Assembly (NCBI GenBank): GCA_949289845.1 | Contig: CASEPN010000002.1 | Location: 186,001-250,000, forward strand | Origin: an uncultured Bacillota bacterium | Lineage (GTDB): Bacteria; Bacillota_I; Bacilli_A; RFN20; CAG-826 | DNA length: 64,000 bases | Direction: 5' to 3' | Shown here: positions 1-64,000 of the stretch, in pieces | How the letters are laid out: each line of letters opens with the position of its first letter | Numbering within the stretch: position 1 is the first letter of the stretch | Made by a program: the position numbers and the translations under genes | The notes under the pieces: generated by a model | Seen by the model: the letters and a program-made list of their open reading frames with translations, nothing else | Database searches by the model: none | What the model was told of the DNA's origin: nothing

Positions 1-147
1 TGTTGATTCGGGTCAGTGCTCCACCCCGCGCGCCATGCCTGGCCTCCCTGGGCCGTTTGGGAGCAGTGTTGATTCGGGTCAGTGCTCCACAGACGTTCGT
101 CCGGATCGCCATCTCCACCTGTTTGGGAGCAGTGTTGATTCGGGTCA
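1..147 (+). CRISPR. Trailer end of a type II-like CRISPR array
   Basis: One complete 36-nt repeat lies at 55-90. It is preceded by the last 24 nt of an identical repeat (1-24) and followed by a copy at 121-147 that matches for 27 nt and then diverges. The two spacers (25-54 and 91-120) are both exactly 30 nt. The repeat starts GTTTGGGAGCAGTGTTGATT and its ends can pair through GGAGCA/TGCTCC. A 36-nt repeat with 30-nt spacers and a GTTTGRGAG start is typical of type II systems. The decayed last copy marks the leader-distal end, so the leader, further spacers and any cas genes should lie left of base 1. No cas gene or anti-repeat was seen in the window. Confidence 0.9.
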
Positions 148-248
148 TTTTTCGTTTTCACCCCCTATAAGTAATTGCGAAGGGCGCGGATTGAAATTGT
201 TTGAGCGTGCGTCGGGGCGGCTCAGGCAATCACCCTCGGGCAGCTTCA

Positions 249-1463
249 TTATTCAGTGAACGGCCGATCGAAAGTCACCTTCAGGTTGTAGGCCTTTTCC
301 CGATTCGCAAAATGACTCTTCAACGCGTCCAGGATTTCCTGTTCGCTTAGCTTTCCATCGAACGGGAGGACGACATCGAAGAGGACGTTCGCGTGCCCCT
401 TCCCGTCGACCAGGCGGAAGTCGTGGATCTTAAGGGCAGGATCCAGCTCCTCGAGGCATGCGAGGACCTCGTTTTTCATCCTTTCTGTTTCTTCGTCACC
501 GACGAGGATGGGGTCCATGTGGATGGAGACGTTGAGGCCATACTTGTCCCTGAGGGATTCCTCGAGGTCGTCGATCATCTCGTGGGCTTCGAGGAAATTC
601 ATCCTTGAGTCGACCTCCGCATGGAAGGACACGAACCTCTTCGTGGGGCCGTAGTCATGAAGCAGGAGGTCGTGGACACCAAGGATCCGCGGGTCCTTCC
701 TCGCTTCCTCGAGGATTTCGTCCACGACTTCCTTCTTCATGGGGTTCCCAATAAGAGGGGAGGCGGTGTCCTTGAGCATCTTCGCCCCGCTGAGGATGAC
801 GAAGAGGGAAGCGACGATGCCCATATAGCCGTCGAGGTTGTCCCAGTGGAGGGCGTAGGAGAGGATTCCCGCAATCAGGATGATGAACGTGGAGACGGAG
901 TCGCTCCAGGAATCAAGGGAGGAAGCCTTCAGGGATTCGGAGGATATGGCCTTCCCAAGGCCTCGGTAGACGAATCCCTGGAACACCTTCAGGAAGACCG
1001 ACACGGCGAGGATGATCACCGCGACGAGGTCGTAGGAGGCCTCCGCCATCTCGATCACCTTGGTGATGGACTCCTGGAGGAGGGTCGCCCCGATCATGAG
1101 GACGATCACGGAGATGACGAGCCCGGAGATGTACTCCACCCTCTCGTGCCCGAAGGGATGGTCCTTGTCCGCGGGCTTTCCCGCGAGACGGAAGCTGAAG
1201 AGGGAGACGAGGGACGTCGCCATGTCGCTGACGTTGTTCACTGCGTCCGCCATGAGGGCCGCGGAAAGGATGCCGGACTCATAGTAGACAAGGACCGCCG
1301 CCCCGACCTTCAGGGCGATCAGGACGAGGTTCGTGACGATGCCGAAGATGGAGGCGAGCCTTCCGTGCCTCTCCCGCACCTTCGGATCCCCTATGTTCTT
1401 GTAGTCCTTGATGAATAGTCTTCGGAGCAACTCTGTCATGCGGGAAGTGTAGTCCTTTTCCAT
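249..1463 (-). CDS. Cation diffusion facilitator family transporter
   Basis: A 404-aa membrane protein of the CDF (cation efflux) family, which exchanges divalent metals such as Zn, Fe, Mn or Co for protons at the cell membrane. About six hydrophobic segments fill residues 35-215. The metal-site motif ADAVNNVSD (about residues 72-80) and the HPFGHER..EY motif (about 102-110) are typical. A cytoplasmic C-terminal half follows, longer than in many CDF proteins, with a histidine- and aspartate-containing tail. The ATG at 1463 is preferred over the TTG just before it. No strong Shine-Dalgarno is visible. The gene is divergent from the hemolysin III gene. Metal specificity cannot be told from the sequence. 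Confidence 0.9.
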   Translation of the reverse strand: MEKDYTSRMTELLRRLFIKDYKNIGDPKVRERHGRLASIFGIVTNLVLIALKVGAAVLVYYESGILSAALMADAVNNVSDMATSLVSLFSFRLAGKPADKDHPFGHERVEYISGLVISVIVLMIGATLLQESITKVIEMAEASYDLVAVIILAVSVFLKVFQGFVYRGLGKAISSESLKASSLDSWSDSVSTFIILIAGILSYALHWDNLDGYMGIVASLFVILSGAKMLKDTASPLIGNPMKKEVVDEILEEARKDPRILGVHDLLLHDYGPTKRFVSFHAEVDSRMNFLEAHEMIDDLEESLRDKYGLNVSIHMDPILVGDEETERMKNEVLACLEELDPALKIHDFRLVDGKGHANVLFDVVLPFDGKLSEQEILDALKSHFANREKAYNLKVTFDRPFTE

Positions 1464-1510
1464 CAAAGATGGTTAAGACAACATTAACTAGTAAGTGATA
1501 CTAGATAGCA

Positions 1511-1538
1511 TTGCGAACCCAACCATGAATGCTAGAAT
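1511..1538 (+). promoter_or_regulatory. Promoter of the hemolysin III gene, predicted leaderless
   Basis: TTGCGA (1511-1516), 16-nt spacer and TAGAAT (1533-1538). The -10 box ends 6 nt before the ATG at 1545, which puts the expected transcription start on or next to the start codon. Confidence 0.6.
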
Positions 1539-1544
1539 GATGCC

Positions 1545-2213
1545 ATGTCAGTAGATCAGATCGTCCTTCCTTCCTACTCCAGGGGACAAGAAGCCACCAA
1601 CAGCATCACCCACGCGCTCGGGATCCTCTTCGCCCTCGTGGGCGGCCCTTTCCTAATCCTCCGCTGCGTGGAGCAGGGCCATTGGTGGAACATCGCCACG
1701 GCGATCGTCTTCCTTCTTTCCATCCTTTGCCTCTATGGGGTTTCCGCCCTCTACCACGGCCTCCCCGAGGGACGGGCGAAGAAGGTGTTCCGGGTCCTCG
1801 ACCACAACATGGTGTTCCTTCTCATATGGGGGACCTACACGCCTTACTGCCTTTCCGGGATGGCCCCGGAGTTCCCGGGCTGGGGTTGGTCCATCTGGGG
1901 AGTGGTCACGTTCCTAGGGGTCGCAGGGGCGATCCTCAACACGCTTGACATCCACAAGTTCGCCAAGCTATGCATGGTGGACTACCTCCTGATGGGGTGG
2001 ACGGCGATCATCTCCTTCTATCCCCTGATCATTTCCATCGGCTGGTTCCCAGGCACCTTCCTCCTTCTCATGGGCGGGGTCGCCTACACTATCGGGGCCG
2101 CCCTATATGGCCTTGGCGGGAAGAGGAGCAAGTGGTGGCATAGCGTATGGCACCTCGCGGTGCTCCTGGGCACCCTCCTCATGTTCCTTAGCCTCTATTT
2201 CTCCGTGCTCTAG
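1545..2213 (+). CDS. Hemolysin III / YqfA family membrane protein
   Basis: A 222-aa protein with seven hydrophobic segments, of the PAQR/hemolysin III family. The N-terminal NSITHALG segment, the ALYHG...FRVLDHN block (about residues 65-85) and the C-terminal WHSVWHL motif carry the conserved histidines and aspartate of the family. Members are integral membrane proteins linked to membrane stress and lipid homeostasis. The haemolytic activity is historical and unproven for most. There is no Shine-Dalgarno, and a TAGAAT box sits directly before the start. The next gene begins 21 nt downstream under its own -10 box. Confidence 0.88.
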   Translation: MSVDQIVLPSYSRGQEATNSITHALGILFALVGGPFLILRCVEQGHWWNIATAIVFLLSILCLYGVSALYHGLPEGRAKKVFRVLDHNMVFLLIWGTYTPYCLSGMAPEFPGWGWSIWGVVTFLGVAGAILNTLDIHKFAKLCMVDYLLMGWTAIISFYPLIISIGWFPGTFLLLMGGVAYTIGAALYGLGGKRSKWWHSVWHLAVLLGTLLMFLSLYFSVL

Positions 2214-2222
2214 CCTCTCCTC

Positions 2223-2228
2223 TATAAT
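2223..2228 (+). promoter_or_regulatory. -10 box of the M6-like protease gene, predicted leaderless
   Basis: A perfect TATAAT ends 6 nt before the ATG at 2235. There is no convincing -35 and no Shine-Dalgarno. Confidence 0.6.
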
Positions 2229-2234
2229 CGGACC

Positions 2235-3773
2235 ATGAGGTCGAAGGGCTTCGCTTTCGCTCTCCTGGGGACCCTTCTTTGCTCGTGTTCCCTCGTCCCG
2301 ACTGCAGATTGGGCGAGCGGATACCTTGCGGGAGACATTTCCCTTCCCGAGGCGCCTTCCCCTTCCTTCACCATCGCCGAGCTGAACGCCCAGGACGAGG
2401 GGGAGGATGCCCCCGGGCTTTCATCCGCAGGGAAGGCGCGTCCTCTCGTCATTCCGGTTGAATTCGAGGAGTTCCCCTTTCCGGAAGAAGCTTCCTCCAA
2501 GATCAGGAACGCCTTCGTGGGGGAGGGCTCCCTCGCCTCTTTCTATGAAGAGTCCTCCGGAGGGCTCCTTCAGCTTGATTTCCTCTTTGGCGAAAAGATT
2601 GTCCTGGGAGGGGACGCGATTTCCCATCTCCAAGGGAACGGGGCGATGGGGAGGAAGACCGTCTCCATCCTGAGGAAGGCGGTGTCGGAGCAGGACCCTA
2701 GCCTCCTGCCGGAAGGGGATTCCGACGGGGACGGGTTCCTCGACGCGGTGTACTTGGTATATAGCGCCCCCACTTTCGAAGAGCACGACTACGGGGACGA
2801 TTCCCGGGCGGAGGAGTTCTGGGCCTACACCTATTACGACTACGAGAGGGACGGGAATCCCGAGAACCCATGCGGGATGGGGTACGTATGGTGTTCCTAT
2901 TCCTTCATCGATCGGTCCAAGGAAGGGGATCCTAGGACCCTGATCCATGAGACCGGCCATCTCCTCGGGCTTCCCGACCTATATAGCGACGCGGGCGAGG
3001 ATGCTTCCTACACCCTCGAGGAAGAGAAATACCGGATGCCCATGGGAGGGCTCGACATGATGGACCTCGGGATCGGGGACCATAACGGCTGGAGCAAGTA
3101 CGCGCTCGGATGGAAGAAGCCCCTGTACGTCCCTGAGGATGCCCCCGATGAGTTCGTGGTCGAGCTCAAAGGGGAGGGGGACTCCCTCTTCCTCCTTCCT
3201 CCCGGGGAGGAAATCTCTCCTTATTCGGAAGGTCTCTGGATCGAGCTCTATGACCCAGGCGGGCTGAATGAGAAAGATGCCAAGGAGCGATATCTCGGCA
3301 TCTACCCCTTCAATTATTCGATTCCTGGGATCCGGATGATTCATGTGGACGCTAGGCTATGCGCCGGCAGGAGGAACGGCTCCCTGATCCTGAAGGAGGA
3401 CTACTTGGGGGAAAAGGAGCCGGAGCTTGGGAAGGGCGGCTTCTATCTTCTTGCCTCCGACAACGACCCAAGGCTCAGCAAGGCGGACAAGAACTCCCTT
3501 CTCACCCTCATTGAGGCGGACGGGGAAGACCGCCTTTCCAACCAAGGTTATCCCGAGACAGGACTTCTCCATTACGCGGATAACCGCGACCTATTCGTCC
3601 CGGAGGGAGGGAAGGATTCCTTCTCGATGGGAAAGCATTCCTCCTTCTTCCAGGAAAGGAACGGCGTGCCCTCCCTGAACTCCGGGGAAGCCTTTCCCTA
3701 TGCGGTGAAGGTGAACGGGATAAGGGAAGGCAAGGACGGAGTGTCCGCCAGCCTTACGATTTCGCGGGTATAA
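2235..3773 (+). CDS. Secreted lipoprotein, M6-like zinc metalloprotease
   Basis: A 512-aa protein with a short hydrophobic signal ending in an L-C-S-C lipobox (Cys about 18), so probably anchored outside the membrane. The zinc site HETGHLLGLPD (HExxH at about residues 238-242) followed by a conserved GGLDMMD...H..G.SKY..GW block is the hallmark of M6 (immune inhibitor A-like) peptidases. Before it lies an aspartate-rich segment (DSDGDGFLDAVY) that looks like a calcium loop. The product would degrade extracellular proteins; the substrate is unknown. The stop overlaps the -10 box of smpB. The only plausible ATG lies 7 nt after TATAAT. Confidence 0.82.
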   Translation: MRSKGFAFALLGTLLCSCSLVPTADWASGYLAGDISLPEAPSPSFTIAELNAQDEGEDAPGLSSAGKARPLVIPVEFEEFPFPEEASSKIRNAFVGEGSLASFYEESSGGLLQLDFLFGEKIVLGGDAISHLQGNGAMGRKTVSILRKAVSEQDPSLLPEGDSDGDGFLDAVYLVYSAPTFEEHDYGDDSRAEEFWAYTYYDYERDGNPENPCGMGYVWCSYSFIDRSKEGDPRTLIHETGHLLGLPDLYSDAGEDASYTLEEEKYRMPMGGLDMMDLGIGDHNGWSKYALGWKKPLYVPEDAPDEFVVELKGEGDSLFLLPPGEEISPYSEGLWIELYDPGGLNEKDAKERYLGIYPFNYSIPGIRMIHVDARLCAGRRNGSLILKEDYLGEKEPELGKGGFYLLASDNDPRLSKADKNSLLTLIEADGEDRLSNQGYPETGLLHYADNRDLFVPEGGKDSFSMGKHSSFFQERNGVPSLNSGEAFPYAVKVNGIREGKDGVSASLTISRV

Positions 3774-3774
3774 T
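3769..3774 (+). promoter_or_regulatory. -10 box of the smpB operon, near-leaderless
   Basis: TATAAT overlaps the end and stop codon of the protease gene and ends 8 nt before the smpB ATG at 3783. No Shine-Dalgarno lies between. Confidence 0.6.
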
Positions 3775-3782
3775 CGCCCGGC

Positions 3783-4256
3783 ATGGCGAAGAAGAAGGAA
3801 ACCGGACTCCTACTGGAAAACCGCAGGGCTCGCTTCGAGTACTTCCTGTCCGATTTCCTCACGGCAGGAATCGTCCTGACCGGAACGGAGATCAAAAGCC
3901 TCCGGAGAAGGGACGCCTCCCTGACCGGGAGCTATGTCTACGTGAAGGACGGGGAGGCCTTCCTCGCGAACATGCATATCGCCCCATATAAGGAAGGGAA
4001 CATCTTCAACGTCGATCATCTGCGAGACCGGAAGCTCCTCCTCCAGAAGCGGGAGATCCGGAAGCTTGCGAAGTCCTTGGAGGAAGGGGGCTATACCTGC
4101 GTCCCTACGAAAGTCTTTCTTTCGCATGGCTTCGCGAAGGTGGAGATCGCCCTTGCGAAGGGTAAGAAGGCATACGACAAGCGGGACACCATCAAGAAGC
4201 GCGACATCGAGCGCGAGAACGAGCGCGCCGGCCATAAGGCGGGGGACTACGAATGA
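3783..4256 (+). CDS. smpB: SsrA-binding protein SmpB
   Basis: A 157-aa protein that binds tmRNA and brings it to stalled ribosomes for trans-translation. The N-terminal ENRRARFEYF block, GTEIKSLR (about residues 37-44), the SYVYVKDGEAFL strand and HIAPY motif, and the basic C-terminal tail with KKAYDKRDTIKKRD are all canonical, and the length is normal. It leads an apparent smpB-folC-folT operon; the folC ATG overlaps its stop codon. The pairing with folate genes does not suggest a shared function, only shared transcription. Confidence 0.97.
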   Translation: MAKKKETGLLLENRRARFEYFLSDFLTAGIVLTGTEIKSLRRRDASLTGSYVYVKDGEAFLANMHIAPYKEGNIFNVDHLRDRKLLLQKREIRKLAKSLEEGGYTCVPTKVFLSHGFAKVEIALAKGKKAYDKRDTIKKRDIERENERAGHKAGDYE

Positions 4257-5476
4257 CCCACGGCGAGATTCTCAAAGAGCTCGCCTCCCGCGACCGGACC
4301 ATGTTTCGGTACGAACGGAAAAACTACGACAGGTATCTGGCGCGAAGCGGTCTCGCCCCCGCCTTTCCTTACGTCCACGTGGCAGGGTCCAACGGCAAGG
4401 GGTCGGTTTCCTCCTACATTGCAGCAGGGCTTTCCGAGCTAGGAAAGAGGACGGGCCTTTATCTATCCCCGTGGCTGGAGGACCCATGCGAAGGAATCCT
4501 CCTGGACGGGGAACCTATCTCCCGTTCTGACTTTGACAGGATCTTCGAGGAGGAGCTGGACCTTTACCAGGAGTTCGATCTTTCCTCCTTCGAGATCGCG
4601 ACATCCGTCATGTTCCGTTACTTCAACGAGAAGAAGGTCGACTTCGCGGTCATCGAATGCGGGATGGGCGGGACGATCGATGCGACGAACATCCCGTCGG
4701 GAAGGCCTTCGCTTTGCGTCCTGACCTCCGTCGCCCTGGAGCACACGAGGTTCCTCGGGAAGACCATCGAGGAGATTGCCGACGCTAAGCTGGGTATCCT
4801 CCGGGAGGGCGTTCCTCTTGTCGCCGGGCCTCTCCCTCAAGGGGCGATGAAGCGCGCCCTGAGGAAAGCCGAACTCCTTGGTTCGAAGGTTATCCCTGCA
4901 ATTTCTGCTTCAAACATCGCCATTTCGTCTTCTGGATGCAAGTTCGACATCGGCGAGGAGGCTGGGTTCTCCGTGGTTCGCCCATCCTTTGGCCAAGTGA
5001 GGGATTTCACGATCGCGTGGGCTGCGATCAAAGAGCTTGGTGGGTCGGTTCTTGTCGATCGCGAGGCGATGAAGAAGCGGCTCAGATCCGTTGCCCTCCC
5101 CGGCAGGTTCGAGGAAAAGGGTCGCCTCATCATTGACGGCGCCCATAACCCGGAAGCCGTCTCCCTTCTCGTCCGCTCTATCGAAGCCGCCTTCCCTCGC
5201 GAGAAGTTCTCTGTCCTCTTCCTTTCCTTCCGCGACAAGGAAATAGAGAAGGAGAAGGAAATCCTAAAGGACCTTGCGAAGAGGTTCGCCTGCGCTTCCT
5301 TCGATCACCCTAGGTCCTGCCGTCCATCGGATTACGAAAGGCTTTCCCCGGAACGCGTCTTCCCTACCCCAGAGGAGGGCATTTCCTATCTCCTGGCTTT
5401 CCCGGAGAGAATCCTCGTCGTGGGGTCACTCTATACGGCGATGCGCCTGAGCAAGGAGGACGTGCCGCATGAATGA
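4253..5476 (+). CDS. folC: Bifunctional folylpolyglutamate / dihydrofolate synthase
   Basis: A 407-aa ATP-dependent Mur-ligase-like enzyme that adds glutamates to folates (and in bifunctional forms joins dihydropteroate to glutamate). The P-loop GSNGKGS (about residues 45-51) and the ECGMGGTIDATN segment, the family's omega-loop and Mg site, are intact, as is the DGAHNPEA motif near residue 300. Start and stop codons overlap smpB upstream (ATGA) and folT downstream, indicating translational coupling. Adjacent folT implies a salvage role for imported folate. No other folate-synthesis gene is in view. Confidence 0.93.
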   Translation: MTHGEILKELASRDRTMFRYERKNYDRYLARSGLAPAFPYVHVAGSNGKGSVSSYIAAGLSELGKRTGLYLSPWLEDPCEGILLDGEPISRSDFDRIFEEELDLYQEFDLSSFEIATSVMFRYFNEKKVDFAVIECGMGGTIDATNIPSGRPSLCVLTSVALEHTRFLGKTIEEIADAKLGILREGVPLVAGPLPQGAMKRALRKAELLGSKVIPAISASNIAISSSGCKFDIGEEAGFSVVRPSFGQVRDFTIAWAAIKELGGSVLVDREAMKKRLRSVALPGRFEEKGRLIIDGAHNPEAVSLLVRSIEAAFPREKFSVLFLSFRDKEIEKEKEILKDLAKRFACASFDHPRSCRPSDYERLSPERVFPTPEEGISYLLAFPERILVVGSLYTAMRLSKEDVPHE

Positions 5477-6251
5477 GCTTTCTCCGGTCAGGAAGATGAC
5501 TTTCGGCGCCGCGCTCATCGCGATCGCCGTGGTCTTCACGTTGCTGGCGAAGCTTGTGGCGATCAACGCGCTGCCCTTCTTTCGCATTTCCCTGACCCCG
5601 GCGGTGACGGTCTTCGCCTCCCTTGCCCTGGGGCCTATCTACGGAGCCCTCGTCGGGGTGCTAGGGGACTTGGTTCCGGCTTTCCTTCTCCCTACGGGGA
5701 CGATGGACTACAACTTCTTCCTTTCGATCGTGTACGCTCTCCTCGGGATATTCCCGTGGGCCTTTTTCCAACTGCAGAAGAAGGAGAGGCCCTTCTTTTC
5801 CAGCCCATGGTTCTCTCTGGGGGGAATGGCGGTCCTCTTCCTCGCCCTCTGCCTCGTCGTCAGCCTCAGCGACATCCTGGATTCCTTCGGGGAATATGCT
5901 CGCTGGGCAGGGCTGGGGTTCGTCCTCGGGACCTTCCTTTTGAGCGTCCTTTCCTTCTTCCTGATATGGAAGTTCTCTCCGAAGTCATCCGCCCTGAGGG
6001 ACGGAAGGCTCCCGTCCCCATGGGAGACGACAGCGATGTCCTTTCTTGCGGAAGCGATCATCATGGACGCCTTGAAAGCGCTTGCCTTCTACCTCTTCTA
6101 TTCCATGATGGGAGGGACGTTCGGGGACGAAAGCTACGTTTTCTTCTACGCCTCCCTCCTTATAGGTTCCCCGATCAATTTCCTTGTGCTGTCCTTGGCC
6201 ACTTCGGCGATGGTCAAAGCGTGGTCCCTCATTTTGAGTAGTCACTCATAG
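5469..6251 (+). CDS. folT: Folate ECF transporter S component
   Basis: A 260-aa very hydrophobic protein with about six membrane segments. The N-terminal RKMTFGAALIAIAVV, the FFRISLTPAV segment and the GPIYGALVGVLGDL motif (about residues 57-70) are typical of ECF S components, including the FolT type. It would bind folate and dock on the shared EcfA1/A2/T module encoded about 2 kb downstream. Overlap with folC supports folate as substrate, but that is inference from context. It is somewhat longer than the usual S component because of an extended region around residues 105-195. Confidence 0.8.
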   Translation: MNELSPVRKMTFGAALIAIAVVFTLLAKLVAINALPFFRISLTPAVTVFASLALGPIYGALVGVLGDLVPAFLLPTGTMDYNFFLSIVYALLGIFPWAFFQLQKKERPFFSSPWFSLGGMAVLFLALCLVVSLSDILDSFGEYARWAGLGFVLGTFLLSVLSFFLIWKFSPKSSALRDGRLPSPWETTAMSFLAEAIIMDALKALAFYLFYSMMGGTFGDESYVFFYASLLIGSPINFLVLSLATSAMVKAWSLILSSHS

Positions 6252-6560
6252 AAGAAGAACAAAAACCCTTTTGGTTTATAAGGTCGAGTTTAATAAAGCC
6301 TTCTTAAATGAATTAACAAAAATATGTTTTCATAATCAGTCAACCACGTTTGGAATGAAAATTAAGGAAAAAGTCGTAAATTAGGGGTGATAAGAATACA
6401 TACGGACATGATATAAGCCTGAATATCACTTAATGAACAAGTTGGATTTTCATGAAGTTTCATCATGTTTCCCAGAAATTCAGCGTTTATTTCTATATTT
6501 GCACTTATATTCGCTTATCCGGTATGGAAAATAGGGGACGCTGTTGGAAAGGAAGATTTT
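6252..6560. other. AT-rich intergenic region between folT and the winged-helix gene
   Basis: About 310 nt with clearly lower GC than everything around it. It contains several ATA/TTTA-rich stretches, an ATGAA-GT-TTCAT inverted repeat at 6450-6461 and candidate -10 boxes (for example TATAAG near 6413). No ORF, tRNA or clear terminator was recognised. It probably holds the promoter and possibly an operator for the downstream regulator. Confidence 0.5.
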
Positions 6561-6917
6561 ATGGTGTTCGAACCTCTAGACCAAGGACCCATCTGCAAGG
6601 TGCAGAGAGGAGATGGATCATTCGTGGAAGTGAACGTGGATACCCGCGTGGTGACCGATCCGATCCATAAGACCAGCGTCCGCTTCACCCCCATCGAATG
6701 GAAGATCATCGGGGTGCTTTATGATGCCAAGGGGAGGATCGTCCCTCGCGAGGCTTTCATCTCTGAGATCTGGGATAGCGACAATACCGACTGGACGACC
6801 AGGACGGTGGACGTCCACATCTCCGCCATCCGCAAGAAGCTGATGGTGGTCCGGGGGCTTCGGATCGACTCCGTCTACGGGAAAGGCTACAAGCTCGTCA
6901 TCCTCTCCCGCTTCTAA
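6561..6917 (+). CDS. Orphan OmpR/PhoB-type winged-helix DNA-binding protein
   Basis: A 118-aa protein. Residues about 35-115 form a complete OmpR/PhoB C-terminal DNA-binding domain: FTPIEWKII...GRIVPREAFISEIW, then TVDVHISAIRKKL, then a GKGYKL wing. There is no receiver domain and no sensor kinase next to it, so it is not a normal two-component regulator. The ATG at 6561 has AAAGGAAG 5 nt upstream. An upstream in-frame ATG at 6465 would add 32 unrelated residues and is less likely. A strong terminator follows. Its targets are unknown; autoregulation through the AT-rich upstream region is possible. Confidence 0.8.
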   Translation: MVFEPLDQGPICKVQRGDGSFVEVNVDTRVVTDPIHKTSVRFTPIEWKIIGVLYDAKGRIVPREAFISEIWDSDNTDWTTRTVDVHISAIRKKLMVVRGLRIDSVYGKGYKLVILSRF

Positions 6918-6919
6918 GT

Positions 6920-6943
6920 CCCGGCCAACCGGGTCTTTTTTTA
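6920..6943 (+). terminator. Rho-independent terminator after the winged-helix gene
   Basis: CCCGG-CCAA-CCGGG stem-loop followed by a run of T residues, starting just after the stop codon. Confidence 0.85.
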
Positions 6944-7066
6944 TGCCTTTTGAAAGCCTCGTCCTTGGCAAGAAGAAAATTGCTCCGAATTCGATACAGT
7001 GTCCAAACGCCTGAGGTAGCCCTCCGGGACGGGACTCCCTATCCTCCACTTCCAGGAGGGATGGCC

Positions 7067-7210
7067 ATGGACCCAAGAGAAGCGACGTTCCGCAAAAGGA
7101 GCGACGAGGAATACGCCCTCGACATGGAATACGCCCTCGCCCTCGGGGACCCCATCGAGAGGAAGGCCTTCGAGGAAGCCTGCGATCCCTCTCCCCGGAA
7201 GAACGGCTAA
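7067..7210 (+). CDS. Small acidic protein of unknown function, 47 aa
   Basis: The ORF begins at an ATG with an AGGAGGG ribosome site 6 nt upstream and ends just before a clear terminator, so it looks like a separately expressed small gene. The product has about 47 residues, rich in Glu, Asp and Ala, with a helical-looking middle (EEYALDMEYALAL). It has no signal peptide or membrane segment. The family was not recognised. It could be a small cytoplasmic adaptor. Confidence 0.55.
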   Translation: MDPREATFRKRSDEEYALDMEYALALGDPIERKAFEEACDPSPRKNG

Positions 7211-7222
7211 GAGAAACGAACT

Positions 7223-7243
7223 AACGCCCTAAGGGCGTTTTTT
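7223..7243 (+). terminator. Terminator after the 47-aa ORF
   Basis: AACGCCCT/AGGGCGTT inverted repeat followed by six T residues. Confidence 0.85.
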
Positions 7244-7281
7244 GATGCCTTTGCCTCCCTCCCTCATTATCATGTGCGCCG

Positions 7282-7767
7282 ATGGAAGAGAAGATGCGGT
7301 CCGACAACATCAGCTGGGACGAGTATTTCATGGGAATCGCCTCCCTGAGCGCCCTCAGGAGCAAGGATCCCTCCACCCAGGTGGGCGCCTGCGTGGTCGA
7401 CCAGGACCACAAGGTTGTCTCGATCGGCTATAACGGCATGCCCAGGCGGATCGAGGACGACGTTCTTCCCTGGGGGCACGGCGAAGGTCTCGACAGCAAG
7501 TACCTTTATGTATGCCACGCCGAGTTCAACGCCATCCTGAACACCAGGAACGGCTCGGCGCTCAACGGCTGTTCGATCTACGTCACCCTCTTCCCCTGCA
7601 ACGAATGCGCGAAGGCAATCATCCAGGTGGGGATCCGCGAGGTCGTCTATTTATCCGATAAGCACGCGGACGACACCATCTACCTCGCTTCCAGGAAGCT
7701 TCTGGAGCTTGCCGGGGTGAAGCTGCGCGCCTATGAAGGCAGGGAGCCGGAGATTTCCTATCGATGA
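7282..7767 (+). CDS. dCMP deaminase family protein (ComEB-like)
   Basis: A 161-aa zinc-dependent cytidine/deoxycytidylate deaminase fold. The catalytic HAE motif (C-HAEFNA, about residues 78-83) and the second zinc motif PCNECAK (about 113-119) are intact. It would convert dCMP to dUMP for thymidylate synthesis. An ATG at 7294 is an equally good start. CATTAT at 7265-7270 gives a leader of only a few bases to 7282, whereas GAAGAGAAG precedes 7294. The last codon overlaps the ecfA1 start (ATGA), so it heads the ECF operon. Confidence 0.88.
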   Translation: MEEKMRSDNISWDEYFMGIASLSALRSKDPSTQVGACVVDQDHKVVSIGYNGMPRRIEDDVLPWGHGEGLDSKYLYVCHAEFNAILNTRNGSALNGCSIYVTLFPCNECAKAIIQVGIREVVYLSDKHADDTIYLASRKLLELAGVKLRAYEGREPEISYR

Positions 7768-8591
7768 AGTACGCTGTCGAGGCGGAGCACCTTTCCTTCT
7801 CCTATTCCAAGGACGGGCCCAGGACCCTGGACGACGTCTCTTTCAAGATCGCGGAAGGGGAGTATGTCGCCCTCATCGGCCATAACGGCTCCGGGAAGAG
7901 CACGCTCGCAAGAATCATCGCGGGGCTTATCTCCGAGTTTGATCCCAACGCCTCCTTAAAGGTCTTCGGGATGGAGTACGACAAGGAGCATTCCCAGGAA
8001 ATCCATGGCAAAATCGGCCTCGTTTTCCAAAATCCTGATAACCAGTTCGTCGGGGCGACCGTCAGGGACGACATCGCCTTCGGGCTTGAGAATCGGGCGA
8101 TTGACCCTTCCTTGATGGACGCGATCATCCTCGAGTCCGCCTCTTCCGTGGGAATGGAGGAGTACCTCGACCAGGCCCCGGAGAATCTCTCGGGCGGGCA
8201 GAAGCAAAGGGTCGCCCTCGCTGGGGTCCTTGCCCTCCATCCTTCCCTTCTCATCCTCGACGAGGCGACCTCCATGCTCGACCCCAAGGGCAAGCGGGAA
8301 ATCCTCTCCCTCGTCCATAAGATGCGGGAGGACAACCCTTCCCTCACCGTCCTTTCGATCACCCATGACGTGGAAGAAGCCGTCGAGAGCGACCGCGTCC
8401 TCGTCCTCGCGGGAGGGAAGCTCATTCTCGAAGGGAAGGGGGAAGAGGTTTTCTCTCACCGGGAGCTCCTTGAGAAGAACCATCTCGAGTCCCCCTTCGT
8501 GCACGAGCTTTCCCTTGCCCTTAGGAAGGAAGGCGTCGAAGTCGAGCCTACCCTTTCTGAAGAAAGGCTCCTGGAGGAACTATGCCGATAG
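7764..8591 (+). CDS. ecfA1: ECF transporter ATPase EcfA1
   Basis: A 275-aa ABC ATPase of the energy-coupling-factor type, which powers vitamin uptake together with EcfA2, EcfT and interchangeable S components. Walker A GHNGSGKST (about residues 39-47), a Q-loop in VFQNPDNQFVG (typical of EcfA), signature LSGGQKQRVA and Walker B LLILDEAT are all present. The start overlaps the deaminase stop and the end overlaps ecfA2. FolT and RibU in this window are likely clients. Confidence 0.96.
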   Translation: MKYAVEAEHLSFSYSKDGPRTLDDVSFKIAEGEYVALIGHNGSGKSTLARIIAGLISEFDPNASLKVFGMEYDKEHSQEIHGKIGLVFQNPDNQFVGATVRDDIAFGLENRAIDPSLMDAIILESASSVGMEEYLDQAPENLSGGQKQRVALAGVLALHPSLLILDEATSMLDPKGKREILSLVHKMREDNPSLTVLSITHDVEEAVESDRVLVLAGGKLILEGKGEEVFSHRELLEKNHLESPFVHELSLALRKEGVEVEPTLSEERLLEELCR

Positions 8592-9439
8592 AGTTCGAGA
8601 AGGTCTCGTTCGTCTACGAGCCGAAGTCGCCGTTCCGCCACGACGCCCTCAAGGACGTAGACCTTCTAATCGAGGAAGGTGTCACGACAGCGATCGTCGG
8701 GAAGACGGGCTCTGGTAAGAGCACCCTCATCCAGCATATGAACGCTCTCCTCAACCCGACTTCCGGCAAGGTGAAGGTCGGAGACTTCGTCAATTCGTCC
8801 GCGAAGAAGGAGAGGAGCAAGGACCTCTTTTCCCTAAGGAAGAGAGTCGGGATGGTGTTCCAGTTCCCGGAATACCAGCTTTTCGAAGACACGGTGGAGA
8901 AGGACGTCGCCTTCGGCCCCCGGAACTTCGGGGCGAGCAAGGAAGAGGCGCTCAAGATGGCGCACGAAGCCCTAATTCGGGTGGGGCTGGACGAATCCTT
9001 CTTCGGGAGAAGCCCGTTCCAGCTTTCGGGCGGGGAGAAGAGGAAGGCCGCGATCGCCGGCGTCCTCGCCACCAAGCCTTCGATCCTCGTCCTGGACGAG
9101 CCGACCTCCGGTCTCGACCCCGCCTCCGCAGAGGAGACGATGCAGCTCTTCGAGGAAATCAAGAAGGAGGGCACCACCCTCATTCTGGTGACGCACGACA
9201 TGGACCTGGTGCTCCGCCACGCGGACAAGGTCGTCGTCATGGACGAGGGCAAGGTCGTGAAGGTCCTTCCTCCGGAGGAACTCTTCCTTGCCGAGCTGGG
9301 CGAGTACTCGCTCGACATGCCCAAGGTTTACTCCTTCGCCAGGAAGCTCCAGGAACGCGGATGGGTCCTCGACATGAAAGGCGTCCGCGATGTCGCGGGG
9401 CTTGCCAAGGCGATCAAGAACGGCAGGAGGTCTTCCTGA
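8582..9439 (+). CDS. ecfA2: ECF transporter ATPase EcfA2
   Basis: A 285-aa partner of EcfA1. Walker A GKTGSGKST (about residues 40-48), Q-loop VFQFPEYQLFEDTV (the EcfA2-type form), signature LSGGEKRKAAIAG and Walker B ILVLDEPTSGLDP are all present. The first codons overlap ecfA1 by 10 nt and the stop overlaps the ecfT start, so the genes are tightly coupled. Confidence 0.96.
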   Translation: MPIEFEKVSFVYEPKSPFRHDALKDVDLLIEEGVTTAIVGKTGSGKSTLIQHMNALLNPTSGKVKVGDFVNSSAKKERSKDLFSLRKRVGMVFQFPEYQLFEDTVEKDVAFGPRNFGASKEEALKMAHEALIRVGLDESFFGRSPFQLSGGEKRKAAIAGVLATKPSILVLDEPTSGLDPASAEETMQLFEEIKKEGTTLILVTHDMDLVLRHADKVVVMDEGKVVKVLPPEELFLAELGEYSLDMPKVYSFARKLQERGWVLDMKGVRDVAGLAKAIKNGRRSS

Positions 9440-10302
9440 TGCCATCCTTGTCCTTGGGCCGCTACGTCCCCTATCGCTCGCCCATCCATTCCCTGGACCC
9501 GCGGACGAAGCTTTTCTGCCTGGTCCTCCTCATCGTGACGGTGTTCCTTGGCTATGCGAACTATTCGACGACCTTCCTCATGGCTGGCGTCTCGCTCATC
9601 CTCGTCCTTGCCCTCTTCTTCATGACCAGGATGAGGTTCACCTCGCTCCTGAAGAGCCTGAAGTCCCTCTGGTTCATGCTCATCTTCCTCCTCCTCATCT
9701 ACGCGATCATGCCCAGGAGCGACAACCTCGACTGGGTCGCCTTCTTCATCGGGGACTATCCCATCTACTGGGCCTCCATCCTGGATGCCTTGAAGATCCT
9801 GGTGAGGCTCATGCTCATGGTCGCCCTCTCTTTGATCCTGACCGCGTCCACGAAGCCCCTCGACCTCACGGCGGGATTCGAATGGTATCTCACCCCGATC
9901 CGCTGGCTCGGGGTCAACACCGCGGCCTGGTCGATGGTCCTCTCCCTCGCCCTCCGCTTCATCCCGACCATCCTCGTGGACGTGGAGCGGATTATGAAGG
10001 CGCAGTCCTCCCGAGGGGTGGATTTTCAGCGCGGGAAGCTGAGCGTCCGGGCGCGCGCCCTCGTCTCCCTCATCGTCCCCCTGGTCGTATCCTCCCTCAT
10101 GCGGAGCGACGAGCTCGCGGACGCGATGGAGGGGAGAGGCTACGACCCGAGGGCCAAGAGAACCCGCTACCGGAAGCTTTCCTTCCATTGGGGCGATCTG
10201 ATCGCCATCTTGCTCGTCGGGGCCTTCTTCGGGGTGTGCGTGACGATGTCGGTCCTCTCCTTCGACCCTTTCCTTTCATGGTTTAAGGTCGCGGTCCGAT
10301 GA
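9439..10302 (+). CDS. ecfT: ECF transporter transmembrane component EcfT
   Basis: A 287-aa membrane protein that couples the two ATPases to S components. It opens with the LDPRTK motif typical of EcfT, has about five hydrophobic segments, and carries the two coupling-helix signatures as SSRGVDF (about residue 190) and EGRGYDP (about residue 232). The ATG sits in TGATG overlapping the ecfA2 stop. The truA start overlaps its last codon. The order ecfA1-A2-T-truA is classic for Bacilli. Confidence 0.95.
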   Translation: MPSLSLGRYVPYRSPIHSLDPRTKLFCLVLLIVTVFLGYANYSTTFLMAGVSLILVLALFFMTRMRFTSLLKSLKSLWFMLIFLLLIYAIMPRSDNLDWVAFFIGDYPIYWASILDALKILVRLMLMVALSLILTASTKPLDLTAGFEWYLTPIRWLGVNTAAWSMVLSLALRFIPTILVDVERIMKAQSSRGVDFQRGKLSVRARALVSLIVPLVVSSLMRSDELADAMEGRGYDPRAKRTRYRKLSFHWGDLIAILLVGAFFGVCVTMSVLSFDPFLSWFKVAVR

Positions 10303-11042
10303 AGAACTACAAGGCGGTCGTCTCCTATCGCGGGGATCGCTTCCTGGGCTTTGAAAGACAAGAGGAAGGAAGGACCGTCCAAGGAACCATCGAGAACGCC
10401 CTTTCCACCTTGTTCCCGGAAGGCTTCCTCCTCCACGGGGCGGGCAGGACGGACGCCGGGGTCCACGCGGAAGGGCAAGTCGTGTCCTTCCGGGCGGAAA
10501 GGGCCTTCGATTCCGAGGAGAGGCTCATGAAATGCCTCAACCACCTCCTTCCCTCCGATATCGCCGTTCTTTCCCTTGTGGAAGTCCCGCTTTCATTCGA
10601 TGCCAGGAAGTCGGCGACGGGGAAAAGGTATTGCTATCGTCTCCTAAAGGGAACAAGGGATCCTCTTGTCATTAACGCGGTTTCCCTCGATGACATCGGC
10701 ATCCATGACCTTTCCCGGCTCCCTGAGGCATGCTCCTTGCTCAAAGGGGACCATGATTTTCGGAATTTCACGTCGAAGAAGGAAGATTTGTTGGAATTTC
10801 GCCGTGATATTTCCATTGATGCCCTTGAGGACAATGAGGTTCTTTCTCTCGTATGCACCGCAAGCGGCTTCATGACCTATATGGTCCGCTTCCTCGTCCA
10901 GGCGATCCTCGACCTATGCGCCGGCAAGGTCGCGAGAGAGACGGTCGAGGATCTCCTGGAACGCCCTCTCCCAAGAAGAATCTATCCACGCCTTGCCCCC
11001 GCGGAGGGGCTTACCCTACAGGAGGTGCTTTATGAGCGATAA
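10299..11042 (+). CDS. truA: tRNA pseudouridine(38-40) synthase TruA
   Basis: A 247-aa enzyme that converts uridines 38-40 in the anticodon arm of tRNAs to pseudouridine. The catalytic GRTDAGVHA motif (Asp about residue 51) is intact, and the FLVQAILDLCAGK region near the C terminus matches the family. Length is normal. It is coupled to ecfT (4-nt overlap) and overlaps the next gene by 11 nt. Confidence 0.96.
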   Translation: MKNYKAVVSYRGDRFLGFERQEEGRTVQGTIENALSTLFPEGFLLHGAGRTDAGVHAEGQVVSFRAERAFDSEERLMKCLNHLLPSDIAVLSLVEVPLSFDARKSATGKRYCYRLLKGTRDPLVINAVSLDDIGIHDLSRLPEACSLLKGDHDFRNFTSKKEDLLEFRRDISIDALEDNEVLSLVCTASGFMTYMVRFLVQAILDLCAGKVARETVEDLLERPLPRRIYPRLAPAEGLTLQEVLYER

Positions 11043-11862
11043 GGGGAACGGGATCCTTCCCGACTACTGCTTCCACACCCACACGTTCCGCTGCGGCCAC
11101 GCCGCGATGTCTCCGGACGAGGAATACGTGGAGGATGCCCTCAGGAACGGCTACCGGACCTTGGGCTTCGCCGACCACGCGATCCTCCCCGGAATCCATG
11201 AGAGAGGCATGAGGGGGGACTACTCCCTTCTCGACGGCTACATCTCCTCCATCCTTTCCCTTCGGAAGAAGTACGAGGGAAAGATCCGCATCCTCCTTGG
11301 CTTCGAAGGGGAGTACTCCCCGGAGATGGAGGGCTATTACAGGAGCCTTCTCAAAGAGAAGGGCTTCGACTATCTCATCCTTGGGCAGCATGAGACGTTC
11401 AAGGGCGGGGTTCCCTGGCACTACTGGGGGCGTCGCCCCGAGGAAAGCGCGGAAGCCTACTGCCAGGACCTCCTGGCCGGCATGCGTTCTGGCCTTTATT
11501 CCTACGTCGCCCATCCGGACCTATACATGCTCTGGGAAAGCTGGGGCCCTCACGCCGAAAGCGTATGCCGGCGCATCTGCTCGCTCAGCCTTGAGCTGGG
11601 ACTTCCCCTCGAGGTGAACATGGGCCGTTCCCGCGTAGGGGGATGGGAGGAGGGCAAGGACCTTTCCCACGTGGAATATCCTTATCCTGAGTTCTGGAAG
11701 ATCGCGGGGGAGATGGGGGTCAGCGCCTTCCTCGGGGTGGATGCCCATAGCCCGTGGGACCTCCACAAAGGGCCTTTCGCCCACATGAGGAAGCTCATCG
11801 AGGATACCGGCGTCCGCCTCCTCGGGGCGGCTGACTTTCAACCTAGCCGCGCCCGGTGGTAA
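11032..11862 (+). CDS. PHP-domain phosphatase (histidinol-phosphatase-like)
   Basis: A 276-aa protein of the PHP metallo-phosphoesterase superfamily. Its metal ligands are the opening DYCFHTHTFRCGH motif (about residues 11-23), FADHA, GFEGEY, HPD and the late GVDAHSP segment. It resembles HisK histidinol-phosphatase, but no histidine genes are nearby, so the substrate is uncertain. The ATG at 11032 has AGGAGG 6 nt upstream and lies inside the end of truA. Confidence 0.82.
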   Translation: MSDKGNGILPDYCFHTHTFRCGHAAMSPDEEYVEDALRNGYRTLGFADHAILPGIHERGMRGDYSLLDGYISSILSLRKKYEGKIRILLGFEGEYSPEMEGYYRSLLKEKGFDYLILGQHETFKGGVPWHYWGRRPEESAEAYCQDLLAGMRSGLYSYVAHPDLYMLWESWGPHAESVCRRICSLSLELGLPLEVNMGRSRVGGWEEGKDLSHVEYPYPEFWKIAGEMGVSAFLGVDAHSPWDLHKGPFAHMRKLIEDTGVRLLGAADFQPSRARW

Positions 11863-11888
11863 AATCCGCCCGAAAAGAGGAAGCCATC

Positions 11889-12599
11889 ATGGGAAGACAT
11901 TTCGAGGTGCGCGCCGCCGCGATGGCGGCGACCGCCAAGGCGAAGAGCGCCATCTACATGCGCGCCAGCAAGGAGATCTACGCCGCGGCCAAGAGCGGCA
12001 TCCCTGATCCCGAGAGCAACCTTGCCCTCCGCAGCGCGATCGAGAAGTACCGCAAGACCTGCCCGCGGGACGTCATCGAGCGCGCGATCGAGAAGGCCAA
12101 GGGCGGGTCGGCCGAGGCCTACATCGAGGGCCGCTACGAGTTCCTTACGCCGGGAGGCTCCTACCTCATCGTCGACACCCTGAGCGACAACGTGAACCGC
12201 GCCCTCACCAGCGTCCGCACGATCGTCACGAGGAAGGGCGGCAAGATGGGGACCGTCTCCTACAACTTCGAGCTCCTCGCCGTCCTCGACTTCAAGGGGA
12301 AGGAGGAGGACGTGGAGAAGATCGAGGAAGCCCTCATCCTCGCTGACGTCGACATCCGCTCCTGCGAATGCGAGGAGGGGATCGTCGAGGTTAAGTGCGC
12401 CCCCAGCGACCTCGAGAAGGCCAAGGACGCCCTCCGCCCGCTCGGCATCGAGGACTACGAGGCCGCCGAGGTTACCTTCGTCCCCAACGAGTATGTCACT
12501 CTTGAAGAAGAGGACCTCAAGAAGTTCAAGGCGATGCTCGCCGAGCTCGACGAGAACGAGGACGTGCAGAACGTCTACCACAACGTCGAGAACGCCTAG
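11889..12599 (+). CDS. YebC/PmpR family protein
   Basis: A 236-aa protein of the YebC family, known as transcription regulators and, in recent work, as factors that relieve ribosome stalling at proline runs. The N-terminal MGRHFEVRAAAMAATA.AKS..Y...SKEIY block differs slightly from the textbook GHSKW form but matches the YeeN-like branch. Three domains are evident, including the GGS.LI...SDN.NR segment. The ATG at 11889 has GAGGAAG upstream. A TAAAAT box at 11860-11865 overlaps the end of the PHP gene and gives a leader of about 17 nt. Confidence 0.9.
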   Translation: MGRHFEVRAAAMAATAKAKSAIYMRASKEIYAAAKSGIPDPESNLALRSAIEKYRKTCPRDVIERAIEKAKGGSAEAYIEGRYEFLTPGGSYLIVDTLSDNVNRALTSVRTIVTRKGGKMGTVSYNFELLAVLDFKGKEEDVEKIEEALILADVDIRSCECEEGIVEVKCAPSDLEKAKDALRPLGIEDYEAAEVTFVPNEYVTLEEEDLKKFKAMLAELDENEDVQNVYHNVENA

Positions 12600-12617
12600 T
12601 TTCAGAAGATGAAGACA

Positions 12618-12642
12618 AGGTCGCGTCCGTCGCGGCCTTTTC
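12618..12642 (+). terminator. Terminator after yebC
   Basis: GGTCGCG-TCCGT-CGCGGCC stem-loop followed by TTTT. Confidence 0.8.
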
Positions 12643-12673
12643 CATCCTTTCTCGGAGGATGGGCAACTCGCCC

Positions 12674-12702
12674 TTGATTTTGCCTGCGCGCGTGCGGATA
12701 AT
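12674..12702 (+). promoter_or_regulatory. rplM-rpsI promoter
   Basis: TTGATT (12674-12679), a 17-nt spacer and GATAAT (12697-12702). The predicted start is near 12709. Confidence 0.7.
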
Positions 12703-12708
12703 GCGCGC

Positions 12709-12791
12709 CGGCACTACTTTGAAGAAGTAAACCCCGGTAAAGTTTAGTTCGAGAAAGAAGTCCGAAAGAGAGACTCAGGAAGGAAACAGCA
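12709..12791 (+). promoter_or_regulatory. 5' leader of rplM-rpsI, possible L13-type autoregulatory leader
   Basis: About 83 nt lie between the predicted start and the rplM ATG, with short pairings such as TACTT/AAGTA and AAAC/GTTT. Firmicutes often carry an L13-binding leader at this place. The position fits, but the conserved sequence was not matched with confidence. Confidence 0.35.
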
Positions 12792-13229
12792 ATGGATCAG
12801 ACCACCATGGCCAAGCCTGCGGAAATCGCCCGCGCCTGGTACCTCGTGGATGCCACCGGCATCCCTCTGGGACGCCTTGCCAGCAGGATCGCCCAGATCC
12901 TCATGGGCAAGACGAAGCCCATCTACACCCCCAACGAGGACGTCGGGGACTACGTCATCGTCGTGAACGCCGGGAAGGTCAAGCTCACCGGCGACAGCGA
13001 GCACAAGAAGAACTACTACAACGTCAGCGGCTATAACGGCGGCCTCCGCACGAGGAGCGCGGGCACGATGCTCCGCGAGTACCCCGTGGAGATGGTCGAG
13101 CGCGCCGTCTGGGGGATGCTTCCGAAGGGCCCCCTCGGGCGGAAGATGCTCAAGAAGCTCCACGTCTACGCCGGCGAGACGCACGAGAACGAGGCGCAGA
13201 AGCCTGTGGCCCTCGATCTCTCGAAGTAA
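12792..13229 (+). CDS. rplM: 50S ribosomal protein L13
   Basis: A 145-aa large-subunit protein, normal length. WYLVDATGIPLGRLAS (about residues 17-32), the NPNED/VIVVNAGKV core and MLPKGPLGRKML (about 111-122) are diagnostic. AGGAAGGAAA lies before the ATG, and an internal ATG at codon 6 is the more usual family start. The gene is co-transcribed with rpsI 12 nt downstream. Confidence 0.97.
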   Translation: MDQTTMAKPAEIARAWYLVDATGIPLGRLASRIAQILMGKTKPIYTPNEDVGDYVIVVNAGKVKLTGDSEHKKNYYNVSGYNGGLRTRSAGTMLREYPVEMVERAVWGMLPKGPLGRKMLKKLHVYAGETHENEAQKPVALDLSK

Positions 13230-13241
13230 GGAGAAGGAAAG

Positions 13242-13634
13242 ATGCCTAACGTGAAGAAGTACTACGGGACCGGACGGCGCAAGAAGGCGGTCGCCCGCGT
13301 CTACCTGAGCATCGGCTCCGGCAAGATCGAGGTGAACGGCAAGGACGTCGCCAAGTACATGCCCTACGAGACCCTCGTCCAGAACCTCCGCCAGCCCCTC
13401 CTCATCGTCGGCGCCGAGGCGAAGTACGACGTCGAGGCCTTCGTCAAGGGCGGCGGCTTCACCGGCCAGGCCGAGGCCATCCGCCTCGGGATCGCCCGCG
13501 CCCTCCTCGAGGCCGGGGAGGACAGGAAGTCCCTCAAGGTCGCCGGGATGCTCACCCGCGACGCCCGCGTCAAGGAGCGCAAGAAGTACGGTCTCAAGGC
13601 CGCCCGTCGCGCGCCCCAGTTCAGCAAGCGCTAG
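13242..13634 (+). CDS. rpsI: 30S ribosomal protein S9
   Basis: A 130-aa small-subunit protein. [14 protein letters not shown] near the start, the [19 protein letters not shown] segment (about residues 68-88) and the strongly basic C terminus ending QFSKR are canonical; that tail contacts P-site tRNA. AAGGAGAAGG precedes the start. Confidence 0.98.
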
Positions 13635-13651
13635 CCCAAGGCTGGACCTGA

Positions 13652-13673
13652 GCCCCCGAATGGGGGCTTTTCC
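13652..13673 (+). terminator. Terminator after rpsI
   Basis: AGCCCCC-GAAT-GGGGGCT followed by TTT. Confidence 0.85.
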
Positions 13674-13735
13674 TTATCTTAGGAGGAATCAGGCCGGTCC
13701 ATGGTGCTAGACTTCCCCGGGCGGAGGCGCTTGGG

Positions 13736-14995
13736 ATGAGAGACATCGCGATCGGGAGAATCATCGAGGAAGAGACGAGGAGGCAGGACGAGGGCATCGA
13801 GCTTATCGCCAGCGAGAACTATCCCTCCCGTTCCGTCCGCGAGGCCCAGGGATCGATCCTCACCGCGAAATATGCGGAGGGCTATCCGGGGCGCCGCTAC
13901 TACGGGGGATGCGCCTACGTTGACGAGGCGGAAGGCCTTGCCATGGAACGGGCGAAGGAACTTTTCCATGTCCCTTACGCGAACGTCCAGCCCTATTCCG
14001 GGTCGCAGGCGAACTTCGCCTGCTACCGCGCCCTCCTGAAGGGCAGGGGAAGGGCGAAGATCCTTGCCCTCGAACTAAACGACGGGGGACACTTGACCCA
14101 CGGCTCTCCCGTGAGCTTCTCCAGCGACCTGTACGACGTCGTCTTCTACCCGCTTGGGGAGGATGGAAGGCTTGACTATGGGGTTATAGAAAAACGCATG
14201 GAGGAAGAGATGCCTGACCTCCTGCTGGCCGGCTATAGCGCCTATCCCTATGAAATCTCTTTCTCCACCCTGAGGGACATCGTGGACCGTCATAATGCCC
14301 TCCATGGCACGGACGCGCGCTTCATGGTGGACATGGCCCATATTGCGGGAATCGTCGCGGCCGGGCTTTGCGAGAACCCTTGCCTATACGCGGACGCGGT
14401 GACTTCCACCACCCACAAGACCCTGAGGGGGCCTAGGGGAGGAATCATCCTTTCCCGGGACATGGAGCTAGGCAAAGCGATTTCCTCGGCGGTCTTCCCC
14501 TACTCACAAGGCGGGCCCCTGGAGCACGTCATCGCGGGCAAGGCGGTCGCCTTCGGGGAAGCGCTCCATCCCGACTTCCAGGTATACATGAAGGCGGTCC
14601 TGAGGAACACCAAGGCCGCCGCGGAGGAGTTCCGGAGGCTTGGGGTTCGTTCCTCCGGGACCGAGACCCATTTGTTCCTCCTGGACGTCCTCGATTCCTA
14701 TGGGATGACGGGAAGGGAGGCCCAGATGAGGCTGGAGTCGGTAGGGATCACGACCAACAAGAACATGATCCACGGGGACAGGATGAAGCCCAAGGACGCT
14801 TCTGGGATCCGCATCGGCTTCGCGGCGGCCACCTCCAGGGGGGCCAAGGAGGAAGATGCCGTCAGAATCGCCCGCTTGATCCATGGCATCCTCGAGGGCA
14901 AAGCCACGGAGGAAGAAGCCAGGGGAGAGGTCAAATCCATCCTTCGGTCTTGGGCGAACATCGAGGATCTCGAATACCCTACGATCGCTTCCTGA
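13736..14995 (+). CDS. glyA: Serine hydroxymethyltransferase
   Basis: A 419-aa PLP enzyme that interconverts serine and glycine and makes 5,10-methylene-tetrahydrofolate. ELIASENYPS, YAEGYPGRRYYGG (about residues 43-55) and the PLP-lysine segment TSTTHKTLRGPRGG (Lys about 227) are intact. A GGAGG at 13722 serves as ribosome site. It has its own TAGACT-like -10 box near 13707 and no operon partner. Functionally it links to folC/folT through one-carbon metabolism. Confidence 0.97.
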   Translation: MRDIAIGRIIEEETRRQDEGIELIASENYPSRSVREAQGSILTAKYAEGYPGRRYYGGCAYVDEAEGLAMERAKELFHVPYANVQPYSGSQANFACYRALLKGRGRAKILALELNDGGHLTHGSPVSFSSDLYDVVFYPLGEDGRLDYGVIEKRMEEEMPDLLLAGYSAYPYEISFSTLRDIVDRHNALHGTDARFMVDMAHIAGIVAAGLCENPCLYADAVTSTTHKTLRGPRGGIILSRDMELGKAISSAVFPYSQGGPLEHVIAGKAVAFGEALHPDFQVYMKAVLRNTKAAAEEFRRLGVRSSGTETHLFLLDVLDSYGMTGREAQMRLESVGITTNKNMIHGDRMKPKDASGIRIGFAAATSRGAKEEDAVRIARLIHGILEGKATEEEARGEVKSILRSWANIEDLEYPTIAS

Positions 14996-15076
14996 AAGCC
15001 AAGGGCCTCTGTTGTCCAGCGTTTATCTTAAATGGCAGGTTTCCCCATCTTTCATGACCTGGGATATCGAAACCGC

Positions 15077-15105
15077 TTGTCTTGGAGTTGCTCTAGTTGT
15101 AGGAT
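15077..15105 (+). promoter_or_regulatory. tRNA-Ile promoter
   Basis: TTGTCT (15077-15082), 17-nt spacer, TAGGAT (15100-15105), with the tRNA starting at 15137. Confidence 0.5.
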
Positions 15106-15136
15106 GCACGAGCACACCGGAAGCGGGGTGCGTATT

Positions 15137-15213
15137 GGGCCTTTAGCTCAGCTGGTTAGAGCGTGCGCTTGATAAGCGCAAGGTCGATGGTTCAAGCCCA
15201 TTAAGGCCCACCA
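15137..15213 (+). tRNA. tRNA-Ile (GAT)
   Basis: A full cloverleaf of 77 nt with GGGCCTT/AAGGCCC acceptor pairing, TAGCTCAGCTGGTTAGAGC D arm, anticodon loop TTGATAA between TGCGC/GCGCA, GGTTCAAGCC T arm and encoded CCA. Confidence 0.95.
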
Positions 15214-15225
15214 ATCGGATCAAAG

Positions 15226-15248
15226 GGCCCCGGAGACGGGGCCTTATT
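15226..15248 (+). terminator. Hairpin between tRNA-Ile and tRNA-Val
   Basis: GGCCCCG-GAGA-CGGGGCC followed by TTATT. It looks like an intrinsic terminator, though the T tract is interrupted, so read-through into the next tRNA is possible. Confidence 0.65.
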
Positions 15249-15253
15249 GATAC

Positions 15254-15328
15254 GGGTGTTTAGCTCAGCGGGAGAGCGCTTCCTTCACACGGAAGAGGTC
15301 ACAGGTTCGAAACCCGTAACACCCACCA
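15254..15328 (+). tRNA. tRNA-Val (CAC)
   Basis: A 75-nt cloverleaf with GGGTGTT/AACACCC acceptor stem, anticodon loop TTCACAC flanked by CTTCC/GGAAG, GGTTCGAAACC T arm and encoded CCA. Confidence 0.95.
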
Positions 15329-15336
15329 GGAACCCA

Positions 15337-15358
15337 AGCGGCCGAAGGGCCGCTTTTT
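15337..15358 (+). terminator. Terminator after tRNA-Val
   Basis: AGCGGCC-GAAG-GGCCGCT followed by TTTT. Confidence 0.85.
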
Positions 15359-15546
15359 GCAAGCACGTGTTAGAAATTGCGTTTAGGAAAAACCCTTCCA
15401 TTCCTCCACCAAATTTCGAATTTCTCATAAATACTGAATTCAGCGCGTGTTCTTGCGCGTGCTGATCTTTAATTGGACCGTTTCGAATCCCTCTAGTTTC
15501 CCGTATCCCTTGCGTCCTTCGTCCTCAGGCGGGAAAATCCATCCGC

Positions 15547-15621
15547 GCCGGCTTAGCTCAGAGGCAGAGCAGTCGCCTTGTAAGCGAAAGGTCAGGGGTC
15601 CGACTCCCTTAGCCGGCACCA
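15547..15621 (+). tRNA. tRNA-Thr (TGT)
   Basis: A 75-nt cloverleaf with GCCGGCT/AGCCGGC acceptor stem, anticodon loop CTTGTAA between TCGC/GCGA, GGGTCCGACTCCC T arm and encoded CCA. The 188 nt upstream, after the tRNA-Val terminator, are AT-rich and hold a perfect CTGAATTCAG palindrome (15434-15443) but no convincing promoter. Confidence 0.95.
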
Positions 15622-15630
15622 TCGGGTCCC

Positions 15631-15655
15631 AAGCCACATAGGTGGCTTTTCTTTT
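15631..15655 (+). terminator. Terminator after tRNA-Thr
   Basis: AAGCCAC-ATAG-GTGGCTT followed by a T-rich tract. Confidence 0.85.
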
Positions 15656-15672
15656 TAGGCCGTTCTGAGTGA

Positions 15673-15678
15673 TAGAAT
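15673..15678 (+). promoter_or_regulatory. -10 box of the glycosyltransferase gene, near-leaderless
   Basis: TAGAAT ends 9 nt before the ATG at 15688, with no Shine-Dalgarno between. Confidence 0.5.
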
Positions 15679-15687
15679 GCGCCGGGT

Positions 15688-17196
15688 ATGAACGCAGCGG
15701 ACATAATCTTCGCCATCCTCTTCTACATCAATTCCGTCATGGTGGCGATCGTCACCATTTCCTTCATTCCCCAGTTCCTCTTCTACCTTTTCTTCTTCCT
15801 GAAAAGGAGGCACTGGAAGGAACATTCTCCTGAGAAGAAGTTCGCGATCCTCGTTCCTGCCCATAACGAAGAGGAAGTGATCGAGGAAACGGTCCGGCAT
15901 CTTCTGGAGGACATGAACTACCCGAAAGAACTTTATAAGGTGTACGTCTGCGCCCATAACTGCACGGACAGGACTGCCGAGATCGCGCGAAAGGCCGGCG
16001 CGACCGTCTTTGAGCTCAATGACCCGGACCCCTCCCACGCGGTCGTGGCATACCCTCTCCAGCATGGGTTCCGGGAGATCTTGCGCATGGATAAGGAAGC
16101 GGAGGTCTTCGTCCGGATCGACGCCGACAACATCCTTCATCCGGACTATCTCCGCCATATGAATAACTCGGTTCTCGAAGGGGCCAAGATCGTCCGCGGC
16201 TATGAAGCGGCCTACAACCTGAAGCAGAACCTTTGGTCGCGGCAATGCGCCATCTTCTATTTCAAGGACTCGCGCATCCAGAACACCTTCCGGCAGGCCG
16301 TCAACGGGACGGCGATGACGCCAGGGCCCGGCCTTACCTTCGTCCGCGAGGTCGCCGAGCTCATGGACGGCTGGGACTGCATGACCGCCGCCGAGGACGC
16401 GGAGTTCTGCTGGCGGAGGCTCGAGGACGGCTACAAGTGCTACTTCAACACCGACGCCATCGTCTACGAGGACCAGCCTTCCTCCTTCAAGGACACGTTC
16501 AACAGGCTTGTTCGTCTAGGCCATTCTCTGAACAAGCTCTTCTTCACGGACGGCTGGCGGATGCTGAAGATGTTTTTCAAGACAGGAAAGCCGATGTATC
16601 TGGACATGCTCCTCCAGATCGCCTTCAACCCGGTTTCGGTCATCTGCTTCGTCTGGTTCCCGATCTACTACATCGCCTATGCGATCGTGATGCTCATGCA
16701 GGGAGCGGGCGTCCACGTCCTCTCCTTAGCCTACTTCGAGCTCACGGCGCCCGACGTCATCAATTCCTCGATCACGGACTCCTTCTCGAGGCTAAGCGCC
16801 TGTGGGAACCAGTCTATGGTGAACCTCCTCATCATGGCGGCCCAGGTGATCGTCACCCTTTACCTCTTTTGCGTCTTCCAGAGCTTCATCGCCGTCTTCC
16901 TCGACAGGAAGAAGCAGGGTCTGGACGACTCTTTGAAGGGAATGTGGACGGGCATCCTTCTTTCCCCGATCTATAGCTTCGTCTACGGTATCTGCAACTG
17001 CTGGGGCGCGGTGACCGCGCTTCGCTGGAAGGTCGCCGCCAGGAATCCTTCCCACCGGGAGATCCGCCCCGTCCTTCCGGAGAGTCCCAAGAAGACTTGG
17101 TACTTCACGATTTCCGAGAAAGAGAAGGCGCGTTATGAGAAAATGGCCGCCAGGAGGCGGGCGAGGCTCATGAAGAAGGCCGCCCGTAAGGCATGA
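15688..17196 (+). CDS. Membrane family 2 glycosyltransferase
   Basis: A 502-aa protein. An N-terminal membrane segment (about residues 5-40) is followed by a GT-A fold: FAILVPAHNEEEVI, the DADN metal site (about 151-154) and TAAEDAEFCWR carrying the catalytic aspartate. Two or three membrane segments lie at about 305-430 and the tail is very basic. The overall layout resembles processive polysaccharide synthases of the cellulose/hyaluronan type, but a QxxRW motif is replaced by RLVRLGH. A role in making a surface glycan or glycolipid is inferred. It overlaps the nicotinamidase-like gene by 4 nt. Confidence 0.8.
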   Translation: MNAADIIFAILFYINSVMVAIVTISFIPQFLFYLFFFLKRRHWKEHSPEKKFAILVPAHNEEEVIEETVRHLLEDMNYPKELYKVYVCAHNCTDRTAEIARKAGATVFELNDPDPSHAVVAYPLQHGFREILRMDKEAEVFVRIDADNILHPDYLRHMNNSVLEGAKIVRGYEAAYNLKQNLWSRQCAIFYFKDSRIQNTFRQAVNGTAMTPGPGLTFVREVAELMDGWDCMTAAEDAEFCWRRLEDGYKCYFNTDAIVYEDQPSSFKDTFNRLVRLGHSLNKLFFTDGWRMLKMFFKTGKPMYLDMLLQIAFNPVSVICFVWFPIYYIAYAIVMLMQGAGVHVLSLAYFELTAPDVINSSITDSFSRLSACGNQSMVNLLIMAAQVIVTLYLFCVFQSFIAVFLDRKKQGLDDSLKGMWTGILLSPIYSFVYGICNCWGAVTALRWKVAARNPSHREIRPVLPESPKKTWYFTISEKEKARYEKMAARRRARLMKKAARKA

Positions 17197-17753
17197 ACAT
17201 GAAACTGGAGCCCAAGAAGACCGCGATCATCGTCGTCGACATGCTGAACGACTTCGTCACCGGAGCGCTACAGTGCGAGCGAGGCAAGGCCATCGTCCCC
17301 CACCTGAAGGCGCTCATCGAAGGGGCGAGGAAGAAAGGGGCGTATGTCATCTACTCGAACGACGCCCACCTCAAGGGGATCGACCATGAGCTGAAGCTCT
17401 GGGGCGATCACGCGATCGCCGGCACCAAGGGCGCGGAAGTGATCCCGGAGCTTGCTCCTCAGGAAGGGGACTACGTCGTTCCCAAGAGGCGCTACTCCGG
17501 CTTCTTCCACACCGACCTCGACCTCCTTCTTAAGGAGCTTGGGGTGGAAACCCTCGTCATGACCGGACTCCACGCCCACATGTGCGTCCGCCACACGACC
17601 GCCGACGCCTATCAGCTGGGGTATTCGATCGTCGTCGCGACCGACTGCACGGATTCCTTCACGAAGGAAGACTACGAATACGGGATCCGCTACCTGAAGG
17701 ACGTCTACGGCGCCGCGCTCCTCACGGGCGAAGAAGTCGTCGAAAGCCTTTAA
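17193..17753 (+). CDS. Isochorismatase / nicotinamidase family hydrolase
   Basis: A 186-aa cysteine hydrolase. The catalytic triad is visible as Asp in IVVDMLNDF (about residue 16), Lys in VVPKRRYSGF (about 98) and Cys in HAHMCVRHTT (about 131). Such enzymes deamidate nicotinamide for NAD salvage or act on related compounds. The substrate is not certain, but the closest resemblance is to nicotinamidase-type members. ATGA overlap with the glycosyltransferase gene implies co-expression. An ATG two codons later is also possible. Confidence 0.82.
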   Translation: MNMKLEPKKTAIIVVDMLNDFVTGALQCERGKAIVPHLKALIEGARKKGAYVIYSNDAHLKGIDHELKLWGDHAIAGTKGAEVIPELAPQEGDYVVPKRRYSGFFHTDLDLLLKELGVETLVMTGLHAHMCVRHTTADAYQLGYSIVVATDCTDSFTKEDYEYGIRYLKDVYGAALLTGEEVVESL

Positions 17754-17769
17754 AAAAGGCCAAGGGAAA

Positions 17770-17800
17770 GAGGGACGGAAAGGAAGGCCGTCCCTCTTTT
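17770..17800 (+). terminator. Terminator between convergent genes
   Basis: GAGGGACGG...CCGTCCCTC stem with a 9-nt loop and TTTT. It serves the rightward operon and may also stop the leftward ABC operon. Confidence 0.8.
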
Positions 17801-19702
17801 CTATTCCACGGACTTCAGGGAAGTCGTCATGTCGATCTTCAGGATCTTCCTCGACAGGAGGAGGTCGACGACAAGGATGAAGGCGATTTCGAGGAGGAGG
17901 GTGCCGACGTAGTTCCACCACATCACGTCCCCGACGGAGCCGAACTCGAGGTAGTAGGTGAGGAACCAAAGGAGGAGGACCCCCAGCCCAAGGCCGAGGA
18001 ACATGCCCATGAGGGCCATCATGAACACCTCCCTGTAGATGTAGGTCGTGACTTCCCAGTCGCGGTAGCCAAGCACCTTCAGGGTGGCGAGCTCCCTTTG
18101 CCGCTCGCCGATGTTCATGTTCGTCAGGTTATATACGACGAAGATGGAGAGAAGGAGCGCGAAGCACACCACCACGGTCGCGATCGGCCCCATCGTGTCC
18201 TTTAGGGAGCTGTAGTTGCTTCCTTCCAGCGCATTGGCGACATCCACGAGCCCGAGCCCGGCGAAGACGAGAGCGGTGCTCCCGGCGACGCTGATGACGG
18301 TCATGACGAGGTGGGTCTTGTAGCGGAAGATGTTCCTGAGGGAGCTCTTGTAGCGGAAGCTGAGCCTTTTCCAGAGGAAGCCGACTCTCTCGATCCACGT
18401 CTTGTGGCCGGCCTTGGGCGCCTTGGGGAGGAGGAGGGAGGCGGGGCGCTCATGAAGCTGCTTGAGCGTGACATAGACCGTCACCGCGACCGCGACGAGG
18501 ACGATCCCAAGCGCAGCGATGATGCCCGCCGTGGGGGAGAGGATCCACTGCATCTCCGGGGAATAGAGGAGGGTGCTGAACGCGGGGTAGATGACCGAGG
18601 GGAGGACGGGGAGGCCGATTCCTAGCCCAACTCCGGCGGCGATGAGCGTGCACACGATGGCCATGAAGACGTACTTCATCACGATGCGCCCGTTCCCGAC
18701 CCCAAGGGATTTCATGCAGGCGATCTGCGGCCGTTCCTCGTCGACGGTCCTGGCCATCGTCGTCAGGACGACCAACGCCACGACCAGGATGAAGAACATG
18801 GGGAAGATGAGGGCGATCACGTCGATCTTGTCCCCGTATCCGCCAAGAGTCATGTAGGAGGCGTTCTGCTCCAGAGTGAGGCACTGGACGTTCTCCAGGC
18901 CGAGGGCTTCGATGGATTCCTTGACTTCGTTCACCCTGTCCAGGTACTCGGAAGAATAATAGGAAAGATCGAGGTCGCTGAATGTCGTGCTCGCGCCAGG
19001 CGAAGTGGATACCTGGAGATAGAGATCTGTGATGGGAATGACTCCGTAGAGGCTCTGGATGAAGCTTGGGAAAGAACTCCTGGTCACGTAGATGATGTCG
19101 TTCAAGGTCTTCTCGGGGTCGGTGAGCATCGGCTCCCCGGTCTTGAGGAGGATCATTGGGTTGGCGACGATCCCCGAGATGGTCAGGGAGAAGGTGATGT
19201 CGAGCGTCTCCCCGAATATGTCGAGAGGGATGTCGATGTTGATCTCGTCCCCGACCTGGTGGGCGGTGAGGGTCTCGTTATGGCGTTCCACCATGATTTC
19301 CATGGGCTCGTCCGGCCAGCTTCCTTCCTCAAGGGTGAGGACGTTTACCTCCGGGATGTCGTCTGGGACGACGTAGATCCGCGTGTTGATCTCTTGCTCC
19401 GTCCCCGGGAGGGTGATGGGCATGTCCACGCTAGTGAGAGCGGAGGAAACCACTACATCGGGAAGCGAGGCGATTTCGTCGATGTCTTCATCCGATAATC
19501 CGGAAATATCCGTGGCTTTTACGATGATATCGGGGACATGCCCTTGCCGGAACGCTTCGCTATAGGAGGCCTCGATCGTAGGCGAAAGGGTTCCTAGGCC
19601 GGCTACGAAGGCGACGCCGACGGTGGCGATTAGGGTCAGGGAGATAAGTTTCCCCAGGTTCCCCTTCATCGAGCGGAGGACGTTCTTGAAGTAGGCGTTC
19701 AT
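17801..19702 (-). CDS. FtsX-type ABC exporter permease
   Basis: A 633-aa membrane protein of the FtsX/MacB permease family. One N-terminal membrane helix (about residues 15-38) is followed by an extracellular domain of about 250 residues, three helices around 280-410 containing the FtsX core, a linker with WKRLSFRYKSSLRNIFRYKTHL, and four more helices to the end. Such permeases work with a MacB/LolD-type ATPase to export peptides or antibiotics or to detach lipids. It starts directly after the ATPase stop, so both form one unit under the TetR-like regulator. Confidence 0.88.
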   Translation of the reverse strand: MNAYFKNVLRSMKGNLGKLISLTLIATVGVAFVAGLGTLSPTIEASYSEAFRQGHVPDIIVKATDISGLSDEDIDEIASLPDVVVSSALTSVDMPITLPGTEQEINTRIYVVPDDIPEVNVLTLEEGSWPDEPMEIMVERHNETLTAHQVGDEINIDIPLDIFGETLDITFSLTISGIVANPMILLKTGEPMLTDPEKTLNDIIYVTRSSFPSFIQSLYGVIPITDLYLQVSTSPGASTTFSDLDLSYYSSEYLDRVNEVKESIEALGLENVQCLTLEQNASYMTLGGYGDKIDVIALIFPMFFILVVALVVLTTMARTVDEERPQIACMKSLGVGNGRIVMKYVFMAIVCTLIAAGVGLGIGLPVLPSVIYPAFSTLLYSPEMQWILSPTAGIIAALGIVLVAVAVTVYVTLKQLHERPASLLLPKAPKAGHKTWIERVGFLWKRLSFRYKSSLRNIFRYKTHLVMTVISVAGSTALVFAGLGLVDVANALEGSNYSSLKDTMGPIATVVVCFALLLSIFVVYNLTNMNIGERQRELATLKVLGYRDWEVTTYIYREVFMMALMGMFLGLGLGVLLLWFLTYYLEFGSVGDVMWWNYVGTLLLEIAFILVVDLLLSRKILKIDMTTSLKSVE

Positions 19703-20404
19703 CTACCACTCGATCTCCTCGATGGGGATAGGGTGCTCGTTGATCTCGATGCTCTCGGCCTGCCCGTTCTTGATGTGGATGACCTTGTCCGCCATGTCCT
19801 TGAGAGCAGCGTTATGGGTGACGATGATGACCGACTTTTTGTTCTCCCGGCACATGTCGTGCAGGAGCTTGAGGACGGCCTTGCCCGTCTGGTAGTCGAG
19901 GGCGCCAGTGGGCTCGTCGCAGAGAAGGATGGAAGGGTTCTTCGCGAGGGCGCGCGCGATAGAGACGCGCTGCTGCTCGCCGCCAGAAAGCTGGGCGGGG
20001 AAGTTGTCCATCCTGTCCCCGAGCCCGACCTTGCGGAGCATTTCCTCAGGCGAGTAGGCGTCCTTGCACATCTCGACGGCTAACTCGACGTTTTCCCTCG
20101 CGGTGAGATTCGCCATCAGGTTATAGAACTGGAAGACGAAGCCCACGTGGTTGCGCCTATAGTCCGTCAGCTCCCTTTTCCCAAGGGTCGCGACATCCGT
20201 CCCGTTCACCAGGAGATGGCCGGAGGTGGGGGAGTCCATCCCTCCGATGATGTTGAGAAGAGTCGTCTTCCCGGCGCCCGAGGGGCCCAGGACGACCGTG
20301 AACTCCCCGTTCTCGACGTCGAAGGAAATGTCGTCCAGGGCGCGGATCTCGCTTTGCCCGTTCTGGAAAGACCGAATGATGTGCTGAGCGCTGATTGCTG
20401 GCAT
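19703..20404 (-). CDS. MacB/LolD-type ABC exporter ATPase
   Basis: A 233-aa ATPase. Walker [10 protein letters not shown] (about residues 39-47), Q-loop VFQFYNL, signature [15 protein letters not shown], Walker [13 protein letters not shown] and the His switch VTHN are all intact. The family powers FtsX-type permeases such as the downstream gene. The promoter overlaps an operator for the divergent TetR-like gene, suggesting inducible efflux or defence against an antimicrobial. The start has AGGAGGGAG 5-6 nt upstream. Confidence 0.93.
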
Positions 20405-20415
20405 GAACTCCCTCC

Positions 20416-20436
20416 TGCCCTACTTAATGTAGGGCA
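20416..20436. promoter_or_regulatory. Palindromic operator, likely for the TetR-like regulator
   Basis: TGCCCTAC-TTAAT-GTAGGGCA is a perfect inverted repeat with 8-bp arms and a 5-bp centre. It covers the -10 box of the ABC exporter operon and lies about 65 bp from the tetR-like start. Confidence 0.75.
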
Positions 20437-20453
20437 CCTTCCATGCAAGTCAA
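20426..20453 (-). promoter_or_regulatory. ABC exporter operon promoter
   Basis: On the minus strand, TTGACT (20448-20453), a 16-nt spacer and TACATT (20426-20431). The -10 box is inside the palindrome, so binding there would block polymerase. Confidence 0.65.
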
Positions 20454-20464
20454 AGGGAAGCGCA

Positions 20465-20494
20465 TCGACAAAAGAGCGACAACTGTTGCATTAT
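20465..20494 (+). promoter_or_regulatory. tetR-like gene promoter, predicted leaderless
   Basis: TCGACA (20465-20470), 18-nt spacer, CATTAT (20489-20494). The box ends 7 nt before the ATG at 20502. Confidence 0.5.
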
Positions 20495-20501
20495 TAAGAC
20501 A

Positions 20502-21113
20502 ATGAGAAGCAGGTATAAGACCGAGAGGGCGAGGGACGTCACGGATGAGGTCAAGAAGGCGGTGTTCGCGACCTTCGTGACAGGCGAGAAGGCCACCGCG
20601 AGCCTTATAGCGAGGAGGGCGGGAATCAACCGCTCCACCTTCTACCGCCACTTCTACGATGTCGAGGACGTCATCTCATCGATCGAGGACGACATATTCC
20701 AGGACGTCGAGGAAGTCCTTGCCGGCCTTGATTACGAAGGCGGGAACGTGCCTTTTTTCCATGAGGTGGTCGCCTTGGTCGAAAAGTACATCCCTTTCCT
20801 CAACTACCTCATCCGGGCCGGCGGGATGAGCGAGAACCGCTTTTTCCAGAGGATCATCGACTACGCCGAAAGGAACTATCTCCAAGGTTTTCTCATGAGG
20901 CATCCGAAGATACCTGCGGAAGAGTGCAGGCTTCTGTTCCTTTACACCCTGAACGGGTCGATCGCGCTCATCGCGGATTGGCTCCGCTCGGACAGGACGT
21001 TGGGAAAAGAGTGCTTCGCGGAGACCTTGGACGAATATAACCGCGCCGCGATGGGGGCGCTCCTCCGGCGGAGCCGCCGGCTAGCCGATGTCGGTGACCT
21101 CGTCGGGGACTAG
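20502..21113 (+). CDS. TetR/AcrR family transcriptional regulator
   Basis: A 203-aa protein with a TetR-type helix-turn-helix at about residues 25-62 (ASLIARRAGINRSTFYRHFYDVEDV) and a helical ligand/dimer domain, of a type often labelled TetR C-terminal family 14. It is divergent from the ABC exporter, whose promoter holds a matching palindrome, so it most likely represses the exporter until an inducer binds. Its last 33 nt overlap the 3' end of the convergent thioesterase gene. Confidence 0.85.
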   Translation: MRSRYKTERARDVTDEVKKAVFATFVTGEKATASLIARRAGINRSTFYRHFYDVEDVISSIEDDIFQDVEEVLAGLDYEGGNVPFFHEVVALVEKYIPFLNYLIRAGGMSENRFFQRIIDYAERNYLQGFLMRHPKIPAEECRLLFLYTLNGSIALIADWLRSDRTLGKECFAETLDEYNRAAMGALLRRSRRLADVGDLVGD

Positions 21114-21575
21114 GACGTTGATGTCCTCTTCCGTAATCCCGTCCACCGGAGCGATCTGGTCGAGGGTCAGGAACATATAGAGGGCATTGGCTTTCGCTAG
21201 CATTTTCCCATCCATTGTTTGGATTTCCGCTTCCCCCTTGAAGCAGATCTTGTCGATATGGGTGATATGGGCGACGCACTTAAGGGGGGTGTCGTAGGGG
21301 ACGCCCTTGTGGTACTCGACGTTCAGCTTAAGGGTGCAGGCGTAGGCGCCGGGCCTTTCGATCCAGATGGCGCGCCCGATGGTCTCGTCGAGCATGGCGG
21401 CGATCATCCCGCCGTGGACCCTTTCGGGATAGGACTGGTGGTCGAACTTGTAGCGGAACAAGGCGATGAGGCTGTCATCCTCCATCTCGTAGAAGCTCGC
21501 GTGGATGCCGTAGGGATTGTTGATGCCGCAGACGATGCAGTCTTTCGCGTTGGTCTGCTTCTTTCTGACTTTCAT
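21081..21575 (-). CDS. Hotdog-fold thioesterase (PaaI-like)
   Basis: A 164-aa protein with a single hotdog domain. VHGGMIAAMLDETIGRA (about residues 53-69) is the active-site helix region of the PaaI/4HBT group, which hydrolyses acyl-CoA thioesters. An N-terminal CIVCG motif (Cys about 13 and 16) may bind metal, as in some PaaI-like proteins. The substrate is unknown. There is no Shine-Dalgarno; TATAAT ends 9 nt before the ATG. The 3' end overlaps tetR by 33 nt. Confidence 0.78.
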   Translation of the reverse strand: MKVRKKQTNAKDCIVCGINNPYGIHASFYEMEDDSLIALFRYKFDHQSYPERVHGGMIAAMLDETIGRAIWIERPGAYACTLKLNVEYHKGVPYDTPLKCVAHITHIDKICFKGEAEIQTMDGKMLAKANALYMFLTLDQIAPVDGITEEDINVLVPDEVTDIG

Positions 21576-21584
21576 ACGGGGGCG

Positions 21585-21607
21585 ATTATACGCGCGGGGT
21601 CTATAAT
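21585..21607. promoter_or_regulatory. Back-to-back -10 boxes, thioesterase and rarA
   Basis: Minus-strand TATAAT (21585-21590) and plus-strand TATAAT (21602-21607) lie 11 bp apart as an inverted repeat. They end 9 nt and 6 nt before the two start codons, so both genes are predicted to be leaderless or nearly so. Confidence 0.65.
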
Positions 21608-21613
21608 TTCCCC

Positions 21614-22891
21614 ATGAACGTCCGCGAGCCGCTCGCCTTCCGCGTCCGCCCCAAAGGCCTTTCCGGGGTCCTCGGGCAGGAGAAGCTCCTTGAGTCCCTT
21701 TCCCGTTCGGTGGAGATGAAGTCTCCTTTCTCCTTCGTGCTTTTCGGAGGGCCTGGGACGGGGAAGACGACGATCGCGGAGGCTTACTCCCGCGACATGG
21801 GGATTCATTTCAAGAAGCTCAACGCGGTTACTGCCTCCAAGAAGGAGATGCAGGAGGCGATCGAGGAGTCCCGCGGCTATTCCCACGCGATCATCATCGT
21901 GGATGAAGTGCATCGCCTGGACAAGGCGAAGCAGGACCTTCTCCTTCCTTATGTCGAGGACGGCACCTTCTTCCTCATCGGGGCGACTACGGCGAATCCC
22001 TACGTTTCCCTCAACCGGGCGATCAGGAGCCGCTGCAGGGTCTTCGAGGTCTTCCCTCTCACGGAGAAGGAAGTCTCCCAAGGGCTCAGGAGGGCGGCGG
22101 AATCCCCGGACGGCCTCCAGGGGAAGTGGAAGTTCGCCGACTCTGCCTTCTCCTTCATCGCGAGGCTTTCCGGCGGAGACCTTCGCTTCGCCCTCAACCT
22201 GCTGGAAGCCTGTTCTATCCAGTTCCCGAAGGAAACTGAAATCGACGAGGCGATGGTCGCGACCATCGAGCGTGTGCCGAACTACGCGATGGACAAGGAC
22301 GAGGAGGAGCACTACGACTCCGTGAGCGCGCTCCAGAAGTCGATCCGCGGAAGCGACGTGGACGCTGCGCTCTACTATCTTGCGCGGCTTTGCATCGCCG
22401 AGGACCTGGATAGCATCAAGAGGCGCCTTCCCATCATCGCCTACGAGGACATCGGGCTTGCCAATCCTGCGGCGGTCGATCGTTGCCACAAGGCCATCGA
22501 GGTCGCGGAGAAGGCCGGCTTCCCGGAAGCCGTCATCCCCCTTGCATTCACGGTATGCGAGCTCGCGCTTTCCCCGAAGTCCCGCGCCGCGGTGGACTCG
22601 ATCCACGCGACCATGGACTTCGCAAAGGAGAAGCCTTTCCTCGTCCAGGACTACTTGAAGCTGACGCCCGTTTCTTTGTCCGATGAAGAGAGGTATGACT
22701 ACGGGATGCCGGATATCTGGGAAAAGATCCAGTATTTGCCAGAGTTATTGAAGAACCGTCGTTTCTTCCAGGAAAACGCCCTTACCAGAAGTAACTACGA
22801 GAAGGCGCTCAATAGCGAGCGCGAAAGGCTTCTTAGGCAAGGAAGGACGAGCGATCTCGCTGCCTTGAAGAAGGGGCGGCGCGGCAAGTAA
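21614..22891 (+). CDS. rarA: Replication-associated recombination ATPase RarA
   Basis: A 425-aa AAA+ ATPase (MgsA/RarA/WRNIP1 family) acting at stalled replication forks. Walker A GGPGTGKTT (about residues 45-53), Walker B IIIVDEVHR (about 93-101), sensor 1 GATTANP and the arginine finger IRSRCR are clear. The C-terminal region with IIAYEDIGLANP and the tetramerisation domain is complete. The start codon directly follows a TATAAT box. Confidence 0.95.
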   Translation: MNVREPLAFRVRPKGLSGVLGQEKLLESLSRSVEMKSPFSFVLFGGPGTGKTTIAEAYSRDMGIHFKKLNAVTASKKEMQEAIEESRGYSHAIIIVDEVHRLDKAKQDLLLPYVEDGTFFLIGATTANPYVSLNRAIRSRCRVFEVFPLTEKEVSQGLRRAAESPDGLQGKWKFADSAFSFIARLSGGDLRFALNLLEACSIQFPKETEIDEAMVATIERVPNYAMDKDEEEHYDSVSALQKSIRGSDVDAALYYLARLCIAEDLDSIKRRLPIIAYEDIGLANPAAVDRCHKAIEVAEKAGFPEAVIPLAFTVCELALSPKSRAAVDSIHATMDFAKEKPFLVQDYLKLTPVSLSDEERYDYGMPDIWEKIQYLPELLKNRRFFQENALTRSNYEKALNSERERLLRQGRTSDLAALKKGRRGK

Positions 22892-22934
22892 CCGCTTTCT
22901 TGAACTTCTTGGTGTCGCTTCATCTTTTAAAGCG

Positions 22935-22940
22935 TATATT
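22935..22940 (+). promoter_or_regulatory. Candidate -10 box for the 51-aa ORF
   Basis: TATATT, with a predicted start near 22947 that gives a leader of about 45 nt containing a small GACC/GGTC hairpin and a strong ribosome site. Confidence 0.4.
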
Positions 22941-22990
22941 CCGGCATTCCAGACCTCCATGGGTCCGGAAAGAAAGGAGGTACGAGCCAC

Positions 22991-23146
22991 ATGTCCTTTA
23001 TCAAGGAAAACGATCGTCCCGGCATCCTCCAGGAGGCCGAGGAGCTTGTCTACGACTACAGCCCCAAGGCCGAGGATAGGCTGGGCGAGGGCCTGCTCGC
23101 CGCGTACGTCGACGCGATGCTCTCTGGTCGGCGCGGGGGCTTCTAA
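22991..23146 (+). CDS. Small protein of unknown function, 51 aa
   Basis: An ATG preceded at good distance by AAAGGAGG opens a 51-codon ORF, followed within 20 nt by a terminator. The product is acidic in its first two thirds, with a Tyr-Asp-Tyr patch and helix-like EDRLGEGLLAAYVDAML, and ends in Arg-Arg-Gly-Gly-Phe. It has no signal peptide or membrane helix. The family was not recognised. It has its own promoter and terminator and lies between rarA and the ATPase, so it is likely an independent small gene. Confidence 0.65.
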   Translation: MSFIKENDRPGILQEAEELVYDYSPKAEDRLGEGLLAAYVDAMLSGRRGGF

Positions 23147-23164
23147 GCCCTAGGTGCGAACCCG

Positions 23165-23191
23165 AAGGGTCCCGGCTACGGGGCCCTTTTT
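23165..23191 (+). terminator. Terminator after the 51-aa ORF
   Basis: AAGGGTCCCG-GCTA-CGGGGCCCTT (one mismatch) followed by TTT. Confidence 0.8.
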
Positions 23192-23270
23192 CCGTAGCTT
23201 ATATCTCATGAGCGGATGAAACCTCTTTGGGAATCCTTTGGTCAAGTTGCTTGCGAATTACACGGCCGAC

Positions 23271-23362
23271 TTGCAAAACACATAGGCATAGGGTTGCAAA
23301 TCACATAGCGCCGGCCTTGCAAAAACCATAACGACAACCTTGCAAATCCCATAATCCCCCCT
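23271..23362 (+). repeat. Four 23-bp direct repeats upstream of the ATPase gene
   Basis: TTGCAAA-type units start at 23271, 23294, 23317 and 23340, exactly 23 bp apart. The shared part is TTGCAAA(A/T)(C/A)(A/C)C(A)CATA, and the remaining bases vary. Weaker TTGC remnants occur at 23251 and 23362. Spacing of about two helical turns puts every copy on the same DNA face. The array ends at the -35 box of the ATPase promoter, which suggests an operator array. Confidence 0.8.
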
Positions 23363-23391
23363 TGCTGGCGGCAGGTGGTAATAAGTAAAAT
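23362..23391 (+). promoter_or_regulatory. ATPase gene promoter, predicted leaderless
   Basis: TTGCTG (23362-23367), 18-nt spacer, TAAAAT (23386-23391). The box ends 8 nt before the ATG at 23400. Confidence 0.6.
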
Positions 23392-23399
23392 GCAGGCTG

Positions 23400-24704
23400 A
23401 TGCAAAAGAATATTGTCGATGAACCCTATCTTCCCCGCATAGCCGAACAGACGCTTGCCCGAAAATTGGCTTCCGCCGGGTGCGTGCTGATCAGCGGTCC
23501 GAAATTTTGCGGAAAGTCCCGGCTTGCTTCTTGCTATGCCGCTTCTTCAGTGGAACTGACCGATGAAGGGAGCATCGCCCTTGCCAAGGCGGATCCGCGT
23601 GCTCTCCTCCCGGGAGATTCCCCGCGGCTCATCGACGAATGGCAGAAAGTCCCGGTCTTATGGGATCTCATTCGGTCGGATTTGGATCACGGGTATCGGT
23701 TCGGGAAATACATACTCACTGGAAGCGCGACGCCTTCCGACCCATCGATAATTCAGCACTCCGGCGCCGGTCGGATTTCGACGATGATCCTTCGTCCTCT
23801 TTCCTTGTATGAATCTCGCGAATCGCTTGGTGCAGCTTCCCTGAGCTCGCTGTTTTCCGCAAACCCAGAATTCACGATTGTTCCTCCTGGGGAGAATCCG
23901 ATGACGCTTTCGCGAATGGCCTATCTCATTTGCCGCGGGGGATGGCCCCTTTCTGTTTTGGCCGACGAGTCGGCGGCTCTTGATGTGACCGAAGGCTACT
24001 ACGAAGGGCTTTTCCAACAAACGGCGGGGGGCGATGAAACCAGCGCGAGGCTTGCCAACGGGGGAAGGAGCCGCCTTCTCCTTGTGTTGAAGGAACTGGC
24101 CCGCAACATATCGACGCCGGCCTCCATCGCGGGCATGGCCAGGGACATCGCCGCCTCCGGGGAATTTCCGGGCTTTTCACCTGACACATTCATTGGCTGG
24201 AAAGAGTTTCTCGAATCCTATTTCATCGTGTTCGACATGCCTTCGTGGAACAGGAACCTCAGGAGCAGCGTTGTCACGCGAACTTCTCCCGTTCGTCATT
24301 TCTTCGATCCGTCCATCGCCGCCTGCGCGCTCGGGCTCACTCCGGAATCGCTGCTCTTCGATCTTCGTACGTTCGGCTTCTTTTTCGAGGATCTTGTCGC
24401 GCGCGACCTGATGGCCTTTGCTGAATCCATGAAGGCGAGCGTCCGCCATTACAGGGATTCCTCCGACCTTGAGGTGGATTTTATTCTGGAAATGCGGGAC
24501 GGGAGGTATGCCGCGATTGAGGCGAAGCTTGGGAGTCCTGAAGGGGTCGCCATGGGGGTTTCCTCCTTATCTCGCTTCGCCGCGCGCCTTCAGCGGGCCG
24601 GGCAGCCCCTCCCCGCCTTCCGGATGGTTCTCACCAGCCATGGCGCCTGCTATAGAGAAAAGGACGGCACGTATGTCGTCCCTCTCAACTGCCTGAGGCC
24701 CTAG
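23400..24704 (+). CDS. P-loop ATPase with DUF4143-type C-terminal domain
   Basis: A 434-aa protein. An N-terminal AAA-like ATPase has Walker A GPKFCGKS (about residues 33-40), Walker B-like RLIDEWQKVP (about 75-84) and a sensor segment YILTGSATP. The C-terminal half has the features of DUF4143: FEDLVARDLMAF, then HYRD.SDLEVDFIL, then YAAIEAKLG, an arrangement resembling a PD-(D/E)XK nuclease-like fold. Proteins of this type are common, often horizontally spread, and of unproven function. It is preceded by four 23-bp repeats and followed tail-to-tail by an unknown gene. The start is set by the TAAAAT box 8 nt upstream. Confidence 0.82.
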   Translation: MQKNIVDEPYLPRIAEQTLARKLASAGCVLISGPKFCGKSRLASCYAASSVELTDEGSIALAKADPRALLPGDSPRLIDEWQKVPVLWDLIRSDLDHGYRFGKYILTGSATPSDPSIIQHSGAGRISTMILRPLSLYESRESLGAASLSSLFSANPEFTIVPPGENPMTLSRMAYLICRGGWPLSVLADESAALDVTEGYYEGLFQQTAGGDETSARLANGGRSRLLLVLKELARNISTPASIAGMARDIAASGEFPGFSPDTFIGWKEFLESYFIVFDMPSWNRNLRSSVVTRTSPVRHFFDPSIAACALGLTPESLLFDLRTFGFFFEDLVARDLMAFAESMKASVRHYRDSSDLEVDFILEMRDGRYAAIEAKLGSPEGVAMGVSSLSRFAARLQRAGQPLPAFRMVLTSHGACYREKDGTYVVPLNCLRP

Positions 24705-25756
24705 GCGCCCTTTTTCGAGTTCGATCTCGTCTCCATCGCTTCCAGGCGCGTCGCGCGGAAGACCTTCCGGATGTCTTCGAGAAGCTGCGCCTTGTCGTAG
24801 CCGGGGGCGTTCCAGTAGCGGATGACCAAGGCGGGCTTCATCTTTCCGGTTGTCTCGACCCCGTAGAGGTAGTAGTTCGCGATCTTGCTCTTTTGTTGCT
24901 TGGTCAGCCATGCAGAGTTGCCGCTGGCCATGATCACCGCGAGGATGTCATCGCTGAGGCGTCTCAGCTCGGGGCATTCGCCGGAGAAGATGAGGGAAGG
25001 GGCGACCTTCTTGAGAGACGGGTCGTGGTCGATGGAGATGTCCGCGAGCCTCTTTGCCCTCATGGGCCTCCAAGTTTTCCCGTTGTTGTAGATCAGGTGC
25101 ATTTTCCCGTTGGCGTATGCATGCACGCGTCCGTCCGCGTTGATTCGGATGTACCGGATGTCCTTCAGGCGCAGGATTCCCGAGGAGGTCCGGAACTCCA
25201 TCTCGTCCAGCGCTTCCTCGATCATTTGCCGGTAGGCCGGCTCATCCCCGAAGATGGCGCTGGCGATGCGGAAGGGCAGGCACCAGTCCGAGGCGACCCT
25301 GTCCCAAGTGTTCACTCTGGCGAGGAACCTCCTCATCAGCATGTCGTGGCTGAAGAAGCCCATCTCCTTGAGCTTCGCCAAGAGCCTGCCTTTGAGCTTC
25401 AGCCGATTCTTTCCCTCCTTCAGGTCGCTCACGTACTCGCGGTAGAGGCGAAGGGATGAGACGACGTCGAGGTACGCGCGGTTCCGGCTCTTTTCGAACT
25501 CCTTGAGGGCGAGGGCCTCCATCGTTTCCAAGAGCAGGGAACGGGACTTGTTGTCGAGGACGACCATCGCATGAACTAGTTCCTCGATTTTCTTGTTTCC
25601 TGTCAGGCTGGCGACGTCGGGGTCCTTGAGCGCGATGCGATAGGCCCTCTTGATCCTGCTGACGTAGGACGCCGCGCTTTTGGATGTTCCTGTCTTAGGA
25701 TGCGCGTGCACCATGTAGTAGGCCGCGTAGTCGTCGAGATGCGTTTTGAGATCCAT
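24701..25756 (-). CDS. Basic protein of unknown function, 351 aa
   Basis: The product was not recognised. It is lysine- and arginine-rich and mostly helical in its first 200 residues. Residues about 1-110 (with SAASYVSRIKRAYRIAL) recall the core-binding helical domain of site-specific recombinases, but no tyrosine-recombinase catalytic residues follow. The middle (about 205-250, with IRINADGRVHAYANGKMHLIYN) is predicted beta-rich. The ATG at 25756 has GGGAGGAAGG upstream; earlier in-frame starts lack a ribosome site. It is convergent with the ATPase gene and overlaps its end by 4 nt. Nucleic-acid binding is a guess from composition. Confidence 0.6.
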   Translation of the reverse strand: MDLKTHLDDYAAYYMVHAHPKTGTSKSAASYVSRIKRAYRIALKDPDVASLTGNKKIEELVHAMVVLDNKSRSLLLETMEALALKEFEKSRNRAYLDVVSSLRLYREYVSDLKEGKNRLKLKGRLLAKLKEMGFFSHDMLMRRFLARVNTWDRVASDWCLPFRIASAIFGDEPAYRQMIEEALDEMEFRTSSGILRLKDIRYIRINADGRVHAYANGKMHLIYNNGKTWRPMRAKRLADISIDHDPSLKKVAPSLIFSGECPELRRLSDDILAVIMASGNSAWLTKQQKSKIANYYLYGVETTGKMKPALVIRYWNAPGYDKAQLLEDIRKVFRATRLEAMETRSNSKKGA

Positions 25757-25801
25757 GATGTTCCTTCCTCCCTGGATGACCACATCATGGGCTGTCGTTT
25801 T

Positions 25802-25820
25802 GAGATTTTTTAAAAAACTC
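25802..25820. repeat. Inverted repeat upstream of the 351-aa gene
   Basis: GAG(A)TTTTTTAAAAAACTC, nearly symmetrical with one bulged base, about 45 bp upstream of the minus-strand ATG at 25756. It could be an operator or part of the promoter. Confidence 0.45.
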
Positions 25821-25922
25821 GACCGTCGTCCGTTTTTCCGGACACAAATTTTCTCTAGGTCGGGAAGGGGCCGGGTGAGTTTCGAAGTCTTCTTCCGGAT
25901 GGTCACGGGGCTTAAAGGTCTG

Positions 25923-25928
25923 TATATT
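25923..25928 (+). promoter_or_regulatory. -10 box of the small CT-repeat unit
   Basis: TATATT ends 6 nt before an ATG at 25935, the same geometry as the leaderless genes elsewhere in the window. Confidence 0.4.
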
Positions 25929-25934
25929 TCTGCT

Positions 25935-26030
25935 ATGAAAAGAGAGGAGAGGCCTGAGGCAAGGACGAATCCGCGGGATCCTTTTCGGATGATTGGGATT
26001 CCTCTCTCTCTCTCTCTCTCTCTTAGGTAG
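25935..26030 (+). CDS. Possible 31-aa leaderless ORF ending in a CT repeat
   Basis: The ORF starts 7 nt after TATATT and ends 20 nt before a terminator, so the stretch 25935-26076 has the makeup of a small transcription unit. The peptide has a charged Arg/Glu-rich first half and ends in alternating Leu-Ser encoded by (CT)11. It may instead be a small RNA with no coding role. Product not recognised. Confidence 0.35.
   Translation: MKREERPEARTNPRDPFRMIGIPLSLSLSLR
26002..26023 (+). repeat. (CT)11 dinucleotide repeat
   Basis: An uninterrupted CT run of 22 bases, prone to slipped-strand length change, inside the small ORF and about 100 bp upstream of a lipoprotein gene. Confidence 0.95.
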
Positions 26031-26049
26031 TCTCGCTAAGGAAGGGACG

Positions 26050-26076
26050 GGCTCGCGCTTTCCGCGCGGGCTTTTT
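26050..26076 (+). terminator. Terminator before the lipoprotein gene
   Basis: GCTCGCGC/GCGCGGGC stem (one mismatch) followed by TTTTT. The only thing upstream that it could end is the small CT-repeat unit. Confidence 0.75.
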
Positions 26077-26123
26077 CGCATTCCTTCCCCGAAGGCTGCC
26101 AGTAGGAAAGGAGAAGGAATCCT

Positions 26124-27935
26124 ATGAAGAAGATGCCGCTCATGCTCCTCGCGCTCGCGCTCGTCGCGCTGCCGCTATCATCATGCGGGAACGATGTCGT
26201 CTCGGACACCGGGGCTTCGGAAGCCTCCGAGTCCTTGAAGCCAGTCAGTTCCTCAACCCCCGCGAAGGAGAAGTTCACCCTCACCTTCGAGGCGGACGGG
26301 AAGGTCGTCGAAAGCCTGACCGTGGAGGAAGGGGACTCGGCCGAGTCTCCCGTCGCGCCGGAAAAGGAAGGATATCGATTCCTGGGGTGGGCCTTCGACG
26401 AGGCGGGGAACCGCCTTGCCGATTTCCCCTATTCGCCGAGCGAATCCACGACCCTTTACGCGGTCTATCTATCGAACCTCGACTACTTCCTTGCCGCCCG
26501 GGAGAAGACTCTCGGAGGGGAGGGCTGGCGCTACAAGGACGAGCTTGCCATCCGGACGAAGCTTGGCGCGGGCTCCCTTTCCGTCGACGGCCCCACTGGG
26601 ATCCGGGATGGGGAGGTCGCACATGACGAGGCGGGCGAAGGGACCCACTATTCCCACTACGTCACTTCCGGCGCCCTCTTCTTCGATGGGGAAAGCACGT
26701 CCTATAGGGATGGCACCTCGCTTCTCAAGGTCGAGCAGGACGAGGACGGGAACATCACGGGCGCCACTTCCGCGGTCGCCGTGCCCGGCGTCGAGGACGA
26801 TGGCTCCACCTTCGCCAAGGCGATCTTCGAATACGAGGAGGAAGACATCCACGCCATCCTCGAGACCGAGGAGGAAGGCGTCTACGAGATCGACACGAAG
26901 ATGAATGCCTCCAGCATCATCAAGTCGATCCTGGGGAACCTGAACAACGCGGTCGTGGAGGCCATCGTCGGCGCTCTCCCCGAGACCGTACCCGACTTCG
27001 CGATGTACGTCACCTTCACGGAGGATGGCTACGTCGACACGTACCTTTATGACTTCGAGGTGGAGGTCTCCGTCGCCGGCCAGCCCCAGACCGTCAGCCT
27101 TTCCTACGCGCTCGACTTCACTTCCTACGGGAAGCAGGCGATCGCCGAGCCCTCCTTCCCTGGGCTCTACATCGAGAGGGATGAGATCGCCGGCTTTGTC
27201 GCCGAGGAGAAGGAAGCGATGGGGAAGTACTTGTCCTCGTCCGGGACTTCCTACGACTATGAGCTCAAGACGGACGTCGACTTCAGCGCCCTTTCCCTGG
27301 CCGACTCCATCACCGTCAAGGGCTCCACGAAGCGCGAGATCAAGGGAGGGGAGGTCTACTTCTCGAACATCGTCGAGGTTGATCAGATGGGCTACCTCAA
27401 CGAGGCGGCCGAGGAGTTCCCCGACTACAAGAGGACCCGCGGGAAGACCGCGGACGGGAAGGTCTGGGACGTGAACGACCGCATCTGGCCGCTCTCCGAC
27501 GAGATTGTCGAGGTTACGGGCGACACCTCGCTCGACGAGCACTACCTCCTCCCGTCCCTTCTTCTTGAGGGGGCCTACGTCTCGCTGGCGATCGACGGGG
27601 CGGATGGCACGGCCTTCCATCTCACCAGCGCCGGGGTGATCGCCCTCATGGATTGGATCGACGATTCCGTCCGGCTCGACGAGACGGGCGCGGAGAAGCC
27701 TTCGATCTGGGGCGAGGGGAACGGATATGCCGCGCTTTCCGCGGACGAGGCGCTTCTCACGATCACTAGGGAAACCGGCGTGATGACGGCGATCACCGTC
27801 TCCGTCCAAGGTTCCTACGACGCCAAGATCGGGGAGGACGAGGGGGAAGCGGACCTTTCGATCGACCTCAGCATCGCCCTCACCGCGGACGGGGAGGACT
27901 ACGTCGCTCCCGAAGATGCCGCCGACCTCGTCTAG
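26124..27935 (+). CDS. Large surface lipoprotein with an InlB-type B repeat
   Basis: A 603-aa protein. The signal peptide ends in LPLSSC (Cys about residue 21). A Ser/Thr/Glu-rich linker leads to one Listeria-Bacteroides (InlB B, Flg_new) repeat at about residues 50-115 (FTLTFEADGK..., then GYRFLGWAFDEAGN, then STTLYAVY). The remaining 480 residues are acidic, with many Thr, Ser and Asp, and were not assigned. Such repeats occur in surface proteins of gut Firmicutes, so an adhesion or envelope role is inferred. AAGGAGAAGG precedes the ATG. It is a single-gene unit with its own terminator. Confidence 0.78.
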   Translation: MKKMPLMLLALALVALPLSSCGNDVVSDTGASEASESLKPVSSSTPAKEKFTLTFEADGKVVESLTVEEGDSAESPVAPEKEGYRFLGWAFDEAGNRLADFPYSPSESTTLYAVYLSNLDYFLAAREKTLGGEGWRYKDELAIRTKLGAGSLSVDGPTGIRDGEVAHDEAGEGTHYSHYVTSGALFFDGESTSYRDGTSLLKVEQDEDGNITGATSAVAVPGVEDDGSTFAKAIFEYEEEDIHAILETEEEGVYEIDTKMNASSIIKSILGNLNNAVVEAIVGALPETVPDFAMYVTFTEDGYVDTYLYDFEVEVSVAGQPQTVSLSYALDFTSYGKQAIAEPSFPGLYIERDEIAGFVAEEKEAMGKYLSSSGTSYDYELKTDVDFSALSLADSITVKGSTKREIKGGEVYFSNIVEVDQMGYLNEAAEEFPDYKRTRGKTADGKVWDVNDRIWPLSDEIVEVTGDTSLDEHYLLPSLLLEGAYVSLAIDGADGTAFHLTSAGVIALMDWIDDSVRLDETGAEKPSIWGEGNGYAALSADEALLTITRETGVMTAITVSVQGSYDAKIGEDEGEADLSIDLSIALTADGEDYVAPEDAADLV

Positions 27936-27956
27936 CTTCCATAGGAAACGCGGTCG

Positions 27957-27988
27957 TTTGCCCTTCCTTCGCGGGGAGGGCTTTTTCT
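27957..27988 (+). terminator. Terminator after the lipoprotein gene
   Basis: GCCCTTCC...GGGAGGGC stem followed by TTTTTC. Confidence 0.75.
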
Positions 27989-28026
27989 TCCTCTATATTC
28001 CTTGAGGGCTTATAGTTGCAGCCGCT

Positions 28027-28110
28027 GGGCCCATGGCGGAATGGCAGACGCGCCAGACTTAGGATCTGGTGGGGCGACCCGTGCAAGTTCGAGTCTTGTT
28101 GGGCCCACCA
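28027..28110 (+). tRNA. tRNA-Leu (TAG)
   Basis: An 84-nt class II tRNA with GGGCCCA/TGGGCCC acceptor stem, anticodon loop CTTAGGA between CCAGA/TCTGG, a long variable arm, AGTTCGAGTCT T arm and encoded CCA. A TATAGT box lies at 28011-28016. Confidence 0.95.
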
Positions 28111-28115
28111 AGCGG

Positions 28116-28142
28116 AACCCCCCGGCGGAAGCCGGGGTTTTC
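28116..28142 (+). terminator. Terminator after tRNA-Leu
   Basis: AACCCC..CCGGC-GGAA-GCCGGGGTT followed by TT. Confidence 0.85.
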
Positions 28143-28200
28143 TTGTCTTAGGAAAGACCCGCTTGACGGGGGTCCTACCATGAAGGCAGGAGGAATCGAT

Positions 28201-28758
28201 ATGAGGAAGAGTTTTGGACCAAAGCCTTGGCTATATCCCCAGCCTGTCCTGATTCTCGGGACGTTCGATGAGGACGGGACGCCGGACGCGATGAACGCGG
28301 CGTGGGGAGGAATCTCCGACGCGGATGAGATCTTCGTAAGCCTCAGCCTCGACCACAAGACGGTGGAGAACATCAGGAAGAAGGGTGCCCTCACCATCTC
28401 GGTAGGCACGAAGGACATGGTCGCCGAATGCGACTACCTCGGGATCGTGAGCGGAAACAAGGTCAAGGACAAGGTCGCCCGGGCGGGGCTCACGTGGGTG
28501 CGTTCGGAAAAGGTGGACGCGCCCCTCTTCGACCAGCTGCCGCTTGCCTTCGAGTGCAAGGTCGCCTCGCTTGACGAGGAGACGGGGATCCTCCGCGCGA
28601 AGATCCTCGACACCCTCGCGGACGAATCGATTCTCACGGATGGGAAGATCGATCCGCGGAAGCTCGGGGCGATCGCCTTCGACGGGGCGACATCTTCCTA
28701 TCTTCTCGTCGAGGAGGAGGTCGCCAAGGCCTTCTCCGTCGGCAAGAAGCACCTTTAA
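28201..28758 (+). CDS. Flavin reductase-like FMN-binding protein
   Basis: A 185-aa protein of the flavin reductase-like split-barrel family. Its features are the N-terminal PWLYPQPVLILGTFDEDGTPDAMNAAWGG, the FVSLSLDHKTVENI strand-helix and ISVGTKDMV...DYLGIVSGNKVKDK (about residues 60-85). Members bind FMN and reduce flavins or quinone-type substrates. AGGAGG lies 7 nt before the ATG at 28201, and an upstream in-frame ATG lacks one. The last 4 nt overlap the convergent alpha-glucosidase gene. Confidence 0.85.
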   Translation: MRKSFGPKPWLYPQPVLILGTFDEDGTPDAMNAAWGGISDADEIFVSLSLDHKTVENIRKKGALTISVGTKDMVAECDYLGIVSGNKVKDKVARAGLTWVRSEKVDAPLFDQLPLAFECKVASLDEETGILRAKILDTLADESILTDGKIDPRKLGAIAFDGATSSYLLVEEEVAKAFSVGKKHL

Positions 28759-30347
28759 AGGGTCGTCACGTATATTTCGTAAGGCCGGAACTCCTCGGAG
28801 ATATCCTCGTAGTTATGGAGAAGGATCGTCCCCGGGATGTCCGGCTTTTCGCATGTCCTGGACGAGAAGTTCGCGAAGACGCGGAGCCTTCTCTCCCCAA
28901 TGCGCCTCGTGTAGCAGATCCAGTCGCCCTTCTCGAGGTAGTCCGGCTCGAAGGCGCCGTCCCGGACGAGCTCGCGGTAGAGAGGATCCTTCCAGACGCG
29001 GATCGCCTCGCGGTAGAAGGCGAGGATGGAAGAGGGGTCTTTCTCCTCGCGGGCGACGTTATATTCAGGGTCGTCCTTCCCTCCGTCGATCCACGGGGTC
29101 CCGGAGGTGAAGCCATAGCCCTTCCTGCCGTTCCAGCGCATAGGAATCCGCGCGTTGTCCCTCGCTGTGCTCGCCAGCGCCTCCATTGCCTCGCGCTCGC
29201 TCATGCCCATGTCCTGAAGGATCTGGTAATGGTTGATCGCCTCGATATCCCTGTAATCCTCAATTGAATGGAACGATCCGTTGATCATTCCGATCTCATC
29301 CCCCTGATAGATGAAGGGCGTTCCGCGGAGGAAAAGGGTGGAGGCGAACATCATCTTCGCGCACTCTTTCCGGTAACGAAGGTCGCCATAGCGGTTGAGC
29401 GCCCGCGGCAAATCGTGGTTGTTCCAGAAGATGGTGTCCCATGACTTGGCCGGGTCGGTCTCTTGCCTTTCGTAGATGATGTCGCGGTAGGTTCGGCAGT
29501 CGAAGGGGCGACAGCGCCACTTGCCGTACTTGGGGTCGTGGAAGGCTCCCCAGTCGTTGAAGAGGAAGACCATGGATAGCTCTTCCCTTTCCGGATTGGT
29601 GTAGAGCATCCGGGACTCGGTGTCCGCGCACCAGCACTCGCCGATTGCGATGGATTCTTCCTTCCTTCCGAAGGTGCGGTGGTTCAGCTCATGGAGCCTT
29701 TCATGGAGATGGGGGCCGTTCTGGAGGATGTGGCGATCAACGTCCTTCCCAATATTCTCGATGACGTCGAGGCGGAATCCGTAGACCCCTTTGTCCAGCC
29801 AGTAGTTGCATGCATCGTAGAGAGCTTCCCTCATCCTTTCCGAGTCCCAGTTCAGGTCGGGCTGCCCCGGGGCGTAGAGATGGAAGTAGTAGTCCTTCGT
29901 CTCCTCGTTCCATTCCCAGGCGGAGCCTCCGAAGGTGGCCTGGATGTCGTTGGGCTTGTCGCGGAATATGTAGAACTCGCGGTAAGGAGAGTCGAGCGAG
30001 CTCCTGGCCGAGCGGAACCAAGGATGCTCTTTCGAGGTGTGGTTGAGCACCATGTCGAGAATGATGCGGATTCCCCTTTTTCCGGCCTCCTCGATGAGCA
30101 GGTCCATGTCCTCGTCCGTCCCGAAGATGGGATCGACGGACTTGTAGTCGCTTATGTCGTAGCCCATGTCTTCCATCGGCGAGCGGAAGCAGGGGGAGAT
30201 CCATATCGCGGTCGCGCCTAGCTTCTCGATGTAGGGAAGCCTCTTGATGATGCCTTTGAGATCGCCGATCCCGTCACCGTCCGTATCCTGGTAGGAACGG
30301 GGGTACACCTGGTAGATGACGTCGTCTTGGAAGCGGGGATGGCTCAT
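28755..30347 (-). CDS. GH13 alpha-glucosidase (oligo-1,6-glucosidase type)
   Basis: A 530-aa alpha-amylase-family hydrolase. The conserved regions are DMVLNHTS (about 98-105), GFRLDVIENIG with the nucleophile Asp (about 195), GECW with the acid/base Glu (about 246) and NNHDLPR (about 315). The opening IYQVYPRSYQDTDGDGIGDLKGI and the 530-residue length fit oligo-1,6-glucosidase, dextran glucosidase or trehalose-6-phosphate hydrolase. Which one cannot be settled here, since no PTS gene is adjacent. It has a TATACT -10 box, AAGGAGAG ribosome site and a divergent promoter shared with the esterase gene. Confidence 0.92.
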   Translation of the reverse strand: MSHPRFQDDVIYQVYPRSYQDTDGDGIGDLKGIIKRLPYIEKLGATAIWISPCFRSPMEDMGYDISDYKSVDPIFGTDEDMDLLIEEAGKRGIRIILDMVLNHTSKEHPWFRSARSSLDSPYREFYIFRDKPNDIQATFGGSAWEWNEETKDYYFHLYAPGQPDLNWDSERMREALYDACNYWLDKGVYGFRLDVIENIGKDVDRHILQNGPHLHERLHELNHRTFGRKEESIAIGECWCADTESRMLYTNPEREELSMVFLFNDWGAFHDPKYGKWRCRPFDCRTYRDIIYERQETDPAKSWDTIFWNNHDLPRALNRYGDLRYRKECAKMMFASTLFLRGTPFIYQGDEIGMINGSFHSIEDYRDIEAINHYQILQDMGMSEREAMEALASTARDNARIPMRWNGRKGYGFTSGTPWIDGGKDDPEYNVAREEKDPSSILAFYREAIRVWKDPLYRELVRDGAFEPDYLEKGDWICYTRRIGERRLRVFANFSSRTCEKPDIPGTILLHNYEDISEEFRPYEIYVTTL

Positions 30348-30398
30348 GGTTCTCTCCTTTTTGGTTGGTTCTTATAGTATAGGAGAGGAGGATTTCCT

Positions 30399-31340
30399 AT
30401 GGGCTTCTTGACGATGGACTCTCCCTTCCGGGAATACCTGGATTCCGATTTCAGGAAAGGCTTCGGGGACTTCTTCCTGCCTCTGCGCGCGAAGGAGGAA
30501 GAGCTCAGGGAATTGACGATAGGGGAGGCCCTCGCCCGGAACGGGATCGAGGAACGGCTCCGGGAAGACACCCTTGAAGGAATAGAGGACGCCCTTGGAA
30601 GGGATCTGTCCACCTTCGGGCACGTTCTGCCGCACAACAGGGCGAGCCGTTACCTTTCCTATGAGATACAAGGCGAGAAGGGGAAGGTAATTATTCTTCC
30701 CGGGGGCGGCTACGAGTACGTGGCCGGGTTCGTCGAGGGCTACCCGATCGCCAGGGAGTTCAACAAGCTCGGCTATAGCGCATATGTGCTGAACTATTCC
30801 GTCGGGGAGGAGGCGCGCTTCCCTCGTCCTCTCTTCGACGTCGCGGGTTCGGTCACGGACATCATTCCCCCTGGGTCCAGGAGATATGCGCTCCTCGGCT
30901 TTTCCGCAGGCGGGCACCTTGCCTCCTATTTCTGCACAAAGGAGGCCCAGGCGATGACGGCGATGGTCGCCAGGCCGGGCGCCCTTCTTCTCGGCTATCC
31001 CGTGATCACCATGCGGAGCGCCACCCATGGAGGGTCTAGGCTCCGCGTCCTTGGCGAGGATATGAGCGATGCCCGCATGGACATGCTTAGCGTGGAAAGG
31101 CACATCGACCACGGCTACCCGCCCACATACTGCTGGTGCGGGGAAAAGGATGACTGCGTGCCGTCAAAGAATTCCCACGATTTAGAAGAGGCTTTGCGAA
31201 AAAACAACGTGGAACATGAGTTTTACTACGGGGATTTCGCCAAGCATGGCCTAGGGGACGGCCACGATAGCCCGATGGAGGGCTGGATCGAGCATGCAGC
31301 GGTCCTTCTGGACCGTTGGCTTGATGATTATTTCTTCTAA
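30399..31340 (+). CDS. Alpha/beta-hydrolase esterase
   Basis: A 313-aa protein. The oxyanion-hole segment VIILPGGGYEYVAG (about residues 98-111), the nucleophile elbow GFSAGGHLA (Ser about 169) and late Asp (CGEKDD) and His (KHGLG) residues make a complete triad. It resembles the acetyl-xylan/BD-FAE type of esterase, with an extra N-terminal region of about 90 residues. It may remove acyl groups from sugars, which fits the neighbouring glucosidase. GGAGAGGAGG lies upstream of the ATG. Confidence 0.82.
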   Translation: MGFLTMDSPFREYLDSDFRKGFGDFFLPLRAKEEELRELTIGEALARNGIEERLREDTLEGIEDALGRDLSTFGHVLPHNRASRYLSYEIQGEKGKVIILPGGGYEYVAGFVEGYPIAREFNKLGYSAYVLNYSVGEEARFPRPLFDVAGSVTDIIPPGSRRYALLGFSAGGHLASYFCTKEAQAMTAMVARPGALLLGYPVITMRSATHGGSRLRVLGEDMSDARMDMLSVERHIDHGYPPTYCWCGEKDDCVPSKNSHDLEEALRKNNVEHEFYYGDFAKHGLGDGHDSPMEGWIEHAAVLLDRWLDDYFF

Positions 31341-31410
31341 ACCCTCCTCTTTTTCCTTCTTTTTGTCTTCGAGTGGATTCGCTCGGTTTCTTCATGCCTA
31401 ATCGAGGTGA

Positions 31411-31416
31411 TACAAT
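31411..31416 (+). promoter_or_regulatory. -10 box of the LPG synthase-like gene, short leader
   Basis: TACAAT ends 11 nt before the ATG at 31428. No Shine-Dalgarno lies between. The box sits inside an AGGTGATACAATCACCT inverted repeat that could be an operator. Confidence 0.5.
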
Positions 31417-31427
31417 CACCTCGCCTT

Positions 31428-32846
31428 ATGAGCGAGACCCGGAACGTGGACACTCCCGCCGAGCGGGAAGGGGAGAAGAAAAACCATCGGAAGAGGAACT
31501 ACATCATCACCCTTCTTTTGCTTTTCCTCCTGACTGCGGGCTCCCTTCTCTTCGCCTTCTACGGCGCTGGAGATGGCGATATCGTTGCCGGGTGGAACCA
31601 GATCGTGGACGCCATCGCTTCCGCGAACATCTGGTGGCTCGTCGGTATCCTCGGCATCATGGTGGCCTCCTATCTGGTGGACGGCCTGGTCATCTACGTG
31701 TTCGCCCGGCTTTATACGAGGCGCTACCACTTCTACCAAGGCTGCGTGGTGGGCCTCATCGGCGCTTTCTACAACAACGTCACCCCCAGCGCCTCGGGCG
31801 GGCAGCCGATGCAGGCCTACATCATGAAGACGCAGGGGCTCGAGATCAGCAATGCCGCCTCCATCATGGTGATGTGGTTCATCTGCTATCAGATTTCCCT
31901 CATTTCCTTGGATATCGTCGCCATCGGCGTGGAATGGGAGCAGATCATGGCGATCACCTCTTTCGCCATCCCTGGGGTTTCCATCGGCGGCTGGCACGGC
32001 GAGATCCCGATGGTGCCCCTCATCGCGATCGGCTTCCTCCTGAACCTTTCCGTCATCGGGATCGTCCTCATGATGTCCTTGTCCCGGAGGTTCCAGAACT
32101 TCGTCCTCCACTACGTGGTGAGCTTCCTTGCGAAGATCCGCCTCCTGAAGAAGCCGGACAAGACGAGGGAGAACCTGCGGGTGCAGGTGGAGAACTTCCG
32201 GATCGAGCTGAAGCGCCTTTTCGGGAACATCCCCGCGTTCATCCTCGTCTTCGTCCTGCTCACGATCGTCCTGCTCCTCCGTTTCTCCGTCCCTTATTTC
32301 GCCGGGCTTTCCCTTGATGCCTATGGCTGGGGGGTCGGCTACGACTTCTCGGAAATGTGGGACGGGATATTCCGCAGCTCGTTCCATCAGATGGTGACTG
32401 GCCTCATCCCGACTCCTGGAAGCGCCGGAGTCTCCGAGCTCTTCTTCACTGCGATGTTCAACGACTTCTACAAGGACACTCTCCTTGTGGAACCCGATGG
32501 GACAAGCGTTATCGTCCGTTCCGCCTCGGCGAACATGATGGCCATCCAGATTCTCTGGAGGACCGCGACCTACTACCTCGTCCTTCTCATCGGAGGGCTC
32601 GTCGCCTCCTTCTACCGCAGCCGCCCGAAGGAGATGTACCGTTACGCCAACCGCCAGACCTTCGTCGACCTCCAGCTTTCCACCTTCGAGGAACGGAGGC
32701 GCTCCGTGGACACCCTCTACGAGACGCGCCAGCTTTCCCGAAGGGCGATCCTCCGGGAGGTGGAGCCCCTCCCGAAGGGACAGGAGACGGGGGACGCGGA
32801 GTTCGACTACCCTGTCGCCCATAGGAAGGACGGGGAGCCAAGATGA
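31428..32846 (+). CDS. LPG synthase/flippase-like membrane protein (YbhN/MprF-N type)
   Basis: A 472-aa protein with about eight hydrophobic segments, of the lysylphosphatidylglycerol synthase transmembrane family. The conserved NNVTPSASGGQPMQAY segment (about residues 115-130) and the later TGLIPTPGSAGVSE (about 323-336) are diagnostic. It lacks the C-terminal aminoacyl-transferase domain of MprF, so it cannot itself make lysyl-PG and may act as a lipid flippase or accessory protein. The N terminus is charged. It overlaps the GT4 gene by 4 nt, consistent with a joint role in membrane glycolipids. Confidence 0.85.
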   Translation: MSETRNVDTPAEREGEKKNHRKRNYIITLLLLFLLTAGSLLFAFYGAGDGDIVAGWNQIVDAIASANIWWLVGILGIMVASYLVDGLVIYVFARLYTRRYHFYQGCVVGLIGAFYNNVTPSASGGQPMQAYIMKTQGLEISNAASIMVMWFICYQISLISLDIVAIGVEWEQIMAITSFAIPGVSIGGWHGEIPMVPLIAIGFLLNLSVIGIVLMMSLSRRFQNFVLHYVVSFLAKIRLLKKPDKTRENLRVQVENFRIELKRLFGNIPAFILVFVLLTIVLLLRFSVPYFAGLSLDAYGWGVGYDFSEMWDGIFRSSFHQMVTGLIPTPGSAGVSELFFTAMFNDFYKDTLLVEPDGTSVIVRSASANMMAIQILWRTATYYLVLLIGGLVASFYRSRPKEMYRYANRQTFVDLQLSTFEERRRSVDTLYETRQLSRRAILREVEPLPKGQETGDAEFDYPVAHRKDGEPR

Positions 32847-34027
32847 AGGTCGCTCTCTTCAGCGACACCTTCCCGCCCGAAAGGAACGGGGTCGCGACTT
32901 CCTGCCGCTCGCTTTACCGCACCCTCCGCTCTCATGGGGACGAGTGCTACGTGATCACCACGAACCCTGAGGACACGGGGATCGTTAGGGAAGGGGAGGA
33001 TGGCTCCATCATCCGTCTGCCGGGACTCCGCCTGAAGTGGCTGTACGACTATAGGGCCGCCTTCTTCTATAGCCCCACCGTCATGAAGATCCTCCAGGAC
33101 TGGAAGCCGGACGTCGCCCACATCCAGACGGACGCAGGGATCGGCCGCTTCGGGTTCCTCGCCGCGAGCAAGCTCGGCATCCCGACCGTCTACACCTTCC
33201 ACACGATGGTGGAGGACTACACCTACTACGTGACGAAAGGGGTGCTCGACAGGGCGGCCAAGGGCATCGTCAGGAGCTATATCCGCCATATGTCCCTTGC
33301 CGCCGACGAGTTCATCACCCCGAGCGAGAAGATCCGCGAGTACATGCGCACCATTGGGGTGGACGCCCAGGTGAACATCGTTCCTACGGGGACGGATTTC
33401 TCCCTCTACGACCCTTCCTCGATCCCGGGGAAGGAGGTGGAGGAGCTCAGGGAAAGGCTCGGCATCCCCAAGGAAGCGTTCGTCTTCCTTTTCCTCGGGA
33501 GGGTCGCCAAGGAGAAGTCCGTGGACCTGCTCCTGAAGGGCTATGCCGCCTTCCTCGCGCTGAAGGGGAAGAAGGACACGCGCTTCGTGATCGTGGGAGG
33601 CGGCCCCGCCCTTGAGTCCCTCGAGGAGATGGCGAAGTCCCTCGGGATATCTGGGAAGGTGATCTTCACGGGCGCGGTCAGCCCCGACGTGACGCCCCTT
33701 TACTACCAGCTGGGGGATGTCTTCCTGAGCGCCTCCGTCACGGAGACCCAGGGACTCACCTTTCAGGAGGCCGTCGCGGCGAGGCTCATTCTCCTGGCTC
33801 GCTACGACGATGCGCTCGTGGAGACCGTCAAGGACGGGGAGACGGGCTTCTTCTATGTCGACGAAAAGGACCTCGCGCGAAAGATGGTGGGCATATTGGC
33901 GCTTCCCGAGGCTAAAAGAAAGGTGATGGAGGAGAAGGCGCTCAAGGTGATCGAGCCTTATTCGCTGGATGCCTTCCATCGGAACATCAGGAAAGTGTAC
34001 GAGCGTGCCATCAGGAAGAATTGGTGA
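32843..34027 (+). CDS. GT4 glycosyltransferase, probable diacylglycerol glucosyltransferase
   Basis: A 394-aa GT-B enzyme. The N-terminal FSDTFPPERNGVATS, HIQTDAGIG, YTFHTMVEDY and the GRVAKEKSVDLLLKG donor-side motif, followed by ASVTETQGLTFQEA with the conserved E-x7-E, match glycosyltransferases that add glucose or galactose to diacylglycerol. Products would be membrane glycolipids and lipoteichoic-type anchors. It is translationally coupled to the LPG synthase-like membrane gene. Confidence 0.88.
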   Translation: MKVALFSDTFPPERNGVATSCRSLYRTLRSHGDECYVITTNPEDTGIVREGEDGSIIRLPGLRLKWLYDYRAAFFYSPTVMKILQDWKPDVAHIQTDAGIGRFGFLAASKLGIPTVYTFHTMVEDYTYYVTKGVLDRAAKGIVRSYIRHMSLAADEFITPSEKIREYMRTIGVDAQVNIVPTGTDFSLYDPSSIPGKEVEELRERLGIPKEAFVFLFLGRVAKEKSVDLLLKGYAAFLALKGKKDTRFVIVGGGPALESLEEMAKSLGISGKVIFTGAVSPDVTPLYYQLGDVFLSASVTETQGLTFQEAVAARLILLARYDDALVETVKDGETGFFYVDEKDLARKMVGILALPEAKRKVMEEKALKVIEPYSLDAFHRNIRKVYERAIRKNW

Positions 34028-34799
34028 GGAAATCGTCTCCGTCTCCCGCCTCAAGGGCGGGAAGTTCCGCGTGAGGATCGGCGCGGATTCCTTTCTTCTC
34101 GTGGAAAGGGCCTACGTTGAGCTCATGCCCTTCAAGGGGAAGAAGGTTTCCCCGGAGGAAAAAGCCCGTTATAGGGAACTTGAGAAGGAGGGAAGGGTGC
34201 TCGCCTTCGGGGAAGGGCTTGCCCTCCGGAGAAGGCTCTCCCCCATGAAGATGTACCGCGCCCTCCTGAAGAAGGCGGAGGGGAACAAGGCGCTCGCCTT
34301 GAAGATCCAGGGGATCCTAAAGGAAGAAGGACTCCTCGACGAAAAGGCGTTCGCGGAGGAATACGCGGAGGAGCATTCCTTTCGGGGAATCGGCCCTAGG
34401 AGGATCCTCGAGGGCCTCGCGGAGGAGGGAGTCTCTAGGGAAACGAGAGCCTCCCTTTCCCTGAAGGAAGATGAGGGGAAGGCGAGGGACCACCTTCCAG
34501 TGATGGAAAGGAAGTTTGGTGGGCTTCCGAAGAGGGAACGCGTTGAGAAAGGGACTGCCTTCCTTGTACGGAAGGGGTTCTCCGAAGGGCTTTCCCGGGA
34601 AGTTGCCTCCGATATCAGAGAAAATAAGCGAGAACGAAAGGAATATCTGAAGTCTTCTTTTCTTAAGATAAGGACAGGGCTGGAAGGAAGGTATAATGAC
34701 CAGGAACTGAGGTACAGAGTCCGTGCTGCCCTTCTTGGGAAAGGATTCTCCCTCGTGGAGATTGAAGAGGAGGAGCGACTATATGAGCAGGATCGCTGA
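34005..34799 (+). CDS. recX: Regulatory protein RecX
   Basis: About 264 aa of RecX family, which binds RecA filaments and limits or tunes recombination. The repeated three-helix units (for example LKIQGILKEEGLLDEKAFAEEYAEE and GPRRILEGLAEEGV) and the C-terminal RYRVRAALLGKGFS are typical. No ATG is available near the conserved start. GTG at 34005, with AGGAAAG 9 nt upstream and a 23-nt overlap with the glycosyltransferase gene, is the best candidate, and its position is uncertain by some codons. The end overlaps yhaM by 17 nt. The gene is far from recA (58.5 kb). Confidence 0.82.
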   Translation: MPSGRIGEEIVSVSRLKGGKFRVRIGADSFLLVERAYVELMPFKGKKVSPEEKARYRELEKEGRVLAFGEGLALRRRLSPMKMYRALLKKAEGNKALALKIQGILKEEGLLDEKAFAEEYAEEHSFRGIGPRRILEGLAEEGVSRETRASLSLKEDEGKARDHLPVMERKFGGLPKRERVEKGTAFLVRKGFSEGLSREVASDIRENKRERKEYLKSSFLKIRTGLEGRYNDQELRYRVRAALLGKGFSLVEIEEEERLYEQDR

Positions 34800-35733
34800 T
34801 TTGAAGGATGGGGACCGCGTCTTCGAGCAATACATGGTCAAGGCATCCGACTGCCTGACCTCGAACGCAGGGAAGAGCTATCTGAGCCTGACCCTCCAGG
34901 ATTCAAGCGGGACGATTTCCGCGAAGAAGTGGGAGGTCGATCCCGGCGATACGGAGATCCTCGCCGCGGGGAAGGTCGTCTCGGTGGAAGGGGCCGTCCT
35001 TTCCTACAAAGGCCAGCTCCAGATGAAGATCCTCTCCGTCGACACGGTGGACCCCGCGCTGGTGGACTATTCGAAGCTTCTTCCCGTCGCTCCCGAAGAT
35101 CCGAAGGATATGGAGAAGGAGGTCGACGCCCTTCTCTCCTCCATCAAGAACGAGGATCTTAGGAAGCTTGCGACCGCTCTCGTCGACCGCCACAGGAACG
35201 CCTATTTCTCGCACCCTGCCGCGGTGACGAACCACCATGCCTACCTCGGAGGGCTTGCCTATCACTCTCTTTCTATGGCGAGGCTCGCGGAGAAGGTGGC
35301 TGCCCTTTACCCGACCCTCGACCGCGACTTCCTCATCGCTGGGGCGCTCGTCCACGACATCGGCAAGACGATCGAGCTTTCTGGCGCGGTGGCGACCCGC
35401 TACACCCTCGAGGGGAAGCTCCTCGGCCATATCGTCCTTCTCGTCGGGGAAATCCGCGAGGAGGCCGACCGGCTCGGTCTTACGGGGGAGACTCCCGTTC
35501 TTCTCGAGCACATGGCGCTCTCCCACCACACGAAGCCGGAGTTCGGCTCGCCCGTCCCTCCCCTGACCAAGGAGGCGGTTGTCCTCGGGATGATCGACGA
35601 CATGGACGCGAAGATCAACATGATGGACCGCATCCTCCAGTCCGTGGAGCCGGGGGAGTGGTCGACCAAGCAGCACGCCCTCGATGAACGCTGCCTCTAT
35701 CGTCCCCTCGGAACGGAAAAGGACGGGGACTAG
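34783..35733 (+). CDS. yhaM: 3'-5' exoribonuclease YhaM
   Basis: A 316-aa protein. An N-terminal OB-fold (about residues 15-90, with SYLSLTLQDSSGTISAKKW) is followed by an HD hydrolase domain with HHAYLGGLAYHSLSMA and HDIGK (about 183-187). YhaM trims RNA, and some DNA, from 3' ends in Firmicutes. The ATG at 34783 has GAGGAG upstream. In Bacillus the same gene sits near prsA and hit, as here. Confidence 0.92.
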   Translation: MSRIADLKDGDRVFEQYMVKASDCLTSNAGKSYLSLTLQDSSGTISAKKWEVDPGDTEILAAGKVVSVEGAVLSYKGQLQMKILSVDTVDPALVDYSKLLPVAPEDPKDMEKEVDALLSSIKNEDLRKLATALVDRHRNAYFSHPAAVTNHHAYLGGLAYHSLSMARLAEKVAALYPTLDRDFLIAGALVHDIGKTIELSGAVATRYTLEGKLLGHIVLLVGEIREEADRLGLTGETPVLLEHMALSHHTKPEFGSPVPPLTKEAVVLGMIDDMDAKINMMDRILQSVEPGEWSTKQHALDERCLYRPLGTEKDGD

Positions 35734-35748
35734 CCCCGCCCTTCCTTG

Positions 35749-35772
35749 AGCCTCCCTAGCCGGAGGCTTTTC
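35749..35772 (+). terminator. Terminator after yhaM
   Basis: AGCCTCC-CTAGCC-GGAGGCT followed by TTTT. Confidence 0.85.
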
Positions 35773-36192
35773 TTATTCCCCGACCTCGTCCTTGATCTTC
35801 TCCGCGAGGGTTTGCATCTCGATCATAGGGACATCCTGGCCCTTCATGGTGATCTGGAAGCCAGGGTCCCCCTGGATGTAGCGGGGCACGACGTGCACAT
35901 GGAAGTGCATGACCGACTGCCCGGCGACCTGGCCGACGTTGGTGAGGATGTTGATGCCTTGGGCGCCTAGGACCACCATCTCCGCTTGGCCGATCCTCTG
36001 GGCGACGTCCATGACCTTGTGGAGGGTCTCCTGCGGGCAGCTTAGGAAGTCGTCATAGTGGCGCTTGGGCATCACGAGCGCGTGCCCTTTCGTGGTCTGG
36101 GAGATGTCGAGGATGGCGAGGACGTCGTCGTCCTCGTAGATCTTGGAGGAGGGGATCTCGCCCTCGATGATGCGGCAGAAGATGTCCTTCAT
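35773..36192 (-). CDS. hit: HIT family nucleotide-binding hydrolase
   Basis: A 139-aa protein. The histidine triad HFHVHVVPR (about residues 96-104) and the N-terminal IFCRIIEGEIPSSKIYEDD are canonical for the Hint branch, which hydrolyses AMP-linked amines. The length is normal. AAAGGAGC precedes the ATG. It is the last gene of a minus-strand run after two lipoprotein genes, with a hairpin in between. Confidence 0.95.
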   Translation of the reverse strand: MKDIFCRIIEGEIPSSKIYEDDDVLAILDISQTTKGHALVMPKRHYDDFLSCPQETLHKVMDVAQRIGQAEMVVLGAQGINILTNVGQVAGQSVMHFHVHVVPRYIQGDPGFQITMKGQDVPMIEMQTLAEKIKDEVGE

Positions 36193-36210
36193 GCTTGCTC
36201 CTTTCTATAA

Positions 36211-36238
36211 GGAAAGGGGGATGGGCGAGCCATCCCCC
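36211..36238 (-). terminator. Hairpin between the lipoprotein gene and hit
   Basis: GGGGGATGG-loop-CCATCCCCC followed, on the minus strand, by TTTCC. The T tract is short, so partial read-through into hit is likely. Confidence 0.65.
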
Positions 36239-36246
36239 GTGTCCGA

Positions 36247-38046
36247 TCAGTCGAAGAGATCGGGGAAGGTGCTGACGAAGTAGTCGTACACCTCGGTGTC
36301 GTGGTAGACGAGCGCCATCTGGTCGACGTAGTACTCGTTGGCCGCGCTGGTCCAGGTGTCGCCGGAGGCAAGGCTATAGGCGACCTTTCTCGCGACCTTC
36401 TCGGCGTAGTAGGGGTCGTTCGCGTGCTTCGCCATGTCGTCGTAGTAGAGGGAGGAGGGGTCGCTCGAGACGGTGTTGTCCCCGTCGGTGAGCTTGGCGC
36501 TCTTGACGGCCTCGTCGACCTTGATGAGGTAGGTGGTGTCCGCGGTCTCGTCGTAGGTGACGTAGGGGTGGGCGCGCCCGGTCTCGGGATCCCTCTTGGT
36601 GAGGTAGTAGTTGCCGCCCCTGTAGTGGCCGTACTGGAAGTTGTCCGCGCGGGTGTCGTCCGCGTAGCCGGATGCGGTCCACTCGGTGGAGTCGACTTCG
36701 TTCGCCACCTGGACGCGGAAGAGGCGGTTCTTCAGTTCCTCGTTATCGAGGGTGAGGGAGCTGCTGGTGAACCAGCCGGAGGTGGTGTCGTCCTGCACGC
36801 GGAGCGTCCTCTCCTTGATGATGAGGCCGGTCTCGATCGTGTACTCGCCGTTCCCGGTGAAGTCGTCGCGGACGGTCTCGCTCTCCGTGTGGAAGCGGTC
36901 GTCGGCGATCGTCTGGTACTGCTCCATGATGGTGCCGTAGCTCGACTCCAGCCAGTAGCCGTAGTCGATCTCATTGACCGTGATGGTGCGGTAGTTCCAG
37001 CCCGCGGCGGCGTAGATCTTTTTGGCAAGCTCCGTCGCCTCTTCGTTGAGGGCCGAGACAGTGCCCTTGTAGAGGGTGTCGAGGAAGGTCATCCCGTAGA
37101 CGTCCATGTCGAGGCCCGCCTCGATGACGTTCGCCGCGTAGGCGTCGACGAGGTTCTGGACCGCGGTGGGGTACTGCGGGTTGTCCTTGAGGGCGATCAT
37201 GTCGATCTTCCTCGCGGCGGTCAGGCGGATCTGGCCGATGTTCTGGTCGATGAGGTACTGGGCGGTGAGCTCCGTGCGATAGATGTCGGGGAGGACGGCG
37301 TCCTGGATGTAGTTCTGATAAGTGCCGAAGATGTCCTTGAAGTAGCTGTCCTCGATGTCGCCATCGTGGAGGCGGTCGCCCCCGTCGAGCTTCATGGCGC
37401 CTTGCTCCGTCGCCCCTTCGCTCAGGCGGAAGGAGCCCTCGACCTGGCGGTAGCCCTCGTTATAGGGGAAGACGTCCCCCTCAGGCTGGGCGAGGTCGTA
37501 GTAGCTCGCGGTCTGCGCGTCGTAGAACTTCTTCTCGCTGAACTCGCTCCGGACCTGGTAGGCGCTGTCCTGGACATAGCCCCAGAAGACATCGCGGATG
37601 CGGTAGAGCACCTCCTCGTAGAAGTTGATGACCTTGCTGATCGCCGGCTTTCCCTCCGCGTCGTGGTAGAGGGGATAGGCGGTGGCGAAGGCGGTGATGT
37701 CCTCGGTCTTCGAGTTGTCGGCAAGGTACTCCTCCGCGACGGTCCTGAGCCCCTTCTCGAGAAGCTTCCCCTCGTCGTCATAGACGTCGAAGAAGTTCCC
37801 GTAGATGGTGGTGCTGTAGAGGTAGAGGACGTTCTGGAGGACGTTCTGGCTGTTGGTGTCGCCCGGGGTGACGAGGGCGTCGTAGATCTCGCCCATCGTG
37901 TTGTTCGCGACGGGGTTCTCGAGATTGAGGATCGGACGGTCCTCGAACTCCTTGGTAGGCCTGGCCTCGACGTCGTCGCAGCCGGCCAGGACGAGCCCGC
38001 TGGCGGCGAGGACGAGGAGCGCGGAGGCGAATCTCTTGCTGTTCAT
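36247..38046 (-). CDS. Large predicted lipoprotein, function unknown
   Basis: A 599-aa protein. The signal peptide ends in LVLAGC (Cys about residue 22), so it should be anchored to the outer face of the membrane. The rest is acidic and largely helical, with many Tyr, Asp and Thr, and was not matched to a family. The pattern of a lipoprotein with a long helical region, directly downstream of a PrsA-like gene (19 nt gap), suggests a paired folding or assembly function, possibly as a diverged paralogue that lost the isomerase core. The ribosome site is AGGAG, 8 nt before the ATG. Confidence 0.65.
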   Translation of the reverse strand: MNSKRFASALLVLAASGLVLAGCDDVEARPTKEFEDRPILNLENPVANNTMGEIYDALVTPGDTNSQNVLQNVLYLYSTTIYGNFFDVYDDEGKLLEKGLRTVAEEYLADNSKTEDITAFATAYPLYHDAEGKPAISKVINFYEEVLYRIRDVFWGYVQDSAYQVRSEFSEKKFYDAQTASYYDLAQPEGDVFPYNEGYRQVEGSFRLSEGATEQGAMKLDGGDRLHDGDIEDSYFKDIFGTYQNYIQDAVLPDIYRTELTAQYLIDQNIGQIRLTAARKIDMIALKDNPQYPTAVQNLVDAYAANVIEAGLDMDVYGMTFLDTLYKGTVSALNEEATELAKKIYAAAGWNYRTITVNEIDYGYWLESSYGTIMEQYQTIADDRFHTESETVRDDFTGNGEYTIETGLIIKERTLRVQDDTTSGWFTSSSLTLDNEELKNRLFRVQVANEVDSTEWTASGYADDTRADNFQYGHYRGGNYYLTKRDPETGRAHPYVTYDETADTTYLIKVDEAVKSAKLTDGDNTVSSDPSSLYYDDMAKHANDPYYAEKVARKVAYSLASGDTWTSAANEYYVDQMALVYHDTEVYDYFVSTFPDLFD

Positions 38047-38065
38047 TGTCGCTTCTCCTAGTTCC

Positions 38066-40237
38066 TTAGGCGTTGGCGGGGTAGTAGCAGGCCCCGCCCA
38101 CGTCCCAGATGCTATCGATGGCCTGGGTCTGGTAGTCCACGGCGCAGATCTCGGAGATGAGGTAGCCGGTGCCGGTCTCGTCGCCCACGGCGCGGAACTG
38201 CTCCTGGGCCGCGATCTTCTCGGCGTAGGCCTTCCAGTTGTCGCTCCAGGTGGTGAAGGCGCTGTCGATGTTGGACTGCCTCGAGGTCTGGACGTAGGTC
38301 TTCATGTCGTTCTCGATGCTCTGGTCGGCGAACTCGATCGCCCCTTCCTCGACGAGCCTCTGGAAGTTATAGGAGCTGAGGTTCGGGTTGTAGGAGGTGA
38401 TCTCGTCGCTCACCTCGTTGGCCCTCTCGGTCCAGCTGGTGCTCGAGCTGATGTTGAAGTTGACGTAGGTGGTCTTGGGCTCGGTCTCCCCATCCGCCTC
38501 GTAGGTCGGGTAGCGGGACATGTTCGGGGTGGCGGTGGTGTAGTACTCGCTGAGCGTCGCGGTGTCGCCGTTCGTCACAGGGGACTCGTTCTCGACGATC
38601 TGGCCGGTGCTCCCGTCGACGGACTGGCCGTACTCGCTGAGTGCGGAGCGCTCGATCACGATGAAGTGGATGCCCTGGTAGCTGTCGCTCCCGGCGCGGA
38701 CGGCGAGGACGATCTGGCCCTTCTCGTCGGTGAGGACGTTGTTCGCGAACTGCGGGAGGACGTTGGTGGTGTCCACCTGGAAGCCGGGGAGGGAGGCGAA
38801 CTGCTGGTTCACCTTGCCGACCTTGTCCTCGGAGGTGATGTGGCCGGTGGCCTCGTCGACGGTGATGAAGGCGGAGAGGTCGTTCTCAGCCTCGATGAGG
38901 TCGCTGATGGTGTTGGTTGCGATCTCGTTCGGGGTGATGACGCAGATGTTGTGTCGGTTGAAGTACTTGTTGTAGATGACGTTCCTCGGGTAGAAGGTGT
39001 CGACGTTGTTGTTGACCGGGTTCCCGTTGGCGTCCTCCTGGACCTTGGCCTCCTCGAGGAGGGCGATCGCGGCGCCGAAGGGAATCTGGCCGATCCCGAG
39101 GTTCTCGAAGAAGGAATAGACGGTCTCATCGGTCCCGTCGAGCACCTGGTTCTCATCGATCATCTCGTCAGTGATGGTGCCGTCGGCGGAAGCCTCGGCG
39201 TCCTCGCGGAGGCCCGGGGCGACGCGGTAGCGGTTCTCCTTGCCGTACTCGGTGGCCTTGTTCCTCTCGTTATAAAGGGACTCGAAGGCATAGGCGCCGA
39301 GCTTGAACTCGGGGACGTAGTCCGTCTCCATCACCTTGGTGACGATGCCGGAGTCGCCGTAGGAGGCGGCGCTCCCGGTGTCGTCGGAGAAGACGTTCGC
39401 GATCTGGCTGAAGGACCAACGGGAGCTCTCGTCGAGCGCGACGATGGACTGGCTCCCGTCCTCGGCGGTGCTGATGCCGGCGCCCGCCAGGGCCATCACT
39501 ACGTTGGCAAGGTCCGTGGCCTCGCCGCCCTCATCGAGGGAGGTGGACTCGGAGATCTTGTCCTGGGTGTACTCGTTGGCGATGCCGCTGTTCAGCTTCA
39601 CGAGGATGTGGCGGAAGTGGTAGGGCATCTGCTCCTTGAGCCAGCCGTCGTTGCCCGCGCCCCATTCCTCGCTCTCGGGGAAGGAGACGTGTTCGACGCC
39701 GTCGGAAGTGGTGTAGGTTCCGTCCCGCATGGCGTCGACGCCGTTGACGGTGCTGTCGCCCGTGCCGAATGTCTGCTCGAGGTCCTGCTGGAAGCGGGCC
39801 TGCTCTTCCTCATAGAGGTGGTGCTCGTAGAGCTCGTCGACGTTATCCACGCCGGCGCTATCGAGGATGGCCTCGAACTCAGCCTCGTAGCTGGTGCCGT
39901 TGCTCTCGGCGTTCGTCTCGGCGGTCTGCTTGTCCTCGAGGACGGCGGAAGTCGCCCTCTCCTGGAGCTCGGTGAGGACCGACGCCTGGGACTCGTCCGC
40001 GTAGTAGTTGCGGATGAGCACCTCGTAGACGTGGTCGAACTCCGTGCTCAGGCTCGTCCCGTCCTGGCGATAGTCGTTGAGAAGATCCTCGGCGGTGTAG
40101 GCCACGCGGTTCCCGCGGGCATCCGTGTAGGTGAAGATCGCTCCATCGGCGCTCCAGGTAGGGGAATCGCAGGCGGCGAGGCCGACGGCGCCGGCGAAGA
40201 GCCCGGCCATCAGGATCGCGCATTTTTTGGTGTTCAT
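38066..40237 (-). CDS. Very large PrsA/parvulin-like lipoprotein
   Basis: A 723-aa protein. The lipobox is GLAAC (Cys about 23). Residues about 30-190 form a SurA/PrsA-like helical region. YHFRHILVKLN at about 204-214 matches the first strand of a parvulin peptidyl-prolyl isomerase, and YQGIHFIVIERS near residue 520 resembles the last strand. If so, the domain carries an insertion of about 200 residues. PrsA helps secreted proteins fold after export and is normally about 290 aa. The ATG at 40237 has AGGAGG rather far (14 nt) upstream. The neighbours hit and yhaM match the Bacillus prsA region. Confidence 0.68.
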   Translation of the reverse strand: MNTKKCAILMAGLFAGAVGLAACDSPTWSADGAIFTYTDARGNRVAYTAEDLLNDYRQDGTSLSTEFDHVYEVLIRNYYADESQASVLTELQERATSAVLEDKQTAETNAESNGTSYEAEFEAILDSAGVDNVDELYEHHLYEEEQARFQQDLEQTFGTGDSTVNGVDAMRDGTYTTSDGVEHVSFPESEEWGAGNDGWLKEQMPYHFRHILVKLNSGIANEYTQDKISESTSLDEGGEATDLANVVMALAGAGISTAEDGSQSIVALDESSRWSFSQIANVFSDDTGSAASYGDSGIVTKVMETDYVPEFKLGAYAFESLYNERNKATEYGKENRYRVAPGLREDAEASADGTITDEMIDENQVLDGTDETVYSFFENLGIGQIPFGAAIALLEEAKVQEDANGNPVNNNVDTFYPRNVIYNKYFNRHNICVITPNEIATNTISDLIEAENDLSAFITVDEATGHITSEDKVGKVNQQFASLPGFQVDTTNVLPQFANNVLTDEKGQIVLAVRAGSDSYQGIHFIVIERSALSEYGQSVDGSTGQIVENESPVTNGDTATLSEYYTTATPNMSRYPTYEADGETEPKTTYVNFNISSSTSWTERANEVSDEITSYNPNLSSYNFQRLVEEGAIEFADQSIENDMKTYVQTSRQSNIDSAFTTWSDNWKAYAEKIAAQEQFRAVGDETGTGYLISEICAVDYQTQAIDSIWDVGGACYYPANA

Positions 40238-40277
40238 ATCGAAGTCAGAGATCCTCCTGCCAAATTCATGCGCGTGC

Positions 40278-40306
40278 ATTCTATTCTTTGGGGGCTATGG
40301 AAGCAA
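40278..40306 (-). promoter_or_regulatory. Promoter of the lipoprotein pair
   Basis: On the minus strand, TTGCTT (40301-40306), 17-nt spacer and TAGAAT (40278-40283), giving a leader of about 34 nt. Confidence 0.65.
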
Positions 40307-40344
40307 CGCGGAAAAACTGTGGGTCGGCGGGGCTTATCGCATCG

Positions 40345-40374
40345 TTTGAAGAGAGTGTTTGGGAATACTAGGAT
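40345..40374 (+). promoter_or_regulatory. Candidate promoter of the suf operon
   Basis: TTTGAA (40345-40350), 18-nt spacer, TAGGAT (40369-40374), just upstream of the sufC ribosome site. Confidence 0.4.
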
Positions 40375-40397
40375 TAAGCGCCCGGAAGGAGGAAGAA

Positions 40398-41225
40398 ATG
40401 GGAAGGTTGGAAATCAAGGGACTTTCGGCCGGCGTCAGGGGGAAAAGGATCCTCCGTGGCGTCGACCTGAACCTCGAGGAAGGTGATTCCCTCGCCCTCC
40501 TGGGCCCGAACGGACACGGGAAGAGCACCCTCCTTGGGTGCATCATGGGGAACCCTGCCTTCGATGTCTACGAAGGCTCCGTGACGTACGACGGGAAGGA
40601 CGTACTTTCCTTGTCCGTCGACGAGAGGAGCCGCCTCGGCATCTTCCTCGGGATGCAGAATCCCGTGGAAGTCCCCGGGGTGCCTTCCTCCGACTTCCTG
40701 AAGGCCGCGATGAACGCGAGGAGGGAGAAGAAGCTTTCCCTCTTCCAGTTCATCCACAGGGCGGAGGCCGCCTACAAGGAGGTCGGCATCCCCTTCGAGA
40801 TGGCGCAGCGGAACCTGAACGAGGGTTTCTCGGGCGGGGAGCGCAAGAAGAACGAGATCCTCCAGATGCGGCTTCTCGAGCCAGGGCTCGCGATGCTCGA
40901 CGAGATCGACTCCGGGCTGGACGTGGACGCGATCGAGAGGGTCGCGGAGACCATCCTCAGGGAGAAGGAGCGCGGGACCTCGTTCCTGGTTATCAGCCAT
41001 TACGCGAGGCTCTTCCACCTCATCAAGCCGAACCGCTCGGCGATCATGGTGAACGGCAGGATCGTCCTAGAGGGCGGGCCCGAGTTCGTCGACCGGATCG
41101 ACAAGGAAGGATATGAGTGGCTCCGGAAGGAGCTAGGCATTAGCCTCGACAAGGTCGTGGACGCCCCGATGAACGAAGTGTCCATCGGTGTCTGCGCGAC
41201 AAAGGAAGCGTTGGATGGAAAGTAG
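40398..41225 (+). CDS. sufC: Fe-S cluster assembly ATPase SufC
   Basis: A 275-aa ABC-type ATPase that drives the SufBCD scaffold. Walker A GPNGHGKST (about residues 33-41), Q-loop FLGMQNPVEVPGV, signature FSGGERKKNEI and the SufC-type Walker B LAMLDEIDSGLDVDA are intact. The ATG at 40398 has GGAAGGAGGAAG upstream. It is the first gene of sufCDSUB, the usual Firmicutes order. Its end overlaps sufD by 11 nt. No Rrf2-type regulator gene is adjacent. Confidence 0.97.
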   Translation: MGRLEIKGLSAGVRGKRILRGVDLNLEEGDSLALLGPNGHGKSTLLGCIMGNPAFDVYEGSVTYDGKDVLSLSVDERSRLGIFLGMQNPVEVPGVPSSDFLKAAMNARREKKLSLFQFIHRAEAAYKEVGIPFEMAQRNLNEGFSGGERKKNEILQMRLLEPGLAMLDEIDSGLDVDAIERVAETILREKERGTSFLVISHYARLFHLIKPNRSAIMVNGRIVLEGGPEFVDRIDKEGYEWLRKELGISLDKVVDAPMNEVSIGVCATKEALDGK

Positions 41226-41916
41226 CCTTGGACATATTTCTGGCACTCCTATCCTTTACCTCGACAAACCCGGGGATATTTTGATTTCTGTTCTAGAAAA
41301 CGAGCAGAAACTCCTTCTAATTGCCGATTTTGATTCCTTTAGTTCACGAAAGATCCTGGCGAGCGTTGCTCCCGGAGCGTCCTTGGAAGTCTGTGTCGCC
41401 GATTTTGCCCGGGGAAGTGGTTCTTTCCTCCTGGAAGCCACATGCGAGGGCGACTCCTCCGAGTTCCTTTTCCGCCTCTCGAGCCTTGCGCTTGGTGAGG
41501 ACCAGAAGATTTTCGATATGAAGCTCGATCACCGCCGTCCTCACCAGAAGGGCAAGGTCGATATGAACGGTATCGCCGGAGGCTCTTCGAAGCTCCATTT
41601 CCTTGGCGAGACCGTCGTTGAGCGCGGAGCTGGCGGGACCAAGACCAGGCAGGACGGGAGGATCATCGTGATCGACTCTAAGGCATCCTGCCGTTGCTCG
41701 CCCGCGCTTCGCATTTTCGATAATGACGTCGAAGCCGGGCACGGGGCTGTCGAGGGACGGCTTTCCGACCAGGAGCTCTTCTACCTACAAAGCCGCGGAA
41801 TCCCCGAGCAGGATGCTCGGCGCTTAATAGCGGTGGGTTATCTTTCCCCGATTGCATCGTATTTTCCTGAGGGTATTCGCGAGAAGATCCTTACCGCGGT
41901 GGAGGAAGGGATATGA
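41215..41916 (+). CDS. sufD: Short SufD-like scaffold subunit
   Basis: A 233-aa SufBD-family protein between sufC and sufS. Only the second half of the usual SufD (about 430 aa) can be aligned: a beta-helix-like core, then EAGHGAVEGRLSDQELFYLQSRG and a C-terminal helical tail, where SufC docks. The N-terminal region is missing, and nothing upstream in any frame supplies it, so it appears to be a shortened but functional gene rather than a frameshift. It would form the SufB-SufC2-SufD complex. Its stop overlaps the sufS start. Confidence 0.82.
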   Translation: MESSLGHISGTPILYLDKPGDILISVLENEQKLLLIADFDSFSSRKILASVAPGASLEVCVADFARGSGSFLLEATCEGDSSEFLFRLSSLALGEDQKIFDMKLDHRRPHQKGKVDMNGIAGGSSKLHFLGETVVERGAGGTKTRQDGRIIVIDSKASCRCSPALRIFDNDVEAGHGAVEGRLSDQELFYLQSRGIPEQDARRLIAVGYLSPIASYFPEGIREKILTAVEEGI

Positions 41917-43139
41917 TCGATCACGCACGCTTTCTAAAGGACTTCCCGATGCTTTCCGGTAAGAGCATGCAGGGCCACCCCCTTGTCTGGCTCGATAACG
42001 CCTCCACAACGTTCAAGCCTCGCTCGGTGATGGAGGCGGTGGACCGCTACTACACGGAATGCACCAGCAACAGCCACCGGGGCGACTACGACCTTTGCTA
42101 TCACATGGATAACCTCGTCCAGGAAAGCCGCGAGGCGATCGCCCGCTTCATCAATGCCGACCCGTCGGAAGTCGTCTTCACAAGCGGAGCCACGGCATCC
42201 TTGAACCTTGTCGCCTTCGGCTATGGGCTCACCCATGTCAAGGCAGGGGACGAGATTCTTCTTACCCAGGCCGAGCACGCCTCGAACGTCCTGCCTTGGT
42301 TCAAGGTGAGCGAGATGACGGGGGCGAAGGTGAACTACATCCCCTTGGACGAGGAAGGCCGGCTTACTGCGGAGAACCTGAGGAACGCAATCACTCCTAG
42401 GACGAAGATCATCGCGGTCGCCCATGTGACGAACGTCCTCGGATACGTCGCCCCGGTGAAGGAACTCGCGGCGATCGCCCATAGTCATGGGGCGATCCTT
42501 GTCATCGACGGCGCCCAGTCCGTCCCTCATATGCGGACCGACGTGAAGGATCTCGACTGCGACTTCCTCGCCTTCTCTGGACACAAGATGTGCGGGCCTA
42601 CCGGCATCGGTGTGCTCTACGGAAAGTACGACCTCCTTCGCGAGACGGAGCCGTTCATGACCGGCGGCGGAATGAACGCGAAGTTCGACATGTGCGGAGA
42701 CGTGAACTATCTGCAGCCTCCCCTCCGTTTCGAAGCGGGTACCCAGAACCTCGAGGGCATCCTCGGGATGAAGGCGGCGGTGGACTACATCGAATCCGTC
42801 GGAATCGACGAAATCCGTGATTATGAGTCGGGTTTGAAGAAATATGCAGTCTGCGAACTGGAAAAGACGGGGATGGCAGACATCTATAATCCTCATAGCG
42901 AAGCCGGAATCGTGGCCTTTAACGTGAAGGGCGTCTTCGCGCAGGATGCGGCGACCTTCCTGAACTCGAGGGGAATCGCATGCCGCTCGGGGAACCACTG
43001 CGCCAAGATTCTCATCGACTACCTTGGGCAGGTCGCCACCGTCAGGGCTAGCTTCTATTTCTACACGACCCGCGAGGACATCGACCGCCTCGTGGATGCC
43101 GTCCGGCATGGAAAGGAGTTCCTGGATGCCTATTTCTGA
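41913..43139 (+). CDS. sufS: Cysteine desulfurase SufS
   Basis: A 408-aa PLP enzyme that takes sulfur from cysteine. It has the PLP-lysine in FSGHKMCGPTGIG (about residue 225), the HxEHxSN-equivalent segment QAEHASNVLPW and the active-site Cys in RSGNHCAK (about residue 363), the group II form that works with SufU. Full length. The start overlaps sufD and the end overlaps sufU. Confidence 0.96.
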   Translation: MIDHARFLKDFPMLSGKSMQGHPLVWLDNASTTFKPRSVMEAVDRYYTECTSNSHRGDYDLCYHMDNLVQESREAIARFINADPSEVVFTSGATASLNLVAFGYGLTHVKAGDEILLTQAEHASNVLPWFKVSEMTGAKVNYIPLDEEGRLTAENLRNAITPRTKIIAVAHVTNVLGYVAPVKELAAIAHSHGAILVIDGAQSVPHMRTDVKDLDCDFLAFSGHKMCGPTGIGVLYGKYDLLRETEPFMTGGGMNAKFDMCGDVNYLQPPLRFEAGTQNLEGILGMKAAVDYIESVGIDEIRDYESGLKKYAVCELEKTGMADIYNPHSEAGIVAFNVKGVFAQDAATFLNSRGIACRSGNHCAKILIDYLGQVATVRASFYFYTTREDIDRLVDAVRHGKEFLDAYF

Positions 43140-43572
43140 TATCACCCCGGAGATGATGCGGGAGATCATCCTCGATCATTACTCAAATCCCCTTCATAAG
43201 GGGCGACCCGCGGATGAATCGCTCTACGAGAAGACGCATGCGGACTCGACGAACTGCATCGATGACTTCGATCTTTTCCTTTGTTTCGACGGGGACAAGG
43301 TGGTCGATGCCCTGTGGGATGGGGTCGCCTGCGCGATTTCGACCGCTTCGACGGACATTCTCTGCGACCGTCTGATCGGGATGGGGAAGAAAGAGGCGCT
43401 TCACCTCATCGAGCAGTTCATCCTCATGATCGAGGAGAAGCCTTTCGACGAGGAACTCATGGAGGAGGCCCTGGCGTTCCGGAACACTGGGAAGCAGGCG
43501 GCGAGGATCCACTGCGCGACCATGGGCTGGACTGCGGCCGAAGCGCTCATCGAGCGGAAGGACAAGGAGTAG
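43126..43572 (+). CDS. sufU: Zinc-dependent sulfur transfer protein SufU
   Basis: A 148-aa IscU-like protein that accepts sulfur from SufS. Three conserved cysteines are visible: TNCIDD (where most SufU have CGD), [11 protein letters not shown] and RIHCATMGW. The aspartate of the first motif is kept. It lies between sufS and sufB as in Bacillus and is translated from an ATG inside the end of sufS with AAAGGAG upstream. The Ile in place of Gly next to the first Cys is a small oddity. Confidence 0.93.
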
Positions 43573-43574
43573 CG

Positions 43575-44981
43575 ATGGCGGGCGAGAAGAAGCCTCCTCT
43601 CCCGGGAGGCGAGTACAAGTACGGCTTCCGGGACGACGCCCGCGTCCTTTTCACGACGGGCAAGGGCTTGAACGAGGAAGTCGTCCGCAAGATCTCCGAG
43701 GTGAAGGGCGAACCGGAATGGATGCTCCAGTACCGCCTTAATTCCCTGAAGGCGTTTGAGGAGCTCCCGATGCCAGCCTACGGGCCTGATCTCTCCTTCC
43801 TCGATTTCCAGAGCTACACCTACTTCACGAGGGTCGCCCCCGGGGAAGGGGACCGTTGGGAAGATGTGCCGGACACCGTGAAGGAAACGTTCGAGAAGCT
43901 TGGGATCCCCGAGGCCGAGAGGAAGTTCTTCGCTGGCGTCACCACCCAGTATGAAAGCGAGGTTGTCTATCACAACATGCTGGAGGAGGTGCGCGAGAAA
44001 GGCGTGATCTTCCTTTCCACGGACATGGGCCTCCAGGCCTGCCCCGAGCCCTTCAAGAAGTACTTCGGGAAGGTCGTGGGCCACAGGGACAACAAGTTCG
44101 CCGCCCTCAACGGGGCCGTCTGGTCCGGCGGCTCCTTCATCTATGTCCCGAAGGGAGTGCACCTGGAGAAGCCTCTTCAGAGCTACTTCCGCATCAACAA
44201 CGAGAAGACCGGCCAGTTCGAAAGAACCCTTATCATCGTAGACGAGGGGGCCGACGTGAACTACGTGGAAGGATGCACCGCGCCGATCTATAGCAAGGAG
44301 TCGCTCCATGCCGCCGTGGTGGAGATCGTTGTTCTCCCAGGGGCGAGGTGCCGCTATACGACCGTGCAGAACTGGTCCACGAACATCGTGAACCTTGTCA
44401 CCCAGAGGGCCCTCGTCCAGGAGGGCGGCCTCATGGAATGGGTGGACGGGAACATCGGATCCTTCCGGAACATGAAGTACCCCGGCTGCATCCTGGCAGG
44501 GGAAGGGGCCCGCGGATCCGTCATCTCGATCGCTGTGGGAGGGAAGAGCCAGTTCCAGGACAACGGGGCGAGGATGATCCACCTCGCGCCGAACACCTCG
44601 AGCACCATCATCTCGAAGAGCATCTGCCACGACGGGGGTACCGCCAACTACAGAGGAACCGTCCGCATTCACCCGGGAGCTTTCAATGCCCATGCCCACG
44701 TGGAATGCGACACCCTCATGGTGGACGGCCTTTCCTCTTCCGACACCTTCCCGAAGAACGAGGTGAACAACGGCTCGAGCTACATCGAGCACGAGGCCAG
44801 CGTCAGCAAGATCAACGAAGAGCAGCTTTTCTATCTGATGAGCCGTGGACTTAGCAAGGAAGAGGCGACCCAGATGATTGTCATGGGATTCATCGAGCCC
44901 TTCAGCAGGGAACTGCCCATGGAGTACGCGGTTGAGTTGAACCAGCTGATCAAGCTGGACATGTCCGGGTCCATCGGATGA
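43575..44981 (+). CDS. sufB: Fe-S cluster scaffold protein SufB
   Basis: A 468-aa protein, the largest subunit of the SufBCD scaffold. It has [47 protein letters not shown] (a conserved Cys), and the C-terminal [12 protein letters not shown] segment followed by the [10 protein letters not shown] tail. It starts 2 nt after sufU and overlaps mnmG by 4 nt, so Fe-S assembly and tRNA modification are on one transcript. Confidence 0.97.
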
Positions 44982-46855
44982 ACGATCGCTGCGACGTCCT
45001 TGTGGTCGGAGGTGGCCATGCCGGCGTGGAGGCCGCACGCGCGGCGTCTTTCCTTGGCCTTGACGTCATTCTCCTGAAGCTTCCCGGAAGTCTCCTTGCG
45101 AACATGCCTTGCAACCCCCATGTAGGAGGGAGCGCCAAGGGAATCCTGGTTAGGGAGATTGACGCCCTTGGGGGCATCATGGGAAGGGCGGCAGACGTCG
45201 CCCCCCTACAGATCAAGATGCTGAACACCGGGAAGGGCCCGGGGGTCCAGTGTCTCAGGGCTCAGGAAGATAAGTTTGGTTATCCCCGTCAAGTCGAGTT
45301 CATTCTTCGGAAAACGACGAACGTCCGCATTGAGGATGGAGAAGCCGTTTCCTTTATTTTCGCAGATGGGCGACTTCAAGGCTGCCGCCTTCTGGGAGGG
45401 GGCGAGATCCGTTCCAAGGCGACCGTCCTCACGACAGGGACCTATCTAGGATCTGCCATCTTCCGGGGGACCGAGAGGAAGGAGGAAGGCCCGGACGGAA
45501 CCTCTGGCTCCTATGGGCTTGGGGATTCCCTACGGTCCCTTGGGCTTAGGCTTCGTCGCTTCAAAACAGGAACGCCTCCCCGGGTGAAAGCCTCCACCAT
45601 CGATTTCTCCCAAGGGGAAGTACAGCCAGGCATGGAAGGCGAGCTCTCCTTTTCCTATGGCTCTTCCTCCTACCGCCGCCTTGAGGACCAGCTTCCCTGC
45701 CATTTGATCTATACGAGGCCAGAGACTCTTGCAATCGTGCGTGAGCACCTTTCCGAGAGCAGCCTCCATAACGGACTCATGCATGGGATAGGGCCTCGCT
45801 ACTGCCCCTCCATCGAGGCCAAGGTCGTGCGCTTTCCCGACAAGGAGCGTCACCAGTTGTTCCTTGAGCCGGAGTTCCGTGAGGGAGAAAGCATCTACAT
45901 CCAGGGCTTCTCCACCGGGCTTGGGCGAGACGTCCAGGAGCTTCTCGTCCATTCCCTTCCTGGGCTCGAGAACGCGGAGATCCTGAAGTACGCCTACCAG
46001 ATCGAATACGACTGTCTGGACTCCCTCGAGTTCCTGCGCACCCTCGAGTCCAAGCGGATTCCTGGGCTATATGCGGCAGGGCAGCTGATCGGGACTTCTG
46101 GATACGAGGAAGCCGCGGGCCTTGGGCTCATCGCCGGGGCGAACGCCGCCCTCAAGATCCTTGGCCGGGATCCTCTCCTGGTCTCCCGTGAGGACAGCTA
46201 CCTAGGGGTGATGCTCGACGACATCCTGACGAAGGGCACCGAGGAGCCATATCGCCTCCTTTCCTCGCGGGCAGAGCACCGCCTGCTCCTTCGTCACGAC
46301 AACGCCGACCTCCGTCTGATGGAGAAGGGGCATCAGGCGGGCCTTCTCTTCGAACGGGACTACGAGCTGTTCCTGGAAAGAAAAGGGAAGATGGAGAAGG
46401 CGATGAACATCCTCAGGGAGACAAGCCTTTCCCCGAGGGAAGACTTGAACGGCTACCTCCTTTCCAAGGGGTATGCGGACGTAAGGGAAGGCCATCGGGC
46501 CTCCTCCCTTCTCGCCAGGCCAAGGATCGAACTCCAGGCTCTGATGAGCTTCCTTCCCGAGGTTCAGATCCTTGGCATGGACAGGAATTCCCTTTCCACG
46601 GTGGAAACCGAAATCAAGTACCAAGGCTACATGGAGAGGGAGAGGCGCGAGATCGAAAGGCAGAAGGTGCTTGAGGGCACTCTCCTTCCGCCCACCCTTC
46701 CCTACGGGGAGATGAAGGCGCTTTCCCTCGAGGCGCGCGAGCGCCTATCATCGGTGAAGCCGGAGACGCTGGGACAGGCTTCCCGCATATACGGGGTGAA
46801 TCCAGCGGACATCACCGTGCTTCTTCTGGAACTGAAGAGAAGGGGGCTCCTATGA
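44978..46855 (+). CDS. mnmG: tRNA U34 carboxymethylaminomethyl enzyme MnmG
   Basis: A 625-aa FAD protein that, with MnmE, adds cmnm5 to the wobble uridine of several tRNAs. It has the FAD motif [12 protein letters not shown] near the start, the C-terminal region with [22 protein letters not shown] and the conserved PCNPHVGG segment with its Cys. The partner mnmE is usually just upstream but is absent here; sufB takes that place. ATGA overlaps on both sides couple it to sufB and rsmG. Confidence 0.97.
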
Positions 46856-47547
46856 CCTTGGACGAGCTACGCGCCTATTTCGAAGGAGAACTTGTCATTG
46901 GGGAAAGGGAGATTGGTCTTTTCGATCGCTACCTCGACCTTCTCGAGGAATGGAACGAGCGCATGAACCTGACCGCGGTGAGGGACAGGGGAGAAATGGT
47001 GGAGAAGCATCTTCTCGACTCCCTTCTCGCGATGAAGGCACTTAAGGGCAAGAGGTTCAGTTCCGCGATCGACATCGGCACTGGCCCTGGCTTCCCCGGG
47101 ATGGTTCTCGCGATCCTCATGGAGGATGTCCGGTGGACGCTCCTGGATGCGACAAGGAAGAAGTGCGAGTTCCTTTCCGCGGTGAAGGGGGCTCTTCGGC
47201 TTGGAAATGTCGAGGTCATGAACGCCCGGGCGGAGACGCTACCTAAAGAAAGGTGGGACCTCGCGACCGCGCGCGCCTTCTCCTCCTTGCCCATGCTCCT
47301 TGAGCTTGGGGCGCCCCTTCTTTCTGTCGGGGGACATCTTCTTGCCATGAAGGGACCTAGGGGGGAGGAAGAGCTCCATTCCTCTCTGAGGGCGATGAAG
47401 GAACTCAGGATCGTCCATGTATCGACGTGCCGTGAAAGCCTTCCTGGAGGGGATGGGGAACGCCTGAACCTTCTTTTCCGGAAAGTGAGCAAGACGCCTC
47501 GAAAATATCCACGTGAATTCTCCCTAATCAAAGCAAAACCCATTTGA
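46852..47547 (+). CDS. rsmG: 16S rRNA m7G methyltransferase RsmG
   Basis: A 231-aa SAM-dependent enzyme that methylates G527 of 16S rRNA. It has DRYLDLLEEWNERMNLTA, EKHLLDSL (about residues 49-56), the SAM motif DIGTGPGFPGM (about 77-87) and the late GGDGERLNLLF segment. Start and stop overlap with mnmG. Last gene of the suf-mnmG-rsmG operon. Loss of rsmG in other bacteria gives low-level streptomycin resistance. Confidence 0.95.
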   Translation: MTLDELRAYFEGELVIGEREIGLFDRYLDLLEEWNERMNLTAVRDRGEMVEKHLLDSLLAMKALKGKRFSSAIDIGTGPGFPGMVLAILMEDVRWTLLDATRKKCEFLSAVKGALRLGNVEVMNARAETLPKERWDLATARAFSSLPMLLELGAPLLSVGGHLLAMKGPRGEEELHSSLRAMKELRIVHVSTCRESLPGGDGERLNLLFRKVSKTPRKYPREFSLIKAKPI

Positions 47548-47595
47548 TTTTCTCGGTTTTGATTTGCTGACCTATTCGGTTAATCCGCTTGAGGA

Positions 47596-47601
47596 TACAA
47601 T
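47596..47601 (+). promoter_or_regulatory. -10 box of parAB, predicted leaderless
   Basis: TACAAT ends 6 nt before the parA ATG at 47608. There is no Shine-Dalgarno. Confidence 0.55.
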
Positions 47602-47607
47602 TCAGCC

Positions 47608-48375
47608 ATGGGAAGGGTGATCGCCATCGCGAATCAGAAGGGCGGCGTGGGGAAGACCACGACCGCCATTAACCTTTCCAGCGCCCTTGCCCACTACGGG
47701 AGGCGCGTCCTGCTTGTCGACTTCGATCCCCAGGGCAATGCGGGGAGAGGGCTTGGCTTCGACGTGACGAGCCTTGCGACGACGATCTACGACGCGGTGA
47801 TCGGCGAGAAGGACGTCGTGAGCGTCCTCCGAGAGACCGACGAGCCGAACCTCCACCTCATACCGAGCAACCTGAGGCTCGCGACCCTCGACGCTCGCTT
47901 TATTCAGACGGGCCGGACGAACCCCTTCGGCGCCCTCCGTTCCACGCTCGCTCCTCTGAAGGCCGCCTATGACTACATCATCATCGACTGCCCGCCTTCC
48001 CTAGGTCTCCTGAATATCAACGCTCTCGTGGCTAGCGACACGGTCATCATTCCGGTCCAATGCGAGTACTTCGCGATGGAGGCTGTCGCCGCGATCCTTT
48101 CCTCCATCTCGCGCATCCAGGCGGACTATAACCCCGGGCTTCGTATCGAAGGCTTCCTCCTGACCATGTATGACCAGAGGACCGCCTCGGGGACGGAGGT
48201 AGCCCGCCAGGTGAGAGGCCTTTTCCGGGAAAGCACGTTCCAGACCGCCATCCCGCGGAACGTCGCCATTCCCGATAGCGCCCTTCACGGGGAGCCGGTG
48301 ACGAGCTTCAAGCCGACTGCCCATGGGGCGGTCGCCTACTTCTCGCTCGCCCGCGAGGTCATGGGCAATGGCTAG
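47608..48375 (+). CDS. parA: Chromosome partitioning ATPase ParA (Soj)
   Basis: A 255-aa deviant-Walker ATPase. The IANQKGGVGKTTTAINL motif (about residues 5-21), the VDFDPQGNA switch (about 38-46) and DYIIIDCPPSLG (about 118-129) are intact. It dimerises on DNA and, with ParB, segregates origins and regulates replication start in Bacillus. It is predicted to be translated from a leaderless mRNA. The parB start overlaps its end by 8 nt. Confidence 0.95.
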   Translation: MGRVIAIANQKGGVGKTTTAINLSSALAHYGRRVLLVDFDPQGNAGRGLGFDVTSLATTIYDAVIGEKDVVSVLRETDEPNLHLIPSNLRLATLDARFIQTGRTNPFGALRSTLAPLKAAYDYIIIDCPPSLGLLNINALVASDTVIIPVQCEYFAMEAVAAILSSISRIQADYNPGLRIEGFLLTMYDQRTASGTEVARQVRGLFRESTFQTAIPRNVAIPDSALHGEPVTSFKPTAHGAVAYFSLAREVMGNG

Positions 48376-49225
48376 GCGGAAGAAGGCCGCAGTCTCCAGC
48401 GATCTTTCCGAGCTTGTCCGGAAGTTCGCCAGGAACGACGTCATCGCCGAACTCGAGAAAGAATACCAGACCCTTTCCTCCAGGGAGATCCCCCTTTCCT
48501 CCATCAACGACTCCCCATTCGTCCGGAAGGCGCCCCTTTCCCAGGAGATGGTCCAGGATCTCGGGAAGTCCATCCGGGAGAAGGGCATCTTCTCTCCTCT
48601 CCTCGTGAGGCCCTGCGGCTCTCATTTCGAGCTGGTGCTGGGCAGGAAACGTTACTTCGGGGCGAAGGAGGCGGGCCTTCTCTCCCTCCCCTGCCTTGTC
48701 TTCGATCTCAGCGACGAGGAGACGCTTCTCATGATCCTCGCGGACAGTCGCGACCAGAGGGACTCCAACGTCGTCGAGATGGCGCTCCTTTATGAGGAGC
48801 TCGAGACCCGCTTCCATTACGACAAGCAGACCCTCGCCGACCTCTCCCACTCCTCGAGGAGCCAGGTGACGAACGCCCTCCGTCTCCTCACCCTTCCCGA
48901 CTACGTGATCCGGGAGGTGAGCACGGGGAAGCTTAGCTACGGCCATGCCCGGGCGCTCGTCCCTCTTTCGGAAGAGGAGATTAGGGACGCTGTCCGCGTC
49001 ATCCACCGGGAGAAGCTTTCCGTCCGCGAGACCGAGCGCCTCGCCAAGACCTACGGGATCGCCCCCTCGGATGTCGATCTCGAGGTCAGGGTCGCCACTC
49101 TTGCAGGCGCGGAGAAGACGACCATCGGGAAGAAAGGTATTTACCTCCGTTTCCTTGGGAAGAGCGAGCTTGAAAAGTTTATCGCCTCCTTGGAACAATT
49201 CGCACGTTTCAAAAAGGATCTCTAG
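48368..49225 (+). CDS. parB: Chromosome partitioning protein ParB (Spo0J)
   Basis: A 285-aa protein. An N-terminal CTPase/ParB-box domain (about residues 35-125; the usual GERR box is seen as LGRKRYFGAKEAGL) is followed by a helix-turn-helix region (TLADLSHSSRSQVTNALRLLTLP, about 160-182) and a C-terminal dimer tail. It would load at parS and slide as a clamp. No good parS site was found in the window. The ATG at 48368 lies inside the end of parA. The FMN riboswitch starts just after its stop. Confidence 0.93.
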   Translation: MARRKKAAVSSDLSELVRKFARNDVIAELEKEYQTLSSREIPLSSINDSPFVRKAPLSQEMVQDLGKSIREKGIFSPLLVRPCGSHFELVLGRKRYFGAKEAGLLSLPCLVFDLSDEETLLMILADSRDQRDSNVVEMALLYEELETRFHYDKQTLADLSHSSRSQVTNALRLLTLPDYVIREVSTGKLSYGHARALVPLSEEEIRDAVRVIHREKLSVRETERLAKTYGIAPSDVDLEVRVATLAGAEKTTIGKKGIYLRFLGKSELEKFIASLEQFARFKKDL

Positions 49226-49228
49226 GTC

Positions 49229-49234
49229 TATACT
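49229..49234 (+). promoter_or_regulatory. -10 box upstream of the FMN riboswitch
   Basis: TATACT overlapping the region just after the parB stop, with a predicted start near 49241. Confidence 0.5.
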
Positions 49235-49242
49235 CTCCTCGT

Positions 49243-49361
49243 GCTTCAGGGCGACGTGCGAATCGTCGACTGGCGGTGATAGCCCGCGAGCCTTCCTCGG
49301 AAGGCAGGAGACCGGTGGAATTCCGGCGCCAACGGTAGAGTCCGGATGGGAGGAGCGAGCC
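49243..49361 (+). ncRNA. FMN riboswitch aptamer (RFN element)
   Basis: The conserved core is easily read: AGGGCGA near the 5' end, then ACTGGCGGTGATAGCCCGCGAGCC, GCAGGAGACCGGTGGAATTCCGG, CCAACGGTAGAGTCCGGATGGGAG and the closing GGAGC that pairs with 5' GCTTC. This is the FMN-sensing element found in front of riboflavin synthesis and transport genes. Here it precedes ribU. Binding of FMN should favour the downstream terminator and switch import off. Confidence 0.95.
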
Positions 49362-49369
49362 TCATGGCG

Positions 49370-49400
49370 CCCCGGAGCCTTATTGCTTGCGGGGGTTTTT
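49370..49400 (+). terminator. Riboswitch-controlled terminator before ribU
   Basis: CCCCG-G-AGC-loop-GCT-TG-CGGGG hairpin with five T residues ending one base before the ribU ATG. The G run that would serve as ribosome site is part of the stem. Confidence 0.85.
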
Positions 49401-49401
49401 C

Positions 49402-50112
49402 ATGGATTGGAAGTCGCTTGCGCTCATCGCCTTGGCCATCATCCTGGTGGTCTTCTTGCTGAAGCTCTACTTCATGGTGTTCCCGCGCCCGAACTTTTCC
49501 TACGCGCGGCTCACCTCCAGGGTGGCGATATTCTCCGCCCTGGCGGCCATCCTCTATGTGGTGCCCGTCTTCTCCTTCCCCCTGCCCTTCGCCCCGGCCT
49601 TCATGTCGATCCATTTCGACGAGATACCCGTCTTCATCGCTTCCTTCGCCTATGGCCCCTGGACGGGGCTTGCCGTCTTGGTCGTGAAGACCATCATCAA
49701 GCTCCCTTTCACTTCCACCCTCTGCGTGGGCGAGTTCGCTGACTTCGTCTTCTCCTGCGCCTTCATCCTCCCGGCCGCCTTTATCTACCAGAAGAAGCGG
49801 AACCTCAAAGGCGTCGCGATCGGTTTCGGGGTGGGGACGATTGCCCAGGTGGCCGTCGCGATGGTCATGAACGTCTACGTGATGCTTCCCTTCTACATGT
49901 TCGTCATGGGGCTTTCCTATGACACGATCCTCGGGATGTGCCAGGCCGCGAACCCTGCGATCACGAGCCTCGACTGGCCCTACGCCTTCATCGCCGTCCT
50001 TCCCTTCAACCTCGTGAAGGACGTCGCGGTGATCGTCGTCACCTTCCTCATCTACCGCTCGATCGGGAAGCTCCTCCATTACGAGGGGGACAAGAAGAGA
50101 AGGGCGTCCTGA
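49402..50112 (+). CDS. ribU: Riboflavin ECF transporter S component RibU
   Basis: A 236-aa membrane protein with about six helices. The FSYARLTSRVAIFSALAAIL opening, FMSIHFDEIPVFIASFAYGPW (about residues 68-88) and the late LPFNLVKDVAV segment match RibU. It binds riboflavin and uses the shared EcfA1/A2/T module. The extra N-terminal helix before the core is longer than usual. The ATG at 49402 follows the riboswitch terminator directly. An earlier TTG (49387) lies inside that terminator and is unlikely. Confidence 0.93.
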   Translation: MDWKSLALIALAIILVVFLLKLYFMVFPRPNFSYARLTSRVAIFSALAAILYVVPVFSFPLPFAPAFMSIHFDEIPVFIASFAYGPWTGLAVLVVKTIIKLPFTSTLCVGEFADFVFSCAFILPAAFIYQKKRNLKGVAIGFGVGTIAQVAVAMVMNVYVMLPFYMFVMGLSYDTILGMCQAANPAITSLDWPYAFIAVLPFNLVKDVAVIVVTFLIYRSIGKLLHYEGDKKRRAS

Positions 50113-50117
50113 GGACG

Positions 50118-50146
50118 AAAAAAGGAGCGGCGGGACCGCTCCTTTT
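50118..50146. terminator. Bidirectional terminator between ribU and ferredoxin
   Basis: AAAAAAGGAGCGG-CGGGA-CCGCTCCTTTT has A and T tracts on both sides, serving both convergent genes. Confidence 0.9.
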
Positions 50147-50160
50147 GCTATCGAGGAATC

Positions 50161-50346
50161 CTACTCGATCTCGATCGCGGCGACGGGGCAGCTGGCGGCG
50201 ACGTCTTCGATCGCGGCCTCGTCGGTGACCTCGCCGACGACCTCGCTCTTCCCGTCGTCGGTGAAGGCGAACACATCGGGAGCGCTGCTCACGCAGACCC
50301 CGCACCCGATGCAGGCGTCGAGGTTGACTTTGACTTTCTTGGCCAT
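50161..50346 (-). CDS. Ferredoxin with one [4Fe-4S] cluster
   Basis: A 61-aa electron carrier. The cluster ligands are CIGCGVC (Cys at about 12, 15, 18) and a later SCPVAAI Cys (about 53), giving one [4Fe-4S] cluster as in Bacillus Fer. It is acidic overall. The ATG at 50346 has GGAGG 8 nt upstream and a TATAAT about 25 nt before it. Which enzymes it serves is unknown; MiaB is one possible client that needs reducing power. Confidence 0.93.
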   Translation of the reverse strand: MAKKVKVNLDACIGCGVCVSSAPDVFAFTDDGKSEVVGEVTDEAAIEDVAASCPVAAIEIE

Positions 50347-50450
50347 TCTTGGTTCCTCCGGTCTTCCCGGATTATAGACCGCCCCTTCCCAATGGCAAGA
50401 TAGCGCCCCCGATTGCACCTTCCGGGGGTGAAGCGGGCCTTCGTTCGGGA

Positions 50451-50456
50451 TAAAAT
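50451..50456 (+). promoter_or_regulatory. -10 box of the small membrane protein gene, leaderless
   Basis: TAAAAT ends 7 nt before the ATG at 50464. Confidence 0.5.
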
Positions 50457-50463
50457 CAGGCCC

Positions 50464-50766
50464 ATGAGGACGAGGACGGAGAAGTGGAGGCGCTACCGCG
50501 ACAAGATCGAGGCCCTCGATGAGTCCCGTTTCCCAAGGACGGAGCCCTCCCCGCTCCCCCTGAGCGAGGAGGATAGGAAGGCAGCGATCGAAGCTTCCCA
50601 GGCCGCCTCCCTCGCTCTTCCCGGCGGAAAGAAGGGAAGAAGGTCCGCCACTCCGTATGGACGCTATCTCCGGAGGGAACGCACGGTCCTCGTCCTCGAG
50701 GCGCTGGCCCTGGTCCTCGCCATCGTCGGCCTCATTCTCATGTATTTCCTCTGGGTTCAGGCCTGA
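50464..50766 (+). CDS. Small tail-anchored membrane protein of unknown function
   Basis: A 100-aa protein. The first 75 residues are charged (RTRTEKWRRYRDKIEALDE at the start, a KKGRR patch later) and the C terminus is a single hydrophobic helix (about 76-97, VLVLEALALVLAIVGLILMYF). It is probably anchored in the membrane with its N terminus inside. The family was not recognised. It lies 13 nt upstream of cmk and likely shares its transcript. The chosen start is the ATG right after TAAAAT; an earlier in-frame ATG at 50413 lies upstream of that box. Confidence 0.65.
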   Translation: MRTRTEKWRRYRDKIEALDESRFPRTEPSPLPLSEEDRKAAIEASQAASLALPGGKKGRRSATPYGRYLRRERTVLVLEALALVLAIVGLILMYFLWVQA

Positions 50767-50779
50767 AAGGAGCTAGGTT

Positions 50780-51463
50780 ATGGACGAAAAGCACATCTCC
50801 GTCGCGATCGACGGTCCTGCCGCCGCGGGCAAGAGCACTGTCGCCCGTCGCGTCGCCGAGCGCCTTTCCTTCACTTACATCGACACGGGGGCGATGTACC
50901 GCGCGGTGACGCTCGCCTGTATCCGCGCCGGCCTCGACCCCAAGGACGAGGGCCAGGCCGTCTCCCTTCTCCCTTCGATTCAGATCGAGTTCGACGAGGC
51001 AGGGAGGACCCTTTTGAATGGGGAGGACGTCAGCGAGCAGATCCGCCAGCCCCTCGTCAGCGGGAACGTCTCCTACATCGCGGCGATGAAGCCCATCCGC
51101 CTTGCTCTCGTCGAGATGCAGAGGAAGATGGCGGATTCCCGCTCCGTGGTCATGGACGGAAGGGACATCGGGACCTACGTGCTTCCCGATGCGGAGGTCA
51201 AGGTCTTTCAGATAGCCAGCGTGGAGACGAGGGCCGTCCGGCGCTACGAGGAAAACCTGCAGAAAGGCATCAAGACGAGCCTTGAGGAAGTCGCCGCCGA
51301 CGTCAGGAAGAGGGACTACATCGACTCCCACCGCGAGTTCGCTCCCCTCAAGCCCGCTCCGGACTCTGTCCTTCTTGATACCTCCTTCCTTTCGATTGAG
51401 GACTCCGTAGATGCGGTCCTCCGCATCGTCTACGAGAAGACGGGGGTGACTCCTTCATGCTAG
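50780..51463 (+). CDS. cmk: Cytidylate kinase
   Basis: A 227-aa kinase that phosphorylates CMP and dCMP. Walker A IDGPAAAGKST (about residues 9-19), YIDTGAMYRAVTL (about 34-46) and VVMDGRDIGTYVLP (about 128-141) are diagnostic. AAAGGAGC lies before the ATG. Its end overlaps der by 7 nt, a common Firmicutes-type pairing (cmk near der). It complements the dCMP deaminase at 7.3 kb in pyrimidine metabolism. Confidence 0.96.
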   Translation: MDEKHISVAIDGPAAAGKSTVARRVAERLSFTYIDTGAMYRAVTLACIRAGLDPKDEGQAVSLLPSIQIEFDEAGRTLLNGEDVSEQIRQPLVSGNVSYIAAMKPIRLALVEMQRKMADSRSVVMDGRDIGTYVLPDAEVKVFQIASVETRAVRRYEENLQKGIKTSLEEVAADVRKRDYIDSHREFAPLKPAPDSVLLDTSFLSIEDSVDAVLRIVYEKTGVTPSC

Positions 51464-52758
51464 GGACGCTCGCCATCGTGGGAGCCCCGAGCTCGGGGAA
51501 GAGCACCATCTTCAACCGCTTCCTCGGGGAAAGGCGCTCCATCGTCGAGGAGACCCCTGGGGTCACGAGGGATCGCCTATACGCCCACGCGGAATGGCTG
51601 ACGAAGCATTTTACCATCATCGACACGGGGGGCATTCAGATTGCAAACGCCCCGTTCCAGGTCGAGATCCGGGCGCAGGTCGAGATCGCGATCGAGGAGG
51701 CGGATGTCCTCCTTTTCGTCGTCGACGGGAAGCGTGGGGTCACGGACGACGATCGTTTCGTCGCGAGGATGCTCCAGAAGGCAGGGAAGCCGGTCATCCT
51801 TGCGGTCAACAAGGTCGATAACGTCGAGGAGCTCGCCTACGCGGCCGACTTCTATTCCTTAGGCCTTGGGGATCCCATCGCCGTATCGGGCGCCCATGGG
51901 ATCGGGATCGGCGACCTTCTGGACAAGATCGTCCTGCTTCTTCCAGAACGCGCCGAGCCTGACTACGGGGAAGGTATCGCCTTCGCCCTCATCGGGAGGC
52001 CGAACGTAGGGAAGAGTTCCCTGTCGAACAGGCTTCTCGGAAACGAAAGGACCATCGTCTCCAATCTCGCCGGGACCACGAGGGATTCCGTGGATACGCC
52101 CTTCGTCCATGAAGGGAACCGATACGTATCAATCGACACCGCGGGACTGGTGAAGCGAGGGAAGATCTACGAGTCCATCGACAAGTACGCCGCGCTCCGG
52201 GCGCTTTCCGCTATCCAGCGCGCGGAGGTCGTGCTCTTTCTTATCGACGGGGCCGACGGGCTCAGGGAACAGGATAAGCACGTCGTGGGCTATGCGGTTG
52301 AGGAGAAGAAGCCCGTCATCGTGCTCGTGAACAAGTGGGACGAGGCGAAGGCCACCAAGACGAAGGACGAGTTCACCAAGGAACTTAGGAGGAACTTCAA
52401 GTTCCTGGAGTATGCGCCCATCCTTTATATCTCCGCCATGACCGGGGAAGGGGTGTCGCAGATTCTCCCCATGGTGAACCGTTGCCATGAGGCATATCAG
52501 CGCAGAATCCCCACGAATGTTCTGAATTCGATTGTTCTAGACGCTCAGGAGATGAATCCTACGCCTGATTTCAACCACGGTCGTCTTCGGATTGCCTATG
52601 CCTCTCAGGCAAGGACGGCGCCGCCGACTTTCGTCCTTTTCGTGAACGATCCTAAGCACGCCCACTTCTCCTACACTCGATATCTGGAGAACAGGATTAG
52701 GGAGAGCTTCGACTTCTCCGGAACCCCGATTGAGATCGTTTACCGAAAGAAGAAGTAA
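51457..52758 (+). CDS. der: Ribosome assembly GTPase Der (EngA)
   Basis: A 433-aa protein with two GTPase domains in tandem. The first has GAPSSGKST (P-loop, about residues 8-16), DTGG and NKVD. The second has GRPNVGKSS (about 180-188), DTAG and NKWD. A C-terminal KH-like domain follows. It is required for 50S assembly. The first P-loop has Ala in place of the usual Arg of GRPNVGKS. The coding start overlaps cmk. Confidence 0.96.
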   Translation: MLGTLAIVGAPSSGKSTIFNRFLGERRSIVEETPGVTRDRLYAHAEWLTKHFTIIDTGGIQIANAPFQVEIRAQVEIAIEEADVLLFVVDGKRGVTDDDRFVARMLQKAGKPVILAVNKVDNVEELAYAADFYSLGLGDPIAVSGAHGIGIGDLLDKIVLLLPERAEPDYGEGIAFALIGRPNVGKSSLSNRLLGNERTIVSNLAGTTRDSVDTPFVHEGNRYVSIDTAGLVKRGKIYESIDKYAALRALSAIQRAEVVLFLIDGADGLREQDKHVVGYAVEEKKPVIVLVNKWDEAKATKTKDEFTKELRRNFKFLEYAPILYISAMTGEGVSQILPMVNRCHEAYQRRIPTNVLNSIVLDAQEMNPTPDFNHGRLRIAYASQARTAPPTFVLFVNDPKHAHFSYTRYLENRIRESFDFSGTPIEIVYRKKK

Positions 52759-52835
52759 TTCTTTGTCTTGCAGGACTTAACCAAAATTGATGGGAGGCGT
52801 CCATTTGATTTAGTGGCCATCGATATTATTTGTGT

Positions 52836-52849
52836 TGAAAGCGCTTGCA
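52836..52849 (+). promoter_or_regulatory. cre-like site upstream of the HU gene
   Basis: TGAAAGCGCTTGCA matches the catabolite-response consensus TGWAANCGNTNWCA at all but one position. It lies in an AT-rich 160-nt leader region, about 70 nt before the start. Confidence 0.4.
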
Positions 52850-52920
52850 CCTTTTATTTGCAAATGATAACGTCAACTCGTCAGGTTGCAGTGCCTGTCA
52901 GACAAGGAGGGGTAAACCCA

Positions 52921-53193
52921 ATGAACAAAGCTGAGCTCATCACCAAGGTCGTCGACATCACCGGCCTCACCAAGAGGGACGCGGAGGCTGCCGTCGATGC
53001 CGTCATCACCTCCATCGAGGGCGCCCTCATCGACGGGGACATCGTCAAAATCGCCGGCTTCGGCCAGTTCGAGAAGAAGACCCGCGCTCCCAGGACCGGA
53101 ACCAATCCTGCCACCCAGGAGAAGATCGAGATCCCGGCAGCGAACGTCATCGCCTTCAAGCCGAGCAAGACCCTCAAGGCCAAGATCAACTAA
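52921..53193 (+). CDS. hup: DNA-binding protein HU
   Basis: A 90-aa nucleoid protein. MNKAELITKVVDITGLTKRDAEAAVDA and the GFGQFEKKTRAPRTGTNPATQ arm that wraps DNA are canonical, with IPAANVIAFKPSKTLK at the end. AGGAGGGG lies 8 nt before the ATG. The upstream 160 nt are AT-rich compared with the genome and hold a cre-like site and several candidate promoter boxes. It is a single-gene unit with a strong terminator. Confidence 0.97.
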   Translation: MNKAELITKVVDITGLTKRDAEAAVDAVITSIEGALIDGDIVKIAGFGQFEKKTRAPRTGTNPATQEKIEIPAANVIAFKPSKTLKAKIN

Positions 53194-53215
53194 GTCAGAC
53201 CGTCTTGGTAGCAAG

Positions 53216-53238
53216 GCCCCCGCTTTGCGGGGGCTTTC
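53216..53238 (+). terminator. Terminator after the HU gene
   Basis: GCCCCCGC-TTT-GCGGGGGC followed by TTT. Confidence 0.88.
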
Positions 53239-53240
53239 CT

Positions 53241-53246
53241 TATAAT
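53241..53246 (+). promoter_or_regulatory. -10 box of the CCA-like gene, leaderless
   Basis: TATAAT ends 7 nt before the ATG at 53254, just after the HU terminator. Confidence 0.6.
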
Positions 53247-53253
53247 CGGGGAC

Positions 53254-53880
53254 ATGGACAGGACGCACCAAATTCTTGCTGCCCTCGAGGAGAGGCTTAG
53301 TCCCCATGGCTTTCATACCTGGGCGGTAGGTGGGACTGTCCGTGATGCCCTTCTTGGCCTACCTGTCGATGATTTCGACTTCGTTACGGACGCGGGGCAA
53401 GGTGGCCTCGCTACTATTTTTCCTGAAGCGAACACGGCTTTCCTCCGATACGGATCCATTAGGCTCAAGGTGGATGTAGGGGAGATAGCAAGAGTCGACC
53501 TCACTCTCCTGAGGAAGGAATCCGGATATGTTGATCACCGACATCCTGCCCAAGTCAGCTTCACCAGGTCATTGGCGGTCGATTCAAGGCGGAGAGACTT
53601 CACGATTAACGCCTTATACTTGTCAAAAGACTCGGTTGTATCGGATTTTCATGAAGGTATCCGCGATTTGTCGGAACATGTCCTCCGCTTCATAGGGGAC
53701 CCTTGGGTCCGGGTGCAGGAAGACCCTCTTAGGATCTGCCGGGGCGAGCGGCTTGCCTCTAGGCTAGGCCTTTCGATTGAAGGGAGGACTGCGGAGGCGT
53801 TCCAAAGAGGAAGAGGGTTGTTGGACCTCATCACTCCTGCCAAACTCGATGAGGAAAGAAAGAAAGGCTGGGTGGGTTAG
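53254..53880 (+). CDS. Short class II CCA-adding enzyme / poly(A) polymerase head-domain protein
   Basis: A 208-aa protein. The nucleotidyltransferase head is complete: AVGGTVRDALLGLPVDDFDFVTDA (about residues 22-45, with the metal DxD), then RRDFTINALY (about 109-118). It is followed by the start of the neck (GDPWVRVQEDPLRICRGERLASRLGL). The body and tail domains that hold tRNA in CCA enzymes (usually about 400 aa in total) are missing. The frame stops cleanly and dnaD starts 2 nt later, so no frameshift is apparent. Repair of tRNA CCA ends is the best guess. Confidence 0.78.
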   Translation: MDRTHQILAALEERLSPHGFHTWAVGGTVRDALLGLPVDDFDFVTDAGQGGLATIFPEANTAFLRYGSIRLKVDVGEIARVDLTLLRKESGYVDHRHPAQVSFTRSLAVDSRRRDFTINALYLSKDSVVSDFHEGIRDLSEHVLRFIGDPWVRVQEDPLRICRGERLASRLGLSIEGRTAEAFQRGRGLLDLITPAKLDEERKKGWVG

Positions 53881-53882
53881 GC

Positions 53883-54521
53883 ATGGTAGCAAGATATTCA
53901 TTATCGAAGGCGGTGTCCTTCGATTACGCGCTTGTTGAAACGTACCGGGACATGGGGCTCGATGAGAAGGAGCTTGCCGTCCTTCTTATTGCGGACCACC
54001 TTCTTTCCCAGGAAGGGGCTCTTGTTACCCAGGACGTCCTTGCTTCCCGGATGGCGATGGGCGCGGAGGAGATCGACTCCTCGCTGGCGTCCCTCATCAA
54101 GAAGGGCTATTTCCTCTATACGCCGGGAAAGAAGAAGCCTTGCACGGTTGACCCTGCCCATAAGGCTGCATATCGCCTTCTTGAGCTGAAACTCCAGGAG
54201 GGGGCGAAGAAGGAGCCAAGCGAAGCCGGTAAGAAAGAGGTGTCCAAGGCATTGATTGCCCTTGAGGATGCGCTAGCCAGGACTCTTTCCCCATTGGAGA
54301 AGGAGACCGTAGTCCGGTGGGTGGATCATGGATGGGATTCGAAGATGATCAAAATTGCCGCGGAGGCGTGTCTTGCCCAGGGTAGGCGTAGCGTCCGAGC
54401 GATCGAATCGGAGCTAGTTGCCCGGGAAAACGCGGGCAAGGGCGAGCAGGGAAAGGGGACAAGGAAGAGCGCATCCTCTATTCTCTCTGCCTCCAGGAAG
54501 CTTTGGGGCGATGAAGGCTAG
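53883..54521 (+). CDS. dnaD: DnaD-like replication initiation protein
   Basis: A 212-aa protein. An N-terminal winged-helix region (about residues 20-85) is followed by a DnaD/DnaB_2 domain (about 120-180), with LSPLEKETVVRWVDHGW and an RSVRAIESEL helix in place of the usual YxxxIL motif. In Bacillus DnaD helps load the helicase at origins and at restarting forks. The dnaD-nth order, with nth starting inside the end of dnaD, is the same here. Confidence 0.85.
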   Translation: MVARYSLSKAVSFDYALVETYRDMGLDEKELAVLLIADHLLSQEGALVTQDVLASRMAMGAEEIDSSLASLIKKGYFLYTPGKKKPCTVDPAHKAAYRLLELKLQEGAKKEPSEAGKKEVSKALIALEDALARTLSPLEKETVVRWVDHGWDSKMIKIAAEACLAQGRRSVRAIESELVARENAGKGEQGKGTRKSASSILSASRKLWGDEG

Positions 54522-55170
54522 GGAACGCGCGGACAAGATCGAAGAGATCCTTTTCCAGGAGTTCGGCGAACTAGGGCCCACCCTTATCTTTCATTCGGAT
54601 TTCGAATGCCTTGTATCCATTCTTCTTTCCGCCCAAACGACGGACCTTTCGGTGAACAAGGTGACCCCTGCGCTCTTCAAGAGATTTCGCAATCCCAGCG
54701 ATTTTGCTGGTGCGAGCGTCGAAGAAATCCGTCGCTACATCAAAACCCTCGGCCTTTCGAACGCGAAGGCTCGCTCACTTAAAGGGCTAGGGCAATGGTT
54801 CCTGGAACGCGGGACGGAGGAAGTCCCGCACGAGATGGAGGCCCTTGTCTCAATGCCGGGAGTTGGCGTGAAGACGGCGGGCGTCTTCCTCATAGAACGG
54901 GATCGACCCCATAGTTTCCCTGTGGACACCCATATTTTCCGTGTCACAGGAAGGCTAGGTCTCCAGAGGGCAAAAGATCCCATCAAGGCGGGCGAGGCTC
55001 TTTATCGTCTTTATCCAGGGGGAAAGGCCGGTTACATGCACCGGGCGTTCATCACGCTCGGGAGAAGGATCTGCGATGCCAGGAACCCTCGTTGCAATGT
55101 GTGCCCATTAAGGGATCTTTGCCCAAGGCTTCACTTGGGGAAGAAGGCTTCTTCCACTGCCTTGAGATAG
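54511..55170 (+). CDS. nth: Endonuclease III
   Basis: A 219-aa DNA glycosylase/lyase for oxidised pyrimidines. The helix-hairpin-helix MPGVGVKTAGVFL contains the catalytic Lys (about residue 120), and FPVDTHIFRV has the Asp (about 138). The C-terminal C-X6-C-X2-C-X5-C [4Fe-4S] site (from about residue 187) is complete. The start overlaps dnaD by 11 nt. The last 40 nt overlap the convergent recU gene. Confidence 0.96.
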   Translation: MKARERADKIEEILFQEFGELGPTLIFHSDFECLVSILLSAQTTDLSVNKVTPALFKRFRNPSDFAGASVEEIRRYIKTLGLSNAKARSLKGLGQWFLERGTEEVPHEMEALVSMPGVGVKTAGVFLIERDRPHSFPVDTHIFRVTGRLGLQRAKDPIKAGEALYRLYPGGKAGYMHRAFITLGRRICDARNPRCNVCPLRDLCPRLHLGKKASSTALR

Positions 55171-55721
55171 TCGTAGCGTGGCTCCAGTCCTTCCTTCAGA
55201 AGGAATCCGTGTTCCTTTATCTCCGCAATCGGGATGGATTTTCTTGGTTTTTCACGGTAGAAGCGACAGATCCAGTCTGCCGGGAGAAGGTAGGTCTCAC
55301 CGATTAGGGAGCAATTGATGAGGAAGAACGCGATGCCTCCATGGCGCATCACCCCCTCGAGATGCTCTATCTGCTGGGGAGCGATGTTCGCCAATGGGAA
55401 CGATGTCCTTGACCGTGTGCTTTTCGCCTCGAAGTCGAGGTAGCGCCCCTTGTACACGCCGTTGTAGTCGGTCGTGGACTGCTTCTCGAAATAGGCGTGG
55501 GTGATCATCGCCCCTTTCGTGTAGTCGACCTTGACCACGTTGATGGGGGTGGGCCTCTTCGTCACGATTGCGATGTCGTGGGACCGATACCATTCGTTGG
55601 AGGCATTGATGTCCGCCTCGAAATCCATCCCGCGGTTCGCCTCGGTCCCCTTTGGGGAGATTCTTATCGCCTTCTTCCGTCCTTCCGGCTCGGGGGGACG
55701 GACGCCTTTCGGGTAGTTCAT
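55131..55721 (-). CDS. recU: Holliday junction resolvase RecU
   Basis: A 196-aa nuclease. NRGMDFEADINASNEWY (about residues 29-45), IVTKRPTPINVVKVDY, the DYNGVYKGRYLDFEAKST catalytic segment (about 85-102) and FPLANIAPQQIEHL match RecU of Firmicutes. It resolves recombination intermediates. It overlaps the exonuclease gene upstream by 4 nt and nth downstream by 40 nt (opposite strands). Confidence 0.96.
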   Translation of the reverse strand: MNYPKGVRPPEPEGRKKAIRISPKGTEANRGMDFEADINASNEWYRSHDIAIVTKRPTPINVVKVDYTKGAMITHAYFEKQSTTDYNGVYKGRYLDFEAKSTRSRTSFPLANIAPQQIEHLEGVMRHGGIAFFLINCSLIGETYLLPADWICRFYREKPRKSIPIAEIKEHGFLLKEGLEPRYDYLKAVEEAFFPK

Positions 55722-56443
55722 TCGAAATACTTCCGGATCTCTTCCTTCAAGTCGTCCGGGCCTACAGTCTCGCCCTTCATGAGCCTTTGGACGATCGCGC
55801 GGATGGGTTCCGGGGTCTTCTTCAGGCGCGAGAGGGTCTTCAGGTACTCCCTCTCAAGGATGTCCTTCCTATCGAGGACCGCCTGGTAGAGGAGCATGAG
55901 GTTCCATGCGTCGTCCTGCGCATCGTGAGCCTGGCCCTGGAAGTCCACTTCGAAGAGCTTGAGATAGTTCTCCAGGGAAAGGGAGTTCCCGTGCTCGTCC
56001 TCGACGTACTGGGAGAGCCATCCGGCGAAGTCGAGGCAGCACCGGCAGATCGCCGCGCTCCACTCGTGGTCGCACTCCTTGCTCCTTACGGTGGTCTGCT
56101 GGATGATCCGGAGGTCATGCGTGCCGAAGGTGCAGAAGATCGCCTTTCCCCAGTAGCGCCCCATGTACTTCCTAAAGAGGCGCTGGGCCTCGTTGAAAGG
56201 GACCCCTTTCTCGGCGAGCGTCCTGTCCGTGATCCCCGTCAGCTTCTTCACGATCTTCCCGACCTGCCCCTGGGCCTTCACGTAGGTCCGGAAGGGCGGA
56301 AGCGTCCTTTTCACGTTCCCGTTCGGGTCGAGGATGGCGAGGACCGCCCCGAGCTCGATCATCTCGTGCGTGAACTGCGTTCCCTCAAGGTCGAGGAAAG
56401 CGACCGCCCTATGGCCCCGGAGCGCGTTCATCAGTGACTTCAC
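55718..56443 (-). CDS. DEDDh-type 3'-5' exonuclease
   Basis: A 241-aa protein of the DnaQ/ERI-like exonuclease fold. The acidic residues are visible in AFLDLEGTQ (Exo I, about residues 15-23), THDLR (Exo II) and HDAQDDAWN (Exo III with the catalytic His, about 178-186). It could trim RNA or DNA; the substrate is unknown. Translation likely starts at GTG 56443, placed 7 nt after TAAAAT, so the mRNA would be leaderless; an ATG lies 4 codons later. It is coupled to recU by ATGA. Confidence 0.82.
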   Translation of the reverse strand: MKSLMNALRGHRAVAFLDLEGTQFTHEMIELGAVLAILDPNGNVKRTLPPFRTYVKAQGQVGKIVKKLTGITDRTLAEKGVPFNEAQRLFRKYMGRYWGKAIFCTFGTHDLRIIQQTTVRSKECDHEWSAAICRCCLDFAGWLSQYVEDEHGNSLSLENYLKLFEVDFQGQAHDAQDDAWNLMLLYQAVLDRKDILEREYLKTLSRLKKTPEPIRAIVQRLMKGETVGPDDLKEEIRKYFE

Positions 56444-56449
56444 GGTGGG

Positions 56450-56455
56450 ATTTTA
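56450..56455 (-). promoter_or_regulatory. -10 box of the exonuclease-recU operon, leaderless GTG start
   Basis: Minus-strand TAAAAT ends 6 nt before the GTG at 56443. Confidence 0.55.
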
Positions 56456-56512
56456 GCATTGGTCCCGGGAAGGAAGGGGAAAGTATCCTTATTCGCGCGC
56501 CTTACTTAGTCC

Positions 56513-56518
56513 TATAAT
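56513..56518 (+). promoter_or_regulatory. -10 box of gpsB, very short leader
   Basis: TATAAT ends 9 nt before the ATG at 56528. An AAGGAG lies between but only 3 nt from the ATG, too close for a normal ribosome site. Confidence 0.55.
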
Positions 56519-56527
56519 CAAGGAGCC

Positions 56528-56941
56528 ATGGAGTACCGCATCCAGCTCAGCCCCAAGGAGATCCTCCGGAAGAAGTTCACGAAGGACGTGAAGGGCTATC
56601 GCGCGGGCGAAGTGGACGCCTTCCTGGACGTCGTGATGGCCGACTACGAGGCCTTCGCCGGGTATAGGAAGGCGATGGAGGAGCACCTGGCCGAACTTGA
56701 GGCGCGGCTTACGGAGCTTTCCAAGGGAGACGAGGCGTCCGACGCGGAACGGAGGGAACTCCGCAAGAGCCTCAAGGAGCTGGAAATCGAGAACGCGGGC
56801 CTGAAGGCACGGCTAGAGAACATCAAGCCGAGCGACTCGCCCAGCGAGGAAAACCTCCAGTACATCCAGCGGATCAACGCCCTCGAGAACGCCCTGTACT
56901 CGATTGGCATCGACCCGAACAAGGTCATAAACGGCCAATAG
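56528..56941 (+). CDS. gpsB: DivIVA/GpsB family cell-division protein
   Basis: A 137-aa protein. The N-terminal lipid/partner-binding domain reads LSPKEILRKKFTKDVKGYRAGEVDAFLDVVMADY (about residues 7-40), with the Lys/Tyr-Arg turn of GpsB. A coiled coil follows (about 45-105) and then a short C-terminal helix pair. GpsB coordinates cell-wall synthesis and division. The gene sits directly in front of rnpB, the same neighbours as in Bacillus. Confidence 0.92.
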   Translation: MEYRIQLSPKEILRKKFTKDVKGYRAGEVDAFLDVVMADYEAFAGYRKAMEEHLAELEARLTELSKGDEASDAERRELRKSLKELEIENAGLKARLENIKPSDSPSEENLQYIQRINALENALYSIGIDPNKVINGQ

Positions 56942-56945
56942 AGCC

Positions 56946-57281
56946 ATCCGGTCCAGGTGGCTGCTTCCGGCTTGCCGGAAGAGGAAAGTCCATGCTCGCG
57001 CGGGCTGCGACGCCCGCAGTGACTGCGCCAGGGGAAGCGATAACCCTGGGTGCGCGGGAGCGCGCAACGGCGGAGGAACTTCTCCCTGAGAAGGGAATCC
57101 CCAAGGTGCCACAGAGACGAGCCCGGCCGCGAGACCGGGGTGAAACGAGGTAAACCCCGCAGGCGAGAAACCCAAATTTGGTAGGGGAAGGGGCCAAGGC
57201 GAACTGAAGCCGAGGCCTCCCGTCCTCCGGGACGGAGATTAATTGCCATCCTTCGACAGAACATGGCTTATCGGACCGGAC
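56946..57281 (+). ncRNA. rnpB: RNase P RNA
   Basis: The two universal P4 halves are present: GAGGAAAGTCCATGCTC near 56980 and ACAGAACATGGCTTATC near 57257. The ends pair through TCCGGTCC/GGACCGGA (P1). The catalytic RNA cuts 5' leaders off tRNA precursors. Total length is about 336 nt. It lies between gpsB and pgsA. Confidence 0.95.
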
Positions 57282-57306
57282 ACTCATGAAGGAAAGGAGG
57301 AGCAGG

Positions 57307-57939
57307 ATGAACTTGCCTACGAAGATCACTGTCTCGAGGCTCGTCCTCGTGCTCCTCTTGATCCTCGGGCTATTCCTCGCCTCCCTTTTCCCGGAGGCGA
57401 TGTCCTATACGCTTGGCGATAGCGGGATCCTCCTGACGAATCTCGTCGCGGGAATCGTCTTCCTCGTCGCCTCCCTCACTGACTTCCTCGACGGTTATCT
57501 TGCAAGGAAGAGGAACGAGGTGACCGACCTCGGGAAGTTCCTCGACCCCATCGCCGACAAGGTGCTCGTGGACTCCGCGCTCATCTATCTTGCGATCCCA
57601 AACCCGATGCAGCCGGGCGCACTCCGCATCCACTTCCTCTGCCTCATCCTCATGATCGGACGCGACCTCGTCGTGGACGCCCTTCGGCAGGTAGCCGCCT
57701 CGAAGGGGGTCGTCCTCGCAGCGAACTGGATGGGGAAGGCCAAGACCGTCCTCCAGATGGCCGCGATCACGCTCCTGTTCCTGAATGGCTGGCCTTTCTC
57801 CTATTTCGACGGAGCATGGCCGGCGTGGCTCCATGTCACGGATTTCCTCGTCTATCTCGCCACGGCGGTCTCCGTCTTGTCCGGGGCCGTCTATCTATGG
57901 CAGAACCGCAGGGCGCTAGGCGTCAGGAAGGAGGGCTAG
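57307..57939 (+). CDS. pgsA: CDP-diacylglycerol-glycerol-3-phosphate 3-phosphatidyltransferase
   Basis: A 210-aa membrane enzyme that makes phosphatidylglycerol phosphate. The CDP-alcohol phosphatidyltransferase signature D-x2-DG-x2-AR-x8-G-x3-D-x3-D is fully present (SLTDFLDGYLARKRN...GKFLDPIADK, about residues 60-85). About five hydrophobic segments are visible. AAAGGAGGAG precedes the ATG at 57307. The order pgsA-cinA-recA-rny matches Bacillus. Confidence 0.95.
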   Translation: MNLPTKITVSRLVLVLLLILGLFLASLFPEAMSYTLGDSGILLTNLVAGIVFLVASLTDFLDGYLARKRNEVTDLGKFLDPIADKVLVDSALIYLAIPNPMQPGALRIHFLCLILMIGRDLVVDALRQVAASKGVVLAANWMGKAKTVLQMAAITLLFLNGWPFSYFDGAWPAWLHVTDFLVYLATAVSVLSGAVYLWQNRRALGVRKEG

Positions 57940-57942
57940 GAT

Positions 57943-58419
57943 ATGGTCAGCAGGGAAAAGTGCAGGAGGGTTCTCTCCCTTCTTCGGGAGAAGGGGATGA
58001 CCCTTGGGTCCGTCGAGTCGATCACGGGAGGCCTCTTCAGCGCCTCGCTCGTATCGATTCCCGGGGCGAGCGACGTCTTCAAGGGCGCCCTCGTCACCTA
58101 CGACGCCTCCCTTAAGGAGTCTCTCGCGCATGTGCCCCACCGTTTGATCGTGAAGCACGGGGTCGTCTCCCAGGAAGTGGCCAACGCGATGGCCATCGGG
58201 GCGAGGAAGGCGCTCGGGGTCGACGTCTGCTGCTCCTTCACCGGGAACGCCGGTCCGACCAAGGAGCATGGGCGCGCTCCTGTGGGGCGGGTCAACATGA
58301 CCATTTCCACGAGGAAGGGCCTCGTCGAGCTCGCCGCCGACTTCAGCGGGCTCCGGAACGACATCCAGGAGAAATCCGTCGAGATGATGCTTGACTACCT
58401 CACGGCAATTTTCGCCTGA
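57943..58419 (+). CDS. pncC: Stand-alone PncC-type nicotinamide-nucleotide amidase (CinA C-terminal domain)
   Basis: A 158-aa protein equal to the C-terminal half of Cin[25 protein letters not shown] (about residues 20-43), the [13 protein letters not shown] segment and SFTGNAGP. The domain deamidates nicotinamide mononucleotide. The N-terminal molybdopterin-like COG1058 half found in Bacillus CinA is absent and was not seen upstream. It lies 3 nt after pgsA and just before recA. Confidence 0.9.
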
Positions 58420-58471
58420 GGGGCAGAAACGAGATCGACCATCCTATAAGAGGGATGGAGGAACGAATAAG

Positions 58472-59509
58472 ATGGCAGCAAAGGACAACACGACGAAAGG
58501 GAAGGATGAGGCGCTCCAGGACGCCCTGAAGGCAATCGAGAGGGCCTATGGGAAAGGCTCCGTCATGAGGATGGGGGAGCAGCCGAAGGTCGACGTCGAC
58601 GTCATCCCGACGGGATCCCTCCTGCTTGACGCCACTCTCGGCGTGGGCGGCTACCCTAGGGGAAGGATCGTCGAGATCTATGGACCCGAGAGCTCGGGAA
58701 AGAGCACCCTTGCCCTCCACGCGGTAGCCGAATGCCAGAAGAAGGGCGGGCGCTGCGCCTATATCGACGCGGAGCACGCGATCGACCCGGACTACGCCGA
58801 CCGGCTCGGGGTCGATATCGACGAGCTCATCCTTTCTCAGCCAGACTCGGGAGAGCAGGCGCTGGAGATCGTGCAGATGCTCGCTGAGAGCGGCGCCATC
58901 GACCTGATCGTCGTCGATAGCGTGGCCGCCCTCGTGCCCCAGGCGGAGCTCGACGGCCTCATGAGCGAGAACCAAGTCGGCCTGCAGGCTCGCCTTATGA
59001 GCAAGGCGATGCGGAAACTCGCCGGGATCCTCGCCCGCACCAACTGCCTCGTCATCTTCATCAACCAGATCCGGATGAAGGTCGGGGTGATGTACGGGAA
59101 CCCGGAGACCACGACGGGAGGGAACGCGCTCAAGTTCTACGCCTCGATCCGCATGGACCTCAGACGCTCGGAAGCCATCAAGAACGGATCGGAGATGATC
59201 GGGAACTCCGTGAAGGTGAAGGTCGTCAAGAACAAGGTGGCCCCTCCTTTCCGGAGCTGCGTCATCGACATTATGTACGGCAAGGGCGTCAGCAAGGAAG
59301 GCGAGATCATCGACCTCGGCGTCCAGTACGAGATCATTCAGAAGACGGGGAACTGGTATGAGTACCAGGGCGAGAAGATGGGGAATGGCAGGGAGGCTGC
59401 CAAGGCCTTCCTCAAGGACCATCCTGACGTCGGCTACCAGCTCGAGGAAAAGATACGGGCGATTCTCCAGGGGAAAGGCGCCCAAGGAGAGGTTTCTCCC
59501 GAAGAATAA
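58472..59509 (+). CDS. recA: Recombinase RecA
   Basis: A 345-aa recombinase. Walker [10 protein letters not shown] (about residues 70-78), IDAEHAIDP, Walker [11 protein letters not shown], loop L2 [20 protein letters not shown], with Gly-Gly-Asn-Ala-Leu-Lys after it, are canonical. GGAGGAACG lies about 9 nt before the ATG. A TATAAG box (58445-58450) could be its own promoter. No Bacillus-type SOS box was recognised nearby. Confidence 0.98.
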
Positions 59510-59514
59510 GAAAC

Positions 59515-59537
59515 GAGGGTCTGCGGGCCCTCTTTTC
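59515..59537 (+). terminator. Terminator after recA
   Basis: GAGGG-TCTGCGGG-CCCTC followed by TTTT. Confidence 0.8.
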
Positions 59538-59599
59538 TAAAATCTACGCAAAACCTAAATATGTTTTTGTCTTTTGTTATTTTGACGGCAGGAGTGGGC

Positions 59600-59613
59600 T
59601 AAAAGCGCTTTCA
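59600..59613 (+). promoter_or_regulatory. cre-like site upstream of rny
   Basis: TAAAAGCGCTTTCA matches the catabolite-response consensus TGWAANCGNTNWCA except at position 2 and sits just upstream of the candidate -35 box. Confidence 0.4.
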
Positions 59614-59621
59614 TCAAGGAG

Positions 59622-59650
59622 TGGTCAAAGCCCCTTCACGTGGTTATAGT
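59622..59650 (+). promoter_or_regulatory. Candidate rny promoter
   Basis: TGGTCA (59622-59627), 17-nt spacer, TATAGT (59645-59650). The expected start near 59657 coincides with the first base of a hairpin. Confidence 0.5.
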
Positions 59651-59656
59651 CTTCCC

Positions 59657-59772
59657 GTGCCTCAAGGCACTCTCGCGGAACAAGGCCCCTCGAGGGGCGA
59701 CCGGATAGAACATATGCGATCCCTCCCTTTCAGGCAGGGTGCTGATGTCCGCGCATTTTTGGAGGACACATC
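59657..59772 (+). promoter_or_regulatory. Structured 5' leader of rny
   Basis: About 116 nt. GTGCC-TCAA-GGCAC (59657-59670) would be the very 5' end of the transcript. A perfect GCCCCTCGAGGGGC palindrome lies at 59685-59698, with further CCCT/AGGG pairing near 59727-59745. The ribosome site GGAGGACAC is near the ATG. The leader could regulate rny mRNA decay or translation. Confidence 0.5.
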
Positions 59773-61335
59773 ATGGAACCATGGATTGCCGTCGTCATCG
59801 CGGTGGCGACTTTCGTCTTGGGTGCCGGCGCCACCGTCGGGATCTTCTTTGCCATCCCCTCCTTCCGCAAGAAGGCCGCGGGGAAGGAAGCCGACAAGAT
59901 TATCAAGGACGCCGAGAGGCAGGGCCAGGGCATCGTGGCTAAGTCCCGTCTCGACGCGAAGGAAATCACTCTCGAGGCGAAGCGCTCCGCCGACAAGCTC
60001 ATCGCCGACGCCCGCGTGAAGGCGAGCGAGGTCAAGGGCGAGGCCGTCGCCCGGGAGCAGGAGATCAAGCGCAGGGAGCAGTCGCTCGAGGCAAGGGAGA
60101 AGTCCCTGGATTCTCGAAAGGAGGCTCTTGAGGCAAGGATCGAGGCCTACGACAGAAAGACCCAGGAGCTCGAGGAGAAGATATCCGGAATCATCGAGGA
60201 GCTTGAGAAGGTCGCCGGACTTTCCGTGAAGGAGGCCCGCGAGGAGATCATGAAGCGGGTTGAGGAGAAGATGGCCGCGGAGATCGCCGCCTACATCAAG
60301 AACCGCGAGGACGAGGCCGAGGAGGAGGCCGAGGGCAAGGCGAAGCAGCTTCTTGCGGAGGCCACGGAACGCTATGCCCAGGAGTTCACGGTGGAAAGAA
60401 CCACTGCGGCGATCCCCCTTCCTTCCGACGACCTCAAGGGCCGGATCATCGGCCGCGAGGGCAGGAACATCAAGGTCATTGAGAGCACCCTTGGGGTCGA
60501 TCTCGAGGTGGACGACACCCCCGAGACCATCTCCATTTCCTGCTTCAACCCCATCCGGAGGGAAATCGCCAGGCGCACCCTCCTTGCCCTTGTGAAGGAC
60601 GGGCGCATCCAGCCCTCCCGCATCGAGGAGCTTGCCGCCAAGTACGAGAAGGAAGTGAACGAGGAGACCTTCAAGGCCGGGGAGGAGGCGGTCCGCCGCC
60701 TCGGGCTCCCTCGTCTTCCAAGGGACATCCTCTCCTATCTGGGGAAGCTCAAGTACCGCACCTCCTACGGCCAGAACGTCCTTGAGCATTCCGTCGAGGT
60801 CGCTCGCCTCACCGGGGCGATGGCCGCGGAACTCGGGCTCGACCAGACCCTCGCTAAGAGGGCGGGACTCCTCCATGACATCGGGAAGGCCATCGACACC
60901 GAGGTCGAGGGGAGCCACGTCCAGCTCGGCGCGGACCTTGCTAGGCGCTGCAACGAGCCGGAGATCGTCGTCAACGCGATCGAGGCTCACCACGGGGATG
61001 TGGAAAAGCGCTCCATCATCGCCCATCTCGTCGTGGCGGCCGACACCCTGAGCGCCGCCCGCCCCGGCGTCCGGAACGAATCGATCGACACCTACGTCCA
61101 GCGGGTCGCCCAGCTTGAGGAAGCCGCTCGTTCCTTCGATGGGGTCCAGCAGGCCTACGCCGTGAGCGCCGGGCGCGAGGTTCGCGTCATGGTCGTCCCG
61201 GAGAAGGTGAGCGACAGCCAGGCGACCGTCCTCGCCCAGCAGATCAAGGACAAGATCCAGGCCGAGGTCAAGTACCCCGGTACGGTCAAGGTCAGCGTCA
61301 TCCGCGAGTACCGCGCGGTCGAGACCGCCAAGTGA
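59773..61335 (+). CDS. rny: Ribonuclease Y
   Basis: A 520-aa membrane-anchored endoribonuclease that starts mRNA decay in Firmicutes. It has one N-terminal helix (about residues 3-28), a long coiled coil rich in Glu/Lys/Arg (about 35-190), a KH domain with IPLPSDDLKGRIIGREGRN (about 212-230) and an HD domain with LLHDIGKAID (about 366-375). GGAGG lies before the ATG. The leader is structured. ymdB starts one base after its stop. Confidence 0.97.
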   Translation: MEPWIAVVIAVATFVLGAGATVGIFFAIPSFRKKAAGKEADKIIKDAERQGQGIVAKSRLDAKEITLEAKRSADKLIADARVKASEVKGEAVAREQEIKRREQSLEAREKSLDSRKEALEARIEAYDRKTQELEEKISGIIEELEKVAGLSVKEAREEIMKRVEEKMAAEIAAYIKNREDEAEEEAEGKAKQLLAEATERYAQEFTVERTTAAIPLPSDDLKGRIIGREGRNIKVIESTLGVDLEVDDTPETISISCFNPIRREIARRTLLALVKDGRIQPSRIEELAAKYEKEVNEETFKAGEEAVRRLGLPRLPRDILSYLGKLKYRTSYGQNVLEHSVEVARLTGAMAAELGLDQTLAKRAGLLHDIGKAIDTEVEGSHVQLGADLARRCNEPEIVVNAIEAHHGDVEKRSIIAHLVVAADTLSAARPGVRNESIDTYVQRVAQLEEAARSFDGVQQAYAVSAGREVRVMVVPEKVSDSQATVLAQQIKDKIQAEVKYPGTVKVSVIREYRAVETAK

Positions 61336-61336
61336 G

Positions 61337-62134
61337 ATGAAGCTCCTGCTCCTTGGCGATGTGGTCGGCGAAGCGGGCCTCCTCGCCTTGGAGCGCCAGC
61401 TGCCTTCCCTCCGAGAGCGGCTTAAGCCGGATCTGGTGGTCGTTAACGGTGAGAACGCCTCTTTCGGCGCGGGCCTCTTCGAAAGGGACTACCGGAGGAT
61501 CCTGCGCGCGGGCGCCGACTGCGTCACCTTGGGAAATCACTGGAAATCGAAGCCGGACATCCTTGACTGGATGGAGGATGCCGAAAGGCTCGTAAGGCCC
61601 CGGAACTTGCTTGGCGATGTCCCCGGGGTTGGCTCTCTGGAGTTCGTTTCCTCCGTCGAAGGAGGCCGCTCCATTGTCGTGACGAACCTATTGGGAACGG
61701 CGTTCATGAAGGAAGAGGTGCTGGACCCCTGGCAGTCTTTCCTCGAGGCCATCGAGGAGTTTCCGGATGCCATCCACGTGGTGGACTACCACGCGGAAAG
61801 CACGAGCGAAAAGAAGCTCTTCGCCTACCAGGCGCTTGGGAGGGCGAGCGTCGTCGTGGGAACCCATACCCACGTGAAGACAGATGACGCACAGGTTATC
61901 CAAGGGAGCATGGCCTTCCTTACGGACCTTGGCCTATGCGGCGACGAGTCCGGGATCATAGGCTTCGACCCTGAGAGAACCCTTAAGAAAGTTCGTGAAG
62001 GCGAGGACTTGCCCTTCCTTCCCCTTGTGGGGGAGGAGGCTGCCGTCGAGGGGCTCTTCGTTGAGTTGGATGATCTGACGGGATGTCCTCTTTATCTTGA
62101 GGACGTGAAAGCGAGGTGCCGTATCGATGGCTGA
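61337..62134 (+). CDS. ymdB: YmdB family metallophosphoesterase
   Basis: A 265-aa phosphodiesterase. The metal ligands are visible as LLLGDVVGEAG (Asp about 8), VVNGENAS, LGNHWKSK, VDYHAE and GTHTHVKTDDA. In Bacillus YmdB acts on cyclic nucleotides and influences motility, biofilms and RNase Y-linked gene expression. It is one base after rny and overlaps miaB by 8 nt. Confidence 0.94.
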   Translation: MKLLLLGDVVGEAGLLALERQLPSLRERLKPDLVVVNGENASFGAGLFERDYRRILRAGADCVTLGNHWKSKPDILDWMEDAERLVRPRNLLGDVPGVGSLEFVSSVEGGRSIVVTNLLGTAFMKEEVLDPWQSFLEAIEEFPDAIHVVDYHAESTSEKKLFAYQALGRASVVVGTHTHVKTDDAQVIQGSMAFLTDLGLCGDESGIIGFDPERTLKKVREGEDLPFLPLVGEEAAVEGLFVELDDLTGCPLYLEDVKARCRIDG

Positions 62135-63872
62135 AAGAGACAAGGACATTCATGCGAGCTTCGCGGAAGGCGCGAAGAGGAAGGCCCCGGAGAGGGTCCT
62201 TCTCCCTCAGGAAGTGGACAAGGGCCTGAAGGCTCGGCTGGAAGGTCGGCATTTCTTCATCCGAACCTTCGGCTGCCAGGCGAACATCAGGGACGAGGAG
62301 GTCATGGCAGGCCTCCTTACCCGTGCGGGAATGACGAGGACTGAGAATCCCGAGGAGGCGGATGTCGCCATCATCAACACTTGCGCGGTGCGTGAGAACG
62401 CGGTCGACAAGGTTTATGGGGAAATCGGAGAATTCAAGGCGGTTTCGCAAAGTAATCACGACTTTGTCCTCATCCTTTCTGGGTGTGCGATGGAGGCAGA
62501 GGGACTCGCTGAGAGGCTTATGGGAACCTACCCTTGGGTACGTCTTGCAATTGGGACTCATGAGGTTCCTTATCTCCTGGAGCACTTGAAGGACGCCCTT
62601 TTCCTGGGGCGCCAGCTCGTCCGGGTCCGTTCCTCTTCCGGAGACGTCGTTGAGGGTCTTCCCTGCCTCCGGAAGAACGACTATTCGGCCTTTGTTAACA
62701 TCTCCTATGGATGCGACAAGTTCTGCACCTACTGCATCGTTCCCTACACCAGGGGAAGGGAACGCTCCCGCCGGAAGGGGGACATCCTGGCCGAGTGCAG
62801 GCGTCTCGTCGAGGACGGCTTCCAGGAAATCGTTCTTCTCGGACAGAACGTCAATTCCTATGGGTTGGACCTCGGGGAGGAGGATGCCTTCCCGGAACTT
62901 CTCTCTGCGGTCGCGGACCTTGGCATCCCTCGCCTTCGGTTCATCACCTCGTACCCCAGCCAGTTCACGGATCGAATGATCGATGCGATGGCATCGCGCC
63001 CCAACATCCTTCCGTGGCTTCATTTCCCCGTTCAGTCTGGCTCGGACAAGGTGCTGAGGAAGATGGGGAGGCGTTATGGGAGGGAGGAATACCTCAACCT
63101 TGTACGCCGGCTGTACGAGAAGATTCCGGACCTGGCGATTACCACGGACATCATCGTCAGCTTCCCGGGCGAGACGGAGGAGGACTTCCAGGAAACCCTC
63201 TCCCTTTGCCGAGAGGCTCGTTTCTCCAGCGCCTTCACTTTCATCTATTCCCCGAGGCCCGGGACTCCTGCCGCGAAGATGGAACAGGTTCCTGCCGAGG
63301 TCTCCCACGACCGCTTCGGCAGGCTCAAGTCGTTGATCGACGAGCTGACGGCCGCCCACTCGCAGCGGATGGTGGGCAAGACCTTCCCCATCCTCGTGGA
63401 CGGGCCTTCCAAGAGGAGGGAGGACATCCTCTCGGGGTACGCTCCGAACGGGAAACTAGTTAACTTCCCAGGGCCTTCCTATCTCAAAGGAACCATCGTC
63501 CAGGTGAAGATCCTGGAGAGCCACGCCTATAGCCTCGTTGGCGAGCTTGCGGAGGACCCTGTGCTTGCCCTTGCCAAGGAACTAGCCCGGCTCCTTCGTC
63601 TTGATCCTGCATTGGGGGAGTACCGACTTCTCCTAGAAGCAATCCGTAATGAGGGAAGGCTTCAGGAGGCGATGTCTTCCCTTCCGAGGCTGAAGAAAGA
63701 GCTGGCCCTTTCCATGGGGGATGAGGCTAGGCACGAGGAGGCGCTGAGGCGCTATAGGGCGGCCAGCGATATCGTCGAGGGATCGCTTCTCCTCAAGAAC
63801 GCGGATTCCCTTTCCGACCGCGTTGAATCGGAGCTTGCGCTTATCGCCAATGTTCTGGGAGGCAAGGAATGA
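62127..63872 (+). CDS. miaB: tRNA methylthiotransferase MiaB with a C-terminal RicA/YlbF-like domain
   Basis: A 581-aa radical-SAM enzyme that adds the methylthio group to i6A37 of tRNAs. The N-terminal cluster cysteines are in TFGCQAN, NTCAVREN and SGCAME; the radical-SAM motif is CDKFCTYC (about residues 197-204); a TRAM domain follows (about 405-470). Normal MiaB ends there (Bacillus: about 509 aa including an N-terminal stretch). Here about 105 more residues form a helical domain (about 475-581, AKELARLLRLDPALGEYRLL and onward) that resembles the YlbF/YmcA (RicF/RicA) family. In Bacillus the separate ymcA gene follows miaB. Overlaps ymdB and miaA. Confidence 0.9.
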   Translation: MAERDKDIHASFAEGAKRKAPERVLLPQEVDKGLKARLEGRHFFIRTFGCQANIRDEEVMAGLLTRAGMTRTENPEEADVAIINTCAVRENAVDKVYGEIGEFKAVSQSNHDFVLILSGCAMEAEGLAERLMGTYPWVRLAIGTHEVPYLLEHLKDALFLGRQLVRVRSSSGDVVEGLPCLRKNDYSAFVNISYGCDKFCTYCIVPYTRGRERSRRKGDILAECRRLVEDGFQEIVLLGQNVNSYGLDLGEEDAFPELLSAVADLGIPRLRFITSYPSQFTDRMIDAMASRPNILPWLHFPVQSGSDKVLRKMGRRYGREEYLNLVRRLYEKIPDLAITTDIIVSFPGETEEDFQETLSLCREARFSSAFTFIYSPRPGTPAAKMEQVPAEVSHDRFGRLKSLIDELTAAHSQRMVGKTFPILVDGPSKRREDILSGYAPNGKLVNFPGPSYLKGTIVQVKILESHAYSLVGELAEDPVLALAKELARLLRLDPALGEYRLLLEAIRNEGRLQEAMSSLPRLKKELALSMGDEARHEEALRRYRAASDIVEGSLLLKNADSLSDRVESELALIANVLGGKE

Positions 63873-64000
63873 TTGTCGCCTTCCTGGGACCGACCGCTTC
63901 GGGGAAGAGCGAGGCCGCTCTTTCCTTCGCCTTGGGAAACAACGGGGAAGTAATCAACTGCGACGCCCTTCAGGTGTATTGCGGGACGGAACTCCTTACG
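63869..64000 (+). CDS. miaA: tRNA dimethylallyltransferase MiaA, 5' part only
   Basis: The first 44 codons run off the window. GPTASGKSEAA (P-loop, about residues 7-17) and the NCDALQVYCGTELLT segment match MiaA, which adds the isopentenyl group to A37 before MiaB acts. It overlaps the miaB stop (ATGA), so the two successive enzymes of one tRNA modification are co-translated. Confidence 0.9.
   Translation, partial: MIVAFLGPTASGKSEAALSFALGNNGEVINCDALQVYCGTELLT

Follow-up and report, generated by a model that had tools for sequence, protein, structure and literature searches.

A promoter array of 23-bp direct repeats and its probable role as a gene-specific operator of DUF4143 ATPase genes

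Four direct repeats at exact 23-bp steps are embedded in the promoter region of an AAA_14/DUF4143 ATPase gene in the 64,000-nucleotide stretch of DNA analysed here (the window), and arrays of the same period precede the genes of nearly all full-length relatives of the encoded protein. The units differ in sequence from gene to gene, lie in cis to their own gene and keep a conserved motif within each array. These observations and the structure model of the protein lead us to regard the array as probably a dedicated, gene-specific operator, read head to tail by the ATPase encoded downstream, which would in this way regulate its own gene.

The array and its locus

The motif TTGCAAAnnnCATA occurs in four exact copies starting at positions 23271, 23294, 23317 and 23340, with three steps of 23 bp, as an initial annotation of this DNA had described for its TTGCAAA..CATA units. 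A weaker fifth copy, TTGCGAATTACAC, begins at 23251, off register and 20 bp ahead of the first exact copy. The array and the features that follow it are:

23251-23264, plus strand: possible degenerate extra unit, TTGCGAATTACACG (weak; from reading the sequence)
23271-23284, plus strand: array unit 1, TTGCAAAACACATA, exact motif
23294-23307, plus strand: array unit 2, TTGCAAATCACATA, exact motif, +23
23317-23330, plus strand: array unit 3, TTGCAAAAACCATA, exact motif, +23
23340-23353, plus strand: array unit 4, TTGCAAATCCCATA, exact motif, +23
23362-23391, plus strand: core-promoter-like pair, TTGCTG (23362-23367) and TAAAAT (23386-23391) with an 18-bp spacer (from reading the sequence)
23400-24704, plus strand: AAA_14/DUF4143 ATPase, 434 aa (Pfam, AlphaFold, fold search and PADLOC)

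Upstream of the ATPase gene the self-match at lag 23 is 31/46, a value equalled by none of 100 dinucleotide-preserving shuffles, and the array, which TRF detects as well, is the sole lag-23 block of at least 30/46 in the 64 kb. Pattern searches across the 1.3 Mb genome returned the motif at zero mismatches at the four array sites only. With one mismatch six sites were found outside the array, all of them lone, and the reversed control pattern gave one. The initial annotation had also placed the units on the same face of the helix, which the spacing contradicts: at 10.5 bp per turn of B-DNA a step of 23 bp makes about 2.19 turns, and each unit is turned by about 69 degrees from the one before, the units spiralling round the helix.

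The anatomy of these arrays is that of an operator. Among full-length relatives an array mostly holds 3 to 5 units, and the last unit ends a median of 40 bp before the start codon; with a range of 2 to 11 units, no fixed stoichiometry is visible. The proposed tie of the array to the promoter also holds across the family, where -10-like hexamers stand in register with the array and peak 20-23 and 42-44 bp downstream of where the last unit starts, the units' own TAAAAT-like stretch supplying part of the broader promoter-phase signal. Units are asymmetric and share one orientation throughout, and palindromic symmetry was found in none of the units tested in family arrays. Averaged over genes they follow a loose skeleton of about GCCAAATnnCnGAATAAAAT, with positions 1 to 14-16 the most conserved within an array, and the conserved core inside the units is accompanied by a variable linker.

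In the closest relative (G031) the locus is whole, at 97% identity, and TTGCAAA and CATA are kept in all four units. In another near relative (G022) the ATPase gene has been deleted along with part of the next gene, leaving three drifting TTGCAAA units, and CATA is gone from all three. This orphan, decaying array (L336, G022:C27:1-4400) lies at about 2610-2671. Precise mobile-element boundaries were rejected as a description of the locus, the sole comparable empty locus (G022) being an imprecise deletion that spared the array. On the far side of the ATPase gene a 401-residue ORF without a Pfam match (24701-25906, minus strand) converges on it; the relative without the ATPase has this ORF in truncated form. 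At 26002-26023 of the window eleven CT dinucleotides follow one another in a run, about 100 bp before an ORF at 26124.

Period and unit sequence among relatives

Family members were drawn from the genus, from 80 contigs of named bacteria and archaea, from virus-like contigs, from the phylum and from many-copy genomes. For each distinct protein a predicted start was assigned by homology. Lags of 12 to 40 bp were then tried in the 200 bp upstream, and the best of them was compared with 100 shuffles, using a single window size of 46 bp. The best lag was exactly 23 in 202 of 215 distinct full-length relatives, a count of proteins that share ancestry and not of independent events, and in 133/141 cluster representatives at 70% identity and 36/36 at 50%. 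The other 13 comprised five without a significant lag and eight with lags of 22 (two), 24 (three), 32 (two) or 14 (one). Perfect repeats can collapse or be misassembled in metagenome assemblies. Control promoters, taken from other genes on the same contigs, showed lag 23 in 2 of 172 cases, and distant DUF4143 proteins in 3 of 25. Neither absence from orthologous loci nor occurrence before unrelated genes only, the outcomes that the initial annotation had named as contrary to its proposal, was thus found, and its suggestion that the array could be a clue to DUF4143 function gains from a period that is general in the subfamily.

The family is present in Bacteroidota, Bacillota (including Mycoplasma-like genomes in which TGA encodes Trp), Spirochaetota, Fibrobacter, Actinomycetota (Bifidobacterium and Gardnerella), Succinivibrio and a Methanomassiliicoccaceae archaeon. 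Its distribution is uneven: within the phylum it was found in 75 of 295 genomes, and plasmids or virus-like contigs carry some of the copies. Even where protein identity is as low as about 33% and the unit sequences differ, the 23-bp step persists.

The sequence of the units is the property of a gene and its close relatives. Unit similarity was 0.94 at more than 90% protein identity and fell from there, levelling off at about 0.57 below 50%, tracking protein similarity among close relatives only. The archaeon (G335, 1.6 Mb) carries about 20 intact members, and the 17 analysed have a different 23-mer each, most often repeated 3 to 7 times perfectly or nearly so; a further member (L279) has a step of 24. 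One of these 23-mers (L255) stands in five tandem copies at its own gene, and a search of the genome allowing up to three mismatches gave no further site. Among archaeal paralogs that are 50-60% identical the mean unit similarity is 0.56, compared with 0.62 elsewhere, a difference too weak for us to claim extra divergence within one genome. The perfect and near-perfect tandems of most archaeal paralogs (among L255, L264 and L266-L282) look as if arrays were often re-homogenised.

A similar picture was obtained in the window genome, where 11 genes match DUF4143 and four, one of them stop-interrupted, belong to the subfamily of the window protein. Both other intact members have an array at the exact 23-bp step directly upstream, with different units (CAACGgAyAT-type at L001, GCCAACTTGTAAAGTAAAA at L003). 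The stop-interrupted paralog (L010/L051, G000:C1:515200-517200) has an array reduced to degraded traces. On reading, the seven DUF4143 genes of other types showed no obvious array, and the window motif itself was absent from the other DUF4143 genes of this genome. The expectation that further DUF4143 genes would have similar arrays is not supported, the property common to the subfamily paralogs being the period and not the sequence.

Linkage was confined to the ATPase gene. Across 69 loci no neighbour family recurred at more than 3, and neither a linked regulator gene nor a conserved partner gene of the kind expected for a two-gene toxin-antitoxin system was found in them. The ATPase is thus the sole product that always travels with an array.

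The encoded ATPase as candidate reader

The window protein matches Pfam DUF4143 (PF13635; E 8e-25, 87.9 bits, cut-off 28.1) and AAA_14 (PF13173; E 3.4e-9, 37.2 bits, cut-off 27), both above the curated cut-offs, and an NCBIfam search returned no family. Its AlphaFold model (mean pLDDT 92) predicts a STAND-like ATPase domain at about residues 10-140 and a winged helix at 222-280, made up of helices 222-235, 243-252 and 261-273 and a strand at 277-280. The best folds were 2qen (Z 14.3 over 257 residues) and 2fna (Z 13.2), followed by NLR and CED-4 proteins, and the model thus describes an AAA/STAND-like ATPase with a predicted winged helix. The PDB comparison covers the C-terminal domain poorly, and the nuclease likeness there is one of residue pattern, with E358, D360, E374 and K376 in a PD-(D/E)XK-like arrangement and invariant or nearly so. 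Among the 215 full-length members G33, G38, K39 and D360 are kept in all, and D79, E80, E374 and K376 in 214; judged by these residues, the window protein has an intact Walker A motif, an intact Walker B motif and an intact PD-(D/E)XK-like pattern.

We also asked which residues vary together with the unit. In a first set of 82 genes the co-variation peaked at the recognition helix, and in a larger set the same statistic (a partial-Mantel version) peaked at residues 84-93, in the ATPase domain and not the winged helix. In pairs matched for identity, residues 256-266 (recognition helix), 288-296 (after the wing) and 350-357 were best tied to unit similarity. The regional means of 256-266, 276-296 and 350-357, and likewise of a weaker region at 80-97, exceeded all 60 label permutations, a null that does not model phylogeny. 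The matched pairs appear to point at a DNA-reading face, and we take them as suggestive only because the other statistic peaks at 84-93.

The initial annotation had left the choice between a regulator and the ATPase itself as the bound protein. The ATPase is favoured as reader since units are specific to their gene and linkage extends to no other gene, and it would itself bind the array. In favour of self-binding we counted lag 23 in 202/215, the gene-specific units, the cis-only motif, the lack of a linked neighbour, the winged helix of the model, the co-varying residues, the one-way, non-palindromic units, the -10 register and the loss of CATA in G022. Against it we counted the disagreement of the co-variation statistics and the few members at 22, 24 or 32 bp or without a detectable array.

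We propose that several ATPase protomers would bind the asymmetric 14-16 bp sites of the direct repeats head to tail, one per 23 bp, each contacting DNA through its winged helix and touching the next across the 7-9 bp linker, so that the fixed 23-bp step would be the protomer repeat of a nucleoprotein assembly. The assembly, presumably ATP-dependent, would form on or against the -35/-10 region and would most likely repress, rather than activate, its own gene, so that the level of each copy would be set without regard to its paralogs. Conservation of the ATPase and PD-(D/E)XK-like sites suggests a further action on DNA, which the protein, assembled or released, might exert as, for example, a nuclease triggered by phage or by loss of the array. 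A far-reaching version, which we consider rather improbable, would be a self-addressed ATPase-nuclease that polymerises on its own fast-diverging 23-bp barcode array. The array would then both set expression and keep the enzyme inactive, paralogs would be insulated by the divergence of their barcodes, and a disturbance of the array or of its occupancy would trigger the nuclease.

Part of this version can be stated separately, with the array as a DNA-encoded antidote that holds the ATPase-nuclease inactive until loss or degradation of the locus, through plasmid loss or phage attack, frees the nuclease. We think this unlikely. It would suit the retention of D360, E374 and K376 in at least 214/215 members, the single-gene, cis-only and gene-specific arrays and the match to the defence candidate PDC-S01, but autoregulation is the simpler account of the promoter overlap, the nuclease activity is putative, and G022, with its gene lost and its array kept, is uninformative on the point. 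The antidote is compatible with self-regulation and could be its second half.

That a separate host factor, either a global regulator or a nucleoid protein, binds the array and controls the ATPase genes, the ATPase not being the reader, strikes us as decidedly unlikely. The promoter position would fit such a factor, as would a weak common skeleton of about GCCAAATnnCnGAA in many units. Yet paralogs within one genome differ in their units, and a single regulator common to the paralogs could not recognise every one of these; a linked regulator gene was not found, and the same period recurs in bacteria and in an archaeon, which have few regulators in common.

Plasmid Rep iterons are short direct repeats that precede the gene for the protein reading them, occupied cooperatively and involved in autoregulation, usually with a step of 17-22 bp. 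The tandem 23-bp repeats resemble them in standing next to the gene of the presumed reader, and the patchy occurrence of the family, with some copies on plasmids or virus-like contigs, would agree with a small mobile element whose origin or maintenance site is the array, the ATPase-nuclease initiating replication or integration there and the promoter overlap being incidental. We give this little chance. Unlike iterons, the arrays have a 23-bp step and a unit of their own for each chromosomal paralog, with no origin features known, and Pfam returned AAA_14 and DUF4143 only for the window protein, with no replication-initiator (Rep) domain. The neighbours are unrelated chromosomal genes, and in the single comparison available, that of G022 with the window, the gene and part of its neighbour were lost while the array stayed, which is not the behaviour of a precise unit. 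Neutral tandem duplication by slippage, without function, can practically be discarded: perfect tandem copies make up many archaeal arrays, which recent expansion predicts, but the conservation of the period (202/215 against 2/172 controls) across differing sequences cannot be drift, and the unit core is conserved while the linker varies.

Known systems and other DUF4143 types

Operator reading by the ATPase can be set beside auto-repressed toxin-antitoxin modules, which have locus-specific palindromic operators and insulated paralogs. Locus-specific operators (putative here) and insulated paralogs would be shared; the window family differs in having a single gene with no recurring partner, and direct repeats instead of palindromes. 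A CRISPR array was excluded, the tandem 23-bp units having 7-9 bp linkers, sometimes perfect copies and no unique spacers. The archaeal STAND-like ATPases PABY2304 (2qen) and SSO1545 (2fna) are the best structural matches to the ATPase and winged-helix part, with sequence identity of only 16-17% and the C-terminal PD-(D/E)XK-like domain outside the matched range.

The family may function in defence, to judge by its match to PDC-S01, a single-gene phage-defence candidate of PADLOC. Profile PDLC04790 of this set matches the window protein nearly over its full length (residues 9-432, E 1.5e-56, PADLOC's own cut-off not being applied). The PDC-S01 profiles also include weaker DUF4143 types, most of them without an array here. 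PDC-S01 is described in PMC12988326 as unvalidated and very common, ranking fourth in abundance among the defence systems of prokaryotes, and a promoter array is not mentioned in the literature passages on PDC-S01 that we consulted. No published account of the arrays was found in the literature searched, mostly outside subscription journals and preprints; phrases for 23-bp repeats returned nothing relevant, and DUF4143 was mentioned in passing only.

For PDC-S01 neither a validated activity nor a ligand is known. An array with an invariant 23-bp step offers a candidate DNA substrate for nearly every member of the family and makes binding, stoichiometry, ATP dependence and cleavage directly testable. 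Dozens of natural protein-operator pairs provide material for learning a recognition code, and if the ATPase reads the array, the family would be a source of orthogonal repressor-operator pairs.

In most other DUF4143 subfamilies no array was detected. Four distant DUF4143 genes of Bifidobacterium panos (L293, L294, L295 and L297 in G333; HMM 84-112 bits) have clean period-23 arrays with units of their own, and the feature thus extends past the subfamily. Upstream of another DUF4143 type (L009) there is a palindrome around GTAGAATTCTAC, which occurs near L081 as well; other subfamilies may have palindromic operators. In several DUF4143 genes of Bacteroidota, mostly of distant types (L302, L303, L262, L246 and L079), the best lag upstream is 32-33 bp, longer than 23 by about one helical turn, and one of them (L246) is preceded by a mixed GCCAAA-type array too.
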